Shown in pieces: positions 1 through 64,000 of a DNA stretch of 64,000 nt; position 1 is the stretch's first letter; each line of letters opens with the position of its first letter. The position numbers and the translations under genes are program-made. Source of the stretch: an uncultured beta proteobacterium (GTDB lineage Bacteria; Pseudomonadota; Gammaproteobacteria; Burkholderiales; SG8-39); assembly GCA_903859155.1 (NCBI GenBank), contig CAIOLO010000032.1, positions 62,001 to 126,000 on the forward strand. Direction: 5' to 3'. A model generated the notes under the pieces. It saw nothing but the letters and a program-made list of their open reading frames with translations, ran no database searches and had not been told where the DNA came from.

Positions 1-70
1 CGGGAAAATCGCCCAGCGCAGAATCCATGGTCAGCACCCAGGCACCGCGCACCAGGAATTCGCCGCGCAC
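1..70 (-). CDS. Amidohydrolase, N-terminal 23 codons only (cut by window edge)
   Basis: The minus-strand frame opens with GTG at 70, six bases after a GGGGAG ribosome-binding site (77-82), and runs off the left edge. The peptide contains RGAWVLTMDSALGDF, which resembles the first beta strands of cytosine-deaminase/chlorohydrolase-type amidohydrolases (pattern VLTMDPALGD). That family uses a metal site to hydrolyse C-N or C-Cl bonds in ring compounds. Only the N-terminus is visible, so substrate and catalytic residues cannot be judged. The family call rests on one short motif plus the good start signal. Confidence 0.55.
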   Translation of the reverse strand, partial: MRGEFLVRGAWVLTMDSALGDFP

Positions 71-366
71 AGGCAACTCCCCTGCGGGCCTGGTTGCCGA
101 CTTGCCCGTTGACCCGCATGATGACCTGCCTGATGACCTGCCGGCTGACTTGCTTGCTGACCTGCTTGCTGGCTTGTCTGCCGAATCGCATGCCGAAAAA
201 CCAGGATTCCTCGCCCCGCGCTGCGCTGCAAAGCGCACTCCGCCTTGAGAAACCGCGGATTTTCGCCCTGCGGCAAACAGCCGCTGCAACCTGAACCCGT
301 CGCGGGCAGTGCCGCCATGACATGAGCAATACATTGCCTCTCCCCGCCCGAAAAATGGATCGCGGC
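71..366. other. Intergenic region, no convincing gene
   Basis: This stretch separates the partial amidohydrolase from the first Bug receptor gene; both are on the minus strand. It holds a degenerate 12-base tandem repeat (listed separately) that keeps several short frames open, but none has a ribosome-binding site or a recognisable protein. I see no promoter of good quality. Confidence 0.5.
119..178. repeat. Degenerate 12-bp tandem repeat, five units
   Basis: Five 12-base units (119-130, 131-142, 143-154, 155-166, 167-178) follow the pattern TGMTGACYTGCY. The first two are identical and the rest differ at 2-5 positions. The array is non-coding as far as can be seen. Confidence 0.7.
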
Positions 367-1335
367 CTATTCCGCCTTGGCCCCGGAAATCTTGATCAGG
401 CGCGCCTTCTGTCGCATGTCTGCCTGGATGAATTTGGCAAAATCCTCCGGCGTGGAGAACACCGGGTCGAAACCGCGCGCGAGCACATGGCGCTCGCGGA
501 AAGCCGGCTCCGAAAACGCCTCGGCGATGTCCCGCTGAATCCTTGGCGCAAGCGCCGCGGGCGAGCCTCCGGTGAGAAACAAGCCAAACCAGGATTCGTT
601 GGGGTCCACCTCGGCGAACCCGGCTTCGCGCAGTGTCGGTATTTGGGGAAGTGCCGCGAGCCGTTCGCGGCGCGCGATGGCAAGTGGCTTGAGCTTGCCG
701 GACTGGATATGCCCCTGGGACAGGGTCGCACCCACCATGGTGAGTTGCACTTCCCCCGAGATAATCGCCGTCAATGCCGGCGCGATGCCCTTGTACGGCA
801 CCTGAGTGATCTGCACGCCGCCCTGCGACTTGAGGCCTTCGAAAAACAAGTGTGGCAGGCTGCCGGAGCCATAGGAGGCGTAGTTGAGCGCATTGGGTTT
901 GACCCTGGCCTCATCGACCAATTCCTTGAGCGAGTTTGCCGTCACCGATGAATGCGCCACCACCATTTGCGGCAGACTGACCAGCTGCGTCACCGGCGCC
1001 AGGTCGCGCGCCGTGTCATAGGGCAGTTTGTCGAACAGGAACGGATTGCTGGTGATGGTGGACTCGCTGGTGAGCAGCATGGTGTGGCCGTCAGGGGGAG
1101 CCTTGGCCACCGCATCGGCACCTATGATGGTCGCACCGCCGGCCTTGTTCTCCACCACTATCGACTGGCCCCACTTTGCCGTAAGCCGCTCAGAAATTGC
1201 CCGTGCGAGAGCGTCAATGCCGCCGCCTGGCGCGTAGGGGACGATGATCTTTACCAGATGGTTGGGGTAGTTTTGTGCCGGCGAAACAGCCGGAAACAGG
1301 CACAGACCCGCGCCAATGAGTGCAATCAGCTTCAT
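367..1335 (-). CDS. Bug-family TTT solute-binding receptor (1)
   Basis: Periplasmic binding protein of the tripartite tricarboxylate transporter (Bug/TctC) type, expected to capture a small organic acid. The start is ATG at 1335, preceded by GGGAG; an upstream in-frame start at 1401 would add 22 residues in front of the signal peptide. Signal peptide about 1-20 ending SPA-Q, then the family block IIVPYAPGGGIDALAR, ENKAGGATIIGADAVAK and DGHTMLL. Length 322 residues is normal. The nearest gene is an alpha/beta hydrolase upstream at 1494, in the same orientation. No TctA/TctB partner is nearby, so the transported compound is unknown. Confidence 0.93.
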   Translation of the reverse strand: MKLIALIGAGLCLFPAVSPAQNYPNHLVKIIVPYAPGGGIDALARAISERLTAKWGQSIVVENKAGGATIIGADAVAKAPPDGHTMLLTSESTITSNPFLFDKLPYDTARDLAPVTQLVSLPQMVVAHSSVTANSLKELVDEARVKPNALNYASYGSGSLPHLFFEGLKSQGGVQITQVPYKGIAPALTAIISGEVQLTMVGATLSQGHIQSGKLKPLAIARRERLAALPQIPTLREAGFAEVDPNESWFGLFLTGGSPAALAPRIQRDIAEAFSEPAFRERHVLARGFDPVFSTPEDFAKFIQADMRQKARLIKISGAKAE

Positions 1336-1399
1336 GTGGACTTCTCCCGTTTTCGTTTTGCTGATACTACAACTCTGCAAAGAACGGGGCACGCAGCGC

Positions 1400-1421
1400 A
1401 AGTACCTGAACGAACGTACTT
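1400..1421. promoter_or_regulatory. Inverted repeat upstream of Bug receptor 1
   Basis: AAGTAC (1400-1405) and GTACTT (1416-1421) form a perfect 6-bp dyad with a 10-bp spacer, 65-86 bp upstream of the receptor ATG. Size and position suit a dimeric repressor or activator site, but no cognate regulator is known. Confidence 0.3.
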
Positions 1422-1493
1422 AAGCGAACCTGCAGAAGCGATCATGCGCTGCTTCGCCTCGAAGCGCACCCGAGCCTCCGGCAGAAGCGTCAC

Positions 1494-2369
1494 TCATATT
1501 GCCAGCGCACGCAGCAGCGCGACGTTGTAGCCTTCGGCCCCTTCGTACATGACCCAATGCCCTGCGCCGGGAATGGCATGGTATTGCGCATCGGGCCGCA
1601 GGGAATGCAACTGCGCAGCCTGGCCCTCGGCATCGTGGCCGATGATCTGGTCGTCGGCGCCGGAGATCGCGCTAAGCCGCCCCTGCAATTTCACTCTTTC
1701 GAGATCACCGCGCATCGTGGCAAAACCACTGAATGTAACTCTCGGCAGGCGGCGTCGCACAATGTCGGTGTGGTATAGCTGCAGCGCCAGGTCGTCGATA
1801 TTTTTCTCGTGATGCACCATCATCACGCGCAGGTTGTTGCGCACCGCCTGCAAGCGCGCTGCCGGGTCCTCGATTCGTTTGACGCTCTGCAGATTCAGCC
1901 TGCGGCCAATCGGTTTTGGCATATAGAAATTCGCACCGGAGAGCACCATGTGGCGAACACGGCCGTCCACCAGCCGGGCAAAGCGCGCGGCCAGACCGGC
2001 ACCGAAGGAAAATCCCATGACATCGATCGACGCCGCTCCCGGCACCAGGATTTCGAAGCCCGCGCGAATTACATCGGAGTAGGGTTCGGGTTCATAGGGC
2101 TCATGGGGCATGGCCGAATCGCCCATGCCTGGCAGATCAGGCACCCAGACCGAATGGTGCTGCTCTAGCACCGGGATGGTACGCAGCCAATGCAGCCACG
2201 AGCCCGAGCCACCGTGCAGCAGCAGCAACGGGGTGCCCTGCCCCCATTTGTGCCAGATCATCGAACCGGCGCCGCAAGGCGTCTCGAAGATCTGCGAGCG
2301 AGCCTCCAGTTCGCCGACCTCCGCATGGTCGCTGTGCGGTTTGTCCAGCAGGTTTATCTGCCCGCTCAT
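1494..2369 (-). CDS. Alpha/beta-fold hydrolase
   Basis: A 291-residue serine hydrolase. Visible family features are the oxyanion segment LLHGGSGSW (HGG at 52-54), the nucleophile elbow GFSFG (Ser121), an acidic residue in SGADDQ (about 239) and the catalytic His in GAGHW (271). The start is ATG 2369 because AGGAG lies 9 bases upstream; an earlier in-frame start at 2432 has no such site. Homologues include C-C bond hydrolases of meta-cleavage pathways and haloalkane or ester hydrolases, and the sequence does not decide between them. Together with the adjacent receptor gene it may form an uptake-and-hydrolysis pair (inference). Confidence 0.88.
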   Translation of the reverse strand: MSGQINLLDKPHSDHAEVGELEARSQIFETPCGAGSMIWHKWGQGTPLLLLHGGSGSWLHWLRTIPVLEQHHSVWVPDLPGMGDSAMPHEPYEPEPYSDVIRAGFEILVPGAASIDVMGFSFGAGLAARFARLVDGRVRHMVLSGANFYMPKPIGRRLNLQSVKRIEDPAARLQAVRNNLRVMMVHHEKNIDDLALQLYHTDIVRRRLPRVTFSGFATMRGDLERVKLQGRLSAISGADDQIIGHDAEGQAAQLHSLRPDAQYHAIPGAGHWVMYEGAEGYNVALLRALAI

Positions 2370-2519
2370 CGACCTGCTCCTGCACCGCAATTCATGAACA
2401 TTACTTTCCCCCCAACAAGTATTGGCGAGCAATTACACACAATGTCGTTGCTAATTTTCACAAACTTTTTCTCGAGAACAAGTAAATTTTCGCGGTACCG
2501 GACCGCGACGTGCGAACCT

Positions 2520-4265
2520 TCAATCTTCCCCCATCAGCCTTGCCAGGCGCACCGCAATCACCGCCGGCCGGCCGCCGCGCACCTCGGTCAGCCCGCGCTG
2601 CAAGGCACCCTCAACGTCCTCCGGGCGGGTGACGTTCTCGCCGTAGCCGCCTGCGGCTTCAGCTTCCTTGGCGAAGTCCATGGGCGGATCGAAGTAGCCG
2701 CCCTCATAACCCTGTTTCGCCGCCAGGCTTCCCGGATAGAGCGCCGCAACCCGCGTGGTCCCGGTGGAATAACTGCGATTCTGATAAACAACCGTGAGGT
2801 AGGGCGCCCGGTAGTGCGCCGCCGACCACAGCGCGGCGGTGGCCGTACCGAACATGTAAAAACCGTCGCCCGTCACCACGATGACATCGCGTTCCGGCGC
2901 ACCAAGCTTGGCGCCGAATGCGGCGCCCGGTGCCCAACCCCCGCTGCTGGCCGGCGTGGAGAAATACGAGCGCGGCCGATTGCAATGCAGGAACTCGCGC
3001 ACCCTGTTATGCGGCAGGGTGTCGTCGAAGACGATGCTGTTCTCGTTGGTGATGCAGCCGATCTGATAACTGAGCCAGAGCGGGTCGATCGGTGCGCCGC
3101 CGGCACGCGCCTTTGCCTGCTCTTCGAGCGCAAGGCGTCTTGCCTTGGTCGACGCACCGACCCGATGGCCACGTTCAGCGATCCGCTGCCGGTCCGCAGG
3201 CGTGAGAAGCGCTTTGACCTGCGCAAGCAGCGAGTGCAGCGCCGCGCGCGAGCCGGCCGTCAAACGCAGGTCGGCGGTGAACTCGAAAGTCGGAATCTTG
3301 CTTTTGACCGCGTCCAGCGAAACGTCCGCAACCCAGGCCGCATCACCGGGCTCCTGGGCTCCGGGAATCCACGGCACATCGGACTCGATCACCAGCACTA
3401 CGTCGGCCGCGCTCAAGTCGGCGCTGCCAACATAAAGCGGATGGTCCATCGGAAAACACAGGTAGGCGCCGTGGGGCGAGCGCATCGCCGGCATGCCCAG
3501 CAGTTCGCACAGTTCCACCAGCATCGCCACCGTCGCCGGATCGCGGCCGGAGGCGCCGGCAATCACAAACGGATGGGCCGCACGCACCAGGCGCCGCGCG
3601 ATCTCGCCGATGCCCTCCTCATCCGGTGCCGGGGCGCGCGCGATACCCAGTTGCAATGCTGTTGGATAGCGGTCCCCGCCTTGTGTGCGCAGCGACACTT
3701 CGGGCGGAATGGTGAGATAGACCGGGCCGCAAGGCTCGCTGCAGGCCAATTGCAGGGCGCGGCTCACCATGAGCGCCGCGTTGTCCTGCATCTGCATCTG
3801 ATGGTCCCACTTCACGTACTGCCGCACGATGCCGTTCTGGTCGTAGCTTTGCTGCAGCCACATGTGTCCGCCGGAGTTGCGCGCCGCATTGGACGATCCC
3901 GCATAGCTGGTAGGTGGAAACCCGGCGGTAATCAGTATCGGAAGACCGGTGTGCCAAGCCGTGTGTATGGCGCCGCCGTGATGCAGAGTGCCCGCATCCA
4001 CGTGCGCCGCGGTGACCGAAGGCTTGCCGGTGATCGCGGTGTAACCCAGCGCCGCATTCAGACTGGCGTGCTCGTGCGTCATCGTGATCAGTCGCGGCGC
4101 GGGCCTGCCCTTGGCACGCAGCTTGGCAATTGCCTCCTGGTAGAAAACCAGTTCCTGTCCCGAGGTGAAAAACACCGCCTCGACACCGGCCTGCACCATG
4201 GCATCGACCATGCTGTCGCCGATATCGTCAGTCTGGATTTCGCGCCAGGTTCGCGCTTCAGTCAT
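2520..4265 (-). CDS. Thiamine-diphosphate-dependent enzyme (1), acetolactate-synthase-like
   Basis: A 581-residue protein with the three-domain layout of ThDP decarboxylases/synthases. The conserved N-terminal Glu that activates the cofactor is in THEHAS (Glu65). The C-terminal cofactor motif begins GDGFYMFG (466-468) and closes with Asn about 30 residues later (QNRSYS). The start is ATG 4265; the long extension upstream is only the opposite reading of the receptor gene at 4315. That gene lies 49 bp upstream in the same direction and is probably co-transcribed. The reaction is unknown; 2-oxo-acid decarboxylation or carboligation is the family theme. Confidence 0.85.
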   Translation of the reverse strand: MTEARTWREIQTDDIGDSMVDAMVQAGVEAVFFTSGQELVFYQEAIAKLRAKGRPAPRLITMTHEHASLNAALGYTAITGKPSVTAAHVDAGTLHHGGAIHTAWHTGLPILITAGFPPTSYAGSSNAARNSGGHMWLQQSYDQNGIVRQYVKWDHQMQMQDNAALMVSRALQLACSEPCGPVYLTIPPEVSLRTQGGDRYPTALQLGIARAPAPDEEGIGEIARRLVRAAHPFVIAGASGRDPATVAMLVELCELLGMPAMRSPHGAYLCFPMDHPLYVGSADLSAADVVLVIESDVPWIPGAQEPGDAAWVADVSLDAVKSKIPTFEFTADLRLTAGSRAALHSLLAQVKALLTPADRQRIAERGHRVGASTKARRLALEEQAKARAGGAPIDPLWLSYQIGCITNENSIVFDDTLPHNRVREFLHCNRPRSYFSTPASSGGWAPGAAFGAKLGAPERDVIVVTGDGFYMFGTATAALWSAAHYRAPYLTVVYQNRSYSTGTTRVAALYPGSLAAKQGYEGGYFDPPMDFAKEAEAAGGYGENVTRPEDVEGALQRGLTEVRGGRPAVIAVRLARLMGED

Positions 4266-4314
4266 ATCCGCCACCCTAGCACTTCGCACATTTGCAGCAC
4301 CATGCTGCCGGTTC

Positions 4315-5283
4315 CTATTCGAGTTGGATCTTGAGATTCTGGATGATGGGACGCCATTTGGCGATCTCGGCGCGCAACCACTGGCCGTACACCTCGGGGT
4401 TGCTGGCAACCACCTCCATGCCCTGCGACTCCAGCTTTTCTTTGACTTCCGCTGCATGCAGTGATTGCACCACCGCGGCGTTAAGCCGGTCCACGATCGG
4501 GCGCGGCGTCCCGGTGGGCACGCAGATGCCGACCCAGGACTGCGCGTCATATCCGGGCACTGTGTCCGACAGCGGCGGCACCGCAGGCAGCAAAGGCGAG
4601 CGCTTGCCGCCGGAACTGACACCGAGCGCCGTCAGTTTGCCGGCCCTCACCTGGTTGAGAACCACGCCCATCGATGCCAGCATGCCGGTGACGTGCCCGC
4701 CCAAAATCGCGGTGACGGCCGGCGCACCGCCCTTGTAGGTAATGAAAGTGACATCGATCTTAGTCGCCGAACGGAAAAGTTCCATGGTGAGACGGCTGGA
4801 AGAACCCGCGCCCGCGGTCGAAAAAGACACCTCGGCGCCCTTGCGCCGCGCATATTGCAGAAACTGATCGACGCTATTGAGCCCTAAACGCGGATCGACC
4901 ACCAGCACCTGCGGTCCGCGGGCCATCAGCGATATCGGCGCGAAATCCTTGAGCGGATCATGCTGGATATTGGTGTACAGAAACGGCACGGTGGCGAAGC
5001 TGTCGAAATTGCTGAGCAGCGTGTAGCCGTCCGCCGGAGCTTTTGCCACAGCATCGGAGCCCACCCCGCCGCCTGCGCCGGGGCGGTTCTCGATGACGAT
5101 GCTCTGGCCGAGGATAGCCGCCATCCCGGGCTGGATCATGCGCGTGATGAGGTCGGAGATGCCGCCTGCGTCGTAGGGAACCACCAGGCGGATCGGCTTG
5201 AAAGGATACTCCTGGGCAAAACCTGGCCTCAGGCATGCCGCCAGACATAATCCCGCAACTGCCGCGAGTGCGCGCTTTTTCAT
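4315..5283 (-). CDS. Bug-family TTT solute-binding receptor (2)
   Basis: A 322-residue periplasmic receptor. Signal peptide about 1-23 (MKKRALAAVAGLCL start, cleavage before QEYP), then IRLVVPYDAGGISDLITR, ENRPGAGGGVGSDAVAK and DGYTLLSN, all Bug signatures. It is followed 49 bp later by a ThDP enzyme gene, so it may bring in the keto-acid or aldehyde substrate of that enzyme (inference). No permease subunit is adjacent. The ATG start is at the expected distance from the signal peptide. Confidence 0.93.
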   Translation of the reverse strand: MKKRALAAVAGLCLAACLRPGFAQEYPFKPIRLVVPYDAGGISDLITRMIQPGMAAILGQSIVIENRPGAGGGVGSDAVAKAPADGYTLLSNFDSFATVPFLYTNIQHDPLKDFAPISLMARGPQVLVVDPRLGLNSVDQFLQYARRKGAEVSFSTAGAGSSSRLTMELFRSATKIDVTFITYKGGAPAVTAILGGHVTGMLASMGVVLNQVRAGKLTALGVSSGGKRSPLLPAVPPLSDTVPGYDAQSWVGICVPTGTPRPIVDRLNAAVVQSLHAAEVKEKLESQGMEVVASNPEVYGQWLRAEIAKWRPIIQNLKIQLE

Positions 5284-5303
5284 TTATTACCTCTCTGCAT
5301 TGG

Positions 5304-5690
5304 CTACATGTCAGGCGGGCGGCCCTGTGCATTCGCTTGCCTGTCGATCTTCAAATCTTCCCTGATCCGGGCAAGCACCTGTTTGTCGAGAAGATCTTTC
5401 TCCAGATCTTCCGTCGCGCGCACGTAACCATTGAGCCGCACCGCCTGTCCGCCTACCAGCACGTACTCAACACCTTCTTCGTGAAACCGCGCGAGCAGCC
5501 TGAGCAGCGGATCATCCGTAGCCATGCTGCATTCACGGCGCGCGCGACCAGCACCTGGCGCTTGGCGTCGAGGCGATTGAAGTACCCGTGCGCGCCGCGC
5601 AACAGGACGTCCAAAGCGCCCCCGCGCCGGTATGCCTTGACCGGGTCAAGCTCGATTTCGGAGCGGTTTTGTTCGCCGACGATGCGCATG
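5304..5690 (-). pseudogene. Truncated nucleotidyltransferase-fold gene with upstream fragment
   Basis: The frame from 5525 down to 5304 encodes 73 residues with GVEYVLVGGQAVRLNG and VRATEDL. This is the start of MNT-type nucleotidyltransferases, which occur in toxin-antitoxin and AbiEii-like loci. The acidic pair that normally follows RATED(I/L)D is replaced by EKDLLDKQVL and the protein stops at about half length, so the active site is lost. A second frame, 5690 to 5453, overlaps in the +1 register and begins MRIVGEQNRSEIELDPVK; it could be a partner gene or the same gene shifted. I call the pair a decayed remnant. Confidence 0.5.
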
Positions 5691-5720
5691 GCGTCAGTGT
5701 AGGCTGTAACCCGGCGTACG

Positions 5721-5752
5721 GGCAAGCCGTCCCGCTTGCCGTCCCGCTTGCC
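5721..5752. repeat. Short direct repeat with hairpin potential
   Basis: GCCGTCCCGCTT occurs twice in tandem (5726-5737, 5738-5749). GGCAAGC at 5721-5727 can pair with GCTTGCC at 5734-5740 or at 5746-5752. It lies between the OYE gene end and the nucleotidyltransferase remnant and may mark a rearrangement scar. Confidence 0.45.
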
Positions 5753-5849
5753 TGATTGAGGCGCCGCCAGACAAGAATATCGCGCGCTTGAAACTCTCCG
5801 TCGAGCGAATAATGCCGCTGCACCGGCCCATCGTGCCCTTGCGTGAACT

Positions 5850-6989
5850 CTATGGCGCGCTCGGCAAAGCCAAATGGGCGCGCTTGCGCTCACGCCAGGC
5901 AAGCGCCGTCTCGATCTTCGAGTTCGGCTCGACCGCGCCATAGTCGAAAGCCAGCGGAATCTCGCCGCGCTGGATCCGTATCGGCCAGTCGGGATCGGCC
6001 AGGGCGGCGCGCGACAACGCCACCAGATCCGCCTGGGCGCTCGCCAGCAAGTGTTCTGCCCGGTCCGGATCCTCGAGCATGCCGCAGGCAATGACCGGCA
6101 TGCCCGAGAAGCGCCGCGCCATCGAAGGCAGGTTTTCCGCCACGCCGAACACCGGCTCGGCGATGCCCAGATTGGCTGACACATGCAGATAAACGTTGCC
6201 CACCTCGCCCAGCGTGGAGAAGATTTCGCGGGCTTCCTCCACGCCCCCGGGCCAGGTGTATTCGATGTTGGTCGATTTGGTCGGCGACAGCCGGATGCCG
6301 ACCAGCTTGTCCGCGGGCACGGCAGAGCGCACCAACTGCAGCACTTCGCGGGGAAAGCGCACGCGATTGGCCACCGGGCCGCCATAATCATCGCTGCGCA
6401 GGTTGGTGTCGGTGGTGAGGAACTGATCGAGCAGATAGCCGTTGGCCGCGTGCACCTCGACGCCGTCGAATCCGGCGGCGATCGCATGGCGCGCAGCGGC
6501 CACGAACGAATGCGCCACCCTGCGCATATCCTGCTTGTCCATCGCCCGTGGAACCGGGAACAGGCCGCTGCCACCGTGATGCTCGGCCATCTTCCCCGGC
6601 GGCCGCACGGCCGAAGGACCGAGGCTCTCCTTGGTAAAGCGATTGCCCTGGTTGAGCGACCCGCAGTGATAGAGCTGCAGAATGATGCTCGCGCCGGCCG
6701 CGTGCACCGCCTGGGTGACCTGGCGCCACGCGTCGCGCTGCGCGGCGTTGGCGATGCCGGGCTGATTCCACCAGCCCTGCGAATACTCCTCGTCAACATA
6801 GGCCGCCTCGGCAATCACCATGGCGAAACCGCCACTTGCATACTGGGCGTAATAATCGGCCATGACCGCCGTCGCCAGGCCGTCGTCGGCGGCGTTGGTC
6901 CGAGTCATCGGGCCCACCACCACGCGATTTTTCAGCTGCAGGCCCAGGAAGCTGACAGGCGAAAACAAAATCGGGCAGCGCGTCGTCAT
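5850..6989 (-). CDS. Old Yellow Enzyme family NADH:flavin oxidoreductase
   Basis: A 379-residue FMN-dependent TIM-barrel ene-reductase. The substrate-anchoring pair is visible in VEVHAANGYLLDQF (His180, Asn183, Tyr185), with RVVVGPMTR near the N-terminus for FMN binding. The start is ATG 6989 with AAAGGAA just upstream; a start at 7073 would add 28 unlike residues. Members reduce activated C=C bonds in enones, nitro compounds or dienoyl-CoA. The receptor gene upstream (7077) is in the same direction and ends 87 bp before this start. Past the stop, the next frame stays open for roughly 35 codons, which could be a shifted tail. Confidence 0.9.
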   Translation of the reverse strand: MTTRCPILFSPVSFLGLQLKNRVVVGPMTRTNAADDGLATAVMADYYAQYASGGFAMVIAEAAYVDEEYSQGWWNQPGIANAAQRDAWRQVTQAVHAAGASIILQLYHCGSLNQGNRFTKESLGPSAVRPPGKMAEHHGGSGLFPVPRAMDKQDMRRVAHSFVAAARHAIAAGFDGVEVHAANGYLLDQFLTTDTNLRSDDYGGPVANRVRFPREVLQLVRSAVPADKLVGIRLSPTKSTNIEYTWPGGVEEAREIFSTLGEVGNVYLHVSANLGIAEPVFGVAENLPSMARRFSGMPVIACGMLEDPDRAEHLLASAQADLVALSRAALADPDWPIRIQRGEIPLAFDYGAVEPNSKIETALAWRERKRAHLALPSAP

Positions 6990-7076
6990 TTTGGTTCCTT
7001 TCCGGTTGCCGGTGTCAAGGTATGCACGAACGGATGGCGCATGGTATCCCTGCGCGGAATCGATCAGCGGCACCGC

Positions 7077-8084
7077 TCACTCCAACTCCGCCTTGATGCC
7101 TGCGGCCTGAATGATGTCGCGCCAGCGCTTGCGCTCGCCCTCCAGCAGCGCGCCAAACTCCTTCGCTCCCAAACCAACCGGGCCAAAATCGAGTGCTTTG
7201 ACCTTTTCGGTGAAGGCGGCGTCCTTCTGCATGCCGAGCAGTTCCTGTTCCAGCCGGCCCTGAATTTCGCGCGGCGTTTTTATCGGCGTAAATACCGCGA
7301 ACCAGTTGACGATATTCAGGTTGGCGAGGCCCGCTTCGGCGAGCGTCGGCACATCCGGAAACGAATCCAGGCGCGTCGCTTGCAGAGTGGCCAGGGCCCG
7401 CATGCGCCCCGCTTGCACGTGCGATCGCACCGCGCCCGAGGCCGCCACCATGACCTGCACGTCACCGGCGAGCATGCCGGCCAGGGAAGGCCCACTGCCC
7501 TTGTAGGGAACCACAACCATTTCCATGCCCACCTGCCGCGAAAACAGCTCGGTCAACATGTGGAAAGCGTGGCCATTGCCGGGAGTGCCGTAAAAGAACT
7601 TCTTCGGGTTGGCCTTCGCCAGCGCGATGAATTCGCCCAGCGTATTGGCGTTCAGTTTGGGATTGACCAGAAACAAGGTGAAGTAGCTGGCCACCGTGGC
7701 AATCGGCGCCAGATCGCGCGCCGGGTTGTAATCCGTATTCCTGGTGAAATTCTCGGCGATGGTGATGGTCGAAGGCACGCCGAAAAGAATGCTGTAGCCA
7801 TCCGGCGCCGCGCGCGCCACCGTCTGCGTCGCGATGAGTCCGCCGGCGCCCGCCTGCGACTCGACCACCACCGACTGCCCCAGTCGCACGGACAGGCTTT
7901 GCGCGGTCTGGCGCGCCACGATATCGGTGCCGCCACCGGGAGGAAATGGCGACATGAGCTTGACCGGCTTCACCGGATATTGTGCCGCCGCCGAAAATGC
8001 CAGCAACCCCAGACAGATGCCCCCCGCGCGCGCGGCGATCGCCATCCATCCGTCCTTAGTTGCGCTTTTGCCAAGAATACTCAT
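7077..8084 (-). CDS. Bug-family TTT solute-binding receptor (3)
   Basis: A 335-residue periplasmic receptor. ATG 8084 is chosen because AAAGGAG precedes it by a few bases; upstream in-frame codons lack this. The N-terminus is longer than in the other copies (about 35 residues before QYPVKPV), with the hydrophobic core GGICLGLLAFSAAA. Family blocks are KLMSPFPPGGGTDIVAR, ESQAGAGGLIATQTVAR and DGYSILFG. It is divergent from the SDR gene at 8231, with 146 bp between, and leads into the OYE gene, suggesting one catabolic unit. Confidence 0.93.
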   Translation of the reverse strand: MSILGKSATKDGWMAIAARAGGICLGLLAFSAAAQYPVKPVKLMSPFPPGGGTDIVARQTAQSLSVRLGQSVVVESQAGAGGLIATQTVARAAPDGYSILFGVPSTITIAENFTRNTDYNPARDLAPIATVASYFTLFLVNPKLNANTLGEFIALAKANPKKFFYGTPGNGHAFHMLTELFSRQVGMEMVVVPYKGSGPSLAGMLAGDVQVMVAASGAVRSHVQAGRMRALATLQATRLDSFPDVPTLAEAGLANLNIVNWFAVFTPIKTPREIQGRLEQELLGMQKDAAFTEKVKALDFGPVGLGAKEFGALLEGERKRWRDIIQAAGIKAELE

Positions 8085-8230
8085 GTCACTCCTTTGTGAA
8101 TGCCGCACCGATATCCTGCTTCCCGGCCGGAAATGTAACCCAGGCATGGCGGCAATGTGGAGCGCGCACGAATTTCCGAATTCGCACCGATAATGCGGCT
8201 TGTCGAAACCATCAGATCCGGAGCCCCCCC

Positions 8231-9097
8231 ATGTCGACACCATCCCTGCAGGGAAAAATTGCGCTGGTCACCGGTGCCGCAAGCCCCATCGGCATCGGCC
8301 GTCACATCGCGCTGGCGCTGATCGCGGCCGGCGCGCGCGTTGCACTGCTCGACCGTAACAGCGACTGGCTGGACCAGACGCTCGCGGAAGCGCACGCACT
8401 GGGCGGCAGCGATTGCGCCATGCCCATCGTCGCCGACATCACCGATCCGGATGCAGCCGCTCACGCGGTGCAGGCGACCATTGACCGCTTCGGCGCGCTG
8501 CATGTGCTGTTCAACAATGCCGGCACCAGCCCGACCGCTGAAGACCTCATGCCCGACGTGCGCGGCCAGGAGACTCATTTCTGGGATATCACGCCGCAGG
8601 CCTGGAGCCGCGTGGTGGCGGTGAATTTCAGCGGTGCATTCTTCATGTCGCGCGCCGCGGTACGACCGATGCTCGAGCAGAAATGGGGTCGCATCGTCAG
8701 CGTAACGACCAGCCTGGACACCATGTATCGCAAGGGCAACGCGCCTTACGGCCCGTCCAAGGCCGGACACGAGGCGCTGCTCGCAACGATGGCGCAGGAA
8801 CTGGAGGGCTCCGGCGTCAGCGCCAATGTGCTGACACCGGGCGGTGGCACCAATACCAACCTGATCCCCAGGAGCGTCCCGGACGCCTATCGGAATGCGC
8901 TGATCAAACCCGAGGTGATGCGCGCACCGGCCGTATGGCTCGCCTCCGCGGAATCCGATGGCTTCAATGGCAAGCGCATCATCGCCGCGCGTTGGGACGA
9001 AAATCTGCCGATCTGGGTGCGCCTGGAAAAATCGGCGGCACCGGCGGCATGGCCGCAACTGGGTGCGCAGTCGGTCAGGCCGGCCCCGGTCGCCTGA
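8231..9097 (+). CDS. Short-chain dehydrogenase/reductase (SDR)
   Basis: A 288-residue classical SDR. The NAD(P) motif is VTGAASPIGIG (13-23), followed by LFNNAG (93-98) and the catalytic Ser161 with YGPSK (Tyr173, Lys177). The start is ATG 8231, where the protein begins MSTPSLQGKIALVTG as usual for the family. It oxidises or reduces an alcohol/ketone; the insertion around 105-120 (DVRGQETHFWD) is longer than in many members. It is transcribed divergently from receptor 3. Confidence 0.9.
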   Translation: MSTPSLQGKIALVTGAASPIGIGRHIALALIAAGARVALLDRNSDWLDQTLAEAHALGGSDCAMPIVADITDPDAAAHAVQATIDRFGALHVLFNNAGTSPTAEDLMPDVRGQETHFWDITPQAWSRVVAVNFSGAFFMSRAAVRPMLEQKWGRIVSVTTSLDTMYRKGNAPYGPSKAGHEALLATMAQELEGSGVSANVLTPGGGTNTNLIPRSVPDAYRNALIKPEVMRAPAVWLASAESDGFNGKRIIAARWDENLPIWVRLEKSAAPAAWPQLGAQSVRPAPVA

Positions 9098-9151
9098 GAC
9101 ATCCCTCGGAGCCTCTCGCCCTCGCGGATCAGGCCGGGCGGGTGCGCCGCA

Positions 9152-10600
9152 TCAGCGGCGTCGCTTGTGCGCGACTTTGCGCGGCGCTTTGGACTGCTGC
9201 TGCGATACCGCGATCGCTTCGCCGGTCTTGCCTTCGAGCTTGGGCACGATATTGTCGGTGATCCATTTCTGGTCCCACCACTCCACCGGCAAAACGGCCA
9301 CCCCGCTCAAATACACGCCATAGTGGAGATGATCTCCGGCGGCCAGGCCGGTCTCACCGGTATTGCCGACAATCTGCCTTTGCTTGATCGGCTCGCCCAC
9401 CTTGACGTTGATGGAACTCAAGTGGCCATAAAGCGAAAACAACCCCAGGCCGTGATCCAGGATGACGGCATTGCCGTAAATACCCAGATCGCCGGCGAAG
9501 GCGACCGCGCCGCTGTTGGCGGCTTCGACCGGATAGTGCTTGGTGACCGACAGGTCATAGCCCAGATGAAAGGCGGTGTCGATCAGCTCGTTGTCGTAGG
9601 TATAGGTCCGCTCATCCGCAAAATTGGCCTCGACTTTGGAGTTGCTCAGTTGGCTGAAGGCGCCGCTCCACAGTATCGACGGCGTGGATCTCCTCGTGAT
9701 CGACACGATCTTGTCTTCGTTTTCCTTCCTGAGTCCCTTGTTGATCCGGATGAAAATTTCCTTTGGCGTGCCCTGCCGCGCATCCACGTCGCTTAACAAG
9801 GGAGCGATTTTCTGCAGGAAATTGTCAGACAGCGCGATGGTGCTCTTCTTGTATTTAACGTTTTTGAGTTCGTAGACGAGCGGCATTTCCCGGGTATTGC
9901 CGGCTTTGTCGGTTGCAACAAGCACGGCTTTGACGTCTGCCGGCACGTTGTAGGGATGGGCAAACAGGGCGACGAAGTGATCCGGATGCTCCTTTATCTG
10001 CCCCTGGAAGCCCGGAAAGTAATAACCGCCGATTCGGATGCCGCTGGTTTTCGTATCCGCCGAGGATTTGTAAACGACCACGCCGACACCGCCGAAGTTG
10101 ACGTAGCGGTCATCGGCGATCAACTCGACGGTCGGCGCAGTGATGTCGATGGTCAGGTTTTTCTGCACCACAGTCTCGTTGCCATGGAAAGAATTCCACC
10201 ACGAGCCATCCTTCGCGCTGATGCGCAGGACCGCGGGTCCCTCGCTGACGTGCAGAACCGCGGGTCCTTCCTTGAGCCCGGACAGTTTGGACGACAAGGC
10301 GACGATGATTTTCTTCTCCGCCACCGGCTGGGCGTACTGCTCGGAGGCCAGCGTGTGCTCGGTGCCGCCGGCCGAGAGCGTTGCAGTGACCGACTTCAAA
10401 CCGACGCCACCATCAGTGACAGCAATCTCCACGGGGCCCAGGCCAAGCGCGTCGGAGTCCGGGGTGAGCGTGATCTGCGGCGCCTCCCGCTCGAACAGCG
10501 GCCACAGGTAGTACGCACCACCCAGAAGGCCGATAACGATCATCAGCAAAGTTATCGCCGGGATACTTCTCCTGCGTCGGTCGGAATCCAAAGTGCTCAT
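9152..10600 (-). CDS. M23 (LytM) family metallopeptidase, membrane-anchored
   Basis: A 482-residue envelope protein. A transmembrane helix (about 14-36, ITLLMIVIGLLGGAYYLW) anchors a large periplasmic region with beta-rich, Ig-like composition. The C-terminal M23 domain spans about 345-440. Zinc ligands are visible as HLGYD (His345, Asp349) and HLHYG (His424, His426), so it should be an active peptidoglycan endopeptidase. The last 15 residues are Lys/Arg-rich. It converges with the SDR gene and has no catabolic link. Confidence 0.9.
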   Translation of the reverse strand: MSTLDSDRRRRSIPAITLLMIVIGLLGGAYYLWPLFEREAPQITLTPDSDALGLGPVEIAVTDGGVGLKSVTATLSAGGTEHTLASEQYAQPVAEKKIIVALSSKLSGLKEGPAVLHVSEGPAVLRISAKDGSWWNSFHGNETVVQKNLTIDITAPTVELIADDRYVNFGGVGVVVYKSSADTKTSGIRIGGYYFPGFQGQIKEHPDHFVALFAHPYNVPADVKAVLVATDKAGNTREMPLVYELKNVKYKKSTIALSDNFLQKIAPLLSDVDARQGTPKEIFIRINKGLRKENEDKIVSITRRSTPSILWSGAFSQLSNSKVEANFADERTYTYDNELIDTAFHLGYDLSVTKHYPVEAANSGAVAFAGDLGIYGNAVILDHGLGLFSLYGHLSSINVKVGEPIKQRQIVGNTGETGLAAGDHLHYGVYLSGVAVLPVEWWDQKWITDNIVPKLEGKTGEAIAVSQQQSKAPRKVAHKRRR

Positions 10601-10798
10601 GTTGGTAGGTCAGATAAAAGAATGAAAAATCCAGCCCCGATTATCGCTCGAATGCCGGACCATGGAATTTATTCTGCAAATCGCTGGCGCAAGGCGTGCC
10701 GTCGAACAGTCGCAATCATCGATTGACAAACGCAGGCATCGCGAACGCACGCGGAGACTATTGCGAACCCGAGAAAGTGACGCTTGCCGACTTGAGCA

Positions 10799-11911
10799 TC
10801 ATTGATCTGCGCTGGCGACGCAATTTCGTCCGTTGCGCTTGGCGGCATAGACACCCCGGTCCGCAGCCTTCATCAGATCCTCCAACGCCTTCATCGCCTC
10901 GGTGCGCACAGCAACGCCGATGCTGATGCTGCCGCGCCACTCACCGGCCCCGGCAGTAACGCGAAGTGCAGCGACATCCTTGCGTATCGCCTCGGCCAGC
11001 CTCATCGCGCCCTCCAGTGGAGTGCGGGCGCAAATGATAAGGAACTCGTCGCCGCCCAGCCGGCAGACGGTGTCGTCTGTGCGCAACGATTCCTTCAGCT
11101 GCCTGGCTAAAGTGCGCAGCACCGCATCCCCGGCGTCATGACCATGGGTGTCGTTGATCCGCTTGAATCCGTCGGCATCGACCATCATGCAGGCAAGCGG
11201 CGTTCCGTCGCGCGCGGCGGCATCCCAATCCATGGCAAATCGGTAAAGCGCGTAACGGCGGTTGGGCAAGCCGGTCAGGGTATCGGTGCTGGCGAGATCC
11301 TCCAGTCGCTGATTGACATCAGTGAGGGCCTGGGTGCGTTCGGTCACACGCGCTTCCAGCGTTTTGTTCAATTGCACCAGTTCCCGATTACGCTCCGATA
11401 CCTGGTGAAACAATCCGTTCAGCGCCGCCAGCAGCGTATCGGTGGCGATGTCCCTGGAAATCGCCCCTTCCAAATAAGCGACCCCGGGCGCGCAGCCGGC
11501 CTGGATCGAGGCGATCTGTCTGGCCATGGACTGGTCAACCCCGAGAATGTGGTGTGCCAACCAGTGCGTCAGGAACTGCAGAAGTGACTTCGCCGCACCG
11601 CGATTATTTTCGCAGACGCTGCCGTGCAGTTGTGTCACCTCGTCGAGAAAGCTGCGATGGCACTGTCGATGCTGTTCGATATAGCGCGGGTCCAGGCGCA
11701 TCGTCTTCATCAAGGTCTCTTCCTCGGCAAAGTGATACCTGGAGTAGTCGGCAAGTTCGACAAATACCGCTTCCAACTCCGGCGTGGATACGCCCTCCTG
11801 CCCCATGACCAGAGCGCCAAACCGGTTGATGAGATTCACCAGACGGTGGTGCTGCTCATCGACATCTTTCAATCCGGTCAGATAGCAGCTATTCCACTGA
11901 AACGCGTCCAT
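10799..11911 (-). CDS. Bacteriohemerythrin-GGDEF fusion, predicted diguanylate cyclase
   Basis: A 370-residue soluble sensor. Residues 1-135 are a bacteriohemerythrin domain with the di-iron ligand pattern: His in DEQHH (21/22), YHFAEEE (His60, Glu64), EQHRQCH (81/85), HWLAHH (116-121) and Asp126. A helical linker follows, then a GGDEF domain with an intact GGDEF motif at 286-290. Expected role: c-di-GMP synthesis controlled by oxygen or redox state. ATG 11911 has GAGGTG upstream; the GTG at 11938 has no site. The flanks offer no partner gene. Confidence 0.93.
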   Translation of the reverse strand: MDAFQWNSCYLTGLKDVDEQHHRLVNLINRFGALVMGQEGVSTPELEAVFVELADYSRYHFAEEETLMKTMRLDPRYIEQHRQCHRSFLDEVTQLHGSVCENNRGAAKSLLQFLTHWLAHHILGVDQSMARQIASIQAGCAPGVAYLEGAISRDIATDTLLAALNGLFHQVSERNRELVQLNKTLEARVTERTQALTDVNQRLEDLASTDTLTGLPNRRYALYRFAMDWDAAARDGTPLACMMVDADGFKRINDTHGHDAGDAVLRTLARQLKESLRTDDTVCRLGGDEFLIICARTPLEGAMRLAEAIRKDVAALRVTAGAGEWRGSISIGVAVRTEAMKALEDLMKAADRGVYAAKRNGRNCVASADQ

Positions 11912-12092
11912 GCTTTTCACCTCGTAATCGGCCGGCACTGCTTTGCGCCTCCCCAGGTCAAGGACCGGGGCATTGCCGGAAAACGACGTCTTGAGAACTC
12001 ATGGCCGCGAGCGGCTGGCGCAGGGCAAGCGGCCAAGGAGCAGGCGTCTCCTCGCCGTTTGCGCCCTCCGGGCGCTATAACCCACCGGCGAG

Positions 12093-13037
12093 CTAGCTCC
12101 AGGGATCTAACGGCCAGACGCCGATTTCCTTGAGCGTGGCCACCAGCGCCTGTTTCTCGCCAGGGCCAAGCGGAAGGTTGGGTTGCCTTGGATTCCCCAA
12201 CCGCAAGCCCTGCATCTCCAACAGCGCCTTCACCGCGGCGTGCATCTTGTATCGCTTGATGGTGATCAACAGTTCCGACACCTGATACTGCAACGGCCGG
12301 GCCTCCAGGAAGGCGCCTTTTTCGCAGAGTTCGTAAAGTCGTCTAACCAGGTCCGGAAAGAGCAGATTGAGAACCGAGAACGACCCGATGCCGCCCACGC
12401 ACATGGTCTGAACCAGGTGTTCTATTCCCCCGAAAACCGCAAACTTCCTCGGCAGCATCGAGGTCCGCCTGGCCACGTCAACGAAATATTCCGTGTTCCA
12501 GCTGGCCTCCTTGATGCCTGCCAGATGCTGGTATTGCGAGGCCAGTTCAAAAATGACCTGGGGTGAAATCTGCGCCTGCGATCCATAATATGAGCCCGCC
12601 GGGTTGTACATGAACAGCGGCAGGTCCACGGTGTTGAGGAGCCTTTCGTAGTGGGCCTTGATGCCGGCGGGCGTGGGTCCCCAGTTGTACGGGATGGTGC
12701 AGACAATGGCATCGGCGCCTGCATCGCGCGCGTGCCTGGCAAAGGCCACCGCGTTGTCGGTTCCCGGCGCGCTGACATGTGCGATAACCGGGAGCCTTCC
12801 GTTGTTATGGTCAATCACCGTTTCCAACGCCTTCTTTCTCTCCGCTTCCGACATCTCGAGCGCTTCGCTGACATGCATCGGGTACGCAAGCACATCGGCG
12901 GCCTTGCGCCTGATGAAGAAGTCCACCTGCTCCCGCAAAGGTCCGGGGTCGAACTCGTTGGCGGAGTTGAAGGGGGTCAGAGGGATGCCGACGATCCCTT
13001 TCCATTCTGTGGGTTTCATTTTTTGCTTGATCTCCAT
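12093..13037 (-). CDS. Dihydrodipicolinate synthase/N-acetylneuraminate lyase family aldolase
   Basis: A class I aldolase of 314 residues. The Schiff-base lysine is in GIKEAS (Lys176) and the conserved Tyr in MYNPAG (Tyr144). The usual GxT/S glycine loop is altered to YPMHVSEAL, so the substrate is unlikely to be that of true DapA. The start may be ATG 13037 or ATG 13019 (six codons later); a GGAG lies 12 bases before the second. Only 16 bp separate it from the amidohydrolase gene upstream, so the two are probably one transcript: hydrolase, then retro-aldol cleavage of a pyruvate-yielding compound (inference). Confidence 0.88.
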   Translation of the reverse strand: MEIKQKMKPTEWKGIVGIPLTPFNSANEFDPGPLREQVDFFIRRKAADVLAYPMHVSEALEMSEAERKKALETVIDHNNGRLPVIAHVSAPGTDNAVAFARHARDAGADAIVCTIPYNWGPTPAGIKAHYERLLNTVDLPLFMYNPAGSYYGSQAQISPQVIFELASQYQHLAGIKEASWNTEYFVDVARRTSMLPRKFAVFGGIEHLVQTMCVGGIGSFSVLNLLFPDLVRRLYELCEKGAFLEARPLQYQVSELLITIKRYKMHAAVKALLEMQGLRLGNPRQPNLPLGPGEKQALVATLKEIGVWPLDPWS

Positions 13038-13053
13038 CGTCGAAAATAAATAA

Positions 13054-14178
13054 TCAAATGAATTGCGGGAAAAGTTTTACCGCATTGCCGCGATTGATCG
13101 CCGCAAGTTCGGTCGCGTTGAAGCCATAATCCACCAGGCCCTTGCCGATTTCCCTGGAACTGCGGTAGGGGAAATCGGTGCCGAACAGTATCTGGCTCAC
13201 TTTCACCAGGCGCGTCAGCGACGACAGCGCCCCCGGATGCGCGGCCTGCGCCACTTCGTAATAAAACCGGCGCAATTCGGCCAGCACGCCTTTGGGAAAC
13301 TTGTTCTTGAATTCGGCGCGCGCGGCCAGGCGCGTGAAGCGCTCGACGATGAAGGGCATGGTGCCCCCGCCATGCGAAAAAATGAAACGCACGCCGGGAT
13401 AGCGCACCGCGGTGCCGCCGAACACCACGCTGGCGATGGCACGGGTGGTGTCGGTGCAGAATTCGATGGTGGCACCGGGCACGTTGGGAATCGGGCTTTT
13501 CAGCGTGCGCGGTTCGTGCGGATGGCAGTACAGGACGGCCTTGCGCCGGTTGAGTTCCTCGTAGACCGGCGCAAAGGCGGCATCGCCCAGGTACTGCATG
13601 CCGTAGCTGGTGCGGATGTCGACGCCGTCGAGCCCGAGCACATCCAGTGCATACTCGATCTCCTTCAGCGTCGCCTTCACATCCGGCATCGGCAGGGTGG
13701 CGAAGTGCCCGAACCGTCCCGGATAATCGCGCCGCAGGTTGGCCGCGTACTCATTGCATTCACGCGCAACACGCACCTTCTGCGGGTGCGCCGCGATGGC
13801 CGCGCCCGAGGTCACGGTGGTGATCGCCGTCCGGGTGCCGCCCTCGTCCATGGTCTCGATGGCAACGGCGGGGCTCCAGCCCTTGTAGACCTCGTTGCGC
13901 CAATGGTTCTCCCCGGCAAGACCGAGCGACTCCATGGCTTTGATATAGACGGCCGGCGCGATGTGGTGATGGACGTCGATGCGCCGGGGCGAGGGCTTGG
14001 GCGTGCGCTTGGCCTTGGACGAACCCTTTGAAGACGCCTTGCTCGCGGCGCCGGCGCGCTTTGCGGCGGCCTCGCGCACCGCGAATGCGGCACGGGTACC
14101 GGGCAGCGGCGGGCAGCACGAACACCACATGCCGCCATGCCAGGGATTGGTAACGGGAGTCATCAGGGAGGGCTGCAT
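13054..14178 (-). CDS. Metal-dependent amidohydrolase, ACMSD-like (amidohydrolase_2)
   Basis: A 374-residue TIM-barrel hydrolase/decarboxylase. Metal-site motifs are DVHHHIAP (70-72), LYCHPHEP, FSHGGGTMPF and the terminal GTDFPY. The family includes aminocarboxymuconate-semialdehyde, gamma-resorcylate and 4-oxalomesaconate-acting enzymes. Residues 1-65 are an unusual leader: a Cys-containing WCSCCPPLPG patch followed by a Lys/Ser/Ala-rich stretch, not a standard signal peptide. The first residues are uncertain. It is co-directional with the DapA-like gene 16 bp downstream. Confidence 0.88.
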   Translation of the reverse strand: MQPSLMTPVTNPWHGGMWCSCCPPLPGTRAAFAVREAAAKRAGAASKASSKGSSKAKRTPKPSPRRIDVHHHIAPAVYIKAMESLGLAGENHWRNEVYKGWSPAVAIETMDEGGTRTAITTVTSGAAIAAHPQKVRVARECNEYAANLRRDYPGRFGHFATLPMPDVKATLKEIEYALDVLGLDGVDIRTSYGMQYLGDAAFAPVYEELNRRKAVLYCHPHEPRTLKSPIPNVPGATIEFCTDTTRAIASVVFGGTAVRYPGVRFIFSHGGGTMPFIVERFTRLAARAEFKNKFPKGVLAELRRFYYEVAQAAHPGALSSLTRLVKVSQILFGTDFPYRSSREIGKGLVDYGFNATELAAINRGNAVKLFPQFI

Positions 14179-14295
14179 GGAATCACCTATTCAGGATTAA
14201 GGGACGCAACAGCGGACAAAATATCACAGGGTCTCGATAGCCGGTTGACCGCCCTCGCCGCGCGGCCGGCACCCTGGGCGGCGTGCCGGCCGTGG

Positions 14296-16059
14296 TCATT
14301 TGCCGTTATTCGTTGCCGACCCCGCGCGCTGCGCCCACCAGCGCCGCAGGTGCTCGCTCACCGGCGCAGCCTGACGGATCTGCGGATATGAAAACTCGGG
14401 GGCGCCGCCTTTCTTCGCCTCGCGAAAATCGCGCAGTTCCCATTCGCGCACCAGCGCATCGGCCTTCCTGAATGCCTCCTCGAATGATCCGCTCGAGGGC
14501 AGCGACTCCTTGAAATAGGCGCGACCGAAGTAGGTGAAGTCACGATCATCCTCGCAGCCGAAAGACGGCCGATCCTGGCGCGCCGCGGCAATCACCAGGG
14601 TGTGTTCATCCTTGAGGGGCTCGATGAAGCCGCCCGCATAGCAGGCCGATATGACGACCACCTTCCAGACAATTCCCGACTCCCGCAGCAGTTCACCGAG
14701 ATCTCGCGCCGGCAGGCTGCGCAGGCCCATGTTGTTCTGGCTGAGCAGCAACTCATGCTCGCGGGAGCCGTGGCTGGTGAGGAACAGGAACAGAATGTCC
14801 TGCTCACGATCCATTTTTGCCGCAATCGCCTTGAGCGATTCGCGAATGCTGGTGATCGTGGCCATGGGCATCTGCGTGACCGTGGTGCGGCTGTTGACCA
14901 GCGCCAGCGAGCGGTTGCGCGTGCCGAATCCGCTGTCGAACTGATCGCGGACAAATGCCGCCTCGCGGCGGAACACCTCCTGGCTGCCGTCGCCGCCCAC
15001 AGCCAGCATGTACATGTTGATGCGCCCCGGATCGCGCGGCGCCAGGCTGCCGAGCGCGCGCTCAAGAATCGATTGCTGCGAATACAGCGCGAGTTCCACA
15101 TTGCGCATCGCCAGTTGTCGCGCCGCCTCGTCCTCGAACCTGCCCTCGCGCCAGATGCCCCGGTCTTCGCTGCGGCCGTCGTCGCGCGGCCTGGCGTAGC
15201 TGAGCACGCCCTCCCCCTCGTACTGGCCGTTGGCAAAGCCGCCGCTGTACTCGTCGCCATTGGCCAGGCGCAGGCTGCCCTTGCCATGAAAGCGCCAGGC
15301 CTTGAACTCGCCTTCGTAGGCGAAACCGGTTTTGCCGCGCAGGCGGCCGCGGCCGTTCAATTCGCCGTTGCTGTAATTCCCCTCGAAGACATTGCCCTCG
15401 GCATCGGTAAAGGTGCCCGGACCGTTGCTGCGCCAGCGCAAGAAGCGGCCCTCGTGAAAAGAGCCATCCGCTCGCGTATAGATGCCCTTGCCGGTGAAAT
15501 CCCCGTCGACGAACCCTCCCTCGAAGCTCTCCCCCTCGCCGGTTTCCAGGCGGCCTTCGCCCGAGAAATGTCCCTTGGCGAATTCGCCACGGTACTTGCG
15601 CCCGTCCTTGTAGGTCAGCGTGCCGCGACCGTGGTATTCGCCGTTTTCGAAGTCGCCCTGATAGACATCGCCGTTGGCCAGTTCGAGGCGGCCACGGCCG
15701 TGAAACAGGTCGCGTTTGAAATCGCCCGCGTAGACCGCCCCGTCGCGCGTCTCCAGGCGGCCCAGGCCGTCCATGACGCCATTGCGGAATTCGCCTTCGT
15801 AGATATCGCCGTTGCGATAGCGCATCACGCCCTGGCCTGATATCAGGCCTTCGTTCAACTCACCCTGGTAGCGCGCGCCGTTGCTCCATTCGATGCGGCC
15901 CTTGCCATGCAGCTTGCCGTCCCTGAGCGTGCCGAAATAGCGCCCACCGTCGGAGGTCAAGGCATCCGGCCGAATCTCCTGCGCGCCAACCAGGACCGGC
16001 CAGGCAACCCACAGCGCCGCCAGCGCCGCGACGCATCGCAGGCGAACGCTTACCCGCAT
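14296..16059 (-). CDS. Secreted MORN-repeat protein with C13 (legumain/caspase-fold) protease domain
   Basis: A 587-residue protein. Signal peptide about 1-27 (cleavage near VGAQ-E). Residues 41-293 hold eleven consecutive 23-residue MORN repeats (pattern YxGxFxxGxxHGxGxLxxxNG). The C-terminal part, about 340-560, carries TSHGS (His430) and ISACYAGG (Cys473), the dyad arrangement of peptidase family C13. Both catalytic residues are present. ATG 16059 has GGGAG ten bases upstream. It begins 4 bp after the end of the decarboxylase-like gene, hence likely translational coupling. MORN repeats often bind membranes or lipids, and here the location would be periplasmic. The target is unknown. Confidence 0.88.
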   Translation of the reverse strand: MRVSVRLRCVAALAALWVAWPVLVGAQEIRPDALTSDGGRYFGTLRDGKLHGKGRIEWSNGARYQGELNEGLISGQGVMRYRNGDIYEGEFRNGVMDGLGRLETRDGAVYAGDFKRDLFHGRGRLELANGDVYQGDFENGEYHGRGTLTYKDGRKYRGEFAKGHFSGEGRLETGEGESFEGGFVDGDFTGKGIYTRADGSFHEGRFLRWRSNGPGTFTDAEGNVFEGNYSNGELNGRGRLRGKTGFAYEGEFKAWRFHGKGSLRLANGDEYSGGFANGQYEGEGVLSYARPRDDGRSEDRGIWREGRFEDEAARQLAMRNVELALYSQQSILERALGSLAPRDPGRINMYMLAVGGDGSQEVFRREAAFVRDQFDSGFGTRNRSLALVNSRTTVTQMPMATITSIRESLKAIAAKMDREQDILFLFLTSHGSREHELLLSQNNMGLRSLPARDLGELLRESGIVWKVVVISACYAGGFIEPLKDEHTLVIAAARQDRPSFGCEDDRDFTYFGRAYFKESLPSSGSFEEAFRKADALVREWELRDFREAKKGGAPEFSYPQIRQAAPVSEHLRRWWAQRAGSATNNGK

Positions 16060-16063
16060 GAAC

Positions 16064-17041
16064 TCAGTCTCCCACTGGCACGAACAGCGATTCAATCGCC
16101 GGCGCCCTGGCAATCAGCCCCTGCTCGGCCATATAGTCGACCAGCGCCTGCAGCGTCTTGCGGTTGCCCTCGATGCCATAAGGCCAGTAATCGTCGCCGA
16201 ACACTTCGTTGATTTCGGCCACGTCGCACGACAGCCACGGCAGCATGTAGCGCAGCGTGCCGGCACGCAGGCGGTCGATGGCGCGCTTTTTGGACGCGTT
16301 GAACGCATCGAACAGGCTCTTGGCGATAAACGGATGCTCCTCGTGCAACGCGCGGCGTATCACCACCAGGTGCATGATCGGGAAGATGCCGGTGCGATGG
16401 TAGTAATCTTTCTCGATGCTGCGATAGTCCGGAAACAGGCGCCGGATGCGCGGGTTGTGGCGCATTGAATGCGGAATCGCCGTGCCGATCATGGCGTCGA
16501 TCTCGCCCTGGTCGATCAGGTCGCTGAGCGAACGCCCGGCCGGATCGGTCGATACGCGCGCCGGCCGCACCATCGGCACGACCGAAGGCTCGCCGTGGTT
16601 GCCGGCGTGATTGGCCGCGCCCTGCACCCAATCGATGGTGGACAGGTCCACGCCATAGTCGTGCTGCAGATGCCCGCGCTGCCACACTGCGGCGGTCATC
16701 GTATACAGGGGCACACCGATGCGCCTGCCCTCGAAATCCTTCGGAGACTGAATTCCCGAGTCGAGGTTGAAACTCATGAAGCCGTGCCGGAACATGCGCG
16801 AGGGAAACACCGGAATCGCCACCAGAGGGCAGTTGCCGGCGCACAGGTGGCTGATGTACTCAGAACTCGACATCTCGGCGACGTCAAATTCCTGGCGCGC
16901 GCCCATGCGGTCGAAAATATCGCGCACCGAATCCATGGCGACATATTTGAGGTCGATGCCCTCGGGCTCGACTTCGCCCGTATAGAGGGAAAGCATGCGG
17001 TCGTAGAGACCGCTGGCAAAGGTCACCGGAATTTTTGTCAT
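16064..17041 (-). CDS. 4,5-dihydroxyphthalate decarboxylase-like / substrate-binding-fold protein
   Basis: A 325-residue protein without a signal peptide, of the periplasmic-binding fold group that includes 4,5-dihydroxyphthalate decarboxylase (Pht5). Conserved-looking segments are EMSSSEYISH, IPVFPSRMFRHG, RIGVPLYTMTAAVWQRG and TGIFPIMHLVVIR. Absence of export and position among catabolic enzymes favour a cytoplasmic decarboxylase over an ABC receptor. ATG 17041 is the start; the ten residues before it look non-native. It lies 90 bp after the ThDP gene and 4 bp before the MORN-C13 gene. Confidence 0.72.
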   Translation of the reverse strand: MTKIPVTFASGLYDRMLSLYTGEVEPEGIDLKYVAMDSVRDIFDRMGARQEFDVAEMSSSEYISHLCAGNCPLVAIPVFPSRMFRHGFMSFNLDSGIQSPKDFEGRRIGVPLYTMTAAVWQRGHLQHDYGVDLSTIDWVQGAANHAGNHGEPSVVPMVRPARVSTDPAGRSLSDLIDQGEIDAMIGTAIPHSMRHNPRIRRLFPDYRSIEKDYYHRTGIFPIMHLVVIRRALHEEHPFIAKSLFDAFNASKKRAIDRLRAGTLRYMLPWLSCDVAEINEVFGDDYWPYGIEGNRKTLQALVDYMAEQGLIARAPAIESLFVPVGD

Positions 17042-17131
17042 AGATTTATCCGCCAGAAAATCGAACCCCAAAAGGGGCGGCGCTTCGGCCGCGCTTCCCC
17101 GACAAATCGACCAGCCTGTGCGGAACCCGCC

Positions 17132-18835
17132 CTACTCGCTCAGCATTACGTTGAGCACAACGCTCTTGCCCTGCTCCATCGCGGCAGCGCCTTCCTTGAG
17201 CGCGACCCTCAGCTGGTCCTGCGTTTCGACGCGGAAACCGACCCCGCCGAACAGTTTGGGCAGATCCTCGAAGGCATAGCCGTTGATGGGCTCGCCCAGA
17301 AACAGCTTGTGTTTCACGCCGGCGCCCTCGGGATAGTAGGAGGACTGGTTTTCGCGCATGGCGCGGTAACCCTTGTTGTTGAAGATCACGGCCATGGTCG
17401 GCAGTTTCTCGTCACGGGCGAATCCCAGCCCCTGCACCGCCGGGTTGTAGAGATAGGCACCATCGCCGATCAGGGTGACCACCGTCCGCTTCGGACAGGC
17501 GAGCTTGACGCCAAGCGCAATCCCCAGTCCCTGCCCCAGGCCCGAGCGCAGCGCCAGGTAGCTCTGCGGCCCGCGGTGACCGACATGGCGTTTGTTGAGT
17601 CCGTTGTGCACGGTGGTTTCATCCAGATAGATGGTATCGGCAGGCAAAACCTCGGCGAGCGTCGCGCACAGGGTGATCGGGCGGATGCCGGGCTTGGAGC
17701 GGGCATCGGCTTCGGCATTGCGATAGCGCTGCATCAGCTTGTCGTGCGCCGCGGCCCAGCGCGCGCGGCGCTCGGCCACTTTCGCGGCATCGGGTTTGGC
17801 GGCGCGCGCCGCCGCGCTCAGCAGGTTCAGCGTTGTCGGCACATCCCCGCCCAGATAAACATCGGTCTGCAGATTCTGGTAGGCCATGTGCAGCTTCAAC
17901 GGACTCTCGTCGATGGTCACCACCCTGGCGTTGAGCGGGCCCATGTTGGCCGGATACCAGGGGTTGCGGCTGCGCATCACCAGCACCAGATCGGCCTCCT
18001 TGAGCAGCGAGGAGGTCTCGAAGCCCTGGTACATCGGATGGTCCTTGGGAAAATTATTGACATCCGCGTTGTTGCTCTCCACCACCGGGATCGACAGCAA
18101 ATCGGCCAGTTCCAGCAGCGCGTTATAGCCCTCGACACTGCGCCCGACGCACGCCGCCGTGATCACCGGGTTCTTGGCCGCGGCGATCATGCCGATGACT
18201 TTTTCGATGTCGGCATCCGCGGGCCGCAACTTGGACGCAGGCGGCACCAGCCGCATCTTGGCCGGCGGCACCCATTTGCCCATCATCACCTCGATGGGCA
18301 CATCCAGGTAGGCGGGGCCCGGTGGGGTCGCCATGGCGATCTCGCCGGTGCGTGCCACCATTTCATAGATGTTGGCGCCAGTGGTTGCCTGATGCGCCCA
18401 CTTGACCACCGGATCGATGAAGCGCGGCATGCCGCCCATGGCGTTGTGATTGTTGTACCACTGCGCGCCCGGATCGAAACCCTCCTGGTCGCCAAAAGTG
18501 GTGGACTCGCCGGACATGACCACCATCGGAATGTCGTTGATACGCGCCCCGTGAATACCCACAGCCCCCTGCAACAGGCCCACGCCCGCGTGCAGCAGCA
18601 CCACTTGCATGTTCCCGGTCATGACCGTGTAGCCCATCGCTATGTTGACAGCGAGGGTCTCGTGCCCGCAGGAAAGATAGCCGGGGCCTTTGGCGCCGTT
18701 CAACTTCTGCCGGCCCAGCGCCTCCCACACCGAGCCCCAGTCGGAACCCGGTGAGGTGATGATGTAATCCGCGCCCAGATCGCGACACGCCTGAAGAATC
18801 GCCTCACCGCCGTCCATTACCACGCTCTTATCCAT
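17132..18835 (-). CDS. Thiamine-diphosphate-dependent enzyme (2)
   Basis: A 567-residue ThDP enzyme with Pyr, central and PP domains. Cofactor-activating Glu59 is in SCGHET; the PP-domain motif runs GDGAYLYN (457 on) to FNNKGYRAM. It is a distant relative of the ThDP enzyme at 2520: the same GYT(V/A)(M/I)TG block follows the Glu in both. AGGAAG precedes the ATG. The Bug receptor gene lies 45 bp upstream, repeating the receptor-ThDP pairing. Likely acts on a 2-oxo acid or an acyl-aldehyde; the exact reaction is not readable. Confidence 0.85.
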   Translation of the reverse strand: MDKSVVMDGGEAILQACRDLGADYIITSPGSDWGSVWEALGRQKLNGAKGPGYLSCGHETLAVNIAMGYTVMTGNMQVVLLHAGVGLLQGAVGIHGARINDIPMVVMSGESTTFGDQEGFDPGAQWYNNHNAMGGMPRFIDPVVKWAHQATTGANIYEMVARTGEIAMATPPGPAYLDVPIEVMMGKWVPPAKMRLVPPASKLRPADADIEKVIGMIAAAKNPVITAACVGRSVEGYNALLELADLLSIPVVESNNADVNNFPKDHPMYQGFETSSLLKEADLVLVMRSRNPWYPANMGPLNARVVTIDESPLKLHMAYQNLQTDVYLGGDVPTTLNLLSAAARAAKPDAAKVAERRARWAAAHDKLMQRYRNAEADARSKPGIRPITLCATLAEVLPADTIYLDETTVHNGLNKRHVGHRGPQSYLALRSGLGQGLGIALGVKLACPKRTVVTLIGDGAYLYNPAVQGLGFARDEKLPTMAVIFNNKGYRAMRENQSSYYPEGAGVKHKLFLGEPINGYAFEDLPKLFGGVGFRVETQDQLRVALKEGAAAMEQGKSVVLNVMLSE

Positions 18836-18880
18836 GCTGCTTCCTGTTCAGATGACTGGTTTTTCAATCGGTGCGCGAAA

Positions 18881-19840
18881 TCAATCCGGCTTCGCGCCCG
18901 AGGCTTTCACAATCGGCGCCCACTTGGCGATCTCGGTTCTGATATAGCTGTCGAACTCCTCCGGCGTGCTGCCCACCGGATCGAGGCCGATCTCGGCCAT
19001 GCGCGCGCGGAACTGCGGCTGGCGCAGCAGGGTGACCACGTCGGCATTGATCTTGCGAATGATATTCCGCGGCGTCGCCGCCGGCACCACCATGCCGTTG
19101 ACACTGCGCACATCGAACCCGGGCAGGGTTTCGGCTATCGCCGGCAGGTCGGGCACGGTCGACACCCGCGCCGGGCTCGCCACGGCGACAGCGCGCAACT
19201 TGCCGGATTTCATGTAGGTCTCCGAGGAATACAGCGGGTTGAACATGAAGGCGATGCGCCCGGCAATCACGTCCAGAAACGCCGGTCCACCACCCTTGTA
19301 GGGAATGTGCTGGATATCGACGCCGGCCGTGGCCTTGAGCAGTTCGCCCGCCAGGTGCATCGAGCTGCCGGTGCCGGCCGAGGCATAACTCATCTTGCCC
19401 GGATCCTTCTTGGCCAATGCGATGATCTCGGCGATATTTTTTGCCTCGAAGCCCGGATAGGCGAGCAGCACCAGATGAGTGGTGGAGTTGAGCACCACGC
19501 CTGACAGATCACGGACCGTGTCGAAGGGCAGCTTCGCATGCAGGCTCGGATTGATCATGTGCGCCGTGGCCACCATGGCGATGGTGTAGCCGTCGGCGGG
19601 TGATTTGGCCACATAGTCGGTGCCGACAAGCATGCCACCGCCGGGCTTGTATTCGACCACCACCGATTGCTTCCAGAGTTCCTGCAGCCCGTTGGCAAAC
19701 ATGCGCGCCAGGATATCGGTGCCGCCGCCCGGTGCATTGGGAACCACCAGTCGCACCGGCTTGACGGGAAATTCCTGGGCTTGGCAGTTGGCAAAAAGCA
19801 ACAGCGCCGCGGCTGCGCACGCCCTGATGAATGCGCTCAT
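18881..19840 (-). CDS. Bug-family TTT solute-binding receptor (4)
   Basis: A 319-residue receptor. The strong AGGAGG favours ATG 19840; it lies only one base from the earlier ATG at 19849, too close to serve it. Signal peptide ends near NCQA-QEF. Family blocks are VRLVVPNAPGGGTDILAR, EYKPGGGMLVGTDYVAK and DGYTIAMV. It heads a run with the ThDP enzyme, the decarboxylase-like protein and the MORN-C13 protease, and follows the GMC gene by 150 bp. Confidence 0.93.
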   Translation of the reverse strand: MSAFIRACAAAALLLFANCQAQEFPVKPVRLVVPNAPGGGTDILARMFANGLQELWKQSVVVEYKPGGGMLVGTDYVAKSPADGYTIAMVATAHMINPSLHAKLPFDTVRDLSGVVLNSTTHLVLLAYPGFEAKNIAEIIALAKKDPGKMSYASAGTGSSMHLAGELLKATAGVDIQHIPYKGGGPAFLDVIAGRIAFMFNPLYSSETYMKSGKLRAVAVASPARVSTVPDLPAIAETLPGFDVRSVNGMVVPAATPRNIIRKINADVVTLLRQPQFRARMAEIGLDPVGSTPEEFDSYIRTEIAKWAPIVKASGAKPD

Positions 19841-19989
19841 TTCAAACATCCTCCTATTTGCAAAACACGGTGCAAAACACGAACGGGAACGTATTATGCC
19901 GTCTCATTACAAAGCCGAGTTATACCGCCGTCGCACAATTCTCGCGCCGGCTGCTGCAAGCAGCGCGGCGAGCTTTTGGCCGCGCGGTC

Positions 19990-21624
19990 TTAATTATCGG
20001 CCAGGATCATTGCCGCACCCCGCTCGGCGATCATCACCGTGGGCGAATTGGTGTTGCCCGAGGTGATGGTGGGCATGATCGATGCGTCCACCACGCGCAA
20101 ACCCTCGATGCCGCGCAGCCGCAGGCGCGAATCCACCACGGCGCCGGCATCGTCGGCGCGTCCCATGCGGCAGGTGCCCACCGGATGAAAAATCGTGGTG
20201 CCCACGTCGCCCGCGGCTTTTGCCAGTTCTTCTTCCGATTGCGCCGCGGGCCCGGGCAGGAATTCCTCGGGCGAATATTTCTTCATGGCCTGCGTCTGGC
20301 AGACAATGCGCCGCGCCAGGCGCAGCGAAGTGGCGGCAATGCGCCGGTCCTCCGGCGCCGACAGGTAATTGAGCGTGATGGCCGGGGCCTGGCGGTGGTC
20401 GGCCGACTGGATGCGGATGCTGCCGCGCGAGGCCGGCCGCAGGTTGCAGACGCTGGCCGTAAACGCCGGAAAGCTGTGCAGCGGATCGCCGAATTTGTCC
20501 AGCGACAGCGGCTGCACGTGAAACTCCAGATTGGCGCGCGGCTGCGACGGGTCGGATTTGACGAAAGCCCCCAGCTGCGAGGGCGCCATGGTGAGCGGAC
20601 CGGTGCGATACAGCGCGTACTCCAGCGCCATCTTCGCCTTGCCCCACAGGGAATTGGCCATGGTGTTCAGGGTGAGCACGTTCTTCACCTTGAAGGCCAT
20701 GCGCAGCTGCAGGTGATCCTGCAGGTTGCCGCCGACGCCGGGCAGATCGTGCACCACGGCAATGCCATGCTGGTTGAGCAAGTCGCCCGGGCCGATCCCC
20801 GACAGCTGCAGGATCTGCGGGCTGCCGATGGAACCGGCGGCCAGCACCGTCTCGCGCCTGGCTGCGGCAAAGCATGCCTCGCCGCCACGCAGATACTCCA
20901 CCCCCAGCACCTTGCGGCCCTCAAGGCGCAGCTTGGTCACCTGCGCCCCGGTGATGACAGTCAGATTGGGGCGGCCCTGCGCCGGGCGAAGAAACGCCTT
21001 GGACGAATTGACCCGCACACCGCGCCGCTGGTTGACCTCGAAGCGCGAACTGCCGCTGTTATCGCCACGGTTGAAATCCTCCACCCGGGCGATGCCCGCT
21101 TCGGCCGCCGCATCGCGGAACGCATCGAGGATCTCCCAGGACAGGCGCTGCTCCTCGACACGCCATTCGTGCCCGGTCCCATCCTGCGCGGCCCCACCAT
21201 GAAACTCGTCGCCGCCGCGCCAGTGATCTTCGCTTCGCCGGAAAATCGGCAACACCTTCTGCCAAGACCAGTCCGCATCGCCGCTCGCCTCGGCCCAGCC
21301 GTCGTAATCCCCGGCCTGGCCGCGCATATAAATCATTGCATTGATCGAGGAGCAGCCGCCCAGCACCCGGCCGCGCGCATAGAGGATGGAGCGCCCGTTG
21401 AGCCCCGGGTCTGGCTCGGTGCGGTAACACCAGTCGGTGCGCGGGTTGCCGATGCAGAAAAGATAGCCCACCGGAATGTGTATCCAGATCCAGTCGTCCT
21501 TGCCACCGGCCTCCAGCAGCAGCACCGAAACCGAGGGGTCGGCGCTCAGCCGGTTGGCGAGCAGGCAGCCCGCGGTGCCGCCGCCGATGACGACGTAATC
21601 GTAGGGACCTGTTTGCGTGGCCAT
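19990..21624 (-). CDS. GMC-family FAD oxidoreductase (choline dehydrogenase-like)
   Basis: A 544-residue flavoenzyme. FAD motif YVVIGGGTAGCLLANRL (9-25), GMC signature 1 around GRVLGGCSSINAMIY, and the C-terminal block HPVGTCRMG ... TSGNTNSPTVMIAE with the catalytic His. It oxidises a primary alcohol to aldehyde/acid, probably donating electrons to the respiratory chain. GGAGAG precedes the ATG. It is the first gene of the leftward run 21.6-12.1 kb and could supply the aldehyde/acid used by the ThDP and SDR enzymes (inference). Confidence 0.92.
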   Translation of the reverse strand: MATQTGPYDYVVIGGGTAGCLLANRLSADPSVSVLLLEAGGKDDWIWIHIPVGYLFCIGNPRTDWCYRTEPDPGLNGRSILYARGRVLGGCSSINAMIYMRGQAGDYDGWAEASGDADWSWQKVLPIFRRSEDHWRGGDEFHGGAAQDGTGHEWRVEEQRLSWEILDAFRDAAAEAGIARVEDFNRGDNSGSSRFEVNQRRGVRVNSSKAFLRPAQGRPNLTVITGAQVTKLRLEGRKVLGVEYLRGGEACFAAARRETVLAAGSIGSPQILQLSGIGPGDLLNQHGIAVVHDLPGVGGNLQDHLQLRMAFKVKNVLTLNTMANSLWGKAKMALEYALYRTGPLTMAPSQLGAFVKSDPSQPRANLEFHVQPLSLDKFGDPLHSFPAFTASVCNLRPASRGSIRIQSADHRQAPAITLNYLSAPEDRRIAATSLRLARRIVCQTQAMKKYSPEEFLPGPAAQSEEELAKAAGDVGTTIFHPVGTCRMGRADDAGAVVDSRLRLRGIEGLRVVDASIMPTITSGNTNSPTVMIAERGAAMILADN

Positions 21625-21789
21625 GCACTCTCCGCCTCATCCGGTTTTCTTCGCCGAGGATATCGCACCCGGGCGTGAATGATAAAGACTCCCGGCCGAA
21701 TTCTGTGAAAAGTTTGCGCTTGACTACCTTGACGAATGGAGGGGGGGTGAAATAGATCGAGGAGTAACCGTACTTCTTGTACTAATAGG

Positions 21790-21851
21790 ACTACCCTGTG
21801 CCGTTGGGTAGTGGCAATCATTGGCGACGACCCTCGCGCGCGCAGCGCGAG
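21790..21851 (+). promoter_or_regulatory. Two hairpins in the leader of the PAS-phosphatase gene
   Basis: ACTACCC (21790-21796) pairs with GGGTAGT (21806-21812) over a 9-base loop. CTCGCGC (21833-21839) pairs with GCGCGAG (21845-21851). They sit 60-120 bases before the ATG in the 287-bp divergent gap. There is no T-tract, so these are not simple terminators. A leader structure is possible, but promoter position is unknown. Confidence 0.3.
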
Positions 21852-21911
21852 CAGGCCAAGGGTGCCGGGCAAGACGGGCTGCGCGGACGTCATTAGATGA
21901 TGGAGCGCACC

Positions 21912-24900
21912 ATGGGAACAAAGAGCGGACCGCAGCCCCCCACTGATAGCGAGGGTGCCTTGGCCGGCCCATCGCGGGCGCTGCGCGAGCGGGCTGAAGC
22001 GGTTTCCCAGAAAAGCGCCGCGCAGTTGAGTGAAAACATCGCGGCTCTCTCTTCCGAAGCAACGCGACTGTTGCTGCTCGATCTGCGCGTGCACCAGATC
22101 GAGCTGGATCTGCAAAACGAGGATCTGCGCCGCTCGCAACTGGAACTTGATGCTGAGCGCTCGCGCTATTTCGATCTCTACGAACTGGCGCCGGTGGGCT
22201 ATTGCAGCATGAGTGCAAAAGGGCTGATCCTGAAAGCCAACCTCGCCGCCACCAGCATGCTGGGCGTGGTCCGAGTCAACCTGGTGGGACAGCCGATATC
22301 GCGCTTCATCCGCAGCGAAGACCAGGACGTTTTCTACAGAAATCGCAAGCTGCTTCTTGAGTCGGGCAAGCCCCAGACGTTCGAGTTGCAGATGGTCAAG
22401 CACGATGGCACGCTGTTCTGGGCGCATCTGCAAGCCAACGCGAGCCCGGTCGCCGACGGCCCGCCAGAACTGCGTTTCGTTCTGATCGACATCACCGAGC
22501 GCAAACATCTGGAACTGGCCCTGACTCAGCAGCGGCATCTGCTCCAAAGCCTGGTCAACAACCTGTCCTTCGGCCTGGTCCTGTACGACAGGAAGCGTCA
22601 AATGCTTGTCTCCAACGACAACTTTCGCACCATCCTGGGCCTCCCCGCGGAATTGTTGCAACAGCCGAACCTTCGTTTTGACGATGTCATTCGCTTTAAT
22701 TTCGACCGCGGCGACTACCCGGAACAAAGCTTCGAAGCGGTCTTGCGTGGTTTTGTCGACATGATCGAGGCTCGCCGACCGGTCAGTTTTGAACGTTCTC
22801 AGCAGGACGGATCGTGGCTGGGGATTCAAGGAACGCCTCTTGCCGACGGCGGCACCCTGCTCACCTATTCAAACATCACCGAGCGCAAGGCGGCTGAATC
22901 GAGGTTGGTCGTCGCCAATACGGAACTGGTATTTCAGAACGAAGAGAAAGGCAAGCGCTCGGCGGAGCTGGTCACCGCCAATGAAGAACTCGCCCGGCGC
23001 ACTGAGGAACTGCACACGCATCAGATCGAACTGGAGACGCAAAACGCAAATCTGCGCCACTCGCAACTGGAACTGGAAACCGTGCAGGCGCGCTATTTCA
23101 ACCTGTACGAGCTCGCGCCGGTGGGCTATTTAACCGTCGGCAAAAATGGGCTGATCCTGCAAGTCAATCTTGCCGTCACCACCCTGATGGATGCGCCGCG
23201 CGGCAAACTAATCGGACAGCCGATCAGCCGGTTTATCCTCAAGGAATACCAGGAGGTCTTCTACCTGCACAACAAGCAGATTCTCGAATCCGACGAGCCG
23301 AAGACGTTCGAGTTGCGCATGGTGAAGCGCGATGGCACGCTGTTTTGGGCGCACCTGGCGAGCACCTTTGCGCGGGGCGACGATGGCGCCTCCGAACTGC
23401 GAATCGCGCTGAGCGACATCACCGCGCGCAAACAAGCTGAGCAAGCACAGGCAAGACTTTCGGCGATTGTGGAGTCCTCCAATGAGGCCATCATCAGCCG
23501 CACGCTTGACGGGACGGTTCTGACCTGGAATGCCGGTGCGCAAATGATGTTCCGATACAGCGCGGCGGAAATGGTCGGCAAGTCGATCAACATAACTGTT
23601 CCGTCGGAATACCACTCTCTCATGCCAAAAATCAATGATGCGCTGTTGCGGGGCGAGACAGTCCATAGAGAGTCCCAACGAATTACCAAGGACGGAGAGG
23701 TGTTTGATGTCTTTGGCAGCCATTCCCCGATCAAAGATGCATCGGGAAATGTCGTCGCCGTGTCAGTTATTTTCCAGGACATCACCGCACGCAAGGCGGC
23801 CGAGGCTGCGGTGCGCAAGCTCGCGCGCGCGGTAGACCAGAGTCCGGCATCGGTCGTAATCACCAACCTGGCCGGCAACATCGAGTACGTGAACCCCAGG
23901 TTTGAGAACATAACCGGCTACTCAAGCGCCGAGGTGCTCGGCGCCAACCCCCGTATCCTCAAGTCGGGCCGCACGTCGGCCGAGACCTACCGCGAAATGT
24001 GGCGGGTGATTTCCGCCGGGGGCGAGTGGCGCGGCGAGTTGTGCAACCGCAGAAAGGATGGTGAACTGCTATGGGAAAGCGCCTCCATCTCGGGGCTCAA
24101 GGACGAGCGCGGCAAGGTCACTCATTACGTCGCCGTCAAGGAAGATATCGGCGAACGCAAACACGCAGCCGAAACCTTGCGGCAGGCGCGACAGCGCGAG
24201 ATCGAGATCGGCTCCAGCATCCAGCGCACTTTGCTGCTGGGCGAAGTCCCCAAAGAAATTGAGGGTGCGTGGCTGGCCGCGTATGCCGATGCATCGCAGG
24301 TCATCGACGGCGATTTCTACGCCCTGCGCCAATACCGCCCGGGCTGCTTTGAAGTGCTGGTGGGCGACGTCATGGGCAAGGGCGTGCCGGCGGCGCTGAT
24401 GGGTGCCGGGATTATGACCACCTACAGCCGCGTGATTGCCGATCTACTTGCTCCGCGAACTGACGAGGAGCGTGCGCTGCCCACGCCGGCCCAGATCGTG
24501 AACGCCATACATCAGGCGCTGACGCCGCAACTGATCGCGCTTTCCTCGTTCGCCACGCTTGCCCTGTACCGCTTCGACCTGGATGCGGGGATCCTCACTT
24601 ACGTAAACGCCGGGCACACCCCCGGACTGCTCGCGCGCGGCCTTGATGCGCGCCCTGTAGCCATCCAGGGCGACAATCTGCCTATCGGGGTCATGCTCGA
24701 GGAGAACTACGTCCAGTTCAGCCTCGCGGTCGGTCCGGGCGACAGCCTGCTGGTATTCTCCGATGGCATCACCGAGGGACGCAACGCCGCGGGCGAGGAG
24801 TTCGGTCTGGCGCGTTTGTATGGCCTGCTCGAGCCTGGCAACATGGCGGACCTGCCCCCTGCCACCGTGTTGCATGCCCTGCGCGGGGAACAGCGGCGTT

Positions 24901-25406
24901 TCAATGGCGGCGGGCCGGGGACCGACGACCTGACCGCGCTGATGGTCAAGCTGCGTCCCCGGCGCCACGCGCCGCGCGGGGGCATCGCGGATCGCCTCGA
25001 GCCTTCTGTGTTCACCCTGCCCTGGAACCTGGAGGGGTTGGGCGGGTTGCGCGCCCGCATTCAGGAGTGCTCCGCCATGCTCTCCGAGGAAGAAGCCAAT
25101 GCGCTCATCCTGGGGAGCTTCGAGGCGGCGACCAACGCCATTCGCTACTCGCGGCTGCTGGTCGGGGACGCGACGCTCACCTGCCGCATCACGCACCAGA
25201 GCGACGCGGTGGCGGTCGAGCTGATCTATCCGAGCGCGGTGTTCACCCCACCCGCTGAAGTGCAGCCCGATTTCAGCGGCCAGAGCGAGGGCGGATTCGG
25301 CCTGTATATCATCGAGCAATCGGTGGACTCGGTCGAATACGCCAGCCCCATGCCAGGCATCGCCAGCATCCGCCTCATCAAGCGCGCGAGTACTGTAGCC
25401 GCTTGA
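21912..25406 (+). CDS. Five-PAS sensor with PP2C (SpoIIE/RsbU) phosphatase and C-terminal anti-sigma-type ATPase domain
   Basis: A 1,164-residue cytoplasmic regulator. Order: coiled coil (to about 85), PAS1 (90-205), PAS2 (215-335), coiled coil, PAS3 (395-515), PAS4 (520-640), PAS5 (645-765), a PP2C-type phosphatase (about 790-1015; DGDFYALR, GDVMGKGVPAALMG, VNAGHTPG, FSDGITEG, GTDDLTAL) and a HATPase_c domain of the RsbW kind (1040-1160; EAATNAIRYS, GGFGLYII). PAS1 and PAS3 with their preceding helices are clear duplicates (YELAPVGY, LIGQPISRFI in both). ATG 21912 has GGAG six bases before it; ATGs at 21897/21900 do not. No STAS or sigma partner lies nearby. Confidence 0.92.
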   Translation: MGTKSGPQPPTDSEGALAGPSRALRERAEAVSQKSAAQLSENIAALSSEATRLLLLDLRVHQIELDLQNEDLRRSQLELDAERSRYFDLYELAPVGYCSMSAKGLILKANLAATSMLGVVRVNLVGQPISRFIRSEDQDVFYRNRKLLLESGKPQTFELQMVKHDGTLFWAHLQANASPVADGPPELRFVLIDITERKHLELALTQQRHLLQSLVNNLSFGLVLYDRKRQMLVSNDNFRTILGLPAELLQQPNLRFDDVIRFNFDRGDYPEQSFEAVLRGFVDMIEARRPVSFERSQQDGSWLGIQGTPLADGGTLLTYSNITERKAAESRLVVANTELVFQNEEKGKRSAELVTANEELARRTEELHTHQIELETQNANLRHSQLELETVQARYFNLYELAPVGYLTVGKNGLILQVNLAVTTLMDAPRGKLIGQPISRFILKEYQEVFYLHNKQILESDEPKTFELRMVKRDGTLFWAHLASTFARGDDGASELRIALSDITARKQAEQAQARLSAIVESSNEAIISRTLDGTVLTWNAGAQMMFRYSAAEMVGKSINITVPSEYHSLMPKINDALLRGETVHRESQRITKDGEVFDVFGSHSPIKDASGNVVAVSVIFQDITARKAAEAAVRKLARAVDQSPASVVITNLAGNIEYVNPRFENITGYSSAEVLGANPRILKSGRTSAETYREMWRVISAGGEWRGELCNRRKDGELLWESASISGLKDERGKVTHYVAVKEDIGERKHAAETLRQARQREIEIGSSIQRTLLLGEVPKEIEGAWLAAYADASQVIDGDFYALRQYRPGCFEVLVGDVMGKGVPAALMGAGIMTTYSRVIADLLAPRTDEERALPTPAQIVNAIHQALTPQLIALSSFATLALYRFDLDAGILTYVNAGHTPGLLARGLDARPVAIQGDNLPIGVMLEENYVQFSLAVGPGDSLLVFSDGITEGRNAAGEEFGLARLYGLLEPGNMADLPPATVLHALRGEQRRFNGGGPGTDDLTALMVKLRPRRHAPRGGIADRLEPSVFTLPWNLEGLGGLRARIQECSAMLSEEEANALILGSFEAATNAIRYSRLLVGDATLTCRITHQSDAVAVELIYPSAVFTPPAEVQPDFSGQSEGGFGLYIIEQSVDSVEYASPMPGIASIRLIKRASTVAA

Positions 25407-25672
25407 AATCATGACCGCTAATCCGTGTGCGTTTTATTTTTGCACAATTTTGCAATCCGGACACGATTGAAGGTGGCCTGCTGATCTAATCCGTACCTGG
25501 CCAATACAGGTGGCGGAACCGGGATCAAGATGAATACCAGGAAAGGGGCGCGGGCCGATGCTGTTCCCGCAGGATCGCGTGGGCCAATGCGGAAAAGCCT
25601 TTCGCGTTCCGAACTCTGCTCAATGGCGAAGCTTGCAAAAGCTTTGCCCCGATTTTTCTCTGCGAATAAGCG

Positions 25673-26620
25673 ATGACAAGCACAGCACAAACAACGGCGG
25701 GCGCAAGCGCGGGGATCTGGAGTTCCAATCTATACGAAATGGCTCAGGCCATCAGTGGCTTCGGCGTCTGGACAATCGATTTGCAGGCTGGCAATTGGAC
25801 ATTGTCTCCGCTGGCGAGCAAGATTCTGGGCCTATCCTCATCTAGCCTTCTCGGGCGCAGCGCATTGTCGACGAAGTTATCGCCCCTCGATCGGCTGCGC
25901 CTGGAAACAGCCTGGAGTTCCTTTCTCGATAACAATCGCAGTTTCGAGGTCGAATATGCCCTGGAAGAGCCGGGGGGAGCGCGCTGGATTCTGGAAAAAG
26001 CGGCGATTGAACTGGATCAAACCGGTGCGCCCAGGCGTGCCGTCGGCGTGGTTCAGGACATTTCTGCGCGCAGGGCGGATGAGGCGGCGCTGGTGCGACG
26101 CGCCAATTTCGACAGCTTGACCGGGCTTCCCAGCCGCGGCCTGCTCGAGGCGCACCTGGAGAAAAGCATTGCTGCCGCCAGTCGCCGGCAGGAGCGACTG
26201 GCCTTGATGTTGATCGATCTCGACCGATTCAAGGCGGTCAACGATCAGTACGGCCACCAGATGGGCGATCTGGTGCTCCAGGCGGCCGCCAAGCGGATGC
26301 AAGCCTGCCTGCGCAAGTCAGACATGATCGCCCGACAGGGTGGCGATGAGTTCGTTGCGGTGCTGCAGAATGTTGGCGATGACTGCTACGCGGGCCTGGC
26401 GGCGTTGCGTTTGATCGAAGAACTGTCCCGCCCGTTCAAACTCGATGGGCAGGAAATTTCCATCGGCGCAAGCGTGGGCATTGCGCTGCAGCCTGAGGAT
26501 GGCCTCGACGCGAAAACGCTTTTCAGTCACGCCGACGTGTCCATGTACGGCGCCAAACACGCGGGCCGCGACACGCTCAGGTTCTTCGAGCGGGCGCATG
26601 CACCGAACGCGCTCGAATAG
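25673..26620 (+). CDS. PAS-GGDEF predicted diguanylate cyclase
   Basis: A 315-residue protein: N-terminal PAS-like domain (about 25-130; ends VVQDISARRADE) and a GGDEF domain with intact RQGGDEF. No membrane segment. The ribosome-binding site before ATG 25673 is poor, so expression may be weak or the start misplaced. It follows the PAS-phosphatase gene by 266 bp and lies between that gene and a copied scrap of its 3' end. Confidence 0.9.
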   Translation: MTSTAQTTAGASAGIWSSNLYEMAQAISGFGVWTIDLQAGNWTLSPLASKILGLSSSSLLGRSALSTKLSPLDRLRLETAWSSFLDNNRSFEVEYALEEPGGARWILEKAAIELDQTGAPRRAVGVVQDISARRADEAALVRRANFDSLTGLPSRGLLEAHLEKSIAAASRRQERLALMLIDLDRFKAVNDQYGHQMGDLVLQAAAKRMQACLRKSDMIARQGGDEFVAVLQNVGDDCYAGLAALRLIEELSRPFKLDGQEISIGASVGIALQPEDGLDAKTLFSHADVSMYGAKHAGRDTLRFFERAHAPNALE

Positions 26621-26635
26621 CCTTGCTGCGGCGAT

Positions 26636-26712
26636 GTCGAGCAAGCGGTGGATCGGCCGAATACGCCAGCCCCATGCCCGGCATCGCCAGCACCCGCTTG
26701 CTCAAACGCGCG
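26636..26712 (+). pseudogene. Duplicated 3' fragment of the PAS-phosphatase gene
   Basis: About 77 bases closely match the last codons of the upstream gene (25316-25389): both encode EYASPMPGIAS followed by (I/T)RL(I/L)KRA. A single base is missing in the copy (GTGGA-TCGG versus GTGGACTCGG), which shifts the frame, and the stop is lost. The remnant overlaps the 3' end of the molybdenum hydroxylase gene on the other strand by about 11 bases. It is a decay product of a duplicated homologue or a repeat left by insertion of the GGDEF gene. Confidence 0.75.
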
Positions 26713-29038
26713 CGGCGCCGCTCGAGCGCAGCGCGCGCCAGACCTTTTCCTGGGTGGCCGGCATTTCGATGCGCGCCGCGCCGATCTGCGCCAGGGCATC
26801 GTTGACGGCATTCATCACCGTGGGCAATGCGCCGCAGGTGCCCGCCTCGCCGGCGCCCTTGACGCCCAGCGGATTCTTCTTGGTGGGAACGACGATGTTG
26901 TGCAGGTCGAACTCGCAGAAGTCGTCGGCGCGCGGCATGCAGTAATCCAGGAATGAGCCGGTCAGCAACTGCCCGCTGTCACGATCGTAGTGGAGGTCCT
27001 CGAACAGCGCCTGCCCGGCCCCCTGGACGATACCGCCGAAAATCTGCCCTTCGCACAGCAATGGATTGATCATCACGCCCACATCGTCGACGGCGAAATA
27101 GCGGGTGAGCTCGACAAAGCCGGTGTCCTGGTCGATCTCGACTTCGCAGATGTGCGTGCCGTTGGGGAAGGTCGCGGTATCACCGCCGTAATCGGCGCGC
27201 GCGGACAGGCCCGCTTCCAGGCCCTTGGGCATGGTGTCCTGGCTGAACGATTTCTTGGCCACTTCCATGAGGCCCACCGAGCGGTCGGTGCCACCCACGG
27301 TGAATCGTCCCTTGGCGAAAACGATATCCGCGTCCGCCGCCTCCAGCAGATGCGCCGCTATCTTTTTTCCTTTTTCAATGATGCGCTCTGCGGCCAGCAC
27401 CACCGAAGAACCCGCCAGCACTGCGGAGCGTGAGCCGAAAGTCCCGACGCCCTGCGTCACCACGTCCGTGTCCCCATAGACGTAACGGATGTTGTCCGAA
27501 TCCAGGCCGAGGCGATCGGAGAGCACCTGCTTGAAGGTGGTGCCGTGCCCCTGCCCGTGATCCATCGAACCGCAAATCAGCGTGGCGTTGCCCGAAGGAT
27601 CGAAACGCACTTCAACGTGCTCATAATCCCGGCCCGCGGCCGGTTCGACCAGCAGGCCGATACCCACGCCAAGAATCTTGCCGCGCTTTTTTGCCTCGGC
27701 GCGGCGCCCGGCCGCGTCGGCGTAGCCCGAGCGCACGATGCACTCCTCCATGGTCCGCGCGAACTCGCCGCAGTCGTACTTCTGCTTGAACGGCGTGGTG
27801 TAGGGCATCGCTGCGGGCGGAATCGCATTGCGGCGGCGGAGCTCGGCCGGGTCCATGCCGAGCTCTTTGGCCGCGACATCGACGATGGTCTCGGTGACAT
27901 ACAAGGGCTCGGGACGGCCGCCGCCCCGGTAAAAGGCGATGCGCATGGTGTTGGTAAGCGCGCCGATCACCTTGGCGTGCACGCCCTGGAACATGTAGGT
28001 ATTGTTGAGGCAACCGATTGCCACCATGGTCGGATTCACGTTGCGATCCGAGGTGTTGTAGGCACCGATGGCGCACTTGTGCACGGTGCGAAGCCCCAGG
28101 AATTTGGCATCCTTGTCCAGCGCCAGTTCGGTCTCGATGACGCTGTCGCGCGCCTGCTCGTCGGTCAGGAGGCCCTCGCCGCGCTCGGAGATCCATTTCA
28201 CCGGACGGCCGGTGACCTCCGCCGCCCACATCGAGAGCGCGTATTCGGCCGAGGCGCCGCCTTTCATGCCAAAGCCGCCGCCCATGTTGTCGCATACGAC
28301 GCGCAGCTTGCTCTGCGGAATCTTGAACAACTGGTCGGCGATGGCGCTGCGTGTGCCGTGCGCCGACTGGATGGTGGCGCGCAGCGTGTAGCGCCCCTCC
28401 TCCGGGTCGTATTCGGCCAGACAGCCGCGCGGCTCCATGGAGTTGGCGGTGACCCGGTTGACCACGATCCTGTGGCGGATGATGCGGTCGGCTTTCGCGA
28501 ATGCGGCGTCGGTGGCCGCCTTGTCGCCGGCTTCGTGGCAAAAGGCCTCGTTGCCCGGATTCTTGTCCCAGACCGCCGGGGCGCCCGCGGCCAGCGCGGC
28601 CTCCGGGGTCACCACCATGGGCAGCGGATCGTATTCGATCTCGATCAATTCGGCCGCGTCCTTGGCCTGGTTGAGTGTCTCGGCCACGATGAACACCACC
28701 GGCTCGCCGTTATAGCGCACCCGCCCCTGGGCGAGCAGTGGTTGCGGGGTGACGAAGGCGGGAGAACCGTCGCTTTTTTTGCGCGGGACAATCGGACGCG
28801 GCGCGCCCAGCCCGCGTGCGCGCAGGTCTTCCCCGGTCAGAATCGCCAGCACCCCGGGCGCTGCGCGCGCGGCATCGGTGCTGATCTTGCCGAGTATCGC
28901 GTGGGCATGCGGCGAACGCAGCACATAGGCGCGCGCCTCACCGGAAAGTTTTACATCATCAACATAGCGACCGCGTCCCTTCAACAGCCTGGGGTCCTCC
29001 TCGCGTGGAACCGACTGCCCTATTCCATACAAACCCAT
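26702..29038 (-). CDS. Xanthine dehydrogenase family molybdopterin-binding subunit (CoxL-like, lone)
   Basis: A 778-residue large subunit of the molybdenum hydroxylase family. It binds the molybdopterin-cytosine dinucleotide and hydroxylates a heterocycle or aldehyde with water. Visible: GRYVDDVKL near the N-terminus, MGGGFGMKGG, an active-site loop FYRGGGRPEP (form II type rather than the AYRCSFR of true CO dehydrogenase), HGQGHGTTF, and the catalytic Glu in GAGEAGTCG. The FAD and 2Fe-2S subunits usually encoded next to it are absent from the window. Its last residues are read from the duplicated scrap at 26702-26712. Confidence 0.9.
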   Translation of the reverse strand: MGLYGIGQSVPREEDPRLLKGRGRYVDDVKLSGEARAYVLRSPHAHAILGKISTDAARAAPGVLAILTGEDLRARGLGAPRPIVPRKKSDGSPAFVTPQPLLAQGRVRYNGEPVVFIVAETLNQAKDAAELIEIEYDPLPMVVTPEAALAAGAPAVWDKNPGNEAFCHEAGDKAATDAAFAKADRIIRHRIVVNRVTANSMEPRGCLAEYDPEEGRYTLRATIQSAHGTRSAIADQLFKIPQSKLRVVCDNMGGGFGMKGGASAEYALSMWAAEVTGRPVKWISERGEGLLTDEQARDSVIETELALDKDAKFLGLRTVHKCAIGAYNTSDRNVNPTMVAIGCLNNTYMFQGVHAKVIGALTNTMRIAFYRGGGRPEPLYVTETIVDVAAKELGMDPAELRRRNAIPPAAMPYTTPFKQKYDCGEFARTMEECIVRSGYADAAGRRAEAKKRGKILGVGIGLLVEPAAGRDYEHVEVRFDPSGNATLICGSMDHGQGHGTTFKQVLSDRLGLDSDNIRYVYGDTDVVTQGVGTFGSRSAVLAGSSVVLAAERIIEKGKKIAAHLLEAADADIVFAKGRFTVGGTDRSVGLMEVAKKSFSQDTMPKGLEAGLSARADYGGDTATFPNGTHICEVEIDQDTGFVELTRYFAVDDVGVMINPLLCEGQIFGGIVQGAGQALFEDLHYDRDSGQLLTGSFLDYCMPRADDFCEFDLHNIVVPTKKNPLGVKGAGEAGTCGALPTVMNAVNDALAQIGAARIEMPATQEKVWRALRSSGAARV

Positions 29039-29336
29039 GGTCTTTCCTTCGTACTAAGTTGAATTCACGGTGGGGCCGATTTTAGGGCCTTTGCAGTCCG
29101 GGCGCTGCACCCTGTCTCGATGCTGTCCCGATGCGCGGGCGGCAAAGCAGGTACCCCTGCCAACCCGCGACAAAGGCAGCTGTTACACATGGTTACAAAA
29201 TATATCTTCGGCAAGGGGAGGATGCCTGCCGTCCGGCCTTGATAATCGGATTGCACGACTCGATCAAGATCACAGCGGAGCCACGCCGCACGATGTGACG
29301 GAGGAATTCACTTAATTATTTTGAATGGGAGATGTT

Positions 29337-29702
29337 ATGAGTCTGTTACCAGCAATGCACAAGGATACAAAACCGTTTTTGTTGGGCGCTCTCGCCGGCG
29401 CGGTACTTTTCACCTGGGTGGGATTTGACGCGCTTGGCTGGAAGACCGGCGCCGCCGCTGAAACCCTGGCAAAACGCCAGGCCGACGGCGCCGTCATCAG
29501 CGCCTATGCGCGTGTCTGCAGTTCCGAATTCAACGCCGCCAAGGATGTTCCCGTGCGTCTCGAGGCATTGAAAAAGGTTGAACGCTGGTCGCGCGGTGAC
29601 GTGCTGGCCAAGGCCGGATTTGCCACCATGCCCGGTGAGAAAGAAGCGGCACAGGGCGTATCGCAGGCCTGCGCGGATATCCTGATCCCCGAGAAGTCCT
29701 AA
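29337..29702 (+). CDS. Small membrane-anchored protein of unknown function
   Basis: A 121-residue protein. One hydrophobic segment (about 13-33; FLLGALAGAVLFTWVGF) is followed by a soluble part with two cysteines (VCSSEFNAA, QACADIL). No catalytic motif is recognised. ATG 29337 has GGGAG five bases upstream, better than ATG 29325. A convincing terminator follows, so it is a single-gene transcript. Confidence 0.75.
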   Translation: MSLLPAMHKDTKPFLLGALAGAVLFTWVGFDALGWKTGAAAETLAKRQADGAVISAYARVCSSEFNAAKDVPVRLEALKKVERWSRGDVLAKAGFATMPGEKEAAQGVSQACADILIPEKS

Positions 29703-29771
29703 AGAAAGTCCGGTGTGGACGGCGCATCGAAATGATGCCATCCTCCCGCCGCAGCCATAACTGAATCAAAC

Positions 29772-29794
29772 CCCGCTTCGGCGGGTTTTGTTTA
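29772..29794 (+). terminator. Rho-independent terminator after the small membrane protein gene
   Basis: CCCGC-TTCG-GCGGG (29772-29785), a stable tetraloop hairpin, is followed by TTTTGTTTA. It lies 70 bases after the stop at 29702. Confidence 0.8.
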
Positions 29795-29885
29795 TCCCGG
29801 GTCACGGATGGGCTGCGCTGATGCGCAGCTGCTGTCGGCGGCTGATCTTTTCCGGGTTTGCGCGAAACCATTTGTCGATGCCCGG

Positions 29886-29903
29886 TCAATTCGCCGGAAT
29901 TGA
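29886..29903. promoter_or_regulatory. Perfect dyad upstream of the NEW3-ABC operon
   Basis: TCAATTC (29886-29892) and GAATTGA (29897-29903) are separated by GCCG. The 18-bp palindrome ends 89 bp before the GTG start of the NEW3 gene and could be an operator. No regulator gene is adjacent. Confidence 0.35.
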
Positions 29904-29992
29904 GGACGTATCCACGACCGGTCCGAAATTTCCGGAAAGAACGTAATCTGCGAAATTTTTGGCCGGTGGCAATCCTGAGGGGGGAATCAACT

Positions 29993-31201
29993 GTGAAGAC
30001 AACCATAATTCAAACGAGCGGGCTGCGGACTTTGGCTGTGCGCGCCGTCCGGTACGCGATCATCCTGGCAAACCTTGCTGCACTGACACTGACGGCGAAC
30101 GCCGCAGAATCCAAGAGCATCGCCGGGTTATGGCTCACCACCGACTTTCCGGCAATGGCGGTGCGCGCCGGGGAAACCACCACGGTGAAAATCAAGCTGC
30201 AGAATGCCGACCTGCCGCCACAGCGCGTGGCGCTGGCGGTCAGCGGCATCCCGCAGGGCTGGAAGGCCACCATACTGGGCGGAGGCGTGCCGGTCACCGC
30301 CGCCATGCCCGCAACCAACGAATCGGTCGCGCTGCAGTTGCGCATCGAGGTGCCCGCGGGGGCGCAAAAGGGCAGTCAGCACCTGGTACTCTCCGCCAAG
30401 GGAAACGAAGCGACCGCCGATTTGCCGCTCGACATCATCATCGGCCAGTCTCTGCCTGCCAGGCTTTCGCTCAAATCGAAACTTCCCTCGCAACGCGGCT
30501 CGGCGCGCACCAGTTTTGAATACCCGATCACGGTGCAGAACGAGAGCGACAAGGACGCTCTGGTGAAACTGGCGGCGCAGGCGCCGCAGGGCTTCCAGGC
30601 AACCTTCACCGAAGGATTCGGGTCGCAGGAGATCAGTTCCATCCCCATCGAGGCTGGCCAGAGCAAGGAACTCAAGGTCAAGGTGCAGCCGCCCGATGCG
30701 ACCCCGGCGGGCGATTACCCGCTGACGGTCAGCGCCTCGGTGGAGGGCACCCAGGCGGTGGCGCAGATGGCAATCCAGATCACCGGCGCGCCCAAGCTGC
30801 GCATCACCACCGAGGACGGCCGTCTGTCGGGTGAAGCCGAAGCCGGCAAGCCCACGCCTTTGAATGTCATCATCGAGAACACCGGTTCCGCGCCCGCCGC
30901 CGGCGTCACCCTGTCAAGCAGTCCGCCCGGGGACTGGAAGATCGACATCGAGCCGCGCCTGATTCCGGTGCTCGCACCCGGGCAGAAACTGCCGGTGCAG
31001 GCGATCGTCACCCCCTCGACCAAGGCCATCGCCGGCGACTACATGGCGACACTGCGCGCCAACAGCGGCAGCGAATCGGCTTCGGCCGAATTCCGCTTGA
31101 GCGTGACCACCTCCACCCTCTGGGGAATGGCAGGAATCCTGGTCATCATCATCGCGCTGCTGCTCTCGGTCGGCGCGGTGGCGCGCTTCGGCCGCCGGTA
31201 A
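29993..31201 (+). CDS. NEW3-domain membrane-anchored protein of an ABC export operon
   Basis: A 402-residue protein. The GTG start at 29993 is preceded by a GAGGGGGG site; the longer frame upstream does not look coding. An N-terminal export signal (about 10-35, ends TANA-AES) and a C-terminal helix (about 377-399, LWGMAGILVIIIALLLSVG) enclose a beta-rich periplasmic region of three or four Ig-like units. Two show the NEW3 pattern of AGDYPLTVSAS and AGDYMATLRA after a Pro/Gly turn. It ends 8 bp before the ABC ATPase gene, so the three genes are surely co-transcribed. It may bind or present the exported substrate. Confidence 0.82.
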   Translation: MKTTIIQTSGLRTLAVRAVRYAIILANLAALTLTANAAESKSIAGLWLTTDFPAMAVRAGETTTVKIKLQNADLPPQRVALAVSGIPQGWKATILGGGVPVTAAMPATNESVALQLRIEVPAGAQKGSQHLVLSAKGNEATADLPLDIIIGQSLPARLSLKSKLPSQRGSARTSFEYPITVQNESDKDALVKLAAQAPQGFQATFTEGFGSQEISSIPIEAGQSKELKVKVQPPDATPAGDYPLTVSASVEGTQAVAQMAIQITGAPKLRITTEDGRLSGEAEAGKPTPLNVIIENTGSAPAAGVTLSSSPPGDWKIDIEPRLIPVLAPGQKLPVQAIVTPSTKAIAGDYMATLRANSGSESASAEFRLSVTTSTLWGMAGILVIIIALLLSVGAVARFGRR

Positions 31202-31209
31202 CTCACGCA

Positions 31210-32181
31210 ATGAGCGAAGTCCTCATCGAGGCACGCGGCCTGAAAAAGCGCTATGGCAAAACCACAGCGGTCGATGGCATCGATCTTACGGTGCACCGCG
31301 GCGAGATCTTCGGCCTGCTCGGCCCGAACGGCGCGGGCAAGACCACCACCATTCTGATGCTGCTGGGGCTTACCGAGGCCGATGAGGGCCGCATTTCGGT
31401 GTGTGGCGCCGATCCCATGCGCGATCCCCTGACGGTCAAGGAACGCGTCGCCTATCTGCCCGACATGGTCGGCTTCTACGACAACCTCAGTGCGCGCGCC
31501 AACCTGCGCTACACCGGGCGACTCGCGGGAATTGCCGCGCAGGAACTCGACGCACGCATCGATGGCGCCCTCGCCCGCGTGCGCCTGGACAGCGTGGCCG
31601 ACCACAAGGTGGGCACCTATTCGCGCGGCATGCGCCAGCGCCTGGGGCTTGCCGAGATTCTGATGAAGCGAGCGCAGGCGGCGATTCTCGATGAGCCGAC
31701 CAACGGCCTCGATCCGCAGTCTACCTTCGAGTTGCTCGACATGATCCGCACGCTGCGCGACGACGGCATGGCGATCATACTGTCCTCGCACATCCTGGAC
31801 CGGGTGCAGGCCATCTGCGACCGGGTGGCGCTGTTTAGCAACGGCCGCATTGCCATCGAGGGCAGCGTGCGCGAGCTCGCGGCACAGGTGCTGGGCGGCG
31901 GATACACGCTGCAGGTGGACACTGACCCGAAAAACGGCGCCCCGCACAAGGGCACGCTGGCGGCACTGCTGGGTTCGGTGGAGGGCGTGAGCGGCGTGCA
32001 CTCGGCCGAGCCTGGCCACTACCACGTGCTCGCCATGCGCGATGTGCGCGACGCGGTGGCACGCGCAATGGTCGAAGCGGGCGTGCCGATCCTGCGCCTG
32101 GCCAGCGTCGAGCCGAGCCTGGACGAAATCTACCGGCGTTATTTCGAGGGCATCAATGGCACAGCGCATGGCACGGCGTAG
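31210..32181 (+). CDS. ABC transporter ATP-binding protein (ABC-2 type)
   Basis: A 323-residue ATPase with Walker A GPNGAGKTT, signature YSRGMRQRLGL, Walker B AILDEPTNGLD and switch His in LSSHILD. The C-terminal extension (about 220-320) is typical of CcmA/NatA-like drug or polymer exporters. It lies between the NEW3 protein (8-bp gap) and the permease (26-bp overlap). Confidence 0.95.
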   Translation: MSEVLIEARGLKKRYGKTTAVDGIDLTVHRGEIFGLLGPNGAGKTTTILMLLGLTEADEGRISVCGADPMRDPLTVKERVAYLPDMVGFYDNLSARANLRYTGRLAGIAAQELDARIDGALARVRLDSVADHKVGTYSRGMRQRLGLAEILMKRAQAAILDEPTNGLDPQSTFELLDMIRTLRDDGMAIILSSHILDRVQAICDRVALFSNGRIAIEGSVRELAAQVLGGGYTLQVDTDPKNGAPHKGTLAALLGSVEGVSGVHSAEPGHYHVLAMRDVRDAVARAMVEAGVPILRLASVEPSLDEIYRRYFEGINGTAHGTA

Positions 32182-33133
32182 CGGTTCTCCCTGGAAGGGT
32201 TGCGGCATCGTGTTCGAGAAGGAATTCTCCGATCACCTGCGCAGCCCGCGCATGCTGGTGCTCGAGTGGCTGATCCTGCTCACCGGCATTGGCGCGGTAT
32301 TCATGTCGATCCAGGGGCTGCGCACCACCACGGCGCAGGACCCGTTCCTGTTCCTGCGCCTCTTTACCGACGCACGCGAATCGATGCCGTCGTTTCTTTC
32401 CGTGCTGAGCTTCCTGATTCCGCTGATGGCGATCGGCCTGGGTTTCGACAGCATCAACGGCGAATTCAACCGCCGCACCATGAGCCGCGTGCTGGCGCAG
32501 CCCATCTACCGCGACGCATTGCTGCTGGGAAAATTCGGCGGCGGGCTGGCCACTCTCGCCGTGGGCCTGATGACCCTGTGGCTGCTGATCATCGGACTGG
32601 GACTGTTGCGCCTGGGCGTGGCCCCCAGCGGTGAAGAAGTGGCGCGCGGTTTCGTGTTCCTTTGCGTGGCGCTGGCGTACGGGGGCGTCTGGCTGGCCGT
32701 GGCGATGCTGTGCTCGGTGCTATGCCGCTCGCCCGCCACGGCGGCATTCTCGGCGCTGGGTGCATGGCTGCTGTTGAGCCTGCTGTGGCCGATGATGGCG
32801 CGCTTTCTCGCCGAAATCGTCTATCCGCCCACCGATATGGCGATTCTGCTCGGTGTGCAAAGCCCGCAGCAGATCGGTCTGCAGCAGATTCTCGCCCGCA
32901 TTTCCCCGAGCACCCTGTTCGGCGAGGCGGTCATCGGCATGCTGCAACCGGCAACGCGCACCTTCGGCGTGGTGTTCGCGAGCCAGGTGCGGGGCGCCGT
33001 CGCCGGAGCGCCGCTCTCCTTCGGCCAGAGTTTGCTGCTGGTCTGGCCGCAGTTCACCGGGCTCATCGCCGCCGCAATCATCCTGTTTGCCGCTTCCTAC
33101 ATGGCATTCCAGCGGCAGGAAGTGCGCGCCTGA
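32156..33133 (+). CDS. ABC-2 type permease
   Basis: A 325-residue inner-membrane protein. Six hydrophobic segments are visible, among them LEWLILLTGIGAVFMSI, FLIPLMAIGLGF, LATLAVGLMTLWLLIIGLGL and AAIILFAASYMAF at the end. The motif NRRTMSRVLAQPIYRDALLLGK after the second helix is typical of ABC-2 permeases of the NosY/YhaP type. ATG 32156 has GAGGG five bases before it and overlaps the ATPase gene by 26 bp. Confidence 0.92.
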   Translation: MAQRMARRSGSPWKGCGIVFEKEFSDHLRSPRMLVLEWLILLTGIGAVFMSIQGLRTTTAQDPFLFLRLFTDARESMPSFLSVLSFLIPLMAIGLGFDSINGEFNRRTMSRVLAQPIYRDALLLGKFGGGLATLAVGLMTLWLLIIGLGLLRLGVAPSGEEVARGFVFLCVALAYGGVWLAVAMLCSVLCRSPATAAFSALGAWLLLSLLWPMMARFLAEIVYPPTDMAILLGVQSPQQIGLQQILARISPSTLFGEAVIGMLQPATRTFGVVFASQVRGAVAGAPLSFGQSLLLVWPQFTGLIAAAIILFAASYMAFQRQEVRA

Positions 33134-33245
33134 AACTTCGCCGCCGGAGACGCTGAGGGCCGGCTACTACGGCGCTATCGTCGCCACCTGTTCGCCTCAC
33201 CCGGATGACGGGCCTTACATTCGGCCCGCGAAATTGATAAGGTAC

Positions 33246-33267
33246 CAATCCAGACGTTGCTGGATTG
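33246..33267. promoter_or_regulatory. Perfect 8-bp inverted repeat upstream of Bug receptor 5
   Basis: CAATCCAG (33246-33253) and CTGGATTG (33260-33267) flank a 6-base centre. It lies 98-119 bp before the receptor ATG. No T-tract follows, so an operator is more likely than a terminator. Confidence 0.4.
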
Positions 33268-33364
33268 AAGCGGCGGCTGCCGGACAGGCAACGCTATCAG
33301 GCGAGGGGCTGACAGGCCGCACAGGGCCCGCCAGTACCCGCGTCGTCAACGAGGAGGGAGATCC

Positions 33365-34333
33365 ATGGAAAAGTCGATGCGTGCATGCGCGTTCTTCACG
33401 GTGCTGGGCTTCGCTTGCGCCGTGCACGCGCAGGAATATCCGGTCAAGCCGATCCGGCTAATCGTGGCGACCGCGCCCGGCGGCTTGATGGATGTGCCCG
33501 GCCGGCTGTTTGCGGACTATGTCGACCGCGCACTCGGTCAGCGCGTACTGGTGGAGAACCGCGGCGGCGCAGGCGGCAACCTGGGCGCCGAAGCGCTCGC
33601 CAAGGCGGCCGCGGACGGCTATACGCTGGGCCTGATCCAGCTCGGAAACGTCGCGATCAATCCATTCATATTCAAGGATATGTCGTTCGACCCGCTTGCC
33701 GACCTGATGCCGGTCGCGCCGCTCACCAGCTCGCCTATTGTCATCGGCATCAACTCCAAGCTGCCGGCTGCCAATCTGGCCGAATTCATCGCACTGACGA
33801 AAAAAGACCCCGGCCGCATCAATCATGGCTCCGCGGGCCCGGGAACGTTTCCGCACCTGGCCTCCGAATTGTTCTCCTCGATGTCGGGGGCGAAGCTGAC
33901 GCAGGTCCACTACAAGGGCACCGGTCCGGCGCTTGCCGACCTGATCGGCGGCCAGATCCAGGTGGTTTTCGCCGGATTGGGCGTAGTACGCGCGCAGGCG
34001 GCCGCCGGCAACGTGCGCATCCTTGCAGTGGCCCAGAAGGTCCGTCTCAAGACCGCGCCGGAGATACCGACCGCAGAGGAGGCGGGGCTCGCCGGCTATG
34101 AGGCCATCACCTGGTTCGGGATTGTTGCCCCCCGGAATACGCCCGAACGCATCGTTGCCGCGCTGAACCGCCAGATCCACGCCATGCAGGACGACCCTGC
34201 TGTGCTCAAGCGTCTGGCCGAAGGCGGACTGGATCCCCTCAAGGAATCACCCGGCGATTTTGGCGCGCGAATCCGGCGGGACTACGAACGCTATCGCGAG
34301 GTGGTGAAGGTTGCCGGACTGAAACCGGAATGA
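33365..34333 (+). CDS. Bug-family TTT solute-binding receptor (5)
   Basis: A 322-residue receptor. Strong GAGGAGGGAG site before ATG 33365. Signal peptide about 1-22 (MEKSMRACAFFTVLGFA, cleavage before QEYP), then IRLIVATAPGGLMDVPGR, ENRGGAGGNLGAEALAK and DGYTLGLI. It has its own leader with a dyad and stands alone: no enzyme gene follows in the same direction, and it converges with receptor 6. Confidence 0.93.
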   Translation: MEKSMRACAFFTVLGFACAVHAQEYPVKPIRLIVATAPGGLMDVPGRLFADYVDRALGQRVLVENRGGAGGNLGAEALAKAAADGYTLGLIQLGNVAINPFIFKDMSFDPLADLMPVAPLTSSPIVIGINSKLPAANLAEFIALTKKDPGRINHGSAGPGTFPHLASELFSSMSGAKLTQVHYKGTGPALADLIGGQIQVVFAGLGVVRAQAAAGNVRILAVAQKVRLKTAPEIPTAEEAGLAGYEAITWFGIVAPRNTPERIVAALNRQIHAMQDDPAVLKRLAEGGLDPLKESPGDFGARIRRDYERYREVVKVAGLKPE

Positions 34334-34467
34334 TCCCGGGCGGCGGACCGGCGGTTCAGTGATTCGCATCGCAAACGCCCGGATGGCGCCGCTCCCGCCC
34401 CGCTCTGCCACTTGCAGGGAATCCACCCGCCGCAGCCAGAGCGCGACGGCCTGGTGAGCCTTGCCGG

Positions 34468-35463
34468 CTACTGCGGCTCGATCTTGGCCAGCTTCACATA
34501 GCGGGCCCAGCGTTCGCCGTCCTCCCTGAGCATGGTGACCATCTGCTCGGGAGTGCCGTTGAGCACGTCGGTGGCCACATTGTGCAGGAAGGCGCGGGTC
34601 TCATCGGTGGCATTGATCTGCGCAATCCAGTTGGCGAGCCTGTCGACGATGGGCTTCGGGGTGCCCGCGGGGGCGACGACGCCCCACCACGCGGAGATGT
34701 CGTAACCGGGGAATCCCGCCTCTGCCATGGTCGGGACCTCGGGCAATGCAGCCGAGCGCTTGGAGCCGGTAACCGCGATCACGCGGATGCGCCCGGCGCG
34801 CGCCTGGCCCGTCATGAAGGTGGCGTCGCCAACCAGGAAATCGAGGCGCCCGCCCATCAGATCGGTGACGCCCTGCACCGTGGTGGTGTAGGGAATGCGC
34901 TCGGATTTCAGACCCGCCATCTCCTTGAACAGCTCGCCGGCGACCTGTCCGGTATTGTTGTTGACGCCGAAGGAGCCGTTATCGGGCTTCTTCTTCAGTT
35001 CCGCGACCATGTCTGCCACCGTTTTCACTGCACTCTTGCCATCCACGGCAAATACGAAATTGAGGCTTGAAATCGGCGCAACCGGCGTGAAATCCTTGAG
35101 CGGATCGTAGGGCAGCTTCTTGAAAAGATAGGGCGCCGCCGAAAGCGTCGAACTCGCCGGCGCGATCAGGATGGTGTAGCCGTCGGGTTTGGCGCGCGCC
35201 GCCGCTTCAGTGCCGATAACGCCCTGCGCACCGACACGGTTCTCGACGATTACCGGCTTGCCGGAGAGTCTGCCTATTCGCTCGCTGTAGTAACGCACCA
35301 GAATGTCCCCGCCGGAACCGGCGGCGAAACTGCAGATGGCGCGGATCTCGCGCGTGGGGTATTCCTGTGCCACGGCCGGCAACGCAACAAGCGATGCAGC
35401 GGCAGCGAATACGCATGCAGCAGCAGCGCCCCCCCTGGTGGATCGAGAAATTGAATGCTTCAT
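34468..35463 (-). CDS. Bug-family TTT solute-binding receptor (6)
   Basis: A 331-residue receptor. ATG 35463 follows GGGGAG; the upstream in-frame start at 35505 adds 14 unlike residues. Long signal peptide (about 1-32) ending PAVA-QEYP. The ligand loop is changed from the usual PGGxxD to FAAGSGGDILVRYY, with ENRVGAQGVIGTEAAAR and DGYTILIA after it. It converges with receptor 5; no enzyme gene is attached. Confidence 0.92.
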   Translation of the reverse strand: MKHSISRSTRGGAAAACVFAAAASLVALPAVAQEYPTREIRAICSFAAGSGGDILVRYYSERIGRLSGKPVIVENRVGAQGVIGTEAAARAKPDGYTILIAPASSTLSAAPYLFKKLPYDPLKDFTPVAPISSLNFVFAVDGKSAVKTVADMVAELKKKPDNGSFGVNNNTGQVAGELFKEMAGLKSERIPYTTTVQGVTDLMGGRLDFLVGDATFMTGQARAGRIRVIAVTGSKRSAALPEVPTMAEAGFPGYDISAWWGVVAPAGTPKPIVDRLANWIAQINATDETRAFLHNVATDVLNGTPEQMVTMLREDGERWARYVKLAKIEPQ

Positions 35464-35544
35464 GGCTCCCCTTGTTTGTTGGTGCATGAGACGGGTTACC
35501 GCCAAATTCCCGCCTGTGCATTCAGGCCCTCAATTGCACGCGCG

Positions 35545-35562
35545 CCGGAGCGCGAGCTCCGG
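35545..35562. other. GNRA-capped hairpin between uspA-like gene and receptor 6
   Basis: CCGGAGC (35545-35551), loop GCGA, GCTCCGG (35556-35562). It would end the leftward stress-protein transcript, but no T-tract follows, so it is at best a partial terminator or a 3'-end stabiliser. Confidence 0.35.
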
Positions 35563-35635
35563 GGCTCTCCTGAAACGTGCGTTCAGGCTGGCTTGCTGCG
35601 CAGGCACGACAACTCGGCGAACGGTCGCCGGTCTT

Positions 35636-36079
35636 TCACTTGATCACGAATACCGGGATGCTCGAGTATGTCAGGACTTTTTGCGTTTCACTGCCAAGGA
35701 GCATCGCTGAAATCCCCCGCCGTCCGTGCGAGGCCATGACGATCAGGTCGCATGCCCTCTCCTTGGCCACATGAAGAATCCCTTCGTAGGCCGAGGCATT
35801 CAGGACATACTCGGTCTCGGCGCTGACACCGCAGGCCTTTGCGATATCGCCGGCAGCCGACAGCAATTGCCACTCTTCCGCGGCGATCTGCTTTTGAACC
35901 TGGTCTTTGGGCACATAAATGGTCGCCGCCCCTTCCGAATAAATCACCTTGTCCGCCGGCGGCCGGACATGCAGGATGTGGAGCTTGGCACCGAATGCCT
36001 TTGCAAATTGCGCCCCGGTTTTAACCGCTTTTCCAGACAGCTCAGAGCCGTCCGTTGCCACCAGAATATCGTGATACAT
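35636..36079 (-). CDS. Universal stress protein (UspA family)
   Basis: A 147-residue single-domain Usp. Nucleotide-binding features: VATDGSELS at the start and ASHGRRGISAMLLGSETQ near the C-terminus, which fits the G2xG9xG(S/T) ATP-binding form. AGGAG lies six bases before the ATG. The gene is divergent from the 75-residue ORF at 36238 and shares with it a gap holding an FNR/ANR-like box, so low-oxygen induction is plausible. Confidence 0.93.
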   Translation of the reverse strand: MYHDILVATDGSELSGKAVKTGAQFAKAFGAKLHILHVRPPADKVIYSEGAATIYVPKDQVQKQIAAEEWQLLSAAGDIAKACGVSAETEYVLNASAYEGILHVAKERACDLIVMASHGRRGISAMLLGSETQKVLTYSSIPVFVIK

Positions 36080-36166
36080 GAGAACTCCTAGAGGAAACTG
36101 AAACGTTTTAGTCTAGCAGACAAATAGTGACGGCAAGCGGCGAATGCCGCCAAGGTGCACCCGCTG

Positions 36167-36208
36167 TTGATCCAAGTCAACGGTCCCTGCCGCCGCTGGC
36201 CGTAGGAT
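36167..36208 (+). promoter_or_regulatory. FNR/ANR-type box with class II promoter for the 75-residue ORF
   Basis: TTGATCCAAGTCAA (36167-36180) matches the FNR/ANR consensus TTGAT-N4-ATCAA at 9 of 10 defined positions. A -10-like TAGGAT lies at 36203-36208, placing transcription start near 36215, which is 41.5 bp from the box centre, the classical spacing for FNR activation. For the leftward stress-protein gene the box centre is 94 bp before the ATG. Confidence 0.7.
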
Positions 36209-36237
36209 AGTCTTGGAAAAATTTTCTGGAGGTGGCA

Positions 36238-36465
36238 ATGTTCACTCTGGAGATCGGACAGGTACTGGAGTTCATCGAGCCGGCACATACCGAAGAAGGG
36301 GCGGCAATCGCGAAGGGCACGCGCGTGCGCGTGGGCTTCATCATGCCGGAATTGCTCGAATCGAATGTCACGCTGGTGGTTCTGGACGAGAAATCGCCGC
36401 AAACGCTGACGGTACCCAAGCATATCGTCACGCTGCATTGTAAGCCGGTGCACAAAGACCGCTGA
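36238..36465 (+). CDS. Small protein of unknown function, likely anaerobically induced
   Basis: A 75-residue soluble protein, beta-rich by appearance (MFTLEIGQVLEF, VRVGFIMPELLESN, LTVPKHIVTLHCK). One Cys-His pair near the end; no membrane segment, no known domain recognised. GGAGG lies five bases before ATG 36238; the GTG at 36232 overlaps that site. The FNR-type promoter and divergent usp gene suggest a role in low-oxygen physiology. Confidence 0.75.
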   Translation: MFTLEIGQVLEFIEPAHTEEGAAIAKGTRVRVGFIMPELLESNVTLVVLDEKSPQTLTVPKHIVTLHCKPVHKDR

Positions 36466-36703
36466 TGGCCTCCTGATTCTGAGGGCCGGCTGCAGTCCTT
36501 CGCGTTCGGCGGAGCGGCAAGCCCGGGTAATGAGCGCCGCGCGAACCGCGGAGGCCATGAATCCCCTAGTGCGTGGCTGTCATCTCGTTTTCCCAATTGA
36601 TATCAGCGCTCCTCCAGTTGGCGGGCGTTTCAATCGATTAGGTTGGGACGACAATCTGCGACGTGCTGCTGCTCCTCAAGGGACCAGAACGCCGGAATAT
36701 AAA

Positions 36704-37645
36704 TCAGAACGGCAGCGCCACCCCGAGTTTTCTCTCCAGTGCGCGCTCGTATATCAAGGCACCGGCCGCCGCGTCCTCCAGCGCGATGCCCTGTGATTCG
36801 AACAGGGTGATCTCGTCCTCCGAGCGGCGGCCTTTCATCATGCCGGCCACGATGGGCGCCAGCTCATAGACCTTCTCCCAGGCCAGGGTGCCGCGATCGA
36901 CCGACCAGCACAGATCACCGCACTCGATCTTCGCGCCCTCGACATCGTCCGTGGCGATCATGCCCGCGCGGGTGACCGTGGTTTCATCGAGTTCCCGGTT
37001 GGTGCGCGTGTTGCCGCCGGCAGCGTTGATATGCGTGCCTGGCTCGATCAGCTTGCCGTCGAACAAGGGCAGCTGCGTATTGGTGATGGTGACGATGATG
37101 TCGCGGCCCTTGACCGCCTCCTCCGGCGTCTCGACCGGCCTGACTTCCAGCCCGATCATCTTGCTCATCTTTTCGGCAAAGGCCTTGCGCTTTTGCGCGT
37201 CGCGTCCGTAGACATGCACGGAGCTGAGCTTGCGCACCTGCGCGATGGCGGTGATCTGCGTCTCGGCCTGGTGTCCGGTGCCGAAACAACCAAGCCGCGA
37301 GGCGTCGGGCCGGGCCATGTATTTGGTGGCAAGGCCCGAGGCGGCACCGGTGCGGATCTGTCCGAGGTTGCCCGAGCGGATGAAGGCGACGATACCCTGC
37401 CCCGCCTTGTAAAGCACGACATCCTGTCCCTTGCCGGCACCGTAGGCCTTGTAGGCGAGGTAGCCTTTGCGGTCCATGGCGCCGAACATCATCATGAAGC
37501 GGCGGCCCTGGAAGGGAACACGGCGCCGCGGCTGATTGGCGGCAAACCCTTCGGCTTTCTCCTTGAAGGCCTCTTCGAGAACCCGGATGCAGGAAGGCAT
37601 GTCGAGCAGCCCCGCTACGCTGGTATCGTCCAGAAAAATTGCCAC
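36704..37645 (-). CDS. Ornithine cyclodeaminase / mu-crystallin family protein
   Basis: A 313-residue NAD(P)-binding protein. Family features: RRRVPFQGRRFMMMFGAM, AYKAYGAG (substrate Lys region), GQIRTGAASGLATKYMA and the Rossmann motif GCFGTGHQAETQ. Start is GTG 37645, five bases after AGGAGG. Members act as ornithine cyclodeaminase, alanine dehydrogenase or ketimine reductase; the residues seen do not fix which. It lies downstream of the CoA-transferase genes, same strand, with a 47-bp gap. Confidence 0.88.
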   Translation of the reverse strand: MAIFLDDTSVAGLLDMPSCIRVLEEAFKEKAEGFAANQPRRRVPFQGRRFMMMFGAMDRKGYLAYKAYGAGKGQDVVLYKAGQGIVAFIRSGNLGQIRTGAASGLATKYMARPDASRLGCFGTGHQAETQITAIAQVRKLSSVHVYGRDAQKRKAFAEKMSKMIGLEVRPVETPEEAVKGRDIIVTITNTQLPLFDGKLIEPGTHINAAGGNTRTNRELDETTVTRAGMIATDDVEGAKIECGDLCWSVDRGTLAWEKVYELAPIVAGMMKGRRSEDEITLFESQGIALEDAAAGALIYERALERKLGVALPF

Positions 37646-37692
37646 CTAAACCTCCTGTTGAAATCGAATGGGTCGTCCCGAACCCAGGCGCC

Positions 37693-38343
37693 CTACCTCG
37701 CCTGGGTCAAAAGCTGCAGACCGGTGAGGCTCTGCAACTCCTCCATGGACAGTCCGGGAACCAGATCATAGGCCACCAGGCCGCCCGGCGTGATGTCGAT
37801 GACCGCGAGGTCCGAATACACCCGCTTGACCACGCCGACGCCCGTCAGCGGATAGGTGCAGCGCGGCACGATCTTGGATTCGCCCTTGCGCGTGAGCAGT
37901 TCCATCATCACCCAGATATTCTTCGCGCCGACCGCGAGGTCCATGGCGCCGCCGACCGCGGGAATGGCCTCGGGTTCCCCGGTGCTCCAGTTGGCGATGT
38001 CGCCGCTGGCCGATACCTGGAAAGCGCCCAGCACGCAGATATCCAGATGTCCGCCGCGAATCATCGCGAATGAATCGGCATGATGAAAGAAGGCCCCGCC
38101 GGGCAACAGCGTTACCGGCTGCTTTCCGGCATTGAGCAGATCGGTATCGACATCCCCGGGCGCCGGCGCCGGACCCATGCCCAGGATGCCGTTTTCGCTG
38201 TGCAGGAAGATCTCGCGACCCGCGGGAAGGTGGTCGGCAACCAGTGTGGGCAGACCGATGCCAAGGTTGACGTAGGCGCCATCGTGAATATCGCTGGCGA
38301 GGCGTTGCGCCAGTTCCTCCCGGCTGCGTTTGGCGTAGCTCAT
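37693..38343 (-). CDS. 3-oxoacid CoA-transferase subunit B
   Basis: A 216-residue beta subunit. The active-site Glu that forms the acyl-CoA thioester is in HSENGILGMGP; the N-terminus VNLGIGLPT is the usual glycine loop. The start ATG (38341-38343) overlaps the TGA of subunit A (ATGA), giving coupled translation. With subunit A it transfers CoA between succinyl-CoA and a 3-oxoacid such as acetoacetate or 3-oxoadipate (ScoB/PcaJ type); the sequence alone does not separate these. Confidence 0.92.
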   Translation of the reverse strand: MSYAKRSREELAQRLASDIHDGAYVNLGIGLPTLVADHLPAGREIFLHSENGILGMGPAPAPGDVDTDLLNAGKQPVTLLPGGAFFHHADSFAMIRGGHLDICVLGAFQVSASGDIANWSTGEPEAIPAVGGAMDLAVGAKNIWVMMELLTRKGESKIVPRCTYPLTGVGVVKRVYSDLAVIDITPGGLVAYDLVPGLSMEELQSLTGLQLLTQAR

Positions 38344-39038
38344 TTGCGCCCCGCTGTAACCACGGCCGTCGGGGCGACTGCCACCCTGACCACCCGTTCG
38401 ACGAATATTCCCGGGGTGATGATCGCCTCGGGATCGAGCTCGCCCAGTTCCACGATGCGGTTCACCTGTGCGATGGTGCACTTGGCGGCCATCGCCATGA
38501 CCGGACCGAAATTGCGCGCGGTCTTTCGATACACCAGATTCCCCCAGCGGTCGGCCGCCTCCGCCTTGATCAGCGCGTAATCGGCGTGCAACGGGAATTC
38601 GAGCACAAAATCACGGCCGTTGATCTGACGCGTCTCCTTGCCCCTGGCCAGTTCGGTGCCGAATGCCGTGGGCGTGTAGAAAGCGCCGATGCCGGCACCG
38701 GCGGCGCGGATGCGTTCAACCAGCGTGCCCTGCGGGACCAGTTCCAGCTCCAGCTTGCCGGACCGATACAGGTTGTCGAAGACCTGCGAATCGACATTGC
38801 GCGGGAACGAGCAGATGATTTTTCGCACCCGCCCGGTTGCTAGGAGCGCGGCAACGCCGCGTTCCCCCTGGCCGGCGTTGTTGTTGACGACCACCAGGTC
38901 CTTCGCGCCCTGCGCTATCAGGGCGTCGACCAGATCATTGGGCAATCCGGCCTCGCCGAAACCGCCCACCATGATGGTGGCCCCGTCGGGCACTCCCGCG
39001 AGCGCAGCCTCCAGAGAACTGCGGGTCTTGTCGATCAT
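38340..39038 (-). CDS. 3-oxoacid CoA-transferase subunit A
   Basis: A 232-residue alpha subunit. MVGGFGEAGLPNDLVDAL, NNNAGQGERGVAALL and FPRNVDSQVF are family blocks, together with KTARNFGPVMAMAAK. Start at ATG 39038 (MIDKTRSSLEAAL); the in-frame codon at 39071 would add an unlikely Cys/Gly-rich leader. Overlaps subunit B by 4 bases. The expected role is activation of 3-oxoadipate or acetoacetate for thiolysis; no thiolase gene is in the window. Confidence 0.92.
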   Translation of the reverse strand: MIDKTRSSLEAALAGVPDGATIMVGGFGEAGLPNDLVDALIAQGAKDLVVVNNNAGQGERGVAALLATGRVRKIICSFPRNVDSQVFDNLYRSGKLELELVPQGTLVERIRAAGAGIGAFYTPTAFGTELARGKETRQINGRDFVLEFPLHADYALIKAEAADRWGNLVYRKTARNFGPVMAMAAKCTIAQVNRIVELGELDPEAIITPGIFVERVVRVAVAPTAVVTAGRK

Positions 39039-39071
39039 GCCCGGCTCGCCCCCGCATGGGGTTGTGCACAA

Positions 39072-39190
39072 CGCAATGCGGCGCGGACACCAGCGGCAAT
39101 ATTTAGTTCAATTCTCATACTTTATATAAATTTATTTGTTACTTGGCGTATGTTTTTTAAAAATTTCAATTCTAATTTGGGTCTACCATA
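39072..39190. promoter_or_regulatory. AT-rich promoter region upstream of the CoA-transferase operon
   Basis: This 119-bp gap is much richer in A/T than its surroundings (39105-39180 especially) and contains TATATAAA-like stretches readable on the minus strand. It probably carries the CoA-transferase promoter; I cannot fix -35/-10 boxes with confidence. Confidence 0.4.
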
Positions 39191-39739
39191 CTATTGAAGC
39201 CGCAGGAAATGTTCGCGGTAATACTTCAATTCCTCGATGGATTCATAGATATCGGCCAGCGCTTCATGCTTGCCATGCTTGGTCAGGCCCTTGGCGAGTT
39301 CCGGGCGCCAGCGCTTGGCCAACTCCTTCAGTGTTGAAACGTCGAGATTGCGGTAGTGAAACCATGTCTCAAGCTTGGGCAGCCAGCGGGCCATGAAGCG
39401 CCGGTCCTGGCAGATGGAATTCCCGCACATCGGGGAGGTGCCCGTCGGCACGTACTGCACCAGAAAATCGAGCATGATCTGCTGGGCGGACAGTTCGTCC
39501 AGCGTTGAACGCTTGACCTTTTCGATCAGGCCGCTGCGTCCATGGGTGCCCTTGTTCCATGCGTCCATCGCGTCCAGGGCCGCGTCGGACTGGTGCACCA
39601 CCAGCACCGGCGCCTCGGCAACCACCTGCAGCGCAGAATCGGTGACGACAAACGCGATCTCGATGACCCGGTCGGTGTCGGGATTGAGACCGGTCATTTC
39701 CATATCGACCCAAACCAGGTTGTTCTGATCCTGCGGCAT
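39191..39739 (-). CDS. orn: Oligoribonuclease
   Basis: A 182-residue DEDDh 3'-5' exoribonuclease that degrades 2-5 nt RNA and pGpG from c-di-GMP turnover. First catalytic pair in WVDMEMTGL (Asp12, Glu14), later [10 protein letters not shown] and the terminal His-Asp region KHEALADI. Start ATG 39739 gives the family-typical N-terminus; the frame continues upstream without family similarity. Divergent from the M48 gene, 117 bp apart. Relevant to the two GGDEF proteins in the window. Confidence 0.95.
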
Positions 39740-39856
39740 GCGGCGCTGACCTGTGAGGTGTGTAAAATCGAATTGTCGCACAACGCTTGAGGGCAAAATG
39801 GCGGCGTGGGGGCGCGCATCGCAAAATGCTTTGCATCCCCGCACCGCTCCGATCAT

Positions 39857-41113
39857 ATGTTGATGCATCCTTTCACTATCGCGTTTCTCGCCTCACTGGC
39901 GCTGGCCACGGGCGTCAAGCTGTGGCTGGCCGCGCGCCATGTGCGCCACGTCTCGGGCAACCGCGAATTGCTGCCCGCGGAATTCGCCGCAAGCATCACC
40001 CTCGCCGCCCACCGCAAGGCGGCCGATTACACCGTGGCCAAGACCCGCCTTTCCATGATCGAGGCCGCGCTCGGGGCCCTGATGGTTCTTGTGTTCACGC
40101 TGGGTGGCGGCCTGGAGGCAATCAGTGCGGGCTGGACAGGGGCATTCGAGTCCGGCGGCTACGCCCATGGCATCGCCCTGATCTTGTCGATCGTCGTCAT
40201 CGGCTCGGTCGTGGACCTGCCTTTCGGCATTTACCGCACCTTTGTGATCGAACAGCGCTTCGGCTTCAATCGCATGACCGCAAGACTTTTCGTCGCCGAC
40301 CTGGCCAAGCACACCGTGGTGGGTGCTGCGATCGGCATTCCGCTGCTGTTTTGCGTACTCTGGCTGATGGCCCGCATGGGCGTGAACTGGTGGTGGTACG
40401 TCTGGCTGGCCTGGGCGGCATTCAACCTGCTTTTGTTGACGCTATACCCGACGCTGATTGCGCCGTTGTTCAACAAATTCAATCCGCTCGAGGATTCCAG
40501 CCTGCGCGAACGCATCGAAAACCTGCTGAAGAAATGCGGATTCCGCGCCCAGGGGCTGTTTGTGATGGACAGCTCGAAGCGCTCCAGCCACGGCAACGCC
40601 TACTTCACCGGCTTTGGCCGCGCCAAGCGCATCGTCCTGTTCGACACGCTGATACAGCGCTTGTCCCCTGCCGAGATCGAGGCGGTGCTCGCGCATGAAC
40701 TGGGCCATTTCTCGCACAGCCACGTCTGGAAACGCATCGTGGTGCTGTTTCTGTCGAGCCTCGCCCTGCTATGGCTGCTGGGCCAGTTGATCGGACTTGA
40801 CTGGTTCTACACATCACTGGGCGTGCAGACAAAGAGCATGGCCATGGCGTTGATGCTGTTCTTCATGGCGCTGCCGTCGTTTGCCTTCCTGCTGCAACCG
40901 CTCACCAGCTATTTTTCCCGCAGGCAGGAGTTCGAAGCCGATGCCTATGCCGCGTTGCACTCGCAAGCCGGGGACCTGGTTCAGGCCCTGGTCAAGCTGT
41001 ACCGGGACAACGCCGCCACGCTCACGCCGGACCCGGTGCATTCGGCGTTTTACGACTCGCATCCGCCTGCCATGACGCGCATCGCACGCCTGCACGCAGC
41101 CCCTGCTGCATGA
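39857..41113 (+). CDS. M48 family metalloprotease (CAAX protease 1 / Ste24-like)
   Basis: A 418-residue integral-membrane zinc protease. Zinc motif [11 protein letters not shown], third ligand Glu in [10 protein letters not shown]. Five or more transmembrane segments, including [19 protein letters not shown] and [17 protein letters not shown]. Starts at 39857 or 39863 are both possible; neither has a good ribosome site. The family clears damaged membrane proteins. The rsgA gene follows after 33 bp. Confidence 0.93.
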
Positions 41114-41146
41114 AAAACTCAGGCGCGGTCGGGGTCGAGGAACTTC

Positions 41147-42019
41147 TTGACTAGGCAGGAAGGCGAAGTGGTCGCCGCCCATGGCCGCAACTACATGGTT
41201 GAAACCGCCGCGGGTGAACTGCTGCACTGCGTGACGCGCGGCAAGAACTCAGCCATCGCCTGCGGCGATCGCGTCACCACCGTACCCTCGAGCGCCGGCG
41301 AAGCCGTCATCGACAGCGTGCACCCGAGGGACACCCTTTTCATGCGTGCCGCGGCGCATCGCGTGAAACTGATTGCGGCCAATGTCACTCAGCTCGCGCT
41401 GATCGTGGCCACCGAACCGAGTTTCAGCGACGAACTGGTGATGCGGGCGATCGCGGCGGCAGAGCATGCATCGCTGAAGATCGTCATCGTGCTCAACAAG
41501 GCCGACATTGCCGGCGAGCTCGAACAGGCGCGCGCGCGACTGGCCTGTTTCGTCAATGCCGGCTACCGCGTGATCGAGATTTCCGCGCTGGGCGATATCG
41601 CCCCGCTCGCAGCCCTGCTCCATGGCGAGAAAACCGTGCTGGCGGGCCAGTCGGGCATGGGCAAGTCCACCATCATCAATGCCCTGTGCCCCGGCGAAAA
41701 CGTGGCAACCCGCTCGATCTCGCATTTTCTCGCCTCGGGCCGGCACACCACCAGCGCGTCAAGCCTGTACCGCCTCGATCCGCAAAGCTCGATCATCGAT
41801 TCACCCGGCATGCAGGAGTTCGGCCTGGCTCACCTGGATCGCGCGGCCATCGAAGCGTCAATGCCGGAGTTTCGCCCTTACCAGGACCAGTGCCGCTTTC
41901 AGGATTGCCGGCATGGCCCCGAGCCGGGTTGCGCTTTGCGCCAGGCGCTTGCGGAAGGGCACATCGACGCGCGCCGCTTCGAACTGTTTCACCGCATCGC
42001 GGGAAGCGCGGTCCGATGA
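41147..42019 (+). CDS. rsgA: Ribosome small subunit-dependent GTPase A
   Basis: A 290-residue circularly permuted GTPase of 30S maturation. OB fold at the N-terminus, then NKAD (G4), GQSGMGKST (G1; usually GxSGVGKS), DSPGMQEF (G3) and the C-terminal zinc knuckle CRFQDCRHGPEPGC. A TTG start at 41147 follows GAGGAAC. Tandem with the M48 gene. Confidence 0.95.
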   Translation: MTRQEGEVVAAHGRNYMVETAAGELLHCVTRGKNSAIACGDRVTTVPSSAGEAVIDSVHPRDTLFMRAAAHRVKLIAANVTQLALIVATEPSFSDELVMRAIAAAEHASLKIVIVLNKADIAGELEQARARLACFVNAGYRVIEISALGDIAPLAALLHGEKTVLAGQSGMGKSTIINALCPGENVATRSISHFLASGRHTTSASSLYRLDPQSSIIDSPGMQEFGLAHLDRAAIEASMPEFRPYQDQCRFQDCRHGPEPGCALRQALAEGHIDARRFELFHRIAGSAVR

Positions 42020-42080
42020 CAACGTTATTCAGCTTGAGGGGAATATCCCGGGCGACGCGGCCTTCCTGCCCGTTATTTGC

Positions 42081-43004
42081 CTAACGCAATACGCTGGCAA
42101 TCCCGAGCAGGAACAACATGCAAAGCCACAGCACCAGGGTCCTCCACACCAGTCCCACGGTGCTGTCCAGGTGGGCCAGATCCGGTTCGTCACCCAAACC
42201 CAGTTCGGGTCGCTCCACGACGATGCCGTCGCAAACGTAGGGATTGCCCAGGCGCACGCCGAGCGCTCCGGCCCCTGCGGCGACGACGATGCGGGTGGAA
42301 CGATCTTCCCGGCGCCCGGCCTGGGTGCGCCAGCAGTAAAGAGCGTCCTCGAAGTCACCGACAATGGCGAAGGTCAGCGCCGTCAGGCGGCCGGGAATCC
42401 AGTCGATCACCGCGAATGCGCGGGAGGAAAAGCTGCCGAACACGCTCAGGTCCGGCGACTGCGTCCTTCCCCAGCGCTGCTCCAGGTAGTAACTCAGCCG
42501 GTACAGCACCGCGCCGGTGGGCCCGGGCAGCAGAACAAACCAGAAGATAACCGAGAACACATTGCGATAGGAAGCCTCCAGCGCCTGCTCCACGCTCAGC
42601 CTGATGACATCCTCGGTCGAGAACTCAGCGCAGCTGTGACCTCGCCAGGCGGCAAGCAACTCGCGCGCCGCGGGAAGATCGTCCCGCTTCAATGCCAGCT
42701 GGATGTCGGTGAAATGGTGACTGAACTGGCGGAATCCCATCGTGACATACAGTGCCGCCACGTTGAACGCCAGGCCGAGAAGCGGGTTGATATGCCAGAA
42801 CATCGCGTAGACGAGCCAGGCACCCAGCACCAATGGCAGCACCGCGACCATCCAGGCAATAACGCCGTGATGATTTTCCCCGGCATTGAATTGATGCTCA
42901 AAATAGCCCGCATACTGCGAGACCGCGGTATACAGATACCGGCGGTCTGATAAGGGGCGCCACTGCTCAAGCAGCAATGCGGCGATCAGGGAGATGAGTG
43001 ACAT
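42081..43004 (-). CDS. CobD/CbiB family membrane protein
   Basis: A 307-residue protein with several hydrophobic stretches (for example VAVLPLVLGAWLVYAMFWHINPLL and LVLWLCMLFLLGIASVL). It contains the CobD/CbiB-type blocks SVEQALEASYRNVFSVIFWF, GPTGAVLYRLSYYL and WIPGRLTALTFAI. True CbiB makes adenosylcobinamide phosphate, but no other cobalamin gene is here and this shorter betaproteobacterial type may have another role. Start ATG 43004 with only a weak AAAG upstream. Confidence 0.85.
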   Translation of the reverse strand: MSLISLIAALLLEQWRPLSDRRYLYTAVSQYAGYFEHQFNAGENHHGVIAWMVAVLPLVLGAWLVYAMFWHINPLLGLAFNVAALYVTMGFRQFSHHFTDIQLALKRDDLPAARELLAAWRGHSCAEFSTEDVIRLSVEQALEASYRNVFSVIFWFVLLPGPTGAVLYRLSYYLEQRWGRTQSPDLSVFGSFSSRAFAVIDWIPGRLTALTFAIVGDFEDALYCWRTQAGRREDRSTRIVVAAGAGALGVRLGNPYVCDGIVVERPELGLGDEPDLAHLDSTVGLVWRTLVLWLCMLFLLGIASVLR

Positions 43005-43115
43005 TTCATGCTTTAATTTCCCGGCGACGATACCATAAAGGGGAATCGCCATGACCGGCAACGAAGCGCTGACGATCGCACCCCGGTTCGGAACTCGGCA
43101 CTCGCCGGGCATGCG

Positions 43116-43775
43116 TCAATCCGGGATTTGTTCGGCGTTTCCCTGGGACTGATCCAGCAGGTAGAAATACAACTGCCGCAACATGGCCGCGGTCGCCCCC
43201 CAGATGTACTGCTCGCCATAGGGAACGGCATCGAATTCCCGGCGGCGCCCCTCGCGCGTCATGCTGTCCCTGCGGTAATTGGCCGGATCGAGCAGGAATG
43301 GCAGAGGCACCTCGAATATACTCGCGACCTCAAATTCGTCCAGGCGCAAATCGAAGGGCGGGCGCACCAGTCCCACTACCGGCGTGATCCGATAACCTGT
43401 GCCGGTCGAATGCTCCCAAAGGCTGCCCAGAATCTCGACGTGGCGGGGATGCAATCCGATTTCCTCCTCGGTTTCACGCAAGGCAGTCGCAATCGGCGAG
43501 GTATCGCCCGGCTCGGTTCCGCCGCCGGGAAAACTGATCTGCCCGGCATGCGCCTGAAGGTGCTCCGTTCTGCGCGTAAACAACACGGTCAGGCCCTGCT
43601 CGCGTTCGATCACCGGAATCAGGACCGAGGCGGGGCGCAGTGTTGCGTCCTCGGGTATCTCCTCCCGGCTTTGGCCGGTGAGCGCTCCTCTCCGCCGCCC
43701 GGTGAATCTTTGTCGCAACCAGGTCGTATCGGGATTCAGTATGGGGGAAGACGGCATTCGGGAATTGTTCGGCAT
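43116..43775 (-). CDS. NUDIX hydrolase, probable CoA pyrophosphatase
   Basis: A 219-residue protein with the Nudix box GGGTEPGD...ALRETEEEIGL and, just before it, the CoA-pyrophosphatase signature RRTEHLQAHAGQISFPGG. It cleaves CoA and acyl-CoA to phosphopantetheine and ADP. It begins 6 bp after the end of the pip gene and runs in the same direction. Confidence 0.92.
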   Translation of the reverse strand: MPNNSRMPSSPILNPDTTWLRQRFTGRRRGALTGQSREEIPEDATLRPASVLIPVIEREQGLTVLFTRRTEHLQAHAGQISFPGGGTEPGDTSPIATALRETEEEIGLHPRHVEILGSLWEHSTGTGYRITPVVGLVRPPFDLRLDEFEVASIFEVPLPFLLDPANYRRDSMTREGRRREFDAVPYGEQYIWGATAAMLRQLYFYLLDQSQGNAEQIPD

Positions 43776-43781
43776 GAGTCG

Positions 43782-44810
43782 TCAGCCAAACCCCCCGGTG
43801 CGTTTGAAGCTTTCGGTGGCATCCACCAGCGCCGCGAGAATTCCGGGTTCCCAGACAGAATGTCCGGCATCGGGGATGATCCGGTAGGTCGCCTGCGGCC
43901 AGGCCCGCGCAAGTTCATGCGCGGTAACCAGGGGGCAAACCATGTCATAGCGGCCCTGCACGATGATGCCGGGAATGTCCGCCAGCCGTCCGGTATTCTC
44001 TATCAGTGAGTTTTCCGGAAGGAAAATGTCGTTGATGAAGTAATGTGCTTCGATGCGCGCAAGGCCCAGCGCCACGACATCCCCGGAGAAATAGGCCACC
44101 GTGTCTGAACTTGGCAGCAGCGTGGAACAGGAACCTTCATAGATGCTCCAGGCTCTCGCCGCGGGCATGTGCACGGCCGGATCCGGATCAATCAGGCGTC
44201 GGTGGTAGTTTTTTGCCAGATCGCCTCGCTCCTCGACGGGCAGCAATCCGGCAAGCCTTTCCCAGGACTCCGGATAAATGCTCCTCAAGCCATACAGGAA
44301 CCAGTCAATTTCGCTTTTTCTGCACAGAAATATTCCACGCAGCACCAGTCCAAGGCAGCGGCCCGGATGGGTCTCGGCATAGGCCAGCGCGAGCGTGCTT
44401 CCCCAGGAGCCGCCAAATACCAGCCAGCGGTCAATCTTCAGGTGCTCCCGCAGGGTCTCCAGGTCGGCGATGAGGTGCGGCGTGGTGTTGTCGCGCAATT
44501 CACCCAGCGGCTTCGAGCGGCCCGCTCCGCGCTGGTCGTAGACGACAATCCGGTAGGCCTCGGGATCAAAAAAGCGGCGGTGCGCAGCCGTGCTGCCTGC
44601 GCCCGGCCCCCCATGAAGAAACACCACCGGAATGCCGCGCGGATTGCCGCACTCCTCCCAATACATGTGATGAACCGCATCGAGTTTGAGCATCGCAGAT
44701 GCCCGCGGCTCGATCTCCGGAAACAGCCCCCGGCGCACGCTGCTCACGAGTGTCCGCCTGACGCGCAGGTCCGCCGGCGATTGCGCGCACCGGTGATCAA
44801 TTGACGGCAA
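43782..44810 (-). CDS. pip: Proline iminopeptidase
   Basis: An S33-family alpha/beta hydrolase that removes N-terminal proline. HGGPGAG (oxyanion), GGSWGS (nucleophile Ser), GRYDMVCP (Asp) and DAGHS (His) are all present, and the N-terminal LFPEIEP block is typical. The 342-residue frame opens with TTG 44810; a GTG about 21 codons later would give a more usual length, so the start is uncertain. phaM ends 8 bp upstream. Confidence 0.9.
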   Translation of the reverse strand: MPSIDHRCAQSPADLRVRRTLVSSVRRGLFPEIEPRASAMLKLDAVHHMYWEECGNPRGIPVVFLHGGPGAGSTAAHRRFFDPEAYRIVVYDQRGAGRSKPLGELRDNTTPHLIADLETLREHLKIDRWLVFGGSWGSTLALAYAETHPGRCLGLVLRGIFLCRKSEIDWFLYGLRSIYPESWERLAGLLPVEERGDLAKNYHRRLIDPDPAVHMPAARAWSIYEGSCSTLLPSSDTVAYFSGDVVALGLARIEAHYFINDIFLPENSLIENTGRLADIPGIIVQGRYDMVCPLVTAHELARAWPQATYRIIPDAGHSVWEPGILAALVDATESFKRTGGFG

Positions 44811-44817
44811 GGCATCT

Positions 44818-45147
44818 TCATTTGTCCCTGCCCGAATCCTTGCCTTGAATCACGTTCCACCAGGCCTCGACCATCGGGTTCGCCGCGCCGGCATCGGGCG
44901 GTTTCGCAGCCAGTCCCTGCTGTATCGCTGACAGCGTGGCCTTCTGCATTTCCAGCCCTTGAATATTGATCTGCAGCATCGACAGGTTCATCTTGAGCCA
45001 GTTTTCGACGGACTTCAGATCGGCGATCCGCTTCTCCACTTCACCGAGGTCCAGCGTCGGCGTCACCAGGCCGGCGATGGGAACGCCCATCGGACCCCAC
45101 AGGGATTTGAGAAATTGCAGCGGATCCTGGTTGGGAGGTTGATTCAT
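44818..45147 (-). CDS. phaM: PhaM-type polyhydroxyalkanoate granule protein
   Basis: A 109-residue protein matching the PhaM N-terminal part: DPLQFLKSLWGPMGVPIAG, PTLDLGEVEKRIADLKSVENWLKMN and LQINIQGLEMQKATL. In Ralstonia-type PhaM a C-terminal Lys/Ala/Pro-rich tail binds the nucleoid and the first part activates PHA synthase. Here the protein stops at KDSGRDK without that tail. ATG 45147 has GGGGAG six bases before it. Confidence 0.85.
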   Translation of the reverse strand: MNQPPNQDPLQFLKSLWGPMGVPIAGLVTPTLDLGEVEKRIADLKSVENWLKMNLSMLQINIQGLEMQKATLSAIQQGLAAKPPDAGAANPMVEAWWNVIQGKDSGRDK

Positions 45148-45216
45148 GTACTGCTCCCCGGTTATAGGCACCCCCAGTGTATCAGCCCGCGATGCAACGC
45201 AGATAAGCGTCCGGCT

Positions 45217-46368
45217 TCAATGCCCGGCCTGGAGAAACTCGAGAACCTCGGTTCGCCGGGCCATGGTGTCGCGATAGCCCATGTCTATCAGGGCCGAACA
45301 GAAGCCTCTCTCAAACAACAAATAACTCGCCAGGTTGGATCCGTTGCGGTTCATGGCACCTATTCCGCGCAGCAGGAAGCGGATGGTCCAGGGCAGGTCG
45401 CGCAGAAACCGTGTTGCGACCCGCTCTATCGGTTGCGAGGGAGAAATCACCAGCACCTTCACCGGCCGCAGACCGGTGCCGCTTTGCTCGAGCTTCTCGC
45501 TGGACATCATGCCTATGGTCCGATTGATCCGCTCGACGCGCTCGATGTCTACGTAAAGACTGTCGAGAAATATGCTGTTCAGCGCATGTCCGGCTATTTG
45601 CGCCAGGGTCGGATATGACTGTGTCCTGACGCGAGCCGGATCACTGACCTGGCGCCCGGTGCCTATGATCAGAATGCGATCGGCCCCCAGGTGGAGGGCC
45701 GGGCTGATGGGCGCGATCTGCCGCATGGTGCCGTCACCGAAAAACTCCCGGTTGAGTCTCACTGCCGGAAAAATGAACGGCAGGGCTGATGAGGCCATCA
45801 GGTGTTCCACGCGCAGAGGCATGGCGCAGCCGATGCGCTGGCTGCGCTCCCAGGCAACCACGTCCGGTCCGCCCTGATAAAAAGAAACGCTCTGCCCGGA
45901 AGAATAACCGGAACAGGTTATGGAAACCGCATAGAGGCAACCATCGTCGATATTCTGCTGTATGCGGCCGAAATCGAGGTTACGGGCAAGCATTTCCCCC
46001 AGCGGCGCATTGTCCAGAAGCGAGAACGGGCTCGATCTGGAGAGGAGCATCATGGCTCCCATCCAGCGTGCACCGGTTTTCAAGACCCCCAGCGGGTCGG
46101 AACGGTAGACGAACCGGACATGCATGTTCTCCCAGACCTCCAGGAGATTGGAAACGGCCGCATCAAAGTTATCGGCGTACACCGCCAGCGTAGCCGCGTT
46201 GATCGCGCCGGCGGAAGTTCCGCAAAGTATTGAGAACGGATTCTCCTCGGGCATTGGAAGCAGTTCCCTGACTGCCTTCAACACGCCTATCTGGTAGGCG
46301 GCGCGAGCGCCGCCGCCGGTGAGAATCAGCCCGGCCTTGGACTTCGTCGCACCCTCTACCGCCGCCAA
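45217..46368 (-). CDS. Patatin-like phospholipase
   Basis: A 383-residue lipid acyl hydrolase. Oxyanion loop TGGGARAAYQIGVL, nucleophile GTSAG and catalytic Asp in FGDGTMRQ (DGT instead of the common DGG). No signal peptide. The start is probably TTG 46368, directly after the malic enzyme stop; a TTG at 46416 would overlap that gene by 47 bp. Cytoplasmic or inner-membrane lipid turnover is expected. Confidence 0.88.
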   Translation of the reverse strand: MAAVEGATKSKAGLILTGGGARAAYQIGVLKAVRELLPMPEENPFSILCGTSAGAINAATLAVYADNFDAAVSNLLEVWENMHVRFVYRSDPLGVLKTGARWMGAMMLLSRSSPFSLLDNAPLGEMLARNLDFGRIQQNIDDGCLYAVSITCSGYSSGQSVSFYQGGPDVVAWERSQRIGCAMPLRVEHLMASSALPFIFPAVRLNREFFGDGTMRQIAPISPALHLGADRILIIGTGRQVSDPARVRTQSYPTLAQIAGHALNSIFLDSLYVDIERVERINRTIGMMSSEKLEQSGTGLRPVKVLVISPSQPIERVATRFLRDLPWTIRFLLRGIGAMNRNGSNLASYLLFERGFCSALIDMGYRDTMARRTEVLEFLQAGH

Positions 46369-46369
46369 A

Positions 46370-48667
46370 TCAGGTTCCGTCGAACTGGTCGCGGCGGGCC
46401 GCGTTTGCGTCCACAACGGTCAGCGCTGTCATGTTGACGATCCTGCGCACGGTTGCCGAGGGCGTGACAATATGGACCGGCCGCGCGGCGCCGAGCAATA
46501 TCGGACCGATGGTTATACTTCCCCCGGCGGCGATCATGAGCAGATTGAAGGCTATGTTGGCCGCGTCAAGATTGGGCATGATCAGCAGGTTGGCATCGCC
46601 CTGCAACCGGCTGTTCGGAAACGCGGCCCGTCGCAATTCGGCCGACAGCGCGGCATCGCCATGCATCTCGCCCTCCACCTCCAGATTCGGCGCAATGCCT
46701 CGCAACAATCCCAGCGCGTCGCGCATCTTTTTCGCACCCGCTGCATCGCTGCTCCCGAAAGACGAATGCGAAAGCAGCGCCACCTTGGGCACAATGCCGA
46801 AGCGCCTGACCACTTCCGCGGCCAGAACAGTCATTTCCGCGACCTGCTCGGCGCTGGGATCTTCGTTGACGTAGGTGTCGCAGATGAACACCGTGGTCTC
46901 CGGCAGCATGAGCACGTTCATTGCATAATAATTTTTTGCCCCCGCCCTGCGGCCGATGATCTGGTCGACATAGTTCAGGTGTACGTGATGCGTGCCAAAG
47001 GTGCCGCACAGCATTCCATCAGCCTCGCCCTTATGCATGAGCATTGCGCCGATCAGCGTATTGCGGCGGCGCATCTCGATCTGGGCGTACTGAGGCGTCA
47101 CGCCGCGCCTTTCGGTCAGCCGGTAATACTCCTGCCAGTAATCGCGAAAGCGCGAATCCTGTTCGGTATTGACCAGATCGAAATCCGTCCCCGGCCGCAT
47201 GCGCAGACCGTAGCGCTCGATGCGCCGTTCAATGACATCGGGACGACCGATCAGAATGGGACGCGCCAATTCATCATCGACCACCAACTGCGTGGCGCGC
47301 AATACGCGCTCGTCTTCGCCTTCTGCATAAACGATGCGGCACCGCGGCCCCTGCTTGGCGGCGGCGAACACCGGCCTCATGATGAGCCCGGAGTGATAGA
47401 CAAACTGCTGCAAAGAATCCCGGTAGGCGTCGAAATCGGCGATCGGCCGCGTCGCCACGCCGGATTCCATCGCGGCCTTCGCCACCGCTGGAGCTATGAC
47501 GGTGATCAGGCGCGGATCAAACGGCCTCGGGATAAGGTAGTCGGGACCGAATTTGAGGTTGGATTCACCATAGGCGGCGACCACCACTTCCGACTGCTCG
47601 GCGGTTGCGAGTTCCGCGATGGCCTCCACCGCGGCGAGTTTCATGCTCTCGTTGATCTGCGTGGCCCCCACATCCAGCGCGCCGCGAAAGATAAATGGAA
47701 AGCACAGCACATTATTGACTTGATTGGGGTAATCAGACCGTCCTGTCGCGATCAGCGCATCCGGCCGTGCCGCCCTGGCCACATCGGGAAGAATTTCCGG
47801 ATCCGGATTGGCAAGCGCGAATATCAGCGGCATTTTCGCCATTTTTTTGGTCATCTCCGGCTTCAGCACCCCGCCTGCCGACAGTCCCAGAAATACGTCG
47901 GCGCCTTCGATGATGTCGCCAAGGGAACGGGCCTCGGTCTTACGGGCGTAGCGCGCCTTGTTGTCGTCCATCTCCTCCTTGCGCCCCTGCCAGACCACGC
48001 CCTTGATATCCGATACCCAGATGTTTTCCATCGGGAGCCCGAGGGAAACCAGGAGGTCCAGGCAGGCCAGGGCCGCCGCACCGGCCCCGGAGCAGACCAG
48101 TTTGACCTTGCCAATCTCCTTGCCCACGATGCGCAATCCGTTCAACAGCGCCGCGCCGACGATTATCGAGGTGCCGTGCTGGTCGTCATGGAACACCGGT
48201 ATGCGCATGCGTTCGCGCAATTTCTTCTCTACGTAAAAGCATTCCGGCGCCTTGATATCCTCGAGGTTGATTCCGCCGAAGGTCGGTTCCAGGGCGGCGA
48301 TGATCTCGACCAATTTGTCCGGGTCGAGTTCGTTGATCTCGATGTCGAAACAATCGATCCCCGCGAATTTCTTGAACAATACCGCCTTGCCTTCCATAAC
48401 CGGCTTGGCCGCTAGCGGACCGATGGCGCCCAGGCCCAGGACGGCGGTGCCGTTGGTTATGACCCCGATAAGGTTGGCGCGGGAGGTGAGACTGCTTGCC
48501 TGCGCCGGATCGCGGACGATTTCATCGCAGGCGGCGGCGACTCCCGGGGAATAAGCAAGACCCAGATCGCGCTGGTTGACCAGGCCCTTGGTCGCGGTGA
48601 TCGCGATTTTTCCGGGGCGGGGCAGCCGGTGATATTCGAGCGCAGCTTTTTTTAAGGATTCATCCAT
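46370..48667 (-). CDS. maeB: NADP-dependent malic enzyme (MaeB type)
   Basis: A 765-residue protein: malic enzyme domain (about 1-430; [31 protein letters not shown] Rossmann motif) fused to a phosphotransacetylase-like domain (about 440-760; [32 protein letters not shown]). It makes pyruvate and NADPH from malate; the C-terminal domain responds to acetyl-CoA in known members. ATG 48667 has AGGA six bases before it. Confidence 0.96.
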
Positions 48668-48894
48668 GGAGGTCCTGACACGACACCGGGCCATCAGCCA
48701 TCTCTGCCCAGCCGTTTGCCTGGCGGATTATAGAACCGATCCCCCGGCCCCGCGCGTGATCAGGCGCCGCGACTTATGATGGCTCGGGGCCATCGCCCGG
48801 CGCATCCATTCGTGCCAAATCAGCACGGCCGAAGTCAGCTGCAAGATATCCCCTCGATTCGACAGCAATAATTCCATTCCACTTCGCGCAACGC

Positions 48895-49150
48895 ATGCGT
48901 GACATAGAACCCTTTCGCCTGATGGAGGTGCCGGAACGCGCCCGTCAACTGAAACAGGCCGGACGCCATATTCCTGTTTGCACCACTGCGTTCCCTGGGA
49001 TTCGGGATACCGTTGTTACCACAAGGTGCGCTTTACCTTTACGCGGACTGCGGCAGATTTTCCGCCAGCAGCAGTCTCCTTGCGCTGGATATGCTGGAAC
49101 CAGCAGGCGTGGCGGTTGCCACGGCAAGGATTTCGGCGAATTCCGGGCGG
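48895..49150 (+). pseudogene. Internally deleted aminotransferase (class I/II) remnant
   Basis: The frame from 48895 reads RDIEPFRLMEVPERARQLK and QAGRHI, the start of PLP-dependent aminotransferases (pattern IxPFxVMEVLARARELExAGRDIIH). From about 48970, one base out of register, comes FLFAPLRSLGFGIPLLPQG and then GALYLYADCGRFSASS and LEPAGVAVA, which is the C-terminal region (pattern PxGAFYxYADCSRF...LLEEAGVAVTPG). Roughly 280 central codons, with the PLP lysine, are missing. The end is also degraded. It overlaps nothing essential and ends next to the transglycosylase gene. Confidence 0.72.
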
Positions 49151-49151
49151 C

Positions 49152-49847
49152 TCAAACTGCTGGCGCAGGCGCCCTGGCGAGCGGTCGGTTGACGCGCATT
49201 GCCTGGCGCATGCGCTCCTGTTCGGCTATCACTTTCAGGGCGTACTGATTGGAGGTATCGGCAAGCGCACCGTTGTAGAACTGCAAGCCGGATTCGACAC
49301 TGCCCGTCTGCCTTATGTACTGCTTCAATATGCGGGCACCGATCAGGATATTGCTCATCGGGTCGAGCACCGCCTGGGCGCCGCCGACTTGTTCGATTTT
49401 GTCCTGGTGATGCCTGGGTATGACCTGCATCAATCCTTTTGCACCAAACTCGCTTTCGGCAATCGGATTGAAGCGGGATTCGACCGCCACGACAGCGAGA
49501 ATCAGCAGAGGGTCAATTCCGACCTGCCGACCCGCCTCGAATGCAGCGCCAATAAATTGCTCGGCGGCATCGGCGGCGACGCGATATCTACGGGACAAAT
49601 TACCGGCAAGTACGCGATGCTGCTCATTTTCCTGGTCCGGCAATACGTCGTTGGTTGGACTGCCGCTATATTGGATCTGGCCGAAGGCGGTCGCCCTGGC
49701 ATCGATCGCCTCATTGGCAAATCGTCCTCCATAGACTATCAAAGTCGTCAGTGCGACCAAACCGACTAACGCCAAGCCATTGTGCACCACGGAAAATGCG
49801 CGACCATAGCGAAAAATAGCTTGCTGTATCCATATTGATGTGTTCAT
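49152..49847 (-). CDS. Lytic transglycosylase (SLT domain), membrane-anchored
   Basis: A 231-residue protein. One transmembrane helix (about 24-42, LALVGLVALTTLIVYGG), then a family 1 SLT domain with the catalytic Glu in VVAVESRFNP, followed by GAKGLMQVIP and LQFYNGA. It cleaves peptidoglycan to 1,6-anhydro products, which the AmpD encoded at 55.5 kb would process. A strong AAGGAGGT site precedes the ATG and a sigma-70-like promoter lies 250 bp upstream. Confidence 0.93.
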   Translation of the reverse strand: MNTSIWIQQAIFRYGRAFSVVHNGLALVGLVALTTLIVYGGRFANEAIDARATAFGQIQYSGSPTNDVLPDQENEQHRVLAGNLSRRYRVAADAAEQFIGAAFEAGRQVGIDPLLILAVVAVESRFNPIAESEFGAKGLMQVIPRHHQDKIEQVGGAQAVLDPMSNILIGARILKQYIRQTGSVESGLQFYNGALADTSNQYALKVIAEQERMRQAMRVNRPLARAPAPAV

Positions 49848-50096
49848 CGCACACCTCCTTAGCTAACCCGAATGTCGGGCACTGCGTCGGCAATTGCCAA
49901 AGCTCTGCTTTGTTCTCAAATACCGAACAATAGCGTTGAGTTTTAAATCGCTTATCTTTACCAGGCTCAGCCGGGCGCGCATATTAACTGCTATGTCGCC
50001 GACCGTCTCCAGGGTGGCCCAGAAGGGCATCCTGCACTCTGGCAGATCCCGTTAAAACTGTGGTTCTACGAGATTCTTATCTCTGAATGAATCCTC

Positions 50097-50125
50097 ATCT
50101 TAATTAAATAGTTAGATCAAGTCAA
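50097..50125 (-). promoter_or_regulatory. Sigma-70-like promoter for the transglycosylase gene
   Basis: Read on the minus strand: TTGACT (50125-50120), 17-bp spacer, TAAGAT (50102-50097). Start predicted near 50090, giving a 5' leader of about 240 bases before the transglycosylase ATG. Confidence 0.6.
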
Positions 50126-50158
50126 GGCGTGCGTTTCCGCACCGGATAGTGCTGCTTG

Positions 50159-50262
50159 TGCACCGCATAAGAGCGGGTTCCCCACGGGGTCGCGGCCTAT
50201 GTGAAGGCGCACACTTCCCGTGGGTATCGGTGCCGACACTCCCGCCACATGCTTTGTGTGCA
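50159..50262. ncRNA. Candidate structured element (multi-helix)
   Basis: Nested complementary arms: TGCAC (50159-50163)/GTGCA (50258-50262), GCAT (50165-50168)/ATGC (50249-50252), GCGGG (50173-50177)/CCCGC (50241-50245), and inside them CCCACGGG (50181-50188)/CCCGTGGG (50217-50224) enclosing TGTG (50200-50203)/CACA (50210-50213). It lies in the 3' region of the histone-like gene and upstream of the transglycosylase promoter. No match to a known RNA family is recognised; strand unknown. Confidence 0.3.
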
Positions 50263-50366
50263 TACGCGCAGTGCCCCATGTCCAGCCTGCTCCGGAAAAA
50301 TGTCTTCCACGCGTTGAACCCCGAGCGCCGATCGAAAATCGGCAAAACAAGAATCTCTGGGTCAGG

Positions 50367-50804
50367 CTAGGGCCGTGAACCGGTCGGAAAAGGCCATGCA
50401 GCAATCGGGCTTACCGCAGTTTTCGTCGCGGCACTGACCGGGTTATTGGACGGTGCCTGCACCGGCTGCAACAAGGAAGGCAAGGCCGGCTTTGCCGCAG
50501 GTTTGGTCTTTTTTTCGGGCTTGCGCGGCAAAACCTTTTTCACGGCTGCCTTTTTCGCTGAAACCAAGGGCTTGCGGACGGCTTTTTTCTTCGCCGAGGC
50601 TACCGGTTTTTTTGCGACCTTCTTGGTAAGCGCGCTTTTGAGCGCCTTTCCTGCGGGCTTTTGTACTGCCTTTTTTGCCGGCTTTTTTGCCGGCTTTTTC
50701 ACCGGTTTCTTCGCCGGTTTCTTCGCCGGTTTCTTCGCCGGTTTCTTCGCCGGTTTCTTCGCCGGTTTTGTCAGTACTTTTTTTGCTTTTTTCTTAGTGG
50801 CCAT
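50367..50804 (-). CDS. Histone H1-like Lys/Ala/Pro-rich protein
   Basis: A 145-residue, very basic protein. Residues about 10-50 are PAKK/KKPA repeats, then a Lys/Ala/Val-rich part and a less charged tail (SLLQPVQAPSNNP). Such proteins coat DNA non-specifically or link PHA granules to the nucleoid in betaproteobacteria. GGAG lies eight bases before the ATG. Part of the gene is a perfect 12-bp tandem repeat. Confidence 0.82.
   Translation of the reverse strand: MATKKKAKKVLTKPAKKPAKKPAKKPAKKPAKKPVKKPAKKPAKKAVQKPAGKALKSALTKKVAKKPVASAKKKAVRKPLVSAKKAAVKKVLPRKPEKKTKPAAKPALPSLLQPVQAPSNNPVSAATKTAVSPIAAWPFPTGSRP
50702..50761. repeat. Five perfect 12-bp tandem repeats inside the histone-like gene
   Basis: CCGGTTTCTTCG occurs five times without change (50702-50761), followed by a partial copy. 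On the coding strand each unit gives KKPA. Perfect identity suggests recent slippage, so length may differ between strains. Confidence 0.9.
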
Positions 50805-50861
50805 ATCGATTTCTCCATCAAGAATTAATCACAATCCGTGCGGGTCGCGCGGATTATTCAA

Positions 50862-51143
50862 TTACTGGCGTTGGCCAGTAGGGTTGAATGCATAGTCATT
50901 GTTTTTGCTAGCCAGCATGTCCTGAAAAAGTATATCCGGATCAAGACGTATTCCGGCATTCCAAACCACCGTCGTATCGGCAGGATCAATTTCAGCGGCG
51001 CAGAACTGTTCCACATCTTTCCAGGCGCGAAATGCCGCTACCTCGAGAAGGTTCCCCAGGTATACGCTGCCTTCGGCCCCGTCGTCAAATCTCAACCAGA
51101 GCCAGTAGTCGCTGGAAGCTTTGCATTGAGTCACCCTATGCAT
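50862..51143 (-). CDS. DUF2442 domain-containing protein
   Basis: A 93-residue protein with the DUF2442 pattern WLRFDDGAEGSVYLGNLL, then AFRAWKDVEQF and VVWNAGIRLDPDILFQDML. Function unknown; members often sit near toxin-antitoxin-like genes, but no partner is here. GGGAGG lies six bases before ATG 51143. It is 34 bp downstream of nrdB on the same strand. Confidence 0.85.
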   Translation of the reverse strand: MHRVTQCKASSDYWLWLRFDDGAEGSVYLGNLLEVAAFRAWKDVEQFCAAEIDPADTTVVWNAGIRLDPDILFQDMLASKNNDYAFNPTGQRQ

Positions 51144-51177
51144 GCCGACCTCCCACCCTTGGGTCCAACTATCACAC

Positions 51178-52347
51178 CTATTCCCAGGAAAGCGCGCCGC
51201 CCGTCTGGTACTCAATCACGCGCGTTTCAAAGAAATTTCGCTCTTTCTTGAGATCGGTCATTTCGCTCATCCATGGAAACGGGTTGTTCGCTCCCGCAAA
51301 CAGCTGTTCCACACCGATCTGCTGGCAGCGCCGATTGGCAATGTAGCGCAGGTATTCCTTGAACATAGGCGCATTCAATCCCAGTACGCCTCGGGGCATG
51401 GTGTCCTCCGCATAGCGGTATTCAAGTTCGACGGCCTGTTTTACGAGGTCCTGAATCCCTTCTCGGAACTCGGCTGTCCAGAGGTGCGGATTTTCCATCT
51501 TGATCTGGTTGATCAGGTCGATCCCGAAATTGCAGTGCATGGACTCGTCGCGCAAAATGTATTGATACTGCTCTGCCGCACCGGTCATCTTGTTCTGCCG
51601 GCCCAAAGCCAGTATCTGGGCGAATCCCACATAGAAAAACAATCCCTCCATGAGGCAGGCGAAAACAATCAGGCTGCGAAGCAGTTTCTGATCATTCTCC
51701 AGAGTGCCGGTCTTGAATTCCGGATCGGTCAGAATATTGATGAAGGGAATCAGGAATTCGTCCTTGGCTCTGATACTGTCGATTTCCTGATAGGCGTTGA
51801 AAATCTCGCCCTCGTCCAGACCCAGACTCTCGACAATGTACTGATAGGCGTGGGTGTGAATTGCCTCCTCGAAAGCCTGGCGCAACAGATATTGCCGGCA
51901 TTCGGGAGCCGTGATGTGGCGATAGGTGCCCAGGACAATGTTATTGGCCGCAAGGGAATCCGCCGTCACGAAAAACCCCAGATTCCGTGTCACCAGGCGC
52001 CGCTCGTCCTCAGTCAGCCCATTGGGATCCTTCCACAGCGCGATATCCCTGCTCATGCTGATTTCCTGGGGCATCCAGTGATTTGCGCAGGCAGACAGGT
52101 ATTTTTCCCAGGCCCATTTGTATTTGAACGGCACCAGCTGATTGACGTCGGTATCGCCGTTGATGACTCGCTTGTCGTCAATCCGGATTCTGCGGAACCC
52201 GTTTGCGGAGGGTTTTGCCGCCTTGCCCCCGATCACCGAAGCGGGAGAGGCGGGAGAGGCAGGAGAAGCAGGCATAAAACCACGCCCGGAAGAAAGACCC
52301 AGTCCAGGCATTTTTGCTATTGCGGCATCGTCATCGAATGAAAGCAT
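51178..52347 (-). CDS. nrdB: Ribonucleoside-diphosphate reductase class Ia, beta subunit
   Basis: A 389-residue di-iron/tyrosyl radical subunit. Ligands: Asp in [10 protein letters not shown], Glu and His in [12 protein letters not shown] (with radical Tyr), Glu in CLMEGLFFY, Glu and His in [10 protein letters not shown]. The N-terminus has an SPA repeat ([13 protein letters not shown]) from a 9-bp DNA repeat (52241-52267). ATG 52347 follows GGGGGGTGAAC. Downstream of nrdA by 53 bp. Confidence 0.96.
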
Positions 52348-52400
52348 GTTCACCCCCCACTATCGACATATTTTTGCTTTTGAGGTCACCGCTGCGAACT

Positions 52401-55283
52401 TCACTGACAGGCTTCGCATTCCGGGTCGTCAATTGCGCAAAATTTCGGTGCATCGGTCGCGGCAGCACTTGCCTGCAACCCAACATTGCCTTCTGTCGGC
52501 ACCGCATTGAGGTGACCGGTAGTCACCGTGGATTTCTCGGCATGCGTGGCTCCCATCGACCGCAGGTAGTAGGTGGTCTTCAATCCGCGAATCCAGGCGA
52601 GTTTGTAGGTCTCGTCGAGTTTCTTGCCGGAAACATTCGCGATGTAGATATTCAGGGACTGCGACTGGTCGATCCACTTCTGCCGGCGCGCTGCGCATTC
52701 GACCAGCCAGGTCGGATCCACTTCGAATGCCGTTGCATAAAGGCGCCGCAGTTCGGCGGGAATCCGGTCGATACGCCCGAGATTTCCGTCGAAATACTTG
52801 AGATCAGACACCATGACCTCGTCCCAAAGGCCGAGACGCTTCAAGTCCCTGACCAGGTATTCGTTAACCACCGTAAATTCGCCAGACAGGTTGGATTTGA
52901 CATAGAGATTCTGGTAAGTCGGCTCTATGCAGGCGGATACCCCGATAATGTTTGAAATAGTCGCGGTGGGCGCAATCGAAACTGAATTGGAATTGCGCAT
53001 GCCGTGTTTTCTGATGCGCTCGCGAAGGCTCTCCCAGTCCATGCTCGATGACTCATCGAGCTCCACATATCCTCCACGTGCTTCGCGAAGCAGGCTGAGC
53101 GTGTCCTGGGGAAGAATTCCCTGGTCCCACAACGACCCCTTGAAACTCGCATAACGGCCGCGTTCCTCGGCAAGTTCGGTCGACGCCCAATATGCAAAAT
53201 AGCTGATCGCCTCCATGGAGCGATCGGCAAATTCCACCGCCTCCTGCGACGCGTAGGGAATGCGCAGCGCATGAAGGCAGTCCTGGAACCCCATCGTCCC
53301 CAGGCCTACCGGCCGGTGGCGCATATTCGAGCGGCGCGCCTTCTCAACGGCGTAATAATTCAGGTCAATGACGTTGTCCAGCATGCGCATGCCGGTGGAA
53401 ATGGTCTTCTTCAACTTCTCGTGGTCGAGCTGAATGCCCTCCGGCGTACTTTTCAGATGCGCGACCATATTGACGGAGGCGAGATTGCAGACGGCTATTT
53501 CCTGCTCACTGGTATTGAGCGTGATCTCGGTGCAAAGGTTGGAACTGTGCACTACGCCCACGTGCTGCTGTGGCGAGCGGATGTTGCAAGGGTCCTTGAA
53601 GGTAATCCAGGGATGCCCGGTTTCGAAAAGCATGGAAAGCATCTTGCGCCACAATTCGACTGCGCGAACCGTCTTGAACAGCCTGATTTCCCCGCGCGCA
53701 ACCTTCGCCTCGTACGCAACATAGGCTTGCTCAAAGGCCTTGCCGAATTTGTCGTGCAAATCGGGGACATCGGATGAACTGAAAAGGGTCCATTCGGCAT
53801 TGTCCAGAACCCGACGCATGAACAGGTCCGGAATCCAGTTGGCGGTGTTCATGTCATGGGTGCGGCGCCGGTCATCCCCGGTGTTCTTGCGCAGTTCCAG
53901 GAATTCCTCGATGTCCAGGTGCCAGGTTTCCAGATAGGAACAAACCGCCCCTTTGCGCTTGCCGCCCTGGTTGACGGCGACCGCAGTGTCATTGACTACC
54001 TTGAGGAACGGCACCACGCCTTGTGATTTGCCATTTGTTCCCTTGATGTGCGATCCCAATGCCCTCACTGGCGTCCAGTCATTGCCCAGGCCACCGGCAT
54101 ACTTTTGCAGCAGGGCGTTTTCCTTGATGGCCTCGTAAATGCCGTCGAGCTCATCGGAGACGGTGGTCAGATAACAGGAAGACAACTGCGAGCGCAGTGT
54201 TCCCGCATTGAAAAGGGTCGGCGTGGAACTCATCAGATCGAACGAAGACAGCACGTCATAGAATTCGATCGCGCGTGCCTCCCGGTCTATCTCGTTGAGT
54301 GCCAGCCCCATGGCAACGCGCATGAAAAACACCTGTGGCAATTCAATGCGCTCTTCCTGGATATGCAGGAAATAACGATCATAAAGAATCTGCAATCCCA
54401 GATATCCGAACTGGTTGTCGCGCGATGCATCCAGCGCTTTGCCGAGCTTTTTCAGGTCAAAAGTTCCGAACCGGGGGTCGAGCAATTCTGCCTTGATGCC
54501 GCGCTTTACGAACTGTGGGAAATATTCCGCATAGCGCTTTTTCATTTCGGCATGCGTGACTTCCTCCCCGAGCACCTCGCGTCGGATATTGTTCAGAAGC
54601 AGGCGTGCAGTAACAAAACTGTATGCCGGATCTTTTTCAATGAGAGCCCTTGCCGACAGAATCAGAGATTTGCGCACTTCTTCGGCGGGAACACCGTCAT
54701 AGAGGTTTTTAAGCGTTTCCTGAAGAATGCCCTTGGCATCGACTGCGTCGCCAAGGCCTTCGCAGGAAATTGCAATCAATTCCGCCAGATTATTGACGTC
54801 CAGGGGCCGTCGCGTGCCATCTTCAACGACATGCAGTTTTGGTGAAGGGGACAGCGACTTTCTTTGTGCAACCTCCAGGGTCCGCTCGGCTGTACGCTTT
54901 TCCCGATAAAGGACGTAGGCTCTTGCCACCTCATGCTCGCCTGAGCGCATGAGTGCAAGTTCCACCTGATCCTGAACGTCCTCGATGTGAAAGGTTCCGC
55001 CGCCGGGTTGCCGGCGAAGCAACGCCGCTACGGCATTTTCGGTCAGTCCCACGACAATCTCCCGGATTCGGGCCGAAGCCGCTCCCGCCCCCCCGTTGAC
55101 TGCCAGAAAGGCCTTGGTCATAGCCACGGATATCTTGCCGGGCTCAAATCCGACTACGGCGCCATTGCGACGGATGATCTTGTAATCGGAAAGCACCGCC
55201 GGGGCTTGCGCTTGCGAACGCAGATCAGGAGTTCCGCTTGCGGCAGCCGACAGGGAATTCGTTACTTCAGCGGCAATCTGCAT
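52401..55283 (-). CDS. nrdA: Ribonucleoside-diphosphate reductase class Ia, alpha subunit
   Basis: A 960-residue catalytic subunit. Two N-terminal ATP-cones are visible (about 33-125 and 150-230). Catalytic residues: QLSSCYL (redox Cys), NLCTEITL (Asn, thiyl Cys, Glu) and the C-terminal shuttle pair CEACQ. The first ATP-cone should give dATP feedback. AGGAG precedes the ATG by nine bases. Two NrdR-like boxes lie 88-134 bp upstream. Confidence 0.97.
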   Translation of the reverse strand: MQIAAEVTNSLSAAASGTPDLRSQAQAPAVLSDYKIIRRNGAVVGFEPGKISVAMTKAFLAVNGGAGAASARIREIVVGLTENAVAALLRRQPGGGTFHIEDVQDQVELALMRSGEHEVARAYVLYREKRTAERTLEVAQRKSLSPSPKLHVVEDGTRRPLDVNNLAELIAISCEGLGDAVDAKGILQETLKNLYDGVPAEEVRKSLILSARALIEKDPAYSFVTARLLLNNIRREVLGEEVTHAEMKKRYAEYFPQFVKRGIKAELLDPRFGTFDLKKLGKALDASRDNQFGYLGLQILYDRYFLHIQEERIELPQVFFMRVAMGLALNEIDREARAIEFYDVLSSFDLMSSTPTLFNAGTLRSQLSSCYLTTVSDELDGIYEAIKENALLQKYAGGLGNDWTPVRALGSHIKGTNGKSQGVVPFLKVVNDTAVAVNQGGKRKGAVCSYLETWHLDIEEFLELRKNTGDDRRRTHDMNTANWIPDLFMRRVLDNAEWTLFSSSDVPDLHDKFGKAFEQAYVAYEAKVARGEIRLFKTVRAVELWRKMLSMLFETGHPWITFKDPCNIRSPQQHVGVVHSSNLCTEITLNTSEQEIAVCNLASVNMVAHLKSTPEGIQLDHEKLKKTISTGMRMLDNVIDLNYYAVEKARRSNMRHRPVGLGTMGFQDCLHALRIPYASQEAVEFADRSMEAISYFAYWASTELAEERGRYASFKGSLWDQGILPQDTLSLLREARGGYVELDESSSMDWESLRERIRKHGMRNSNSVSIAPTATISNIIGVSACIEPTYQNLYVKSNLSGEFTVVNEYLVRDLKRLGLWDEVMVSDLKYFDGNLGRIDRIPAELRRLYATAFEVDPTWLVECAARRQKWIDQSQSLNIYIANVSGKKLDETYKLAWIRGLKTTYYLRSMGATHAEKSTVTTGHLNAVPTEGNVGLQASAAATDAPKFCAIDDPECEACQ

Positions 55284-55370
55284 TGGCGTGATCTCCTGAT
55301 TTGAATTGCGGTTTTCGCCTATTCGCCCGACGTGCCTCAGTGCCGACCGGACGACCGCTTATTGGGCGGG

Positions 55371-55417
55371 ACACAATATATAGTACTTCAGCAGCCGCCT
55401 GCAACTAATTCTAGTAT
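55371..55417 (-). promoter_or_regulatory. Paired NrdR-like boxes over the nrdA promoter
   Basis: Box 1 ACACAATATATAGTAC (55371-55386) fits the NrdR consensus ACACWATATATWGTGT at 14 of 16 positions. Box 2 CAACTAATTCTAGTAT (55402-55417) is weaker and starts exactly 31 bp away, three helical turns. On the minus strand TTGCAG (55404-55399), 18-bp spacer and TATATT (55380-55375) form a promoter that box 1 covers. Repression of nrdAB by NrdR-(d)ATP is expected. Confidence 0.78.
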
Positions 55418-55496
55418 GTGAAATTTTGAAAAAATTGGCGGCCTGGGTGTGGCAATCGCTCGGATCTTCGGCCTCCGGAGCGCCACGCCCCCCCCA

Positions 55497-56078
55497 TCAG
55501 GACGATCGAGACGTACCAGGCCCGGGCGGATTTTTCAGAGACGCGTGATAAGCCTTCCAGTCGAACGCAGAGCCGGGGTCGGTCTTGCGTCCCGGCGCAA
55601 TATCGCTGTGGCCGACGATATCCGAGATCGGGTAGCGTATTTGCAGGTCCCGTGTCAGGCGCGTCAATTGCCGGTACTGGGAGGTGGTATAGGGCTGGAT
55701 ATCGGTCCCTTCCAGTTCAATGCCAACGGAGAAGTCGTTGCAGCCCCGCTGCCCCCCCCACGAGGACACGCCTGCGTGCCATGCGCGGCGATCGCAGGCA
55801 ACAAACTGCAACAAGGCGCCGCCTCGCCGGATCAAAAAGTGGGCCGATACGCGCAATCCGCGAAGCGCGGCATAAGTTTCATGGGCGTTGTGGTCGAGCC
55901 TGTTGGCAAACAGCCGCTCTATTGCGCCCCCCCGAAAATGTCCGGGCGGAAGGCTGATGCCATGGATTACCAGCAAGCTTACCTTCGCGCCCCCGGGGCG
56001 TGCATCGTGGTTGGGCGAAGGTGCCTGCCGGGCTCTGGTCAAAATGCCACCTTCTGACCAAATCAATTCGTCTACCAT
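55497..56078 (-). CDS. ampD: 1,6-anhydro-N-acetylmuramyl-L-alanine amidase
   Basis: A 193-residue cytoplasmic zinc amidase of peptidoglycan recycling. Zinc ligands: His in LLVIHGISLPPG, His and Asp in VGHSDIAPGRKTDPG; SVGIELEGTD and SAHFLI are family blocks. No signal peptide, as expected for AmpD. Ribosome site weak. Confidence 0.94.
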   Translation of the reverse strand: MVDELIWSEGGILTRARQAPSPNHDARPGGAKVSLLVIHGISLPPGHFRGGAIERLFANRLDHNAHETYAALRGLRVSAHFLIRRGGALLQFVACDRRAWHAGVSSWGGQRGCNDFSVGIELEGTDIQPYTTSQYRQLTRLTRDLQIRYPISDIVGHSDIAPGRKTDPGSAFDWKAYHASLKNPPGPGTSRSS

Positions 56079-56158
56079 GATGCGTAGTCACCGGGGGAGT
56101 TGGGGACCGTACCCGAGCCGTGCCGGGTTCTTGATGTCTGCACCGCTGTAGTGGCTCC

Positions 56159-57532
56159 CTACTTGATGTTCAATCGCTCCATGCGATAGCGAAGCGCTCT
56201 GAAGGTAATGCCGAGTAGTTTCGCGGCAGCCGTACGGTTGTATCGCGTCTTTTCAAGTGCTTCAAGAATTGCCTCCCGCTCCAGGCGGTCCAGGTATTCC
56301 GGCAGATTCGATTTACCCTGCCCCGCCGCCAGCGTATCCGCTCCTAGAGCAGGCGGAGCAAGCTGCAACTCCTCAACGTCGATCGTATCGTCCGCGCACA
56401 AGGCCGCGGCCCGCTCCAGGATATTTTCCAGTTCACGCACGTTTCCCGGAAAATCGTAATCCAGCAAGGACTTGAGGGCGGGGGGGGTCAACGTCAGCAC
56501 CCGACCGGAAATTTTCGCCTGGCGCTCGATTATGGCGTCGACCAAAAGGCCGATATCCTCGCGCCGCTCTTTCAGGGACGGCATTTTGAGTTCAATCACC
56601 GCAAGCCTGTAGTAAAGATCCTGCCGGAATCTGCCGGACTCGACGCATGCGGCGAGATTTTGATGCGTTGCGCAGACGATGCGCACATCGACCGCCTCCT
56701 CCGTCGTTGCACCGACTTTGCGGACCAGTTTTTCCTGAACGGCGCGCAACAGCTTGACCTGCATCGGCAACGGCAATTCGGCCACTTCATCGAGAAACAG
56801 GGTCCCGCCATGTGCTACGTGAAAAAAACCATCCCGATCGGAGTCGGCGCCTGTGAAAGCGCCCTTCCTGTATCCGAAGAATTCGCTTTCAATCAGGTTT
56901 TCGGGTATGGCGCCACAATTGACCACTACGAACGGCTTGTCGGCCCGCGGTCCCATACTGTGAATCATCCGGGCGGCCAGTTCCTTGCCGCTGCCGGATT
57001 CGCCCGTGACGTAAACCGGTGCAAGGCTGCGTGCCAGTTTGGCGATGATTTGCTTTGCCTGGACGATGGCCGGACTTTCGCCCAGTATCCTGGGCATGCC
57101 ACCGGACAAGGTTGCCGGTCGCGCGGGCAGCCTCAGCGCCGATTTGACCAGCGTGCGCAACTGATCAAGCGACAAGGGCTTGGTGAGGTAGTCGAAGGCC
57201 CCCGCCTTGAGGGCTGCGACCGCATTTTCGGCACTTCCGAATGCGGTTATCACGGCAACCGGCAGGTCGGTACACTGGCTGCTGATATGCCTGACGAGTT
57301 CCATCCCCTCGCCATCGGGCAAACGCATGTCGGTCAGGCAAAGACTGAAGGTGTGTGTTGCCAAAAGCTGCTTGGCATCGGCGATGTTGCCCGCAGTCTC
57401 TACGTCCAGCCCCATGCGCAACAGTGATAACTCGAGAAGTTCCCGAATATCGGCCTCGTCATCCACTACCAGTACAACGTTACTGGTCACCGCGCGCTGG
57501 TCGGCCCGGCGTGCCGTCATGTTGGTTGCCAT
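56159..57532 (-). CDS. pilR: Sigma-54 response regulator PilR
   Basis: A 457-residue NtrC-family activator: receiver (20-130; phospho-Asp in CLTDMRLPDG, TAFGSAENAV, KPLS), AAA+ domain (150-385; GESGSGKE, GAFTGA, GTLFLDEV) and Fis-type HTH (TRYNRTAAAKLLGITFRALRYR). GAFTGA is intact, so it should activate RpoN promoters such as pilA (not in window). It overlaps pilS by 16 bp. Confidence 0.94.
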   Translation of the reverse strand: MATNMTARRADQRAVTSNVVLVVDDEADIRELLELSLLRMGLDVETAGNIADAKQLLATHTFSLCLTDMRLPDGEGMELVRHISSQCTDLPVAVITAFGSAENAVAALKAGAFDYLTKPLSLDQLRTLVKSALRLPARPATLSGGMPRILGESPAIVQAKQIIAKLARSLAPVYVTGESGSGKELAARMIHSMGPRADKPFVVVNCGAIPENLIESEFFGYRKGAFTGADSDRDGFFHVAHGGTLFLDEVAELPLPMQVKLLRAVQEKLVRKVGATTEEAVDVRIVCATHQNLAACVESGRFRQDLYYRLAVIELKMPSLKERREDIGLLVDAIIERQAKISGRVLTLTPPALKSLLDYDFPGNVRELENILERAAALCADDTIDVEELQLAPPALGADTLAAGQGKSNLPEYLDRLEREAILEALEKTRYNRTAAAKLLGITFRALRYRMERLNIK

Positions 57533-59112
57533 AAGATCCTGAAATCGGCCCCTTCACCATGTCCTAGATATTCAAGGCTTGCGCCGTTGGCCGCGCACAA
57601 CTCCCTCGCGATATACAAACCAAGGCCTGTTCCACTGGAAAAGGTCGTGAAAAAAGGCTCAAAAAGCTGCGCTTGCAGATCCGGGGGCACTCCGCTGCCG
57701 TCGTCCTTTACGTGCAATTCTACGCGAGCGCCACGCCTCGACACCATAATCCGAACGCTGCGTGCCTCCTTTTTTGAATGCCTCCAGGCATTGCGAAGCA
57801 AATTCCAAAGCACCTGGTGCAAATGCGTCTTATCAAATTCGATTTGGGCATCGTCTGAATCCTCCAGCATGATGCACCCGACCGGAATAGATTCGTTGCG
57901 TGAAAATTCTTCGACAAAACCATGCAGATGCTCTGGCAACAAAATCCGATCGGGCTGGCCCCGGTCGCGTCGCGACAACTCAAGAATATCCTTGACCATT
58001 CTGTCGAGCCGGCGGGAATTCTCCTTGATGATGCTTACCAGCCGCGCCCGTGATTCGGCACGCAGGTCTTCCATCAGCAGGTCGCTCGCATGGGTGATCG
58101 CCGACAAGGGGTTGCGAATTTCATGCGCAATGTTCGCCGTCAACCGTCCCAGAGCGGCAAGCTTCAGTTGCTGTGCCTGCTCCTGTTGCCTGGACAGATC
58201 CTCCAGAAAAATCAGGGCGAAACTTCCACCGCCCACGCCCGCCTCGACAAACCTTGCGCGTACCAGCTTGGTGGTCTCCGGCATGCGAAAACTCACCGCC
58301 GACGGCCCGGCAAGCGATCGCCAAGCCCGGAGATGTCCGGCGATTTCGTCCGAATAGCGCTCAATTTGATCCAGTTCAGGAATATCGCTGCCGAGGAGTT
58401 CAACAACCTGCCGGTTGTGCAGTCGAACCAGACCATTGGCGTCAACCACCATCACGCCGACCTGCACGTCCTGAATAACCAGTTGATTGATTCGCAATTG
58501 ATTCGCCAGGTCGGTGCCGCGCAGGCGCGCAACCCGTTCATTCATAATCAGCCGCTGTGCCAATTGATTTGTTATCAAGGCGGTGGCAAAAAAGCCGATC
58601 GAGAGAAGGCCGGGTTGCAGAAAACTGGCAGTCGCGTGATCTTCGACAAGCACCCAGTAGGTTTGTTCAACCAAAACCGCGATCGATGCCATGGCCGCGT
58701 AGAAAAGCATCAGGGTTCCACGGCTGACCAGTGCGGCGCCCGCCAGTGAAATCATCATCATCACACCCAATCCGCTGCGAATACCGGAGGATGAGTACAT
58801 GAGCAGGGAAATCGCTACGACGTCGGCGAGAACCTGGACTGTGAGTTGCGCATTGAACCAGCTCTTCCATTTGCGCATGGAAAAATGGAACGCAGCGGCA
58901 GCGGCAACATAGAACACGCTGACATAGGCAAACAACGCCAGATTGTGGCTGCCCAGGCTCAGGGAATCCCCGAATACCACGACCACCAACAATGCGAGCA
59001 CGGCAACCGCCATGCGGTAAAAATTGAAATACTTTAGTGAAGCCCAGAAAGAATCCGAGACTTCCATCTGGCGCGAATGCACTGAAAGAGTCGAAGGTGT
59101 CTCAACAGCCAT
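57517..59112 (-). CDS. pilS: Sensor histidine kinase PilS
   Basis: A 531-residue kinase: six transmembrane helices in the first 190 residues, a PAS domain (about 210-310), phospho-acceptor HEIRNPLSAI and the ATPase boxes (NLLRNAWRH, DDGSGVPP, GTGLGLYIA). Partner of PilR, controlling type IV pilin transcription. GAGG lies eight bases before the ATG. Coupled to pilR by overlap. Confidence 0.94.
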   Translation of the reverse strand: MAVETPSTLSVHSRQMEVSDSFWASLKYFNFYRMAVAVLALLVVVVFGDSLSLGSHNLALFAYVSVFYVAAAAAFHFSMRKWKSWFNAQLTVQVLADVVAISLLMYSSSGIRSGLGVMMMISLAGAALVSRGTLMLFYAAMASIAVLVEQTYWVLVEDHATASFLQPGLLSIGFFATALITNQLAQRLIMNERVARLRGTDLANQLRINQLVIQDVQVGVMVVDANGLVRLHNRQVVELLGSDIPELDQIERYSDEIAGHLRAWRSLAGPSAVSFRMPETTKLVRARFVEAGVGGGSFALIFLEDLSRQQEQAQQLKLAALGRLTANIAHEIRNPLSAITHASDLLMEDLRAESRARLVSIIKENSRRLDRMVKDILELSRRDRGQPDRILLPEHLHGFVEEFSRNESIPVGCIMLEDSDDAQIEFDKTHLHQVLWNLLRNAWRHSKKEARSVRIMVSRRGARVELHVKDDGSGVPPDLQAQLFEPFFTTFSSGTGLGLYIARELCAANGASLEYLGHGEGADFRILWQPT

Positions 59113-59128
59113 TCACGAGACCTCAGGA

Positions 59129-59341
59129 CTAGCCGGATACACCATGATCCTTGCAGCAAAAGAAACTCCCTCGAAGGGGAATTGCCTCGCTTTTCGGAAG
59201 ATTCACGCCGCAATGAGCACACGCAACCATGTCTTCCGCCAATGGAGGCACCCGGGATTTCGCCCGGTTCTTGCGTTTTGTCGCCTTTACCGCAAGATAA
59301 ACGACCAGCGCGAACAAGATCAGAAAACCCCACTTGCCCAT
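59129..59341 (-). CDS. PP0621-type small membrane protein
   Basis: A 70-residue protein: N-terminal transmembrane helix (MGKWGFLILFALVVYLAV), basic linker, then a knuckle with CAHCGVNLPKSEA and FCCKDH. It matches the conserved small protein encoded next to pilS in many betaproteobacteria. The Cys/His pattern suggests metal binding. Ends 16 bp before pilS; likely the first gene of the operon. Confidence 0.85.
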   Translation of the reverse strand: MGKWGFLILFALVVYLAVKATKRKNRAKSRVPPLAEDMVACAHCGVNLPKSEAIPLRGSFFCCKDHGVSG

Positions 59342-59394
59342 ATTTGGCCCCGACGCGAAAACAGCGGGATTATATCGGTCGTGCTGTTGGCGTT

Positions 59395-59483
<89 letters not shown>

Positions 59484-59660
59484 AACGCACAGTTCATCAG
59501 CAAAACCATGAAGCGTTTCCATCAGATCCGCGCCTCTTGATTTTAATCCGCCGATTCAACATTGGATTGCAATCAGGAGCATGAAAGATCGATTGTATCG
59601 CAGTGGACGCAGGGGTCCAAGCGGTATAACGCCAATATTGGTGAGGCGTTCAATTTCACA

Positions 59661-60629
59661 TCAATGGCTTCTATCAACGGCAAACTGCGCAAGCGCCAAC
59701 AGGCTCTCCCGGTATGGCGAATTGCGCAATCGCTCGATGCCCTTGCATGCCAAGGCGGATTCGGCGCGCGCCATTTCGCGCGTGTATTCCAAGGCGTCTG
59801 TCGCTCGAATAGCCTCCATGACCGGTTGGAAGTCCTCCTTGCCGCCATTTTCTATTGCATGGCGTACCAGCGCCGCCTGTTCTCGCGAACCATTTTGAAT
59901 AACCCGGATCAGGGGCAGCGTGGGCTTCCCCTCGCTCAGGTCGTCACCAAGATTTTTTCCGGTCTCACTGGTGTCGCCAGAATAATCAAGCACGTCATCT
60001 ATCAACTGAAACGCCGTTCCCAAGTGCAATCCATATTGCGCCAGGCATTTTTCGTCTTCTGGGTCTGCGCCTGCGATTATCGCCCCTATCTGGCCCGCGG
60101 CCTCAAACAGCTTGGCTGTCTTTCTTTGCACTACACCGAAATATTCGGCTTCCGAGATCGAGGCATTACGGGTGTTCAGCAGTTGCAGCACCTCGCCTTC
60201 CGCGATGGCGTTTGTGGCATCGGCAAGAACGGCCATAACGCGCATGTTCCCCGCAGAAACCATCATCTGAAATGCACGCGAATAGAGGAAATCCCCAACC
60301 AATACGCTGGGTGCATTTCCAAATTGCGAATTTGCAGTCTTGCGCCCGCGGCGCATTTCGGACACGTCGACTATATCGTCATGCAATAGTGTCGCGGTGT
60401 GTATGAACTCGATTACCGCAGCAAGCTCGTGATGAGTGACTCCCCGGTACCCCAGGCAGCCCGCCGCAAGAAGCACCAAGGCGGGACGAAGGCGCTTGCC
60501 GCCACCGCCAATGATGTACTCTGAGATGCGCCGGACCAGGGCAACGTCGGAATTCAGCCGACTCTCGATCAATGCGTCAACCGAGCGCATATCGTCAGCT
60601 ATCAGGGATCGAATATCATTTAAGTGCAA
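59661..60629 (-). CDS. ispB: Octaprenyl (polyprenyl) diphosphate synthase
   Basis: A 322-residue trans-prenyltransferase for the ubiquinone side chain. First Asp-rich motif LLHDDIVD, second QLIDDVLDYSGD, plus GGGGKRLRPALVLL. The start appears to be TTG 60629; alignment with the family needs residues before the next ATG (codon 14). Sits upstream of tRNA-Pro and divergent from rplU. Confidence 0.95.
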   Translation of the reverse strand: MHLNDIRSLIADDMRSVDALIESRLNSDVALVRRISEYIIGGGGKRLRPALVLLAAGCLGYRGVTHHELAAVIEFIHTATLLHDDIVDVSEMRRGRKTANSQFGNAPSVLVGDFLYSRAFQMMVSAGNMRVMAVLADATNAIAEGEVLQLLNTRNASISEAEYFGVVQRKTAKLFEAAGQIGAIIAGADPEDEKCLAQYGLHLGTAFQLIDDVLDYSGDTSETGKNLGDDLSEGKPTLPLIRVIQNGSREQAALVRHAIENGGKEDFQPVMEAIRATDALEYTREMARAESALACKGIERLRNSPYRESLLALAQFAVDRSH

Positions 60630-60775
60630 GGTGGGACCTAGCGCAGGTTGAGCAAGCCGGCACAGTGCACAGCATTCAGCCAGAATTCATCAAAATGAAC
60701 CCTGATTCATGGGGTACCAGGAAACATTGATACCAACCACCTTCAGGGAAGCAGCAAGAATACCACAGTTTCTCT

Positions 60776-60804
60776 TTGACCAAGTGTCTAAGAGCATGTA
60801 TAAT
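60776..60804 (+). promoter_or_regulatory. Strong sigma-70 promoter for rplU-rpmA
   Basis: TTGACC (60776-60781), 17-bp spacer, TATAAT (60799-60804). Start near 60811, leader of about 27 bases to the rplU ATG. Confidence 0.92.
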
Positions 60805-60837
60805 TTAATGTTTTACGCGTAATCGAGGGCGGCAAAA

Positions 60838-61149
60838 ATGTATGCAGTTATCAAGACTGGCGGCAAACAATATCGTGTATCCGACGGTGAAAAACTGAAG
60901 GTTGAGAAACTGCTTGCCGAAGTCGATTCTGAGTTGATTATTGATCAGGTACTTGCGGTAGGTGAAGGGGATGACATCAAGATCGGGTCGCCATTGCTTG
61001 CCGGGGCCTCTGTAAAGGCAAAAATCCTGTCTCACGGGCGCTCTGAAAAGGTCACCATCTTCAAATTGCGCCGTCGCAAGCACTATAAGAAGCATCAAGG
61101 GCACCGTCAAAGCTATACAGAAATTCAAATAACCGGTATCAACGCCTAG
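60838..61149 (+). CDS. rplU: 50S ribosomal protein L21
   Basis: A 103-residue protein of family length. [20 protein letters not shown] at the start and [14 protein letters not shown] near the end are diagnostic. An AGGGCGG site precedes the ATG; a strong promoter lies 34 bp upstream. Confidence 0.98.
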
Positions 61150-61261
61150 CCCGTCTACGGAAACCAGAGGATTTGCGTTTTTCTCTCTGCGGCGAGTGAC
61201 ACGCGAAGATGATGCAAATTTGCTGTCCCATTTGACGGTTTAGAACAAAGGAACTCGATTT

Positions 61262-61519
61262 ATGGCACATAAGAAAGCAGGGGGAAGTTCACGAAATGGT
61301 CGTGACTCCAAGGCAAAACGACTGGGCGTGAAACGCTTTGGTGGCGAAATCATCACGGCCGGAAGCATCATTGTTCGACAGCGCGGAACCCGTGTTCATG
61401 CCGGCGAGAATGTAGGCATGGGCAGGGACCACACGCTCTTCGCAAAAATCGAGGGGCAGGTTCAGTTTTGCGTCAAGGGCCCGCAGCAGAGGCAGATCGT
61501 CAGCATACTCCCAGCTTGA
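61262..61519 (+). CDS. rpmA: 50S ribosomal protein L27
   Basis: An 85-residue protein. [20 protein letters not shown] start and [20 protein letters not shown] are diagnostic. The N-terminus begins directly with AHKK, so no cleavable leader as in Firmicutes. AAAGGA precedes the ATG. Terminated by the hairpin at 61534. Confidence 0.98.
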
Positions 61520-61533
61520 TACACGCGCTCCCC

Positions 61534-61570
61534 AAAAAGCCCTATCATTTTGATAGGGCTTTTTTGTTTT
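61534..61570 (+). terminator. Rho-independent terminator after rpmA
   Basis: A 14-bp perfect stem (61534-61547 with 61551-61564; core GCCCTATCA/TGATAGGGC), TTT loop, A-tract before and T-tract after. It could work in both directions. Confidence 0.95.
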
Positions 61571-62837
<1,267 letters not shown>

Positions 62838-62839
62838 CA

Positions 62840-63949
62840 ATGATTGGGCATTTCCGCCGGCTGGTGATAAAAGTTGGCAGCACCCTGGTAACCAACCACG
62901 GGGAAGGTCTCGATGCGCATGCGATCTCGCAATGGGCCGCCCAGATTGCCAAATTGCGGGGCAATGGGCATCAAGTGGTGCTGGTGTCCAGCGGCGCCAT
63001 CGCCGAGGGCATGCAAAGGCTCGGATGGAAAATTCGCCCCAATGCCATTCATGAATTGCAGGCTGCGGCGGCAGTCGGGCAGATGGGTCTGGTCCAGGTA
63101 TACGAATCCTGTTTTCGCGAGCATGGGATGGGAACGGCGCAGGTGCTTCTGACGCATGCCGACCTTTCCGACCGTGCGCGTTATTTGAATGCGCGCTCCA
63201 CTCTTCTGACGCTACTGGACCTGGGCATCATCCCGATCATCAATGAAAACGATACGGTGATCACAGACGAGATACGTCTTGGCGACAATGACACCCTGGG
63301 CGCATTGGTGACCAATCTGATTGACGCAGACAAATTGATAATTCTCACCGATCAGGCGGGACTCTTTGACGCAGACCCCCGTAAAAACCCCGACGCGAAG
63401 CTGCTGCCCGAAGCGCCGGCAGGTGACCCCAATCTCGAAAATCTCGCGGGAGCGGCAGGCTCACAGTTCGGAAAGGGCGGCATGCTCACTAAAGTCCTCG
63501 CAGCCAAGCGCGCAGCCCGCAGCGGTGCACATACCATCATTGCGTCCGGGCATGAGCCTGATGTCCTGTTGCGCCTTGCCGGTGGCGAACGATTGGGCAC
63601 CTTGCTGACCGCATCAACTACACCTCTTGCGGCGCGCAAGCAATGGCTTGCCGATCACGTTCAGGTCTCGGGCAACCTTGGTCTTGATGCAGGCGCCGTA
63701 GGCGCATTGCTGCGTGATGGCAAGAGCCTCCTGCCCATCGGGGTGAAATCTGTCGTTGGAGATTTTGAGCGAGGAGCGCTGGTTGCGTGCCTGGCTCCGG
63801 ATGGGACCGAAGCGGCACGAGGCCTCGTAAACTACAGCTCGCTCGAGTGCCGCAGAATCGCCGGCAAACCCTCCTCGCAAATCGAATCGATCTTGGGCTA
63901 CATCGATGAACCTGAACTGATCCACAGGGACAATCTGGTCTGCCTGTAG
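62840..63949 (+). CDS. proB: Glutamate 5-kinase
   Basis: A 369-residue proline-biosynthesis enzyme: amino-acid kinase domain ([44 protein letters not shown]) and a C-terminal PUA domain (about 280-365; [26 protein letters not shown]). It is inhibited by proline in known members. It starts 2 bp after obg, so it is translated from the same mRNA. Confidence 0.97.
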
Positions 63950-63975
63950 AAAACTCCGCTCAACGCACCGAACAG

Positions 63976-63997
63976 CGATCGCATCGCATCGCGATCG
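63976..63997. terminator. Possible terminator hairpin after proB
   Basis: CGATCGC (63976-63982) pairs with GCGATCG (63991-63997) over an 8-base loop, 27 bases after the proB stop. The downstream sequence is cut by the window edge. Confidence 0.4.
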
Positions 63998-64000
63998 AAA

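Follow-up and report, generated by a model that had tools for sequence, protein, structure and literature searches.

Organization of the MORN-C13 locus

The window analysed here, a stretch of 64,000 nucleotides from an uncultured beta proteobacterium, carries on its minus strand, at positions 14296–16059, a gene for a protein of 587 amino acids. The protein is made up of an export signal, eleven MORN repeats, a linker helix and a C13 peptidase domain, and is referred to below as the MORN-C13 protein. The original prediction had placed the gene at the right coordinates and did not name the strand; read on the plus strand, the same interval contains stops. The upstream neighbour (16064–17041), likewise on the minus strand, is separated from the gene by 4 bases, the gap that had been described before, and an amidohydrolase gene lies 117 bases beyond the 3' end. 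Two other minus-strand genes of the window encode a Peptidase M23 protein, membrane-anchored as judged by eye (9152–10600), and a hemerythrin-GGDEF protein (10799–11938).

Relatives were collected by a scan of genome contigs, which gave at least 524 relatives among at least 591 pattern matches, and the best 80 were kept. A complete frame was present at 76 of the 80 loci; L061, L071, L082 and L113 were without one in the frame that was followed. Loci L037 and L045 are apparently the same contig, as are L034 and L040, and each pair should be counted once. From the 76 complete-frame relatives, 52 were chosen at under 82% identity. Alignment A2 contains 51 of these and the window protein (L040 was left out for its runs of N), and alignment A3 contains 34 of the 52 together with the window protein.

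MORN repeats

The repeat region covers residues 37–289 (15193–15951, minus strand) and was delimited by Pfam, by an AlphaFold2 model and by a structural match to MORN1. It matches the Pfam MORN family at E 2.3e-38 and consists of eleven consecutive, gapless units of 23 residues in which 55 of 55 key positions are matched, bearing out the eleven clean repeats noted earlier. Shuffling the stretch 2000 times gave a maximum of 21 and a mean of 11.6 matched key positions, where the score refers to a single fixed register and to key positions taken from the repeat itself. Residues 290–312, the would-be twelfth unit, depart from the pattern. Since the Pfam matches to MORN and to Peptidase_C13 are both far above their cut-offs, chance is no concern.

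MORN1 is a cytoskeletal protein of parasites. It resembles the window protein in the repeat fold, with 32–34% identity over 201–210 residues, and differs from it in having no protease domain. In excerpts of the study by Sajko et al. (PMC7725318), MORN1 of T. brucei is described as interacting with individual phospholipids, and MORN repeats are recast as protein-protein modules. The original prediction had taken MORN repeats to be, as a rule, membrane or lipid binders, a view that is weakened by the argument, in these excerpts, that they are modules for protein contacts and not membrane binders.

The same genome contains two more MORN-repeat matches, near each other (G000:C103:20910-21164 and 22455-22715), in open frames of 251 and 209 amino acids.

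The C13 domain and its predicted catalytic dyad

The caspase-fold domain at about residues 349–584 (14308–15015, minus strand) was identified by Pfam, by a domain profile, by the model and by structural matches. Residues 416–548 match Peptidase_C13 at E 7.5e-25, scoring 88.4 bits where the family cut-off is 22.8, which places the protein in this family. Compared with solved structures, the domain profile gave E 2.6e-11 for legumain and 0.079 for metacaspase-4. A phmmer search with the full protein, run to an E-value of 1, gave 30 sequences; every one matched the MORN region and none was a C13 enzyme, and the legumain match required the domain profile. The family of EACC1-associated caspases (NCBIfam NF047832) scored 30.9 bits, below its 140-bit cut-off. 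A role as an anti-phage defence protein was considered and rejected, with 0 PADLOC families matched at E 0.01.

The predicted catalytic residues are His430 (14770–14772, minus strand), in a TSHGS motif, and Cys473 (14641–14643, minus strand), in a SACYAG motif. Both are kept in all 76 complete-frame relatives from the best 80 of at least 524, and so are Asp421, Gly431, Ser471, Ala472, Tyr474, Ser499 and Cys502. One of the two scan patterns, ACY[AGS]GGFI, surrounds the catalytic cysteine, and loci found through it necessarily keep that residue; the histidine is in neither pattern. Thus, the intact dyad that had been predicted extends to near and distant homologues among these best-scoring relatives, and its loss, which would have spoken against the prediction, was not seen in the close ones. 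All 52 members of A2 match both Peptidase_C13 and MORN; four of them have an additional match to Peptidase_C14, and one to CHAT.

This pattern of conservation bears on the idea that the protein is a non-enzymatic scaffold, in which the MORN sheet does the work and the C13 domain serves as a binding module. Such a scaffold would fit the description of MORN repeats as protein-protein modules in the excerpts of PMC7725318, and every member of A2 has the repeat region, which is long. However, the dyad and the residues around it are invariant in the 76 relatives (best 80 of at least 524), a constancy that would be superfluous in a binding module, whereas the number of MORN-like motifs among the same relatives varies from 5 to 11 in a loose count. 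We consider the scaffold improbable and prefer a cysteine peptidase that uses the conserved dyad.

Predicted structure

The AlphaFold2 model, built on a 52-sequence alignment, has a mean pLDDT of 93.7. Its pTM is lower, at 0.64, which suggests uncertainty in how the MORN and C13 halves are placed relative to each other. Low pLDDT values are found in the first three ten-residue blocks. The N-terminal half of the model is a single row of beta hairpins, such that the eleven tandem units lie in one sheet, and the structural match for this half, obtained with VIA-align, is T. brucei MORN1 (Z 22.0, rmsd 2.4, 210 residues). A helix at residues 311–337 (15049–15129, minus strand), assigned by DSSP on the model, links the sheet to the peptidase domain.

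Residues 346–581 of the model match human legumain (Z 21.1, rmsd 2.7, 206 residues), Arabidopsis metacaspase 4 (Z 20.6, rmsd 2.7, 209 residues), the K chain of human GPI-transamidase (Z 19.7, rmsd 3.6, 214 residues) and peptide asparaginyl ligases (Z about 19–20). With Z values within one unit counted as tied, the fold by itself does not tell legumain from metacaspase, whereas the sequence profile favours legumain, given the E-values of 2.6e-11 and 0.079. Strands 422–428 and 465–471 end just ahead of His430 and Cys473, as expected for a dyad carried by core strands. The model thus supports the predicted caspase-type fold close to legumain, with metacaspase 4 tied.

The same structural matches raise the possibility that the protein is a transpeptidase and not a hydrolase, which would cut a sorting signal and join the protein to an amine of the envelope while the MORN repeats hold the acceptor or a partner. 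The GPI-transamidase K chain and the peptide asparaginyl ligases belong to the same fold group, and an exported location would suit such a reaction, but the legumain hydrolases score equally or slightly better and the fold does not separate hydrolases from ligases. In our view a transpeptidase is unlikely. That MORN-C13 proteins are a bacterial counterpart of GPI transamidase, envelope transpeptidases that cut a sorting signal, couple proteins to an envelope amine and are positioned by MORN repeats as a docking arm, we regard as very unlikely.

Substrate pocket in comparison with legumain

For the C13 peptidase, positions were compared in the profile alignment with Cys189 of legumain, which we take to be the reference point for the numbering. 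The S1 pocket of legumain uses Arg44, His45, Ser216 and Asp231 according to excerpts of PMC4357240. Ser216 aligns with Ser499, which is invariant in the 76 relatives (best 80 of at least 524), and Asp231 aligns with Arg513, so that only the first of these two S1 residues is retained in the window protein. Position 513 is Arg in 44, Lys in 4, Glu in 18 and Asp in 10 of these 76 relatives, again from the best 80 of at least 524. Arg365 (75/76) and Glu366 (76/76) lie in a likely helix whose register to Arg44 and His45 of legumain is not fixed by the alignment, and the residue after the catalytic cysteine is Tyr in all 76 (best 80 of at least 524).

Because Asp231 aligns with Arg513, the asparagine preference of legumain is not transferable to the window protein, whose cleavage preference, judged from the aligned residues, probably differs. 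The ten relatives with Asp at position 513 imply that specificity may vary within the family. Overall, the window protein shares with legumain (asparaginyl endopeptidase) the fold, the dyad and the serine at the place of Ser216, and differs in Arg513, in the Tyr after the cysteine, in stopping at the end of the domain where legumain has a C-terminal prodomain, and in the MORN arm at its N-terminus. Neither a substrate nor an enzymatic assay of a MORN-C13 peptidase is reported in the open-licence literature that was searched.

Export signal and location

The N-terminus of the window protein, about residues 1–27 (15979–16059, minus strand), is hydrophobic and followed by VGA-QE; this assignment as an export signal rests on the translation as read by eye, a hydrophobicity script and the low pLDDT of the region. 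Among the window protein and its 76 relatives (best 80 of at least 524), the N-terminus was classified as lipobox-like in 35 of 77 and as hydrophobic in 42 of 77, with none in neither class, by a simple and lenient script run without a control set; the lipobox of L091 is doubtful. Inspection by eye indicated that members from Pseudomonas mostly carry L-x-A-C-G and that some from marine gammaproteobacteria look membrane-anchored. Varied export signals on a common body point to a working place outside the inner membrane. Most likely, then, the MORN-C13 protein is exported, in line with the signal peptide that had been predicted; it would act in the periplasm, and its Pseudomonas counterparts would act as lipoproteins.

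Distribution and relation to MORN-free C13 peptidases

The same architecture of MORN repeats plus C13 was found in Pseudomonas, Stutzerimonas, Oxalobacteraceae, Rhodocyclales and marine gammaproteobacteria. A search among betaproteobacteria, which the original prediction had called for, thus recovered the architecture there and beyond. The window protein is a member of an existing, little-studied family annotated as peptidase C13 in public records. Searches of open-licence papers by title, combining MORN with C13, legumain or caspase, gave no title on the fusion.

In a family sample around Pseudomonas ovata (the genome of L092), a match was present in 44 of 79 genomes, 43 of which read as C13 with MORN; the remaining one, G259, shows no more than a weak match to MORN. 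Around the genome of the window, 30 of 61 genomes were matched in the protein search, five of which (G000, which is the window's own genome, G001, G002, G023 and G043) read as full MORN-C13. In the class-wide sample a match was found in 26 of 185 genomes, with MORN plus C13 in G000, G095, G096, G103 and G180. Five of the 43 MORN-C13 genomes of the Pseudomonas-family sample have one TGA inside the match, and in 13 genomes of that sample (including G254, G257, G263, G279 and G286) the match is in two pieces; the break is in or near the MORN part, which suggests fewer or altered repeats.

In the genome of the window, a second C13 gene is located on a different contig (L001/L038, G000:C74:35327-36085); it is MORN-free and encodes several hydrophobic segments upstream of the domain. 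The ORF that comes after it shows EF-hand-like motifs, as seen by eye. MORN-free membrane C13 peptidases of proteobacteria share with the window protein the C13 core and the SACYSG-like and SFGC motifs. In contrast to it, 19 of 19 lack a MORN-like motif and 18 of 19 have several hydrophobic segments before the domain, the exception being the fragment L024. More than one such segment was seen in 1 of 78 MORN-type frames, which extend upstream of the true start.

A tree was built from 37 MORN-type domains (the window protein and 36 of its 76 relatives) and 18 MORN-free ones, the fragment L024 having been dropped from the 19. The MORN-type domains form one group that holds 37 of 37 rows (support 100/99), and the 18 MORN-free domains, which include the Acinetobacter C13 protein L120, are separate. 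The tree was rooted at the midpoint and describes the separation of the two kinds, not which of them is ancestral.

Three metagenome contigs, L045 (titled Klebsiella pneumoniae), L061 (Bordetella parapertussis) and L067 (Pedobacter), carry copies 48–55% identical to that of the window. Some of these titles look wrong, as L045 and, weakly, L067 fall among betaproteobacteria in the tree; L061 is not in the tree. Viral spread was considered and rejected: of 128 pattern matches in viral contigs, none was a relative by tblastn.

Gene neighbourhood

The upstream gene at 16064–17041 had been described as decarboxylase-like. It gave only matches below the cut-off, mainly to substrate-binding proteins (among them the NMT1/THI5 and phosphonate-binding families), which it weakly resembles; a decarboxylase function is possible. 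The gene stands in a same-strand row with genes for a TPP enzyme, a TctC protein and a GMC oxidoreductase.

Neighbours were compared by searching 84 loci (L033–L036 and L040–L119) with six neighbours from the window and seven from P. aeruginosa; contig ends shorten many of these loci, and the absence of a neighbour there carries little weight. In the genus, represented by L035 and by the single contig behind L034 and L040, the upstream gene, the TPP enzyme, the GMC oxidoreductase and the amidohydrolase are kept. The first three were each found at 3 of 84 loci, all in the genus (L034, L035 and L040), so the upstream gene is outside the conserved unit. TctC at high identity was found only in L034/L040. 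Of the P. aeruginosa neighbours, the oxidoreductase gene was matched at 35 of the 84 loci and maoC at 34; these are the loci of Pseudomonas and Stutzerimonas. At eight further loci, inspected by eye as unannotated ORFs, there was no neighbour common across families; L036 and L042 each have, several genes off, an ORF whose sequence is similar in the two.

More distant likenesses were also observed. TctC relatives of 34–39% identity occur in L045, L047, L061 and L091, in L047 directly downstream on the same strand, and L091 has a DapA relative of 26% identity. Two gammaproteobacterial metagenome loci have an Amidohydro_2 (Pfam) gene directly upstream (L075, 3303–4274; L080, 1313–2305), about 25% identical to the amidohydrolase of the window, which adjoins the MORN-C13 gene downstream. 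The TctC and amidohydrolase families are common in such genomes, and single neighbours may be due to chance. A loose link of MORN-C13 genes to amidohydrolases might nevertheless exist.

These data bear on the alternative that the gene is part of a catabolic operon, whose transporter or substrate-binding proteins the peptidase would process or sense. The 4-base gap, the row retained in the two other genomes of the genus, and the neighbours in L075, L080 and L047 argue for it. Against it, the upstream gene is matched at three of the 84 loci, of which two are the same contig; the 35 Pseudomonas and Stutzerimonas loci have the oxidoreductase gene instead, with maoC in 34; and the lone TctC and amidohydrolase neighbours may be accidental. 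We therefore judge an operon function quite unlikely. The catabolic setting seen originally is real in the window and in two other genomes of the genus but does not hold for Pseudomonas and, as far as these data show, it is particular to one genus. Scattered neighbours of this kind give no pathway.

A possible role in the cell envelope

A counterpart of known surroundings is WIK44125.1 of P. aeruginosa, which like the window protein combines MORN with C13, at about 40% identity and with the dyad kept. It differs in having a lipoprotein-type signal (by eye) where the window protein has a cleavable one, and in its neighbours, which in CP109682.1 follow the order maoC, peptidase C13, oxidoreductase, YceK-like lipoprotein, ubiX and mpl. 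Since mpl is PA4020 (excerpt of PMC10187892) and the UbiX homologue is PA4019 (excerpt of PMC3650080), the C13 gene falls on PA4016 when the order is counted backwards, and we infer from gene order, not from a sequence match, that WIK44125.1 is PA4016. According to excerpts of PMC3406104, a PA4016 insertion in a delta-exoU strain attenuated the killing of C. elegans; no attenuation was seen with another allele in the wild-type background, and PA4016 was eliminated from the list. PA4016 is also entered in an envelope proteomics table for strains with MFS-pump plasmids, with values of 0.19 and <0.05 that we take as ratios (excerpt of PMC7835679).

Taken together, we find it reasonably probable that the MORN-C13 protein is an exported cysteine peptidase of clan CD, family C13, which serves envelope upkeep and has the MORN repeats as a docking or dimerisation arm. 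A Sec-type signal would carry the protein across the inner membrane. The eleven MORN hairpins, which form one long beta sheet in the model, may dock protein partners or dimerise, by analogy with MORN1. The caspase-fold domain could then cut, and possibly transpeptidate, envelope proteins by means of His430 and Cys473, a dyad and fold that are in place for such an activity. The role would be one of envelope upkeep or stress response rather than of catabolism. Surveillance of the envelope or processing of surface proteins, as suggested in the original prediction, would also be plausible. A cysteine peptidase so widespread in Pseudomonas and betaproteobacteria bears on the question of legumain-type proteolysis in the bacterial envelope.

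Reports on abrp, an Acinetobacter gene described as belonging to the peptidase C13 family, point to an envelope role for the MORN-free sister kind but conflict on its direction. Its deletion is reported to have increased membrane permeability (excerpts of PMC10203620, PMC5346588 and PMC8768575); one review excerpt describes the knockout as more susceptible to antibiotics than the wild type, whereas in another the deletion conferred reduced susceptibility. The evidence from Acinetobacter is indirect for the window protein, because L120 belongs to the MORN-free sister group and abrp is linked to L120 by name, not by sequence. In A. baumannii, a peptidase C13 gene is a transcriptomic predictor of early exposure to polymyxin, as stated in an excerpt of PMC4872528.
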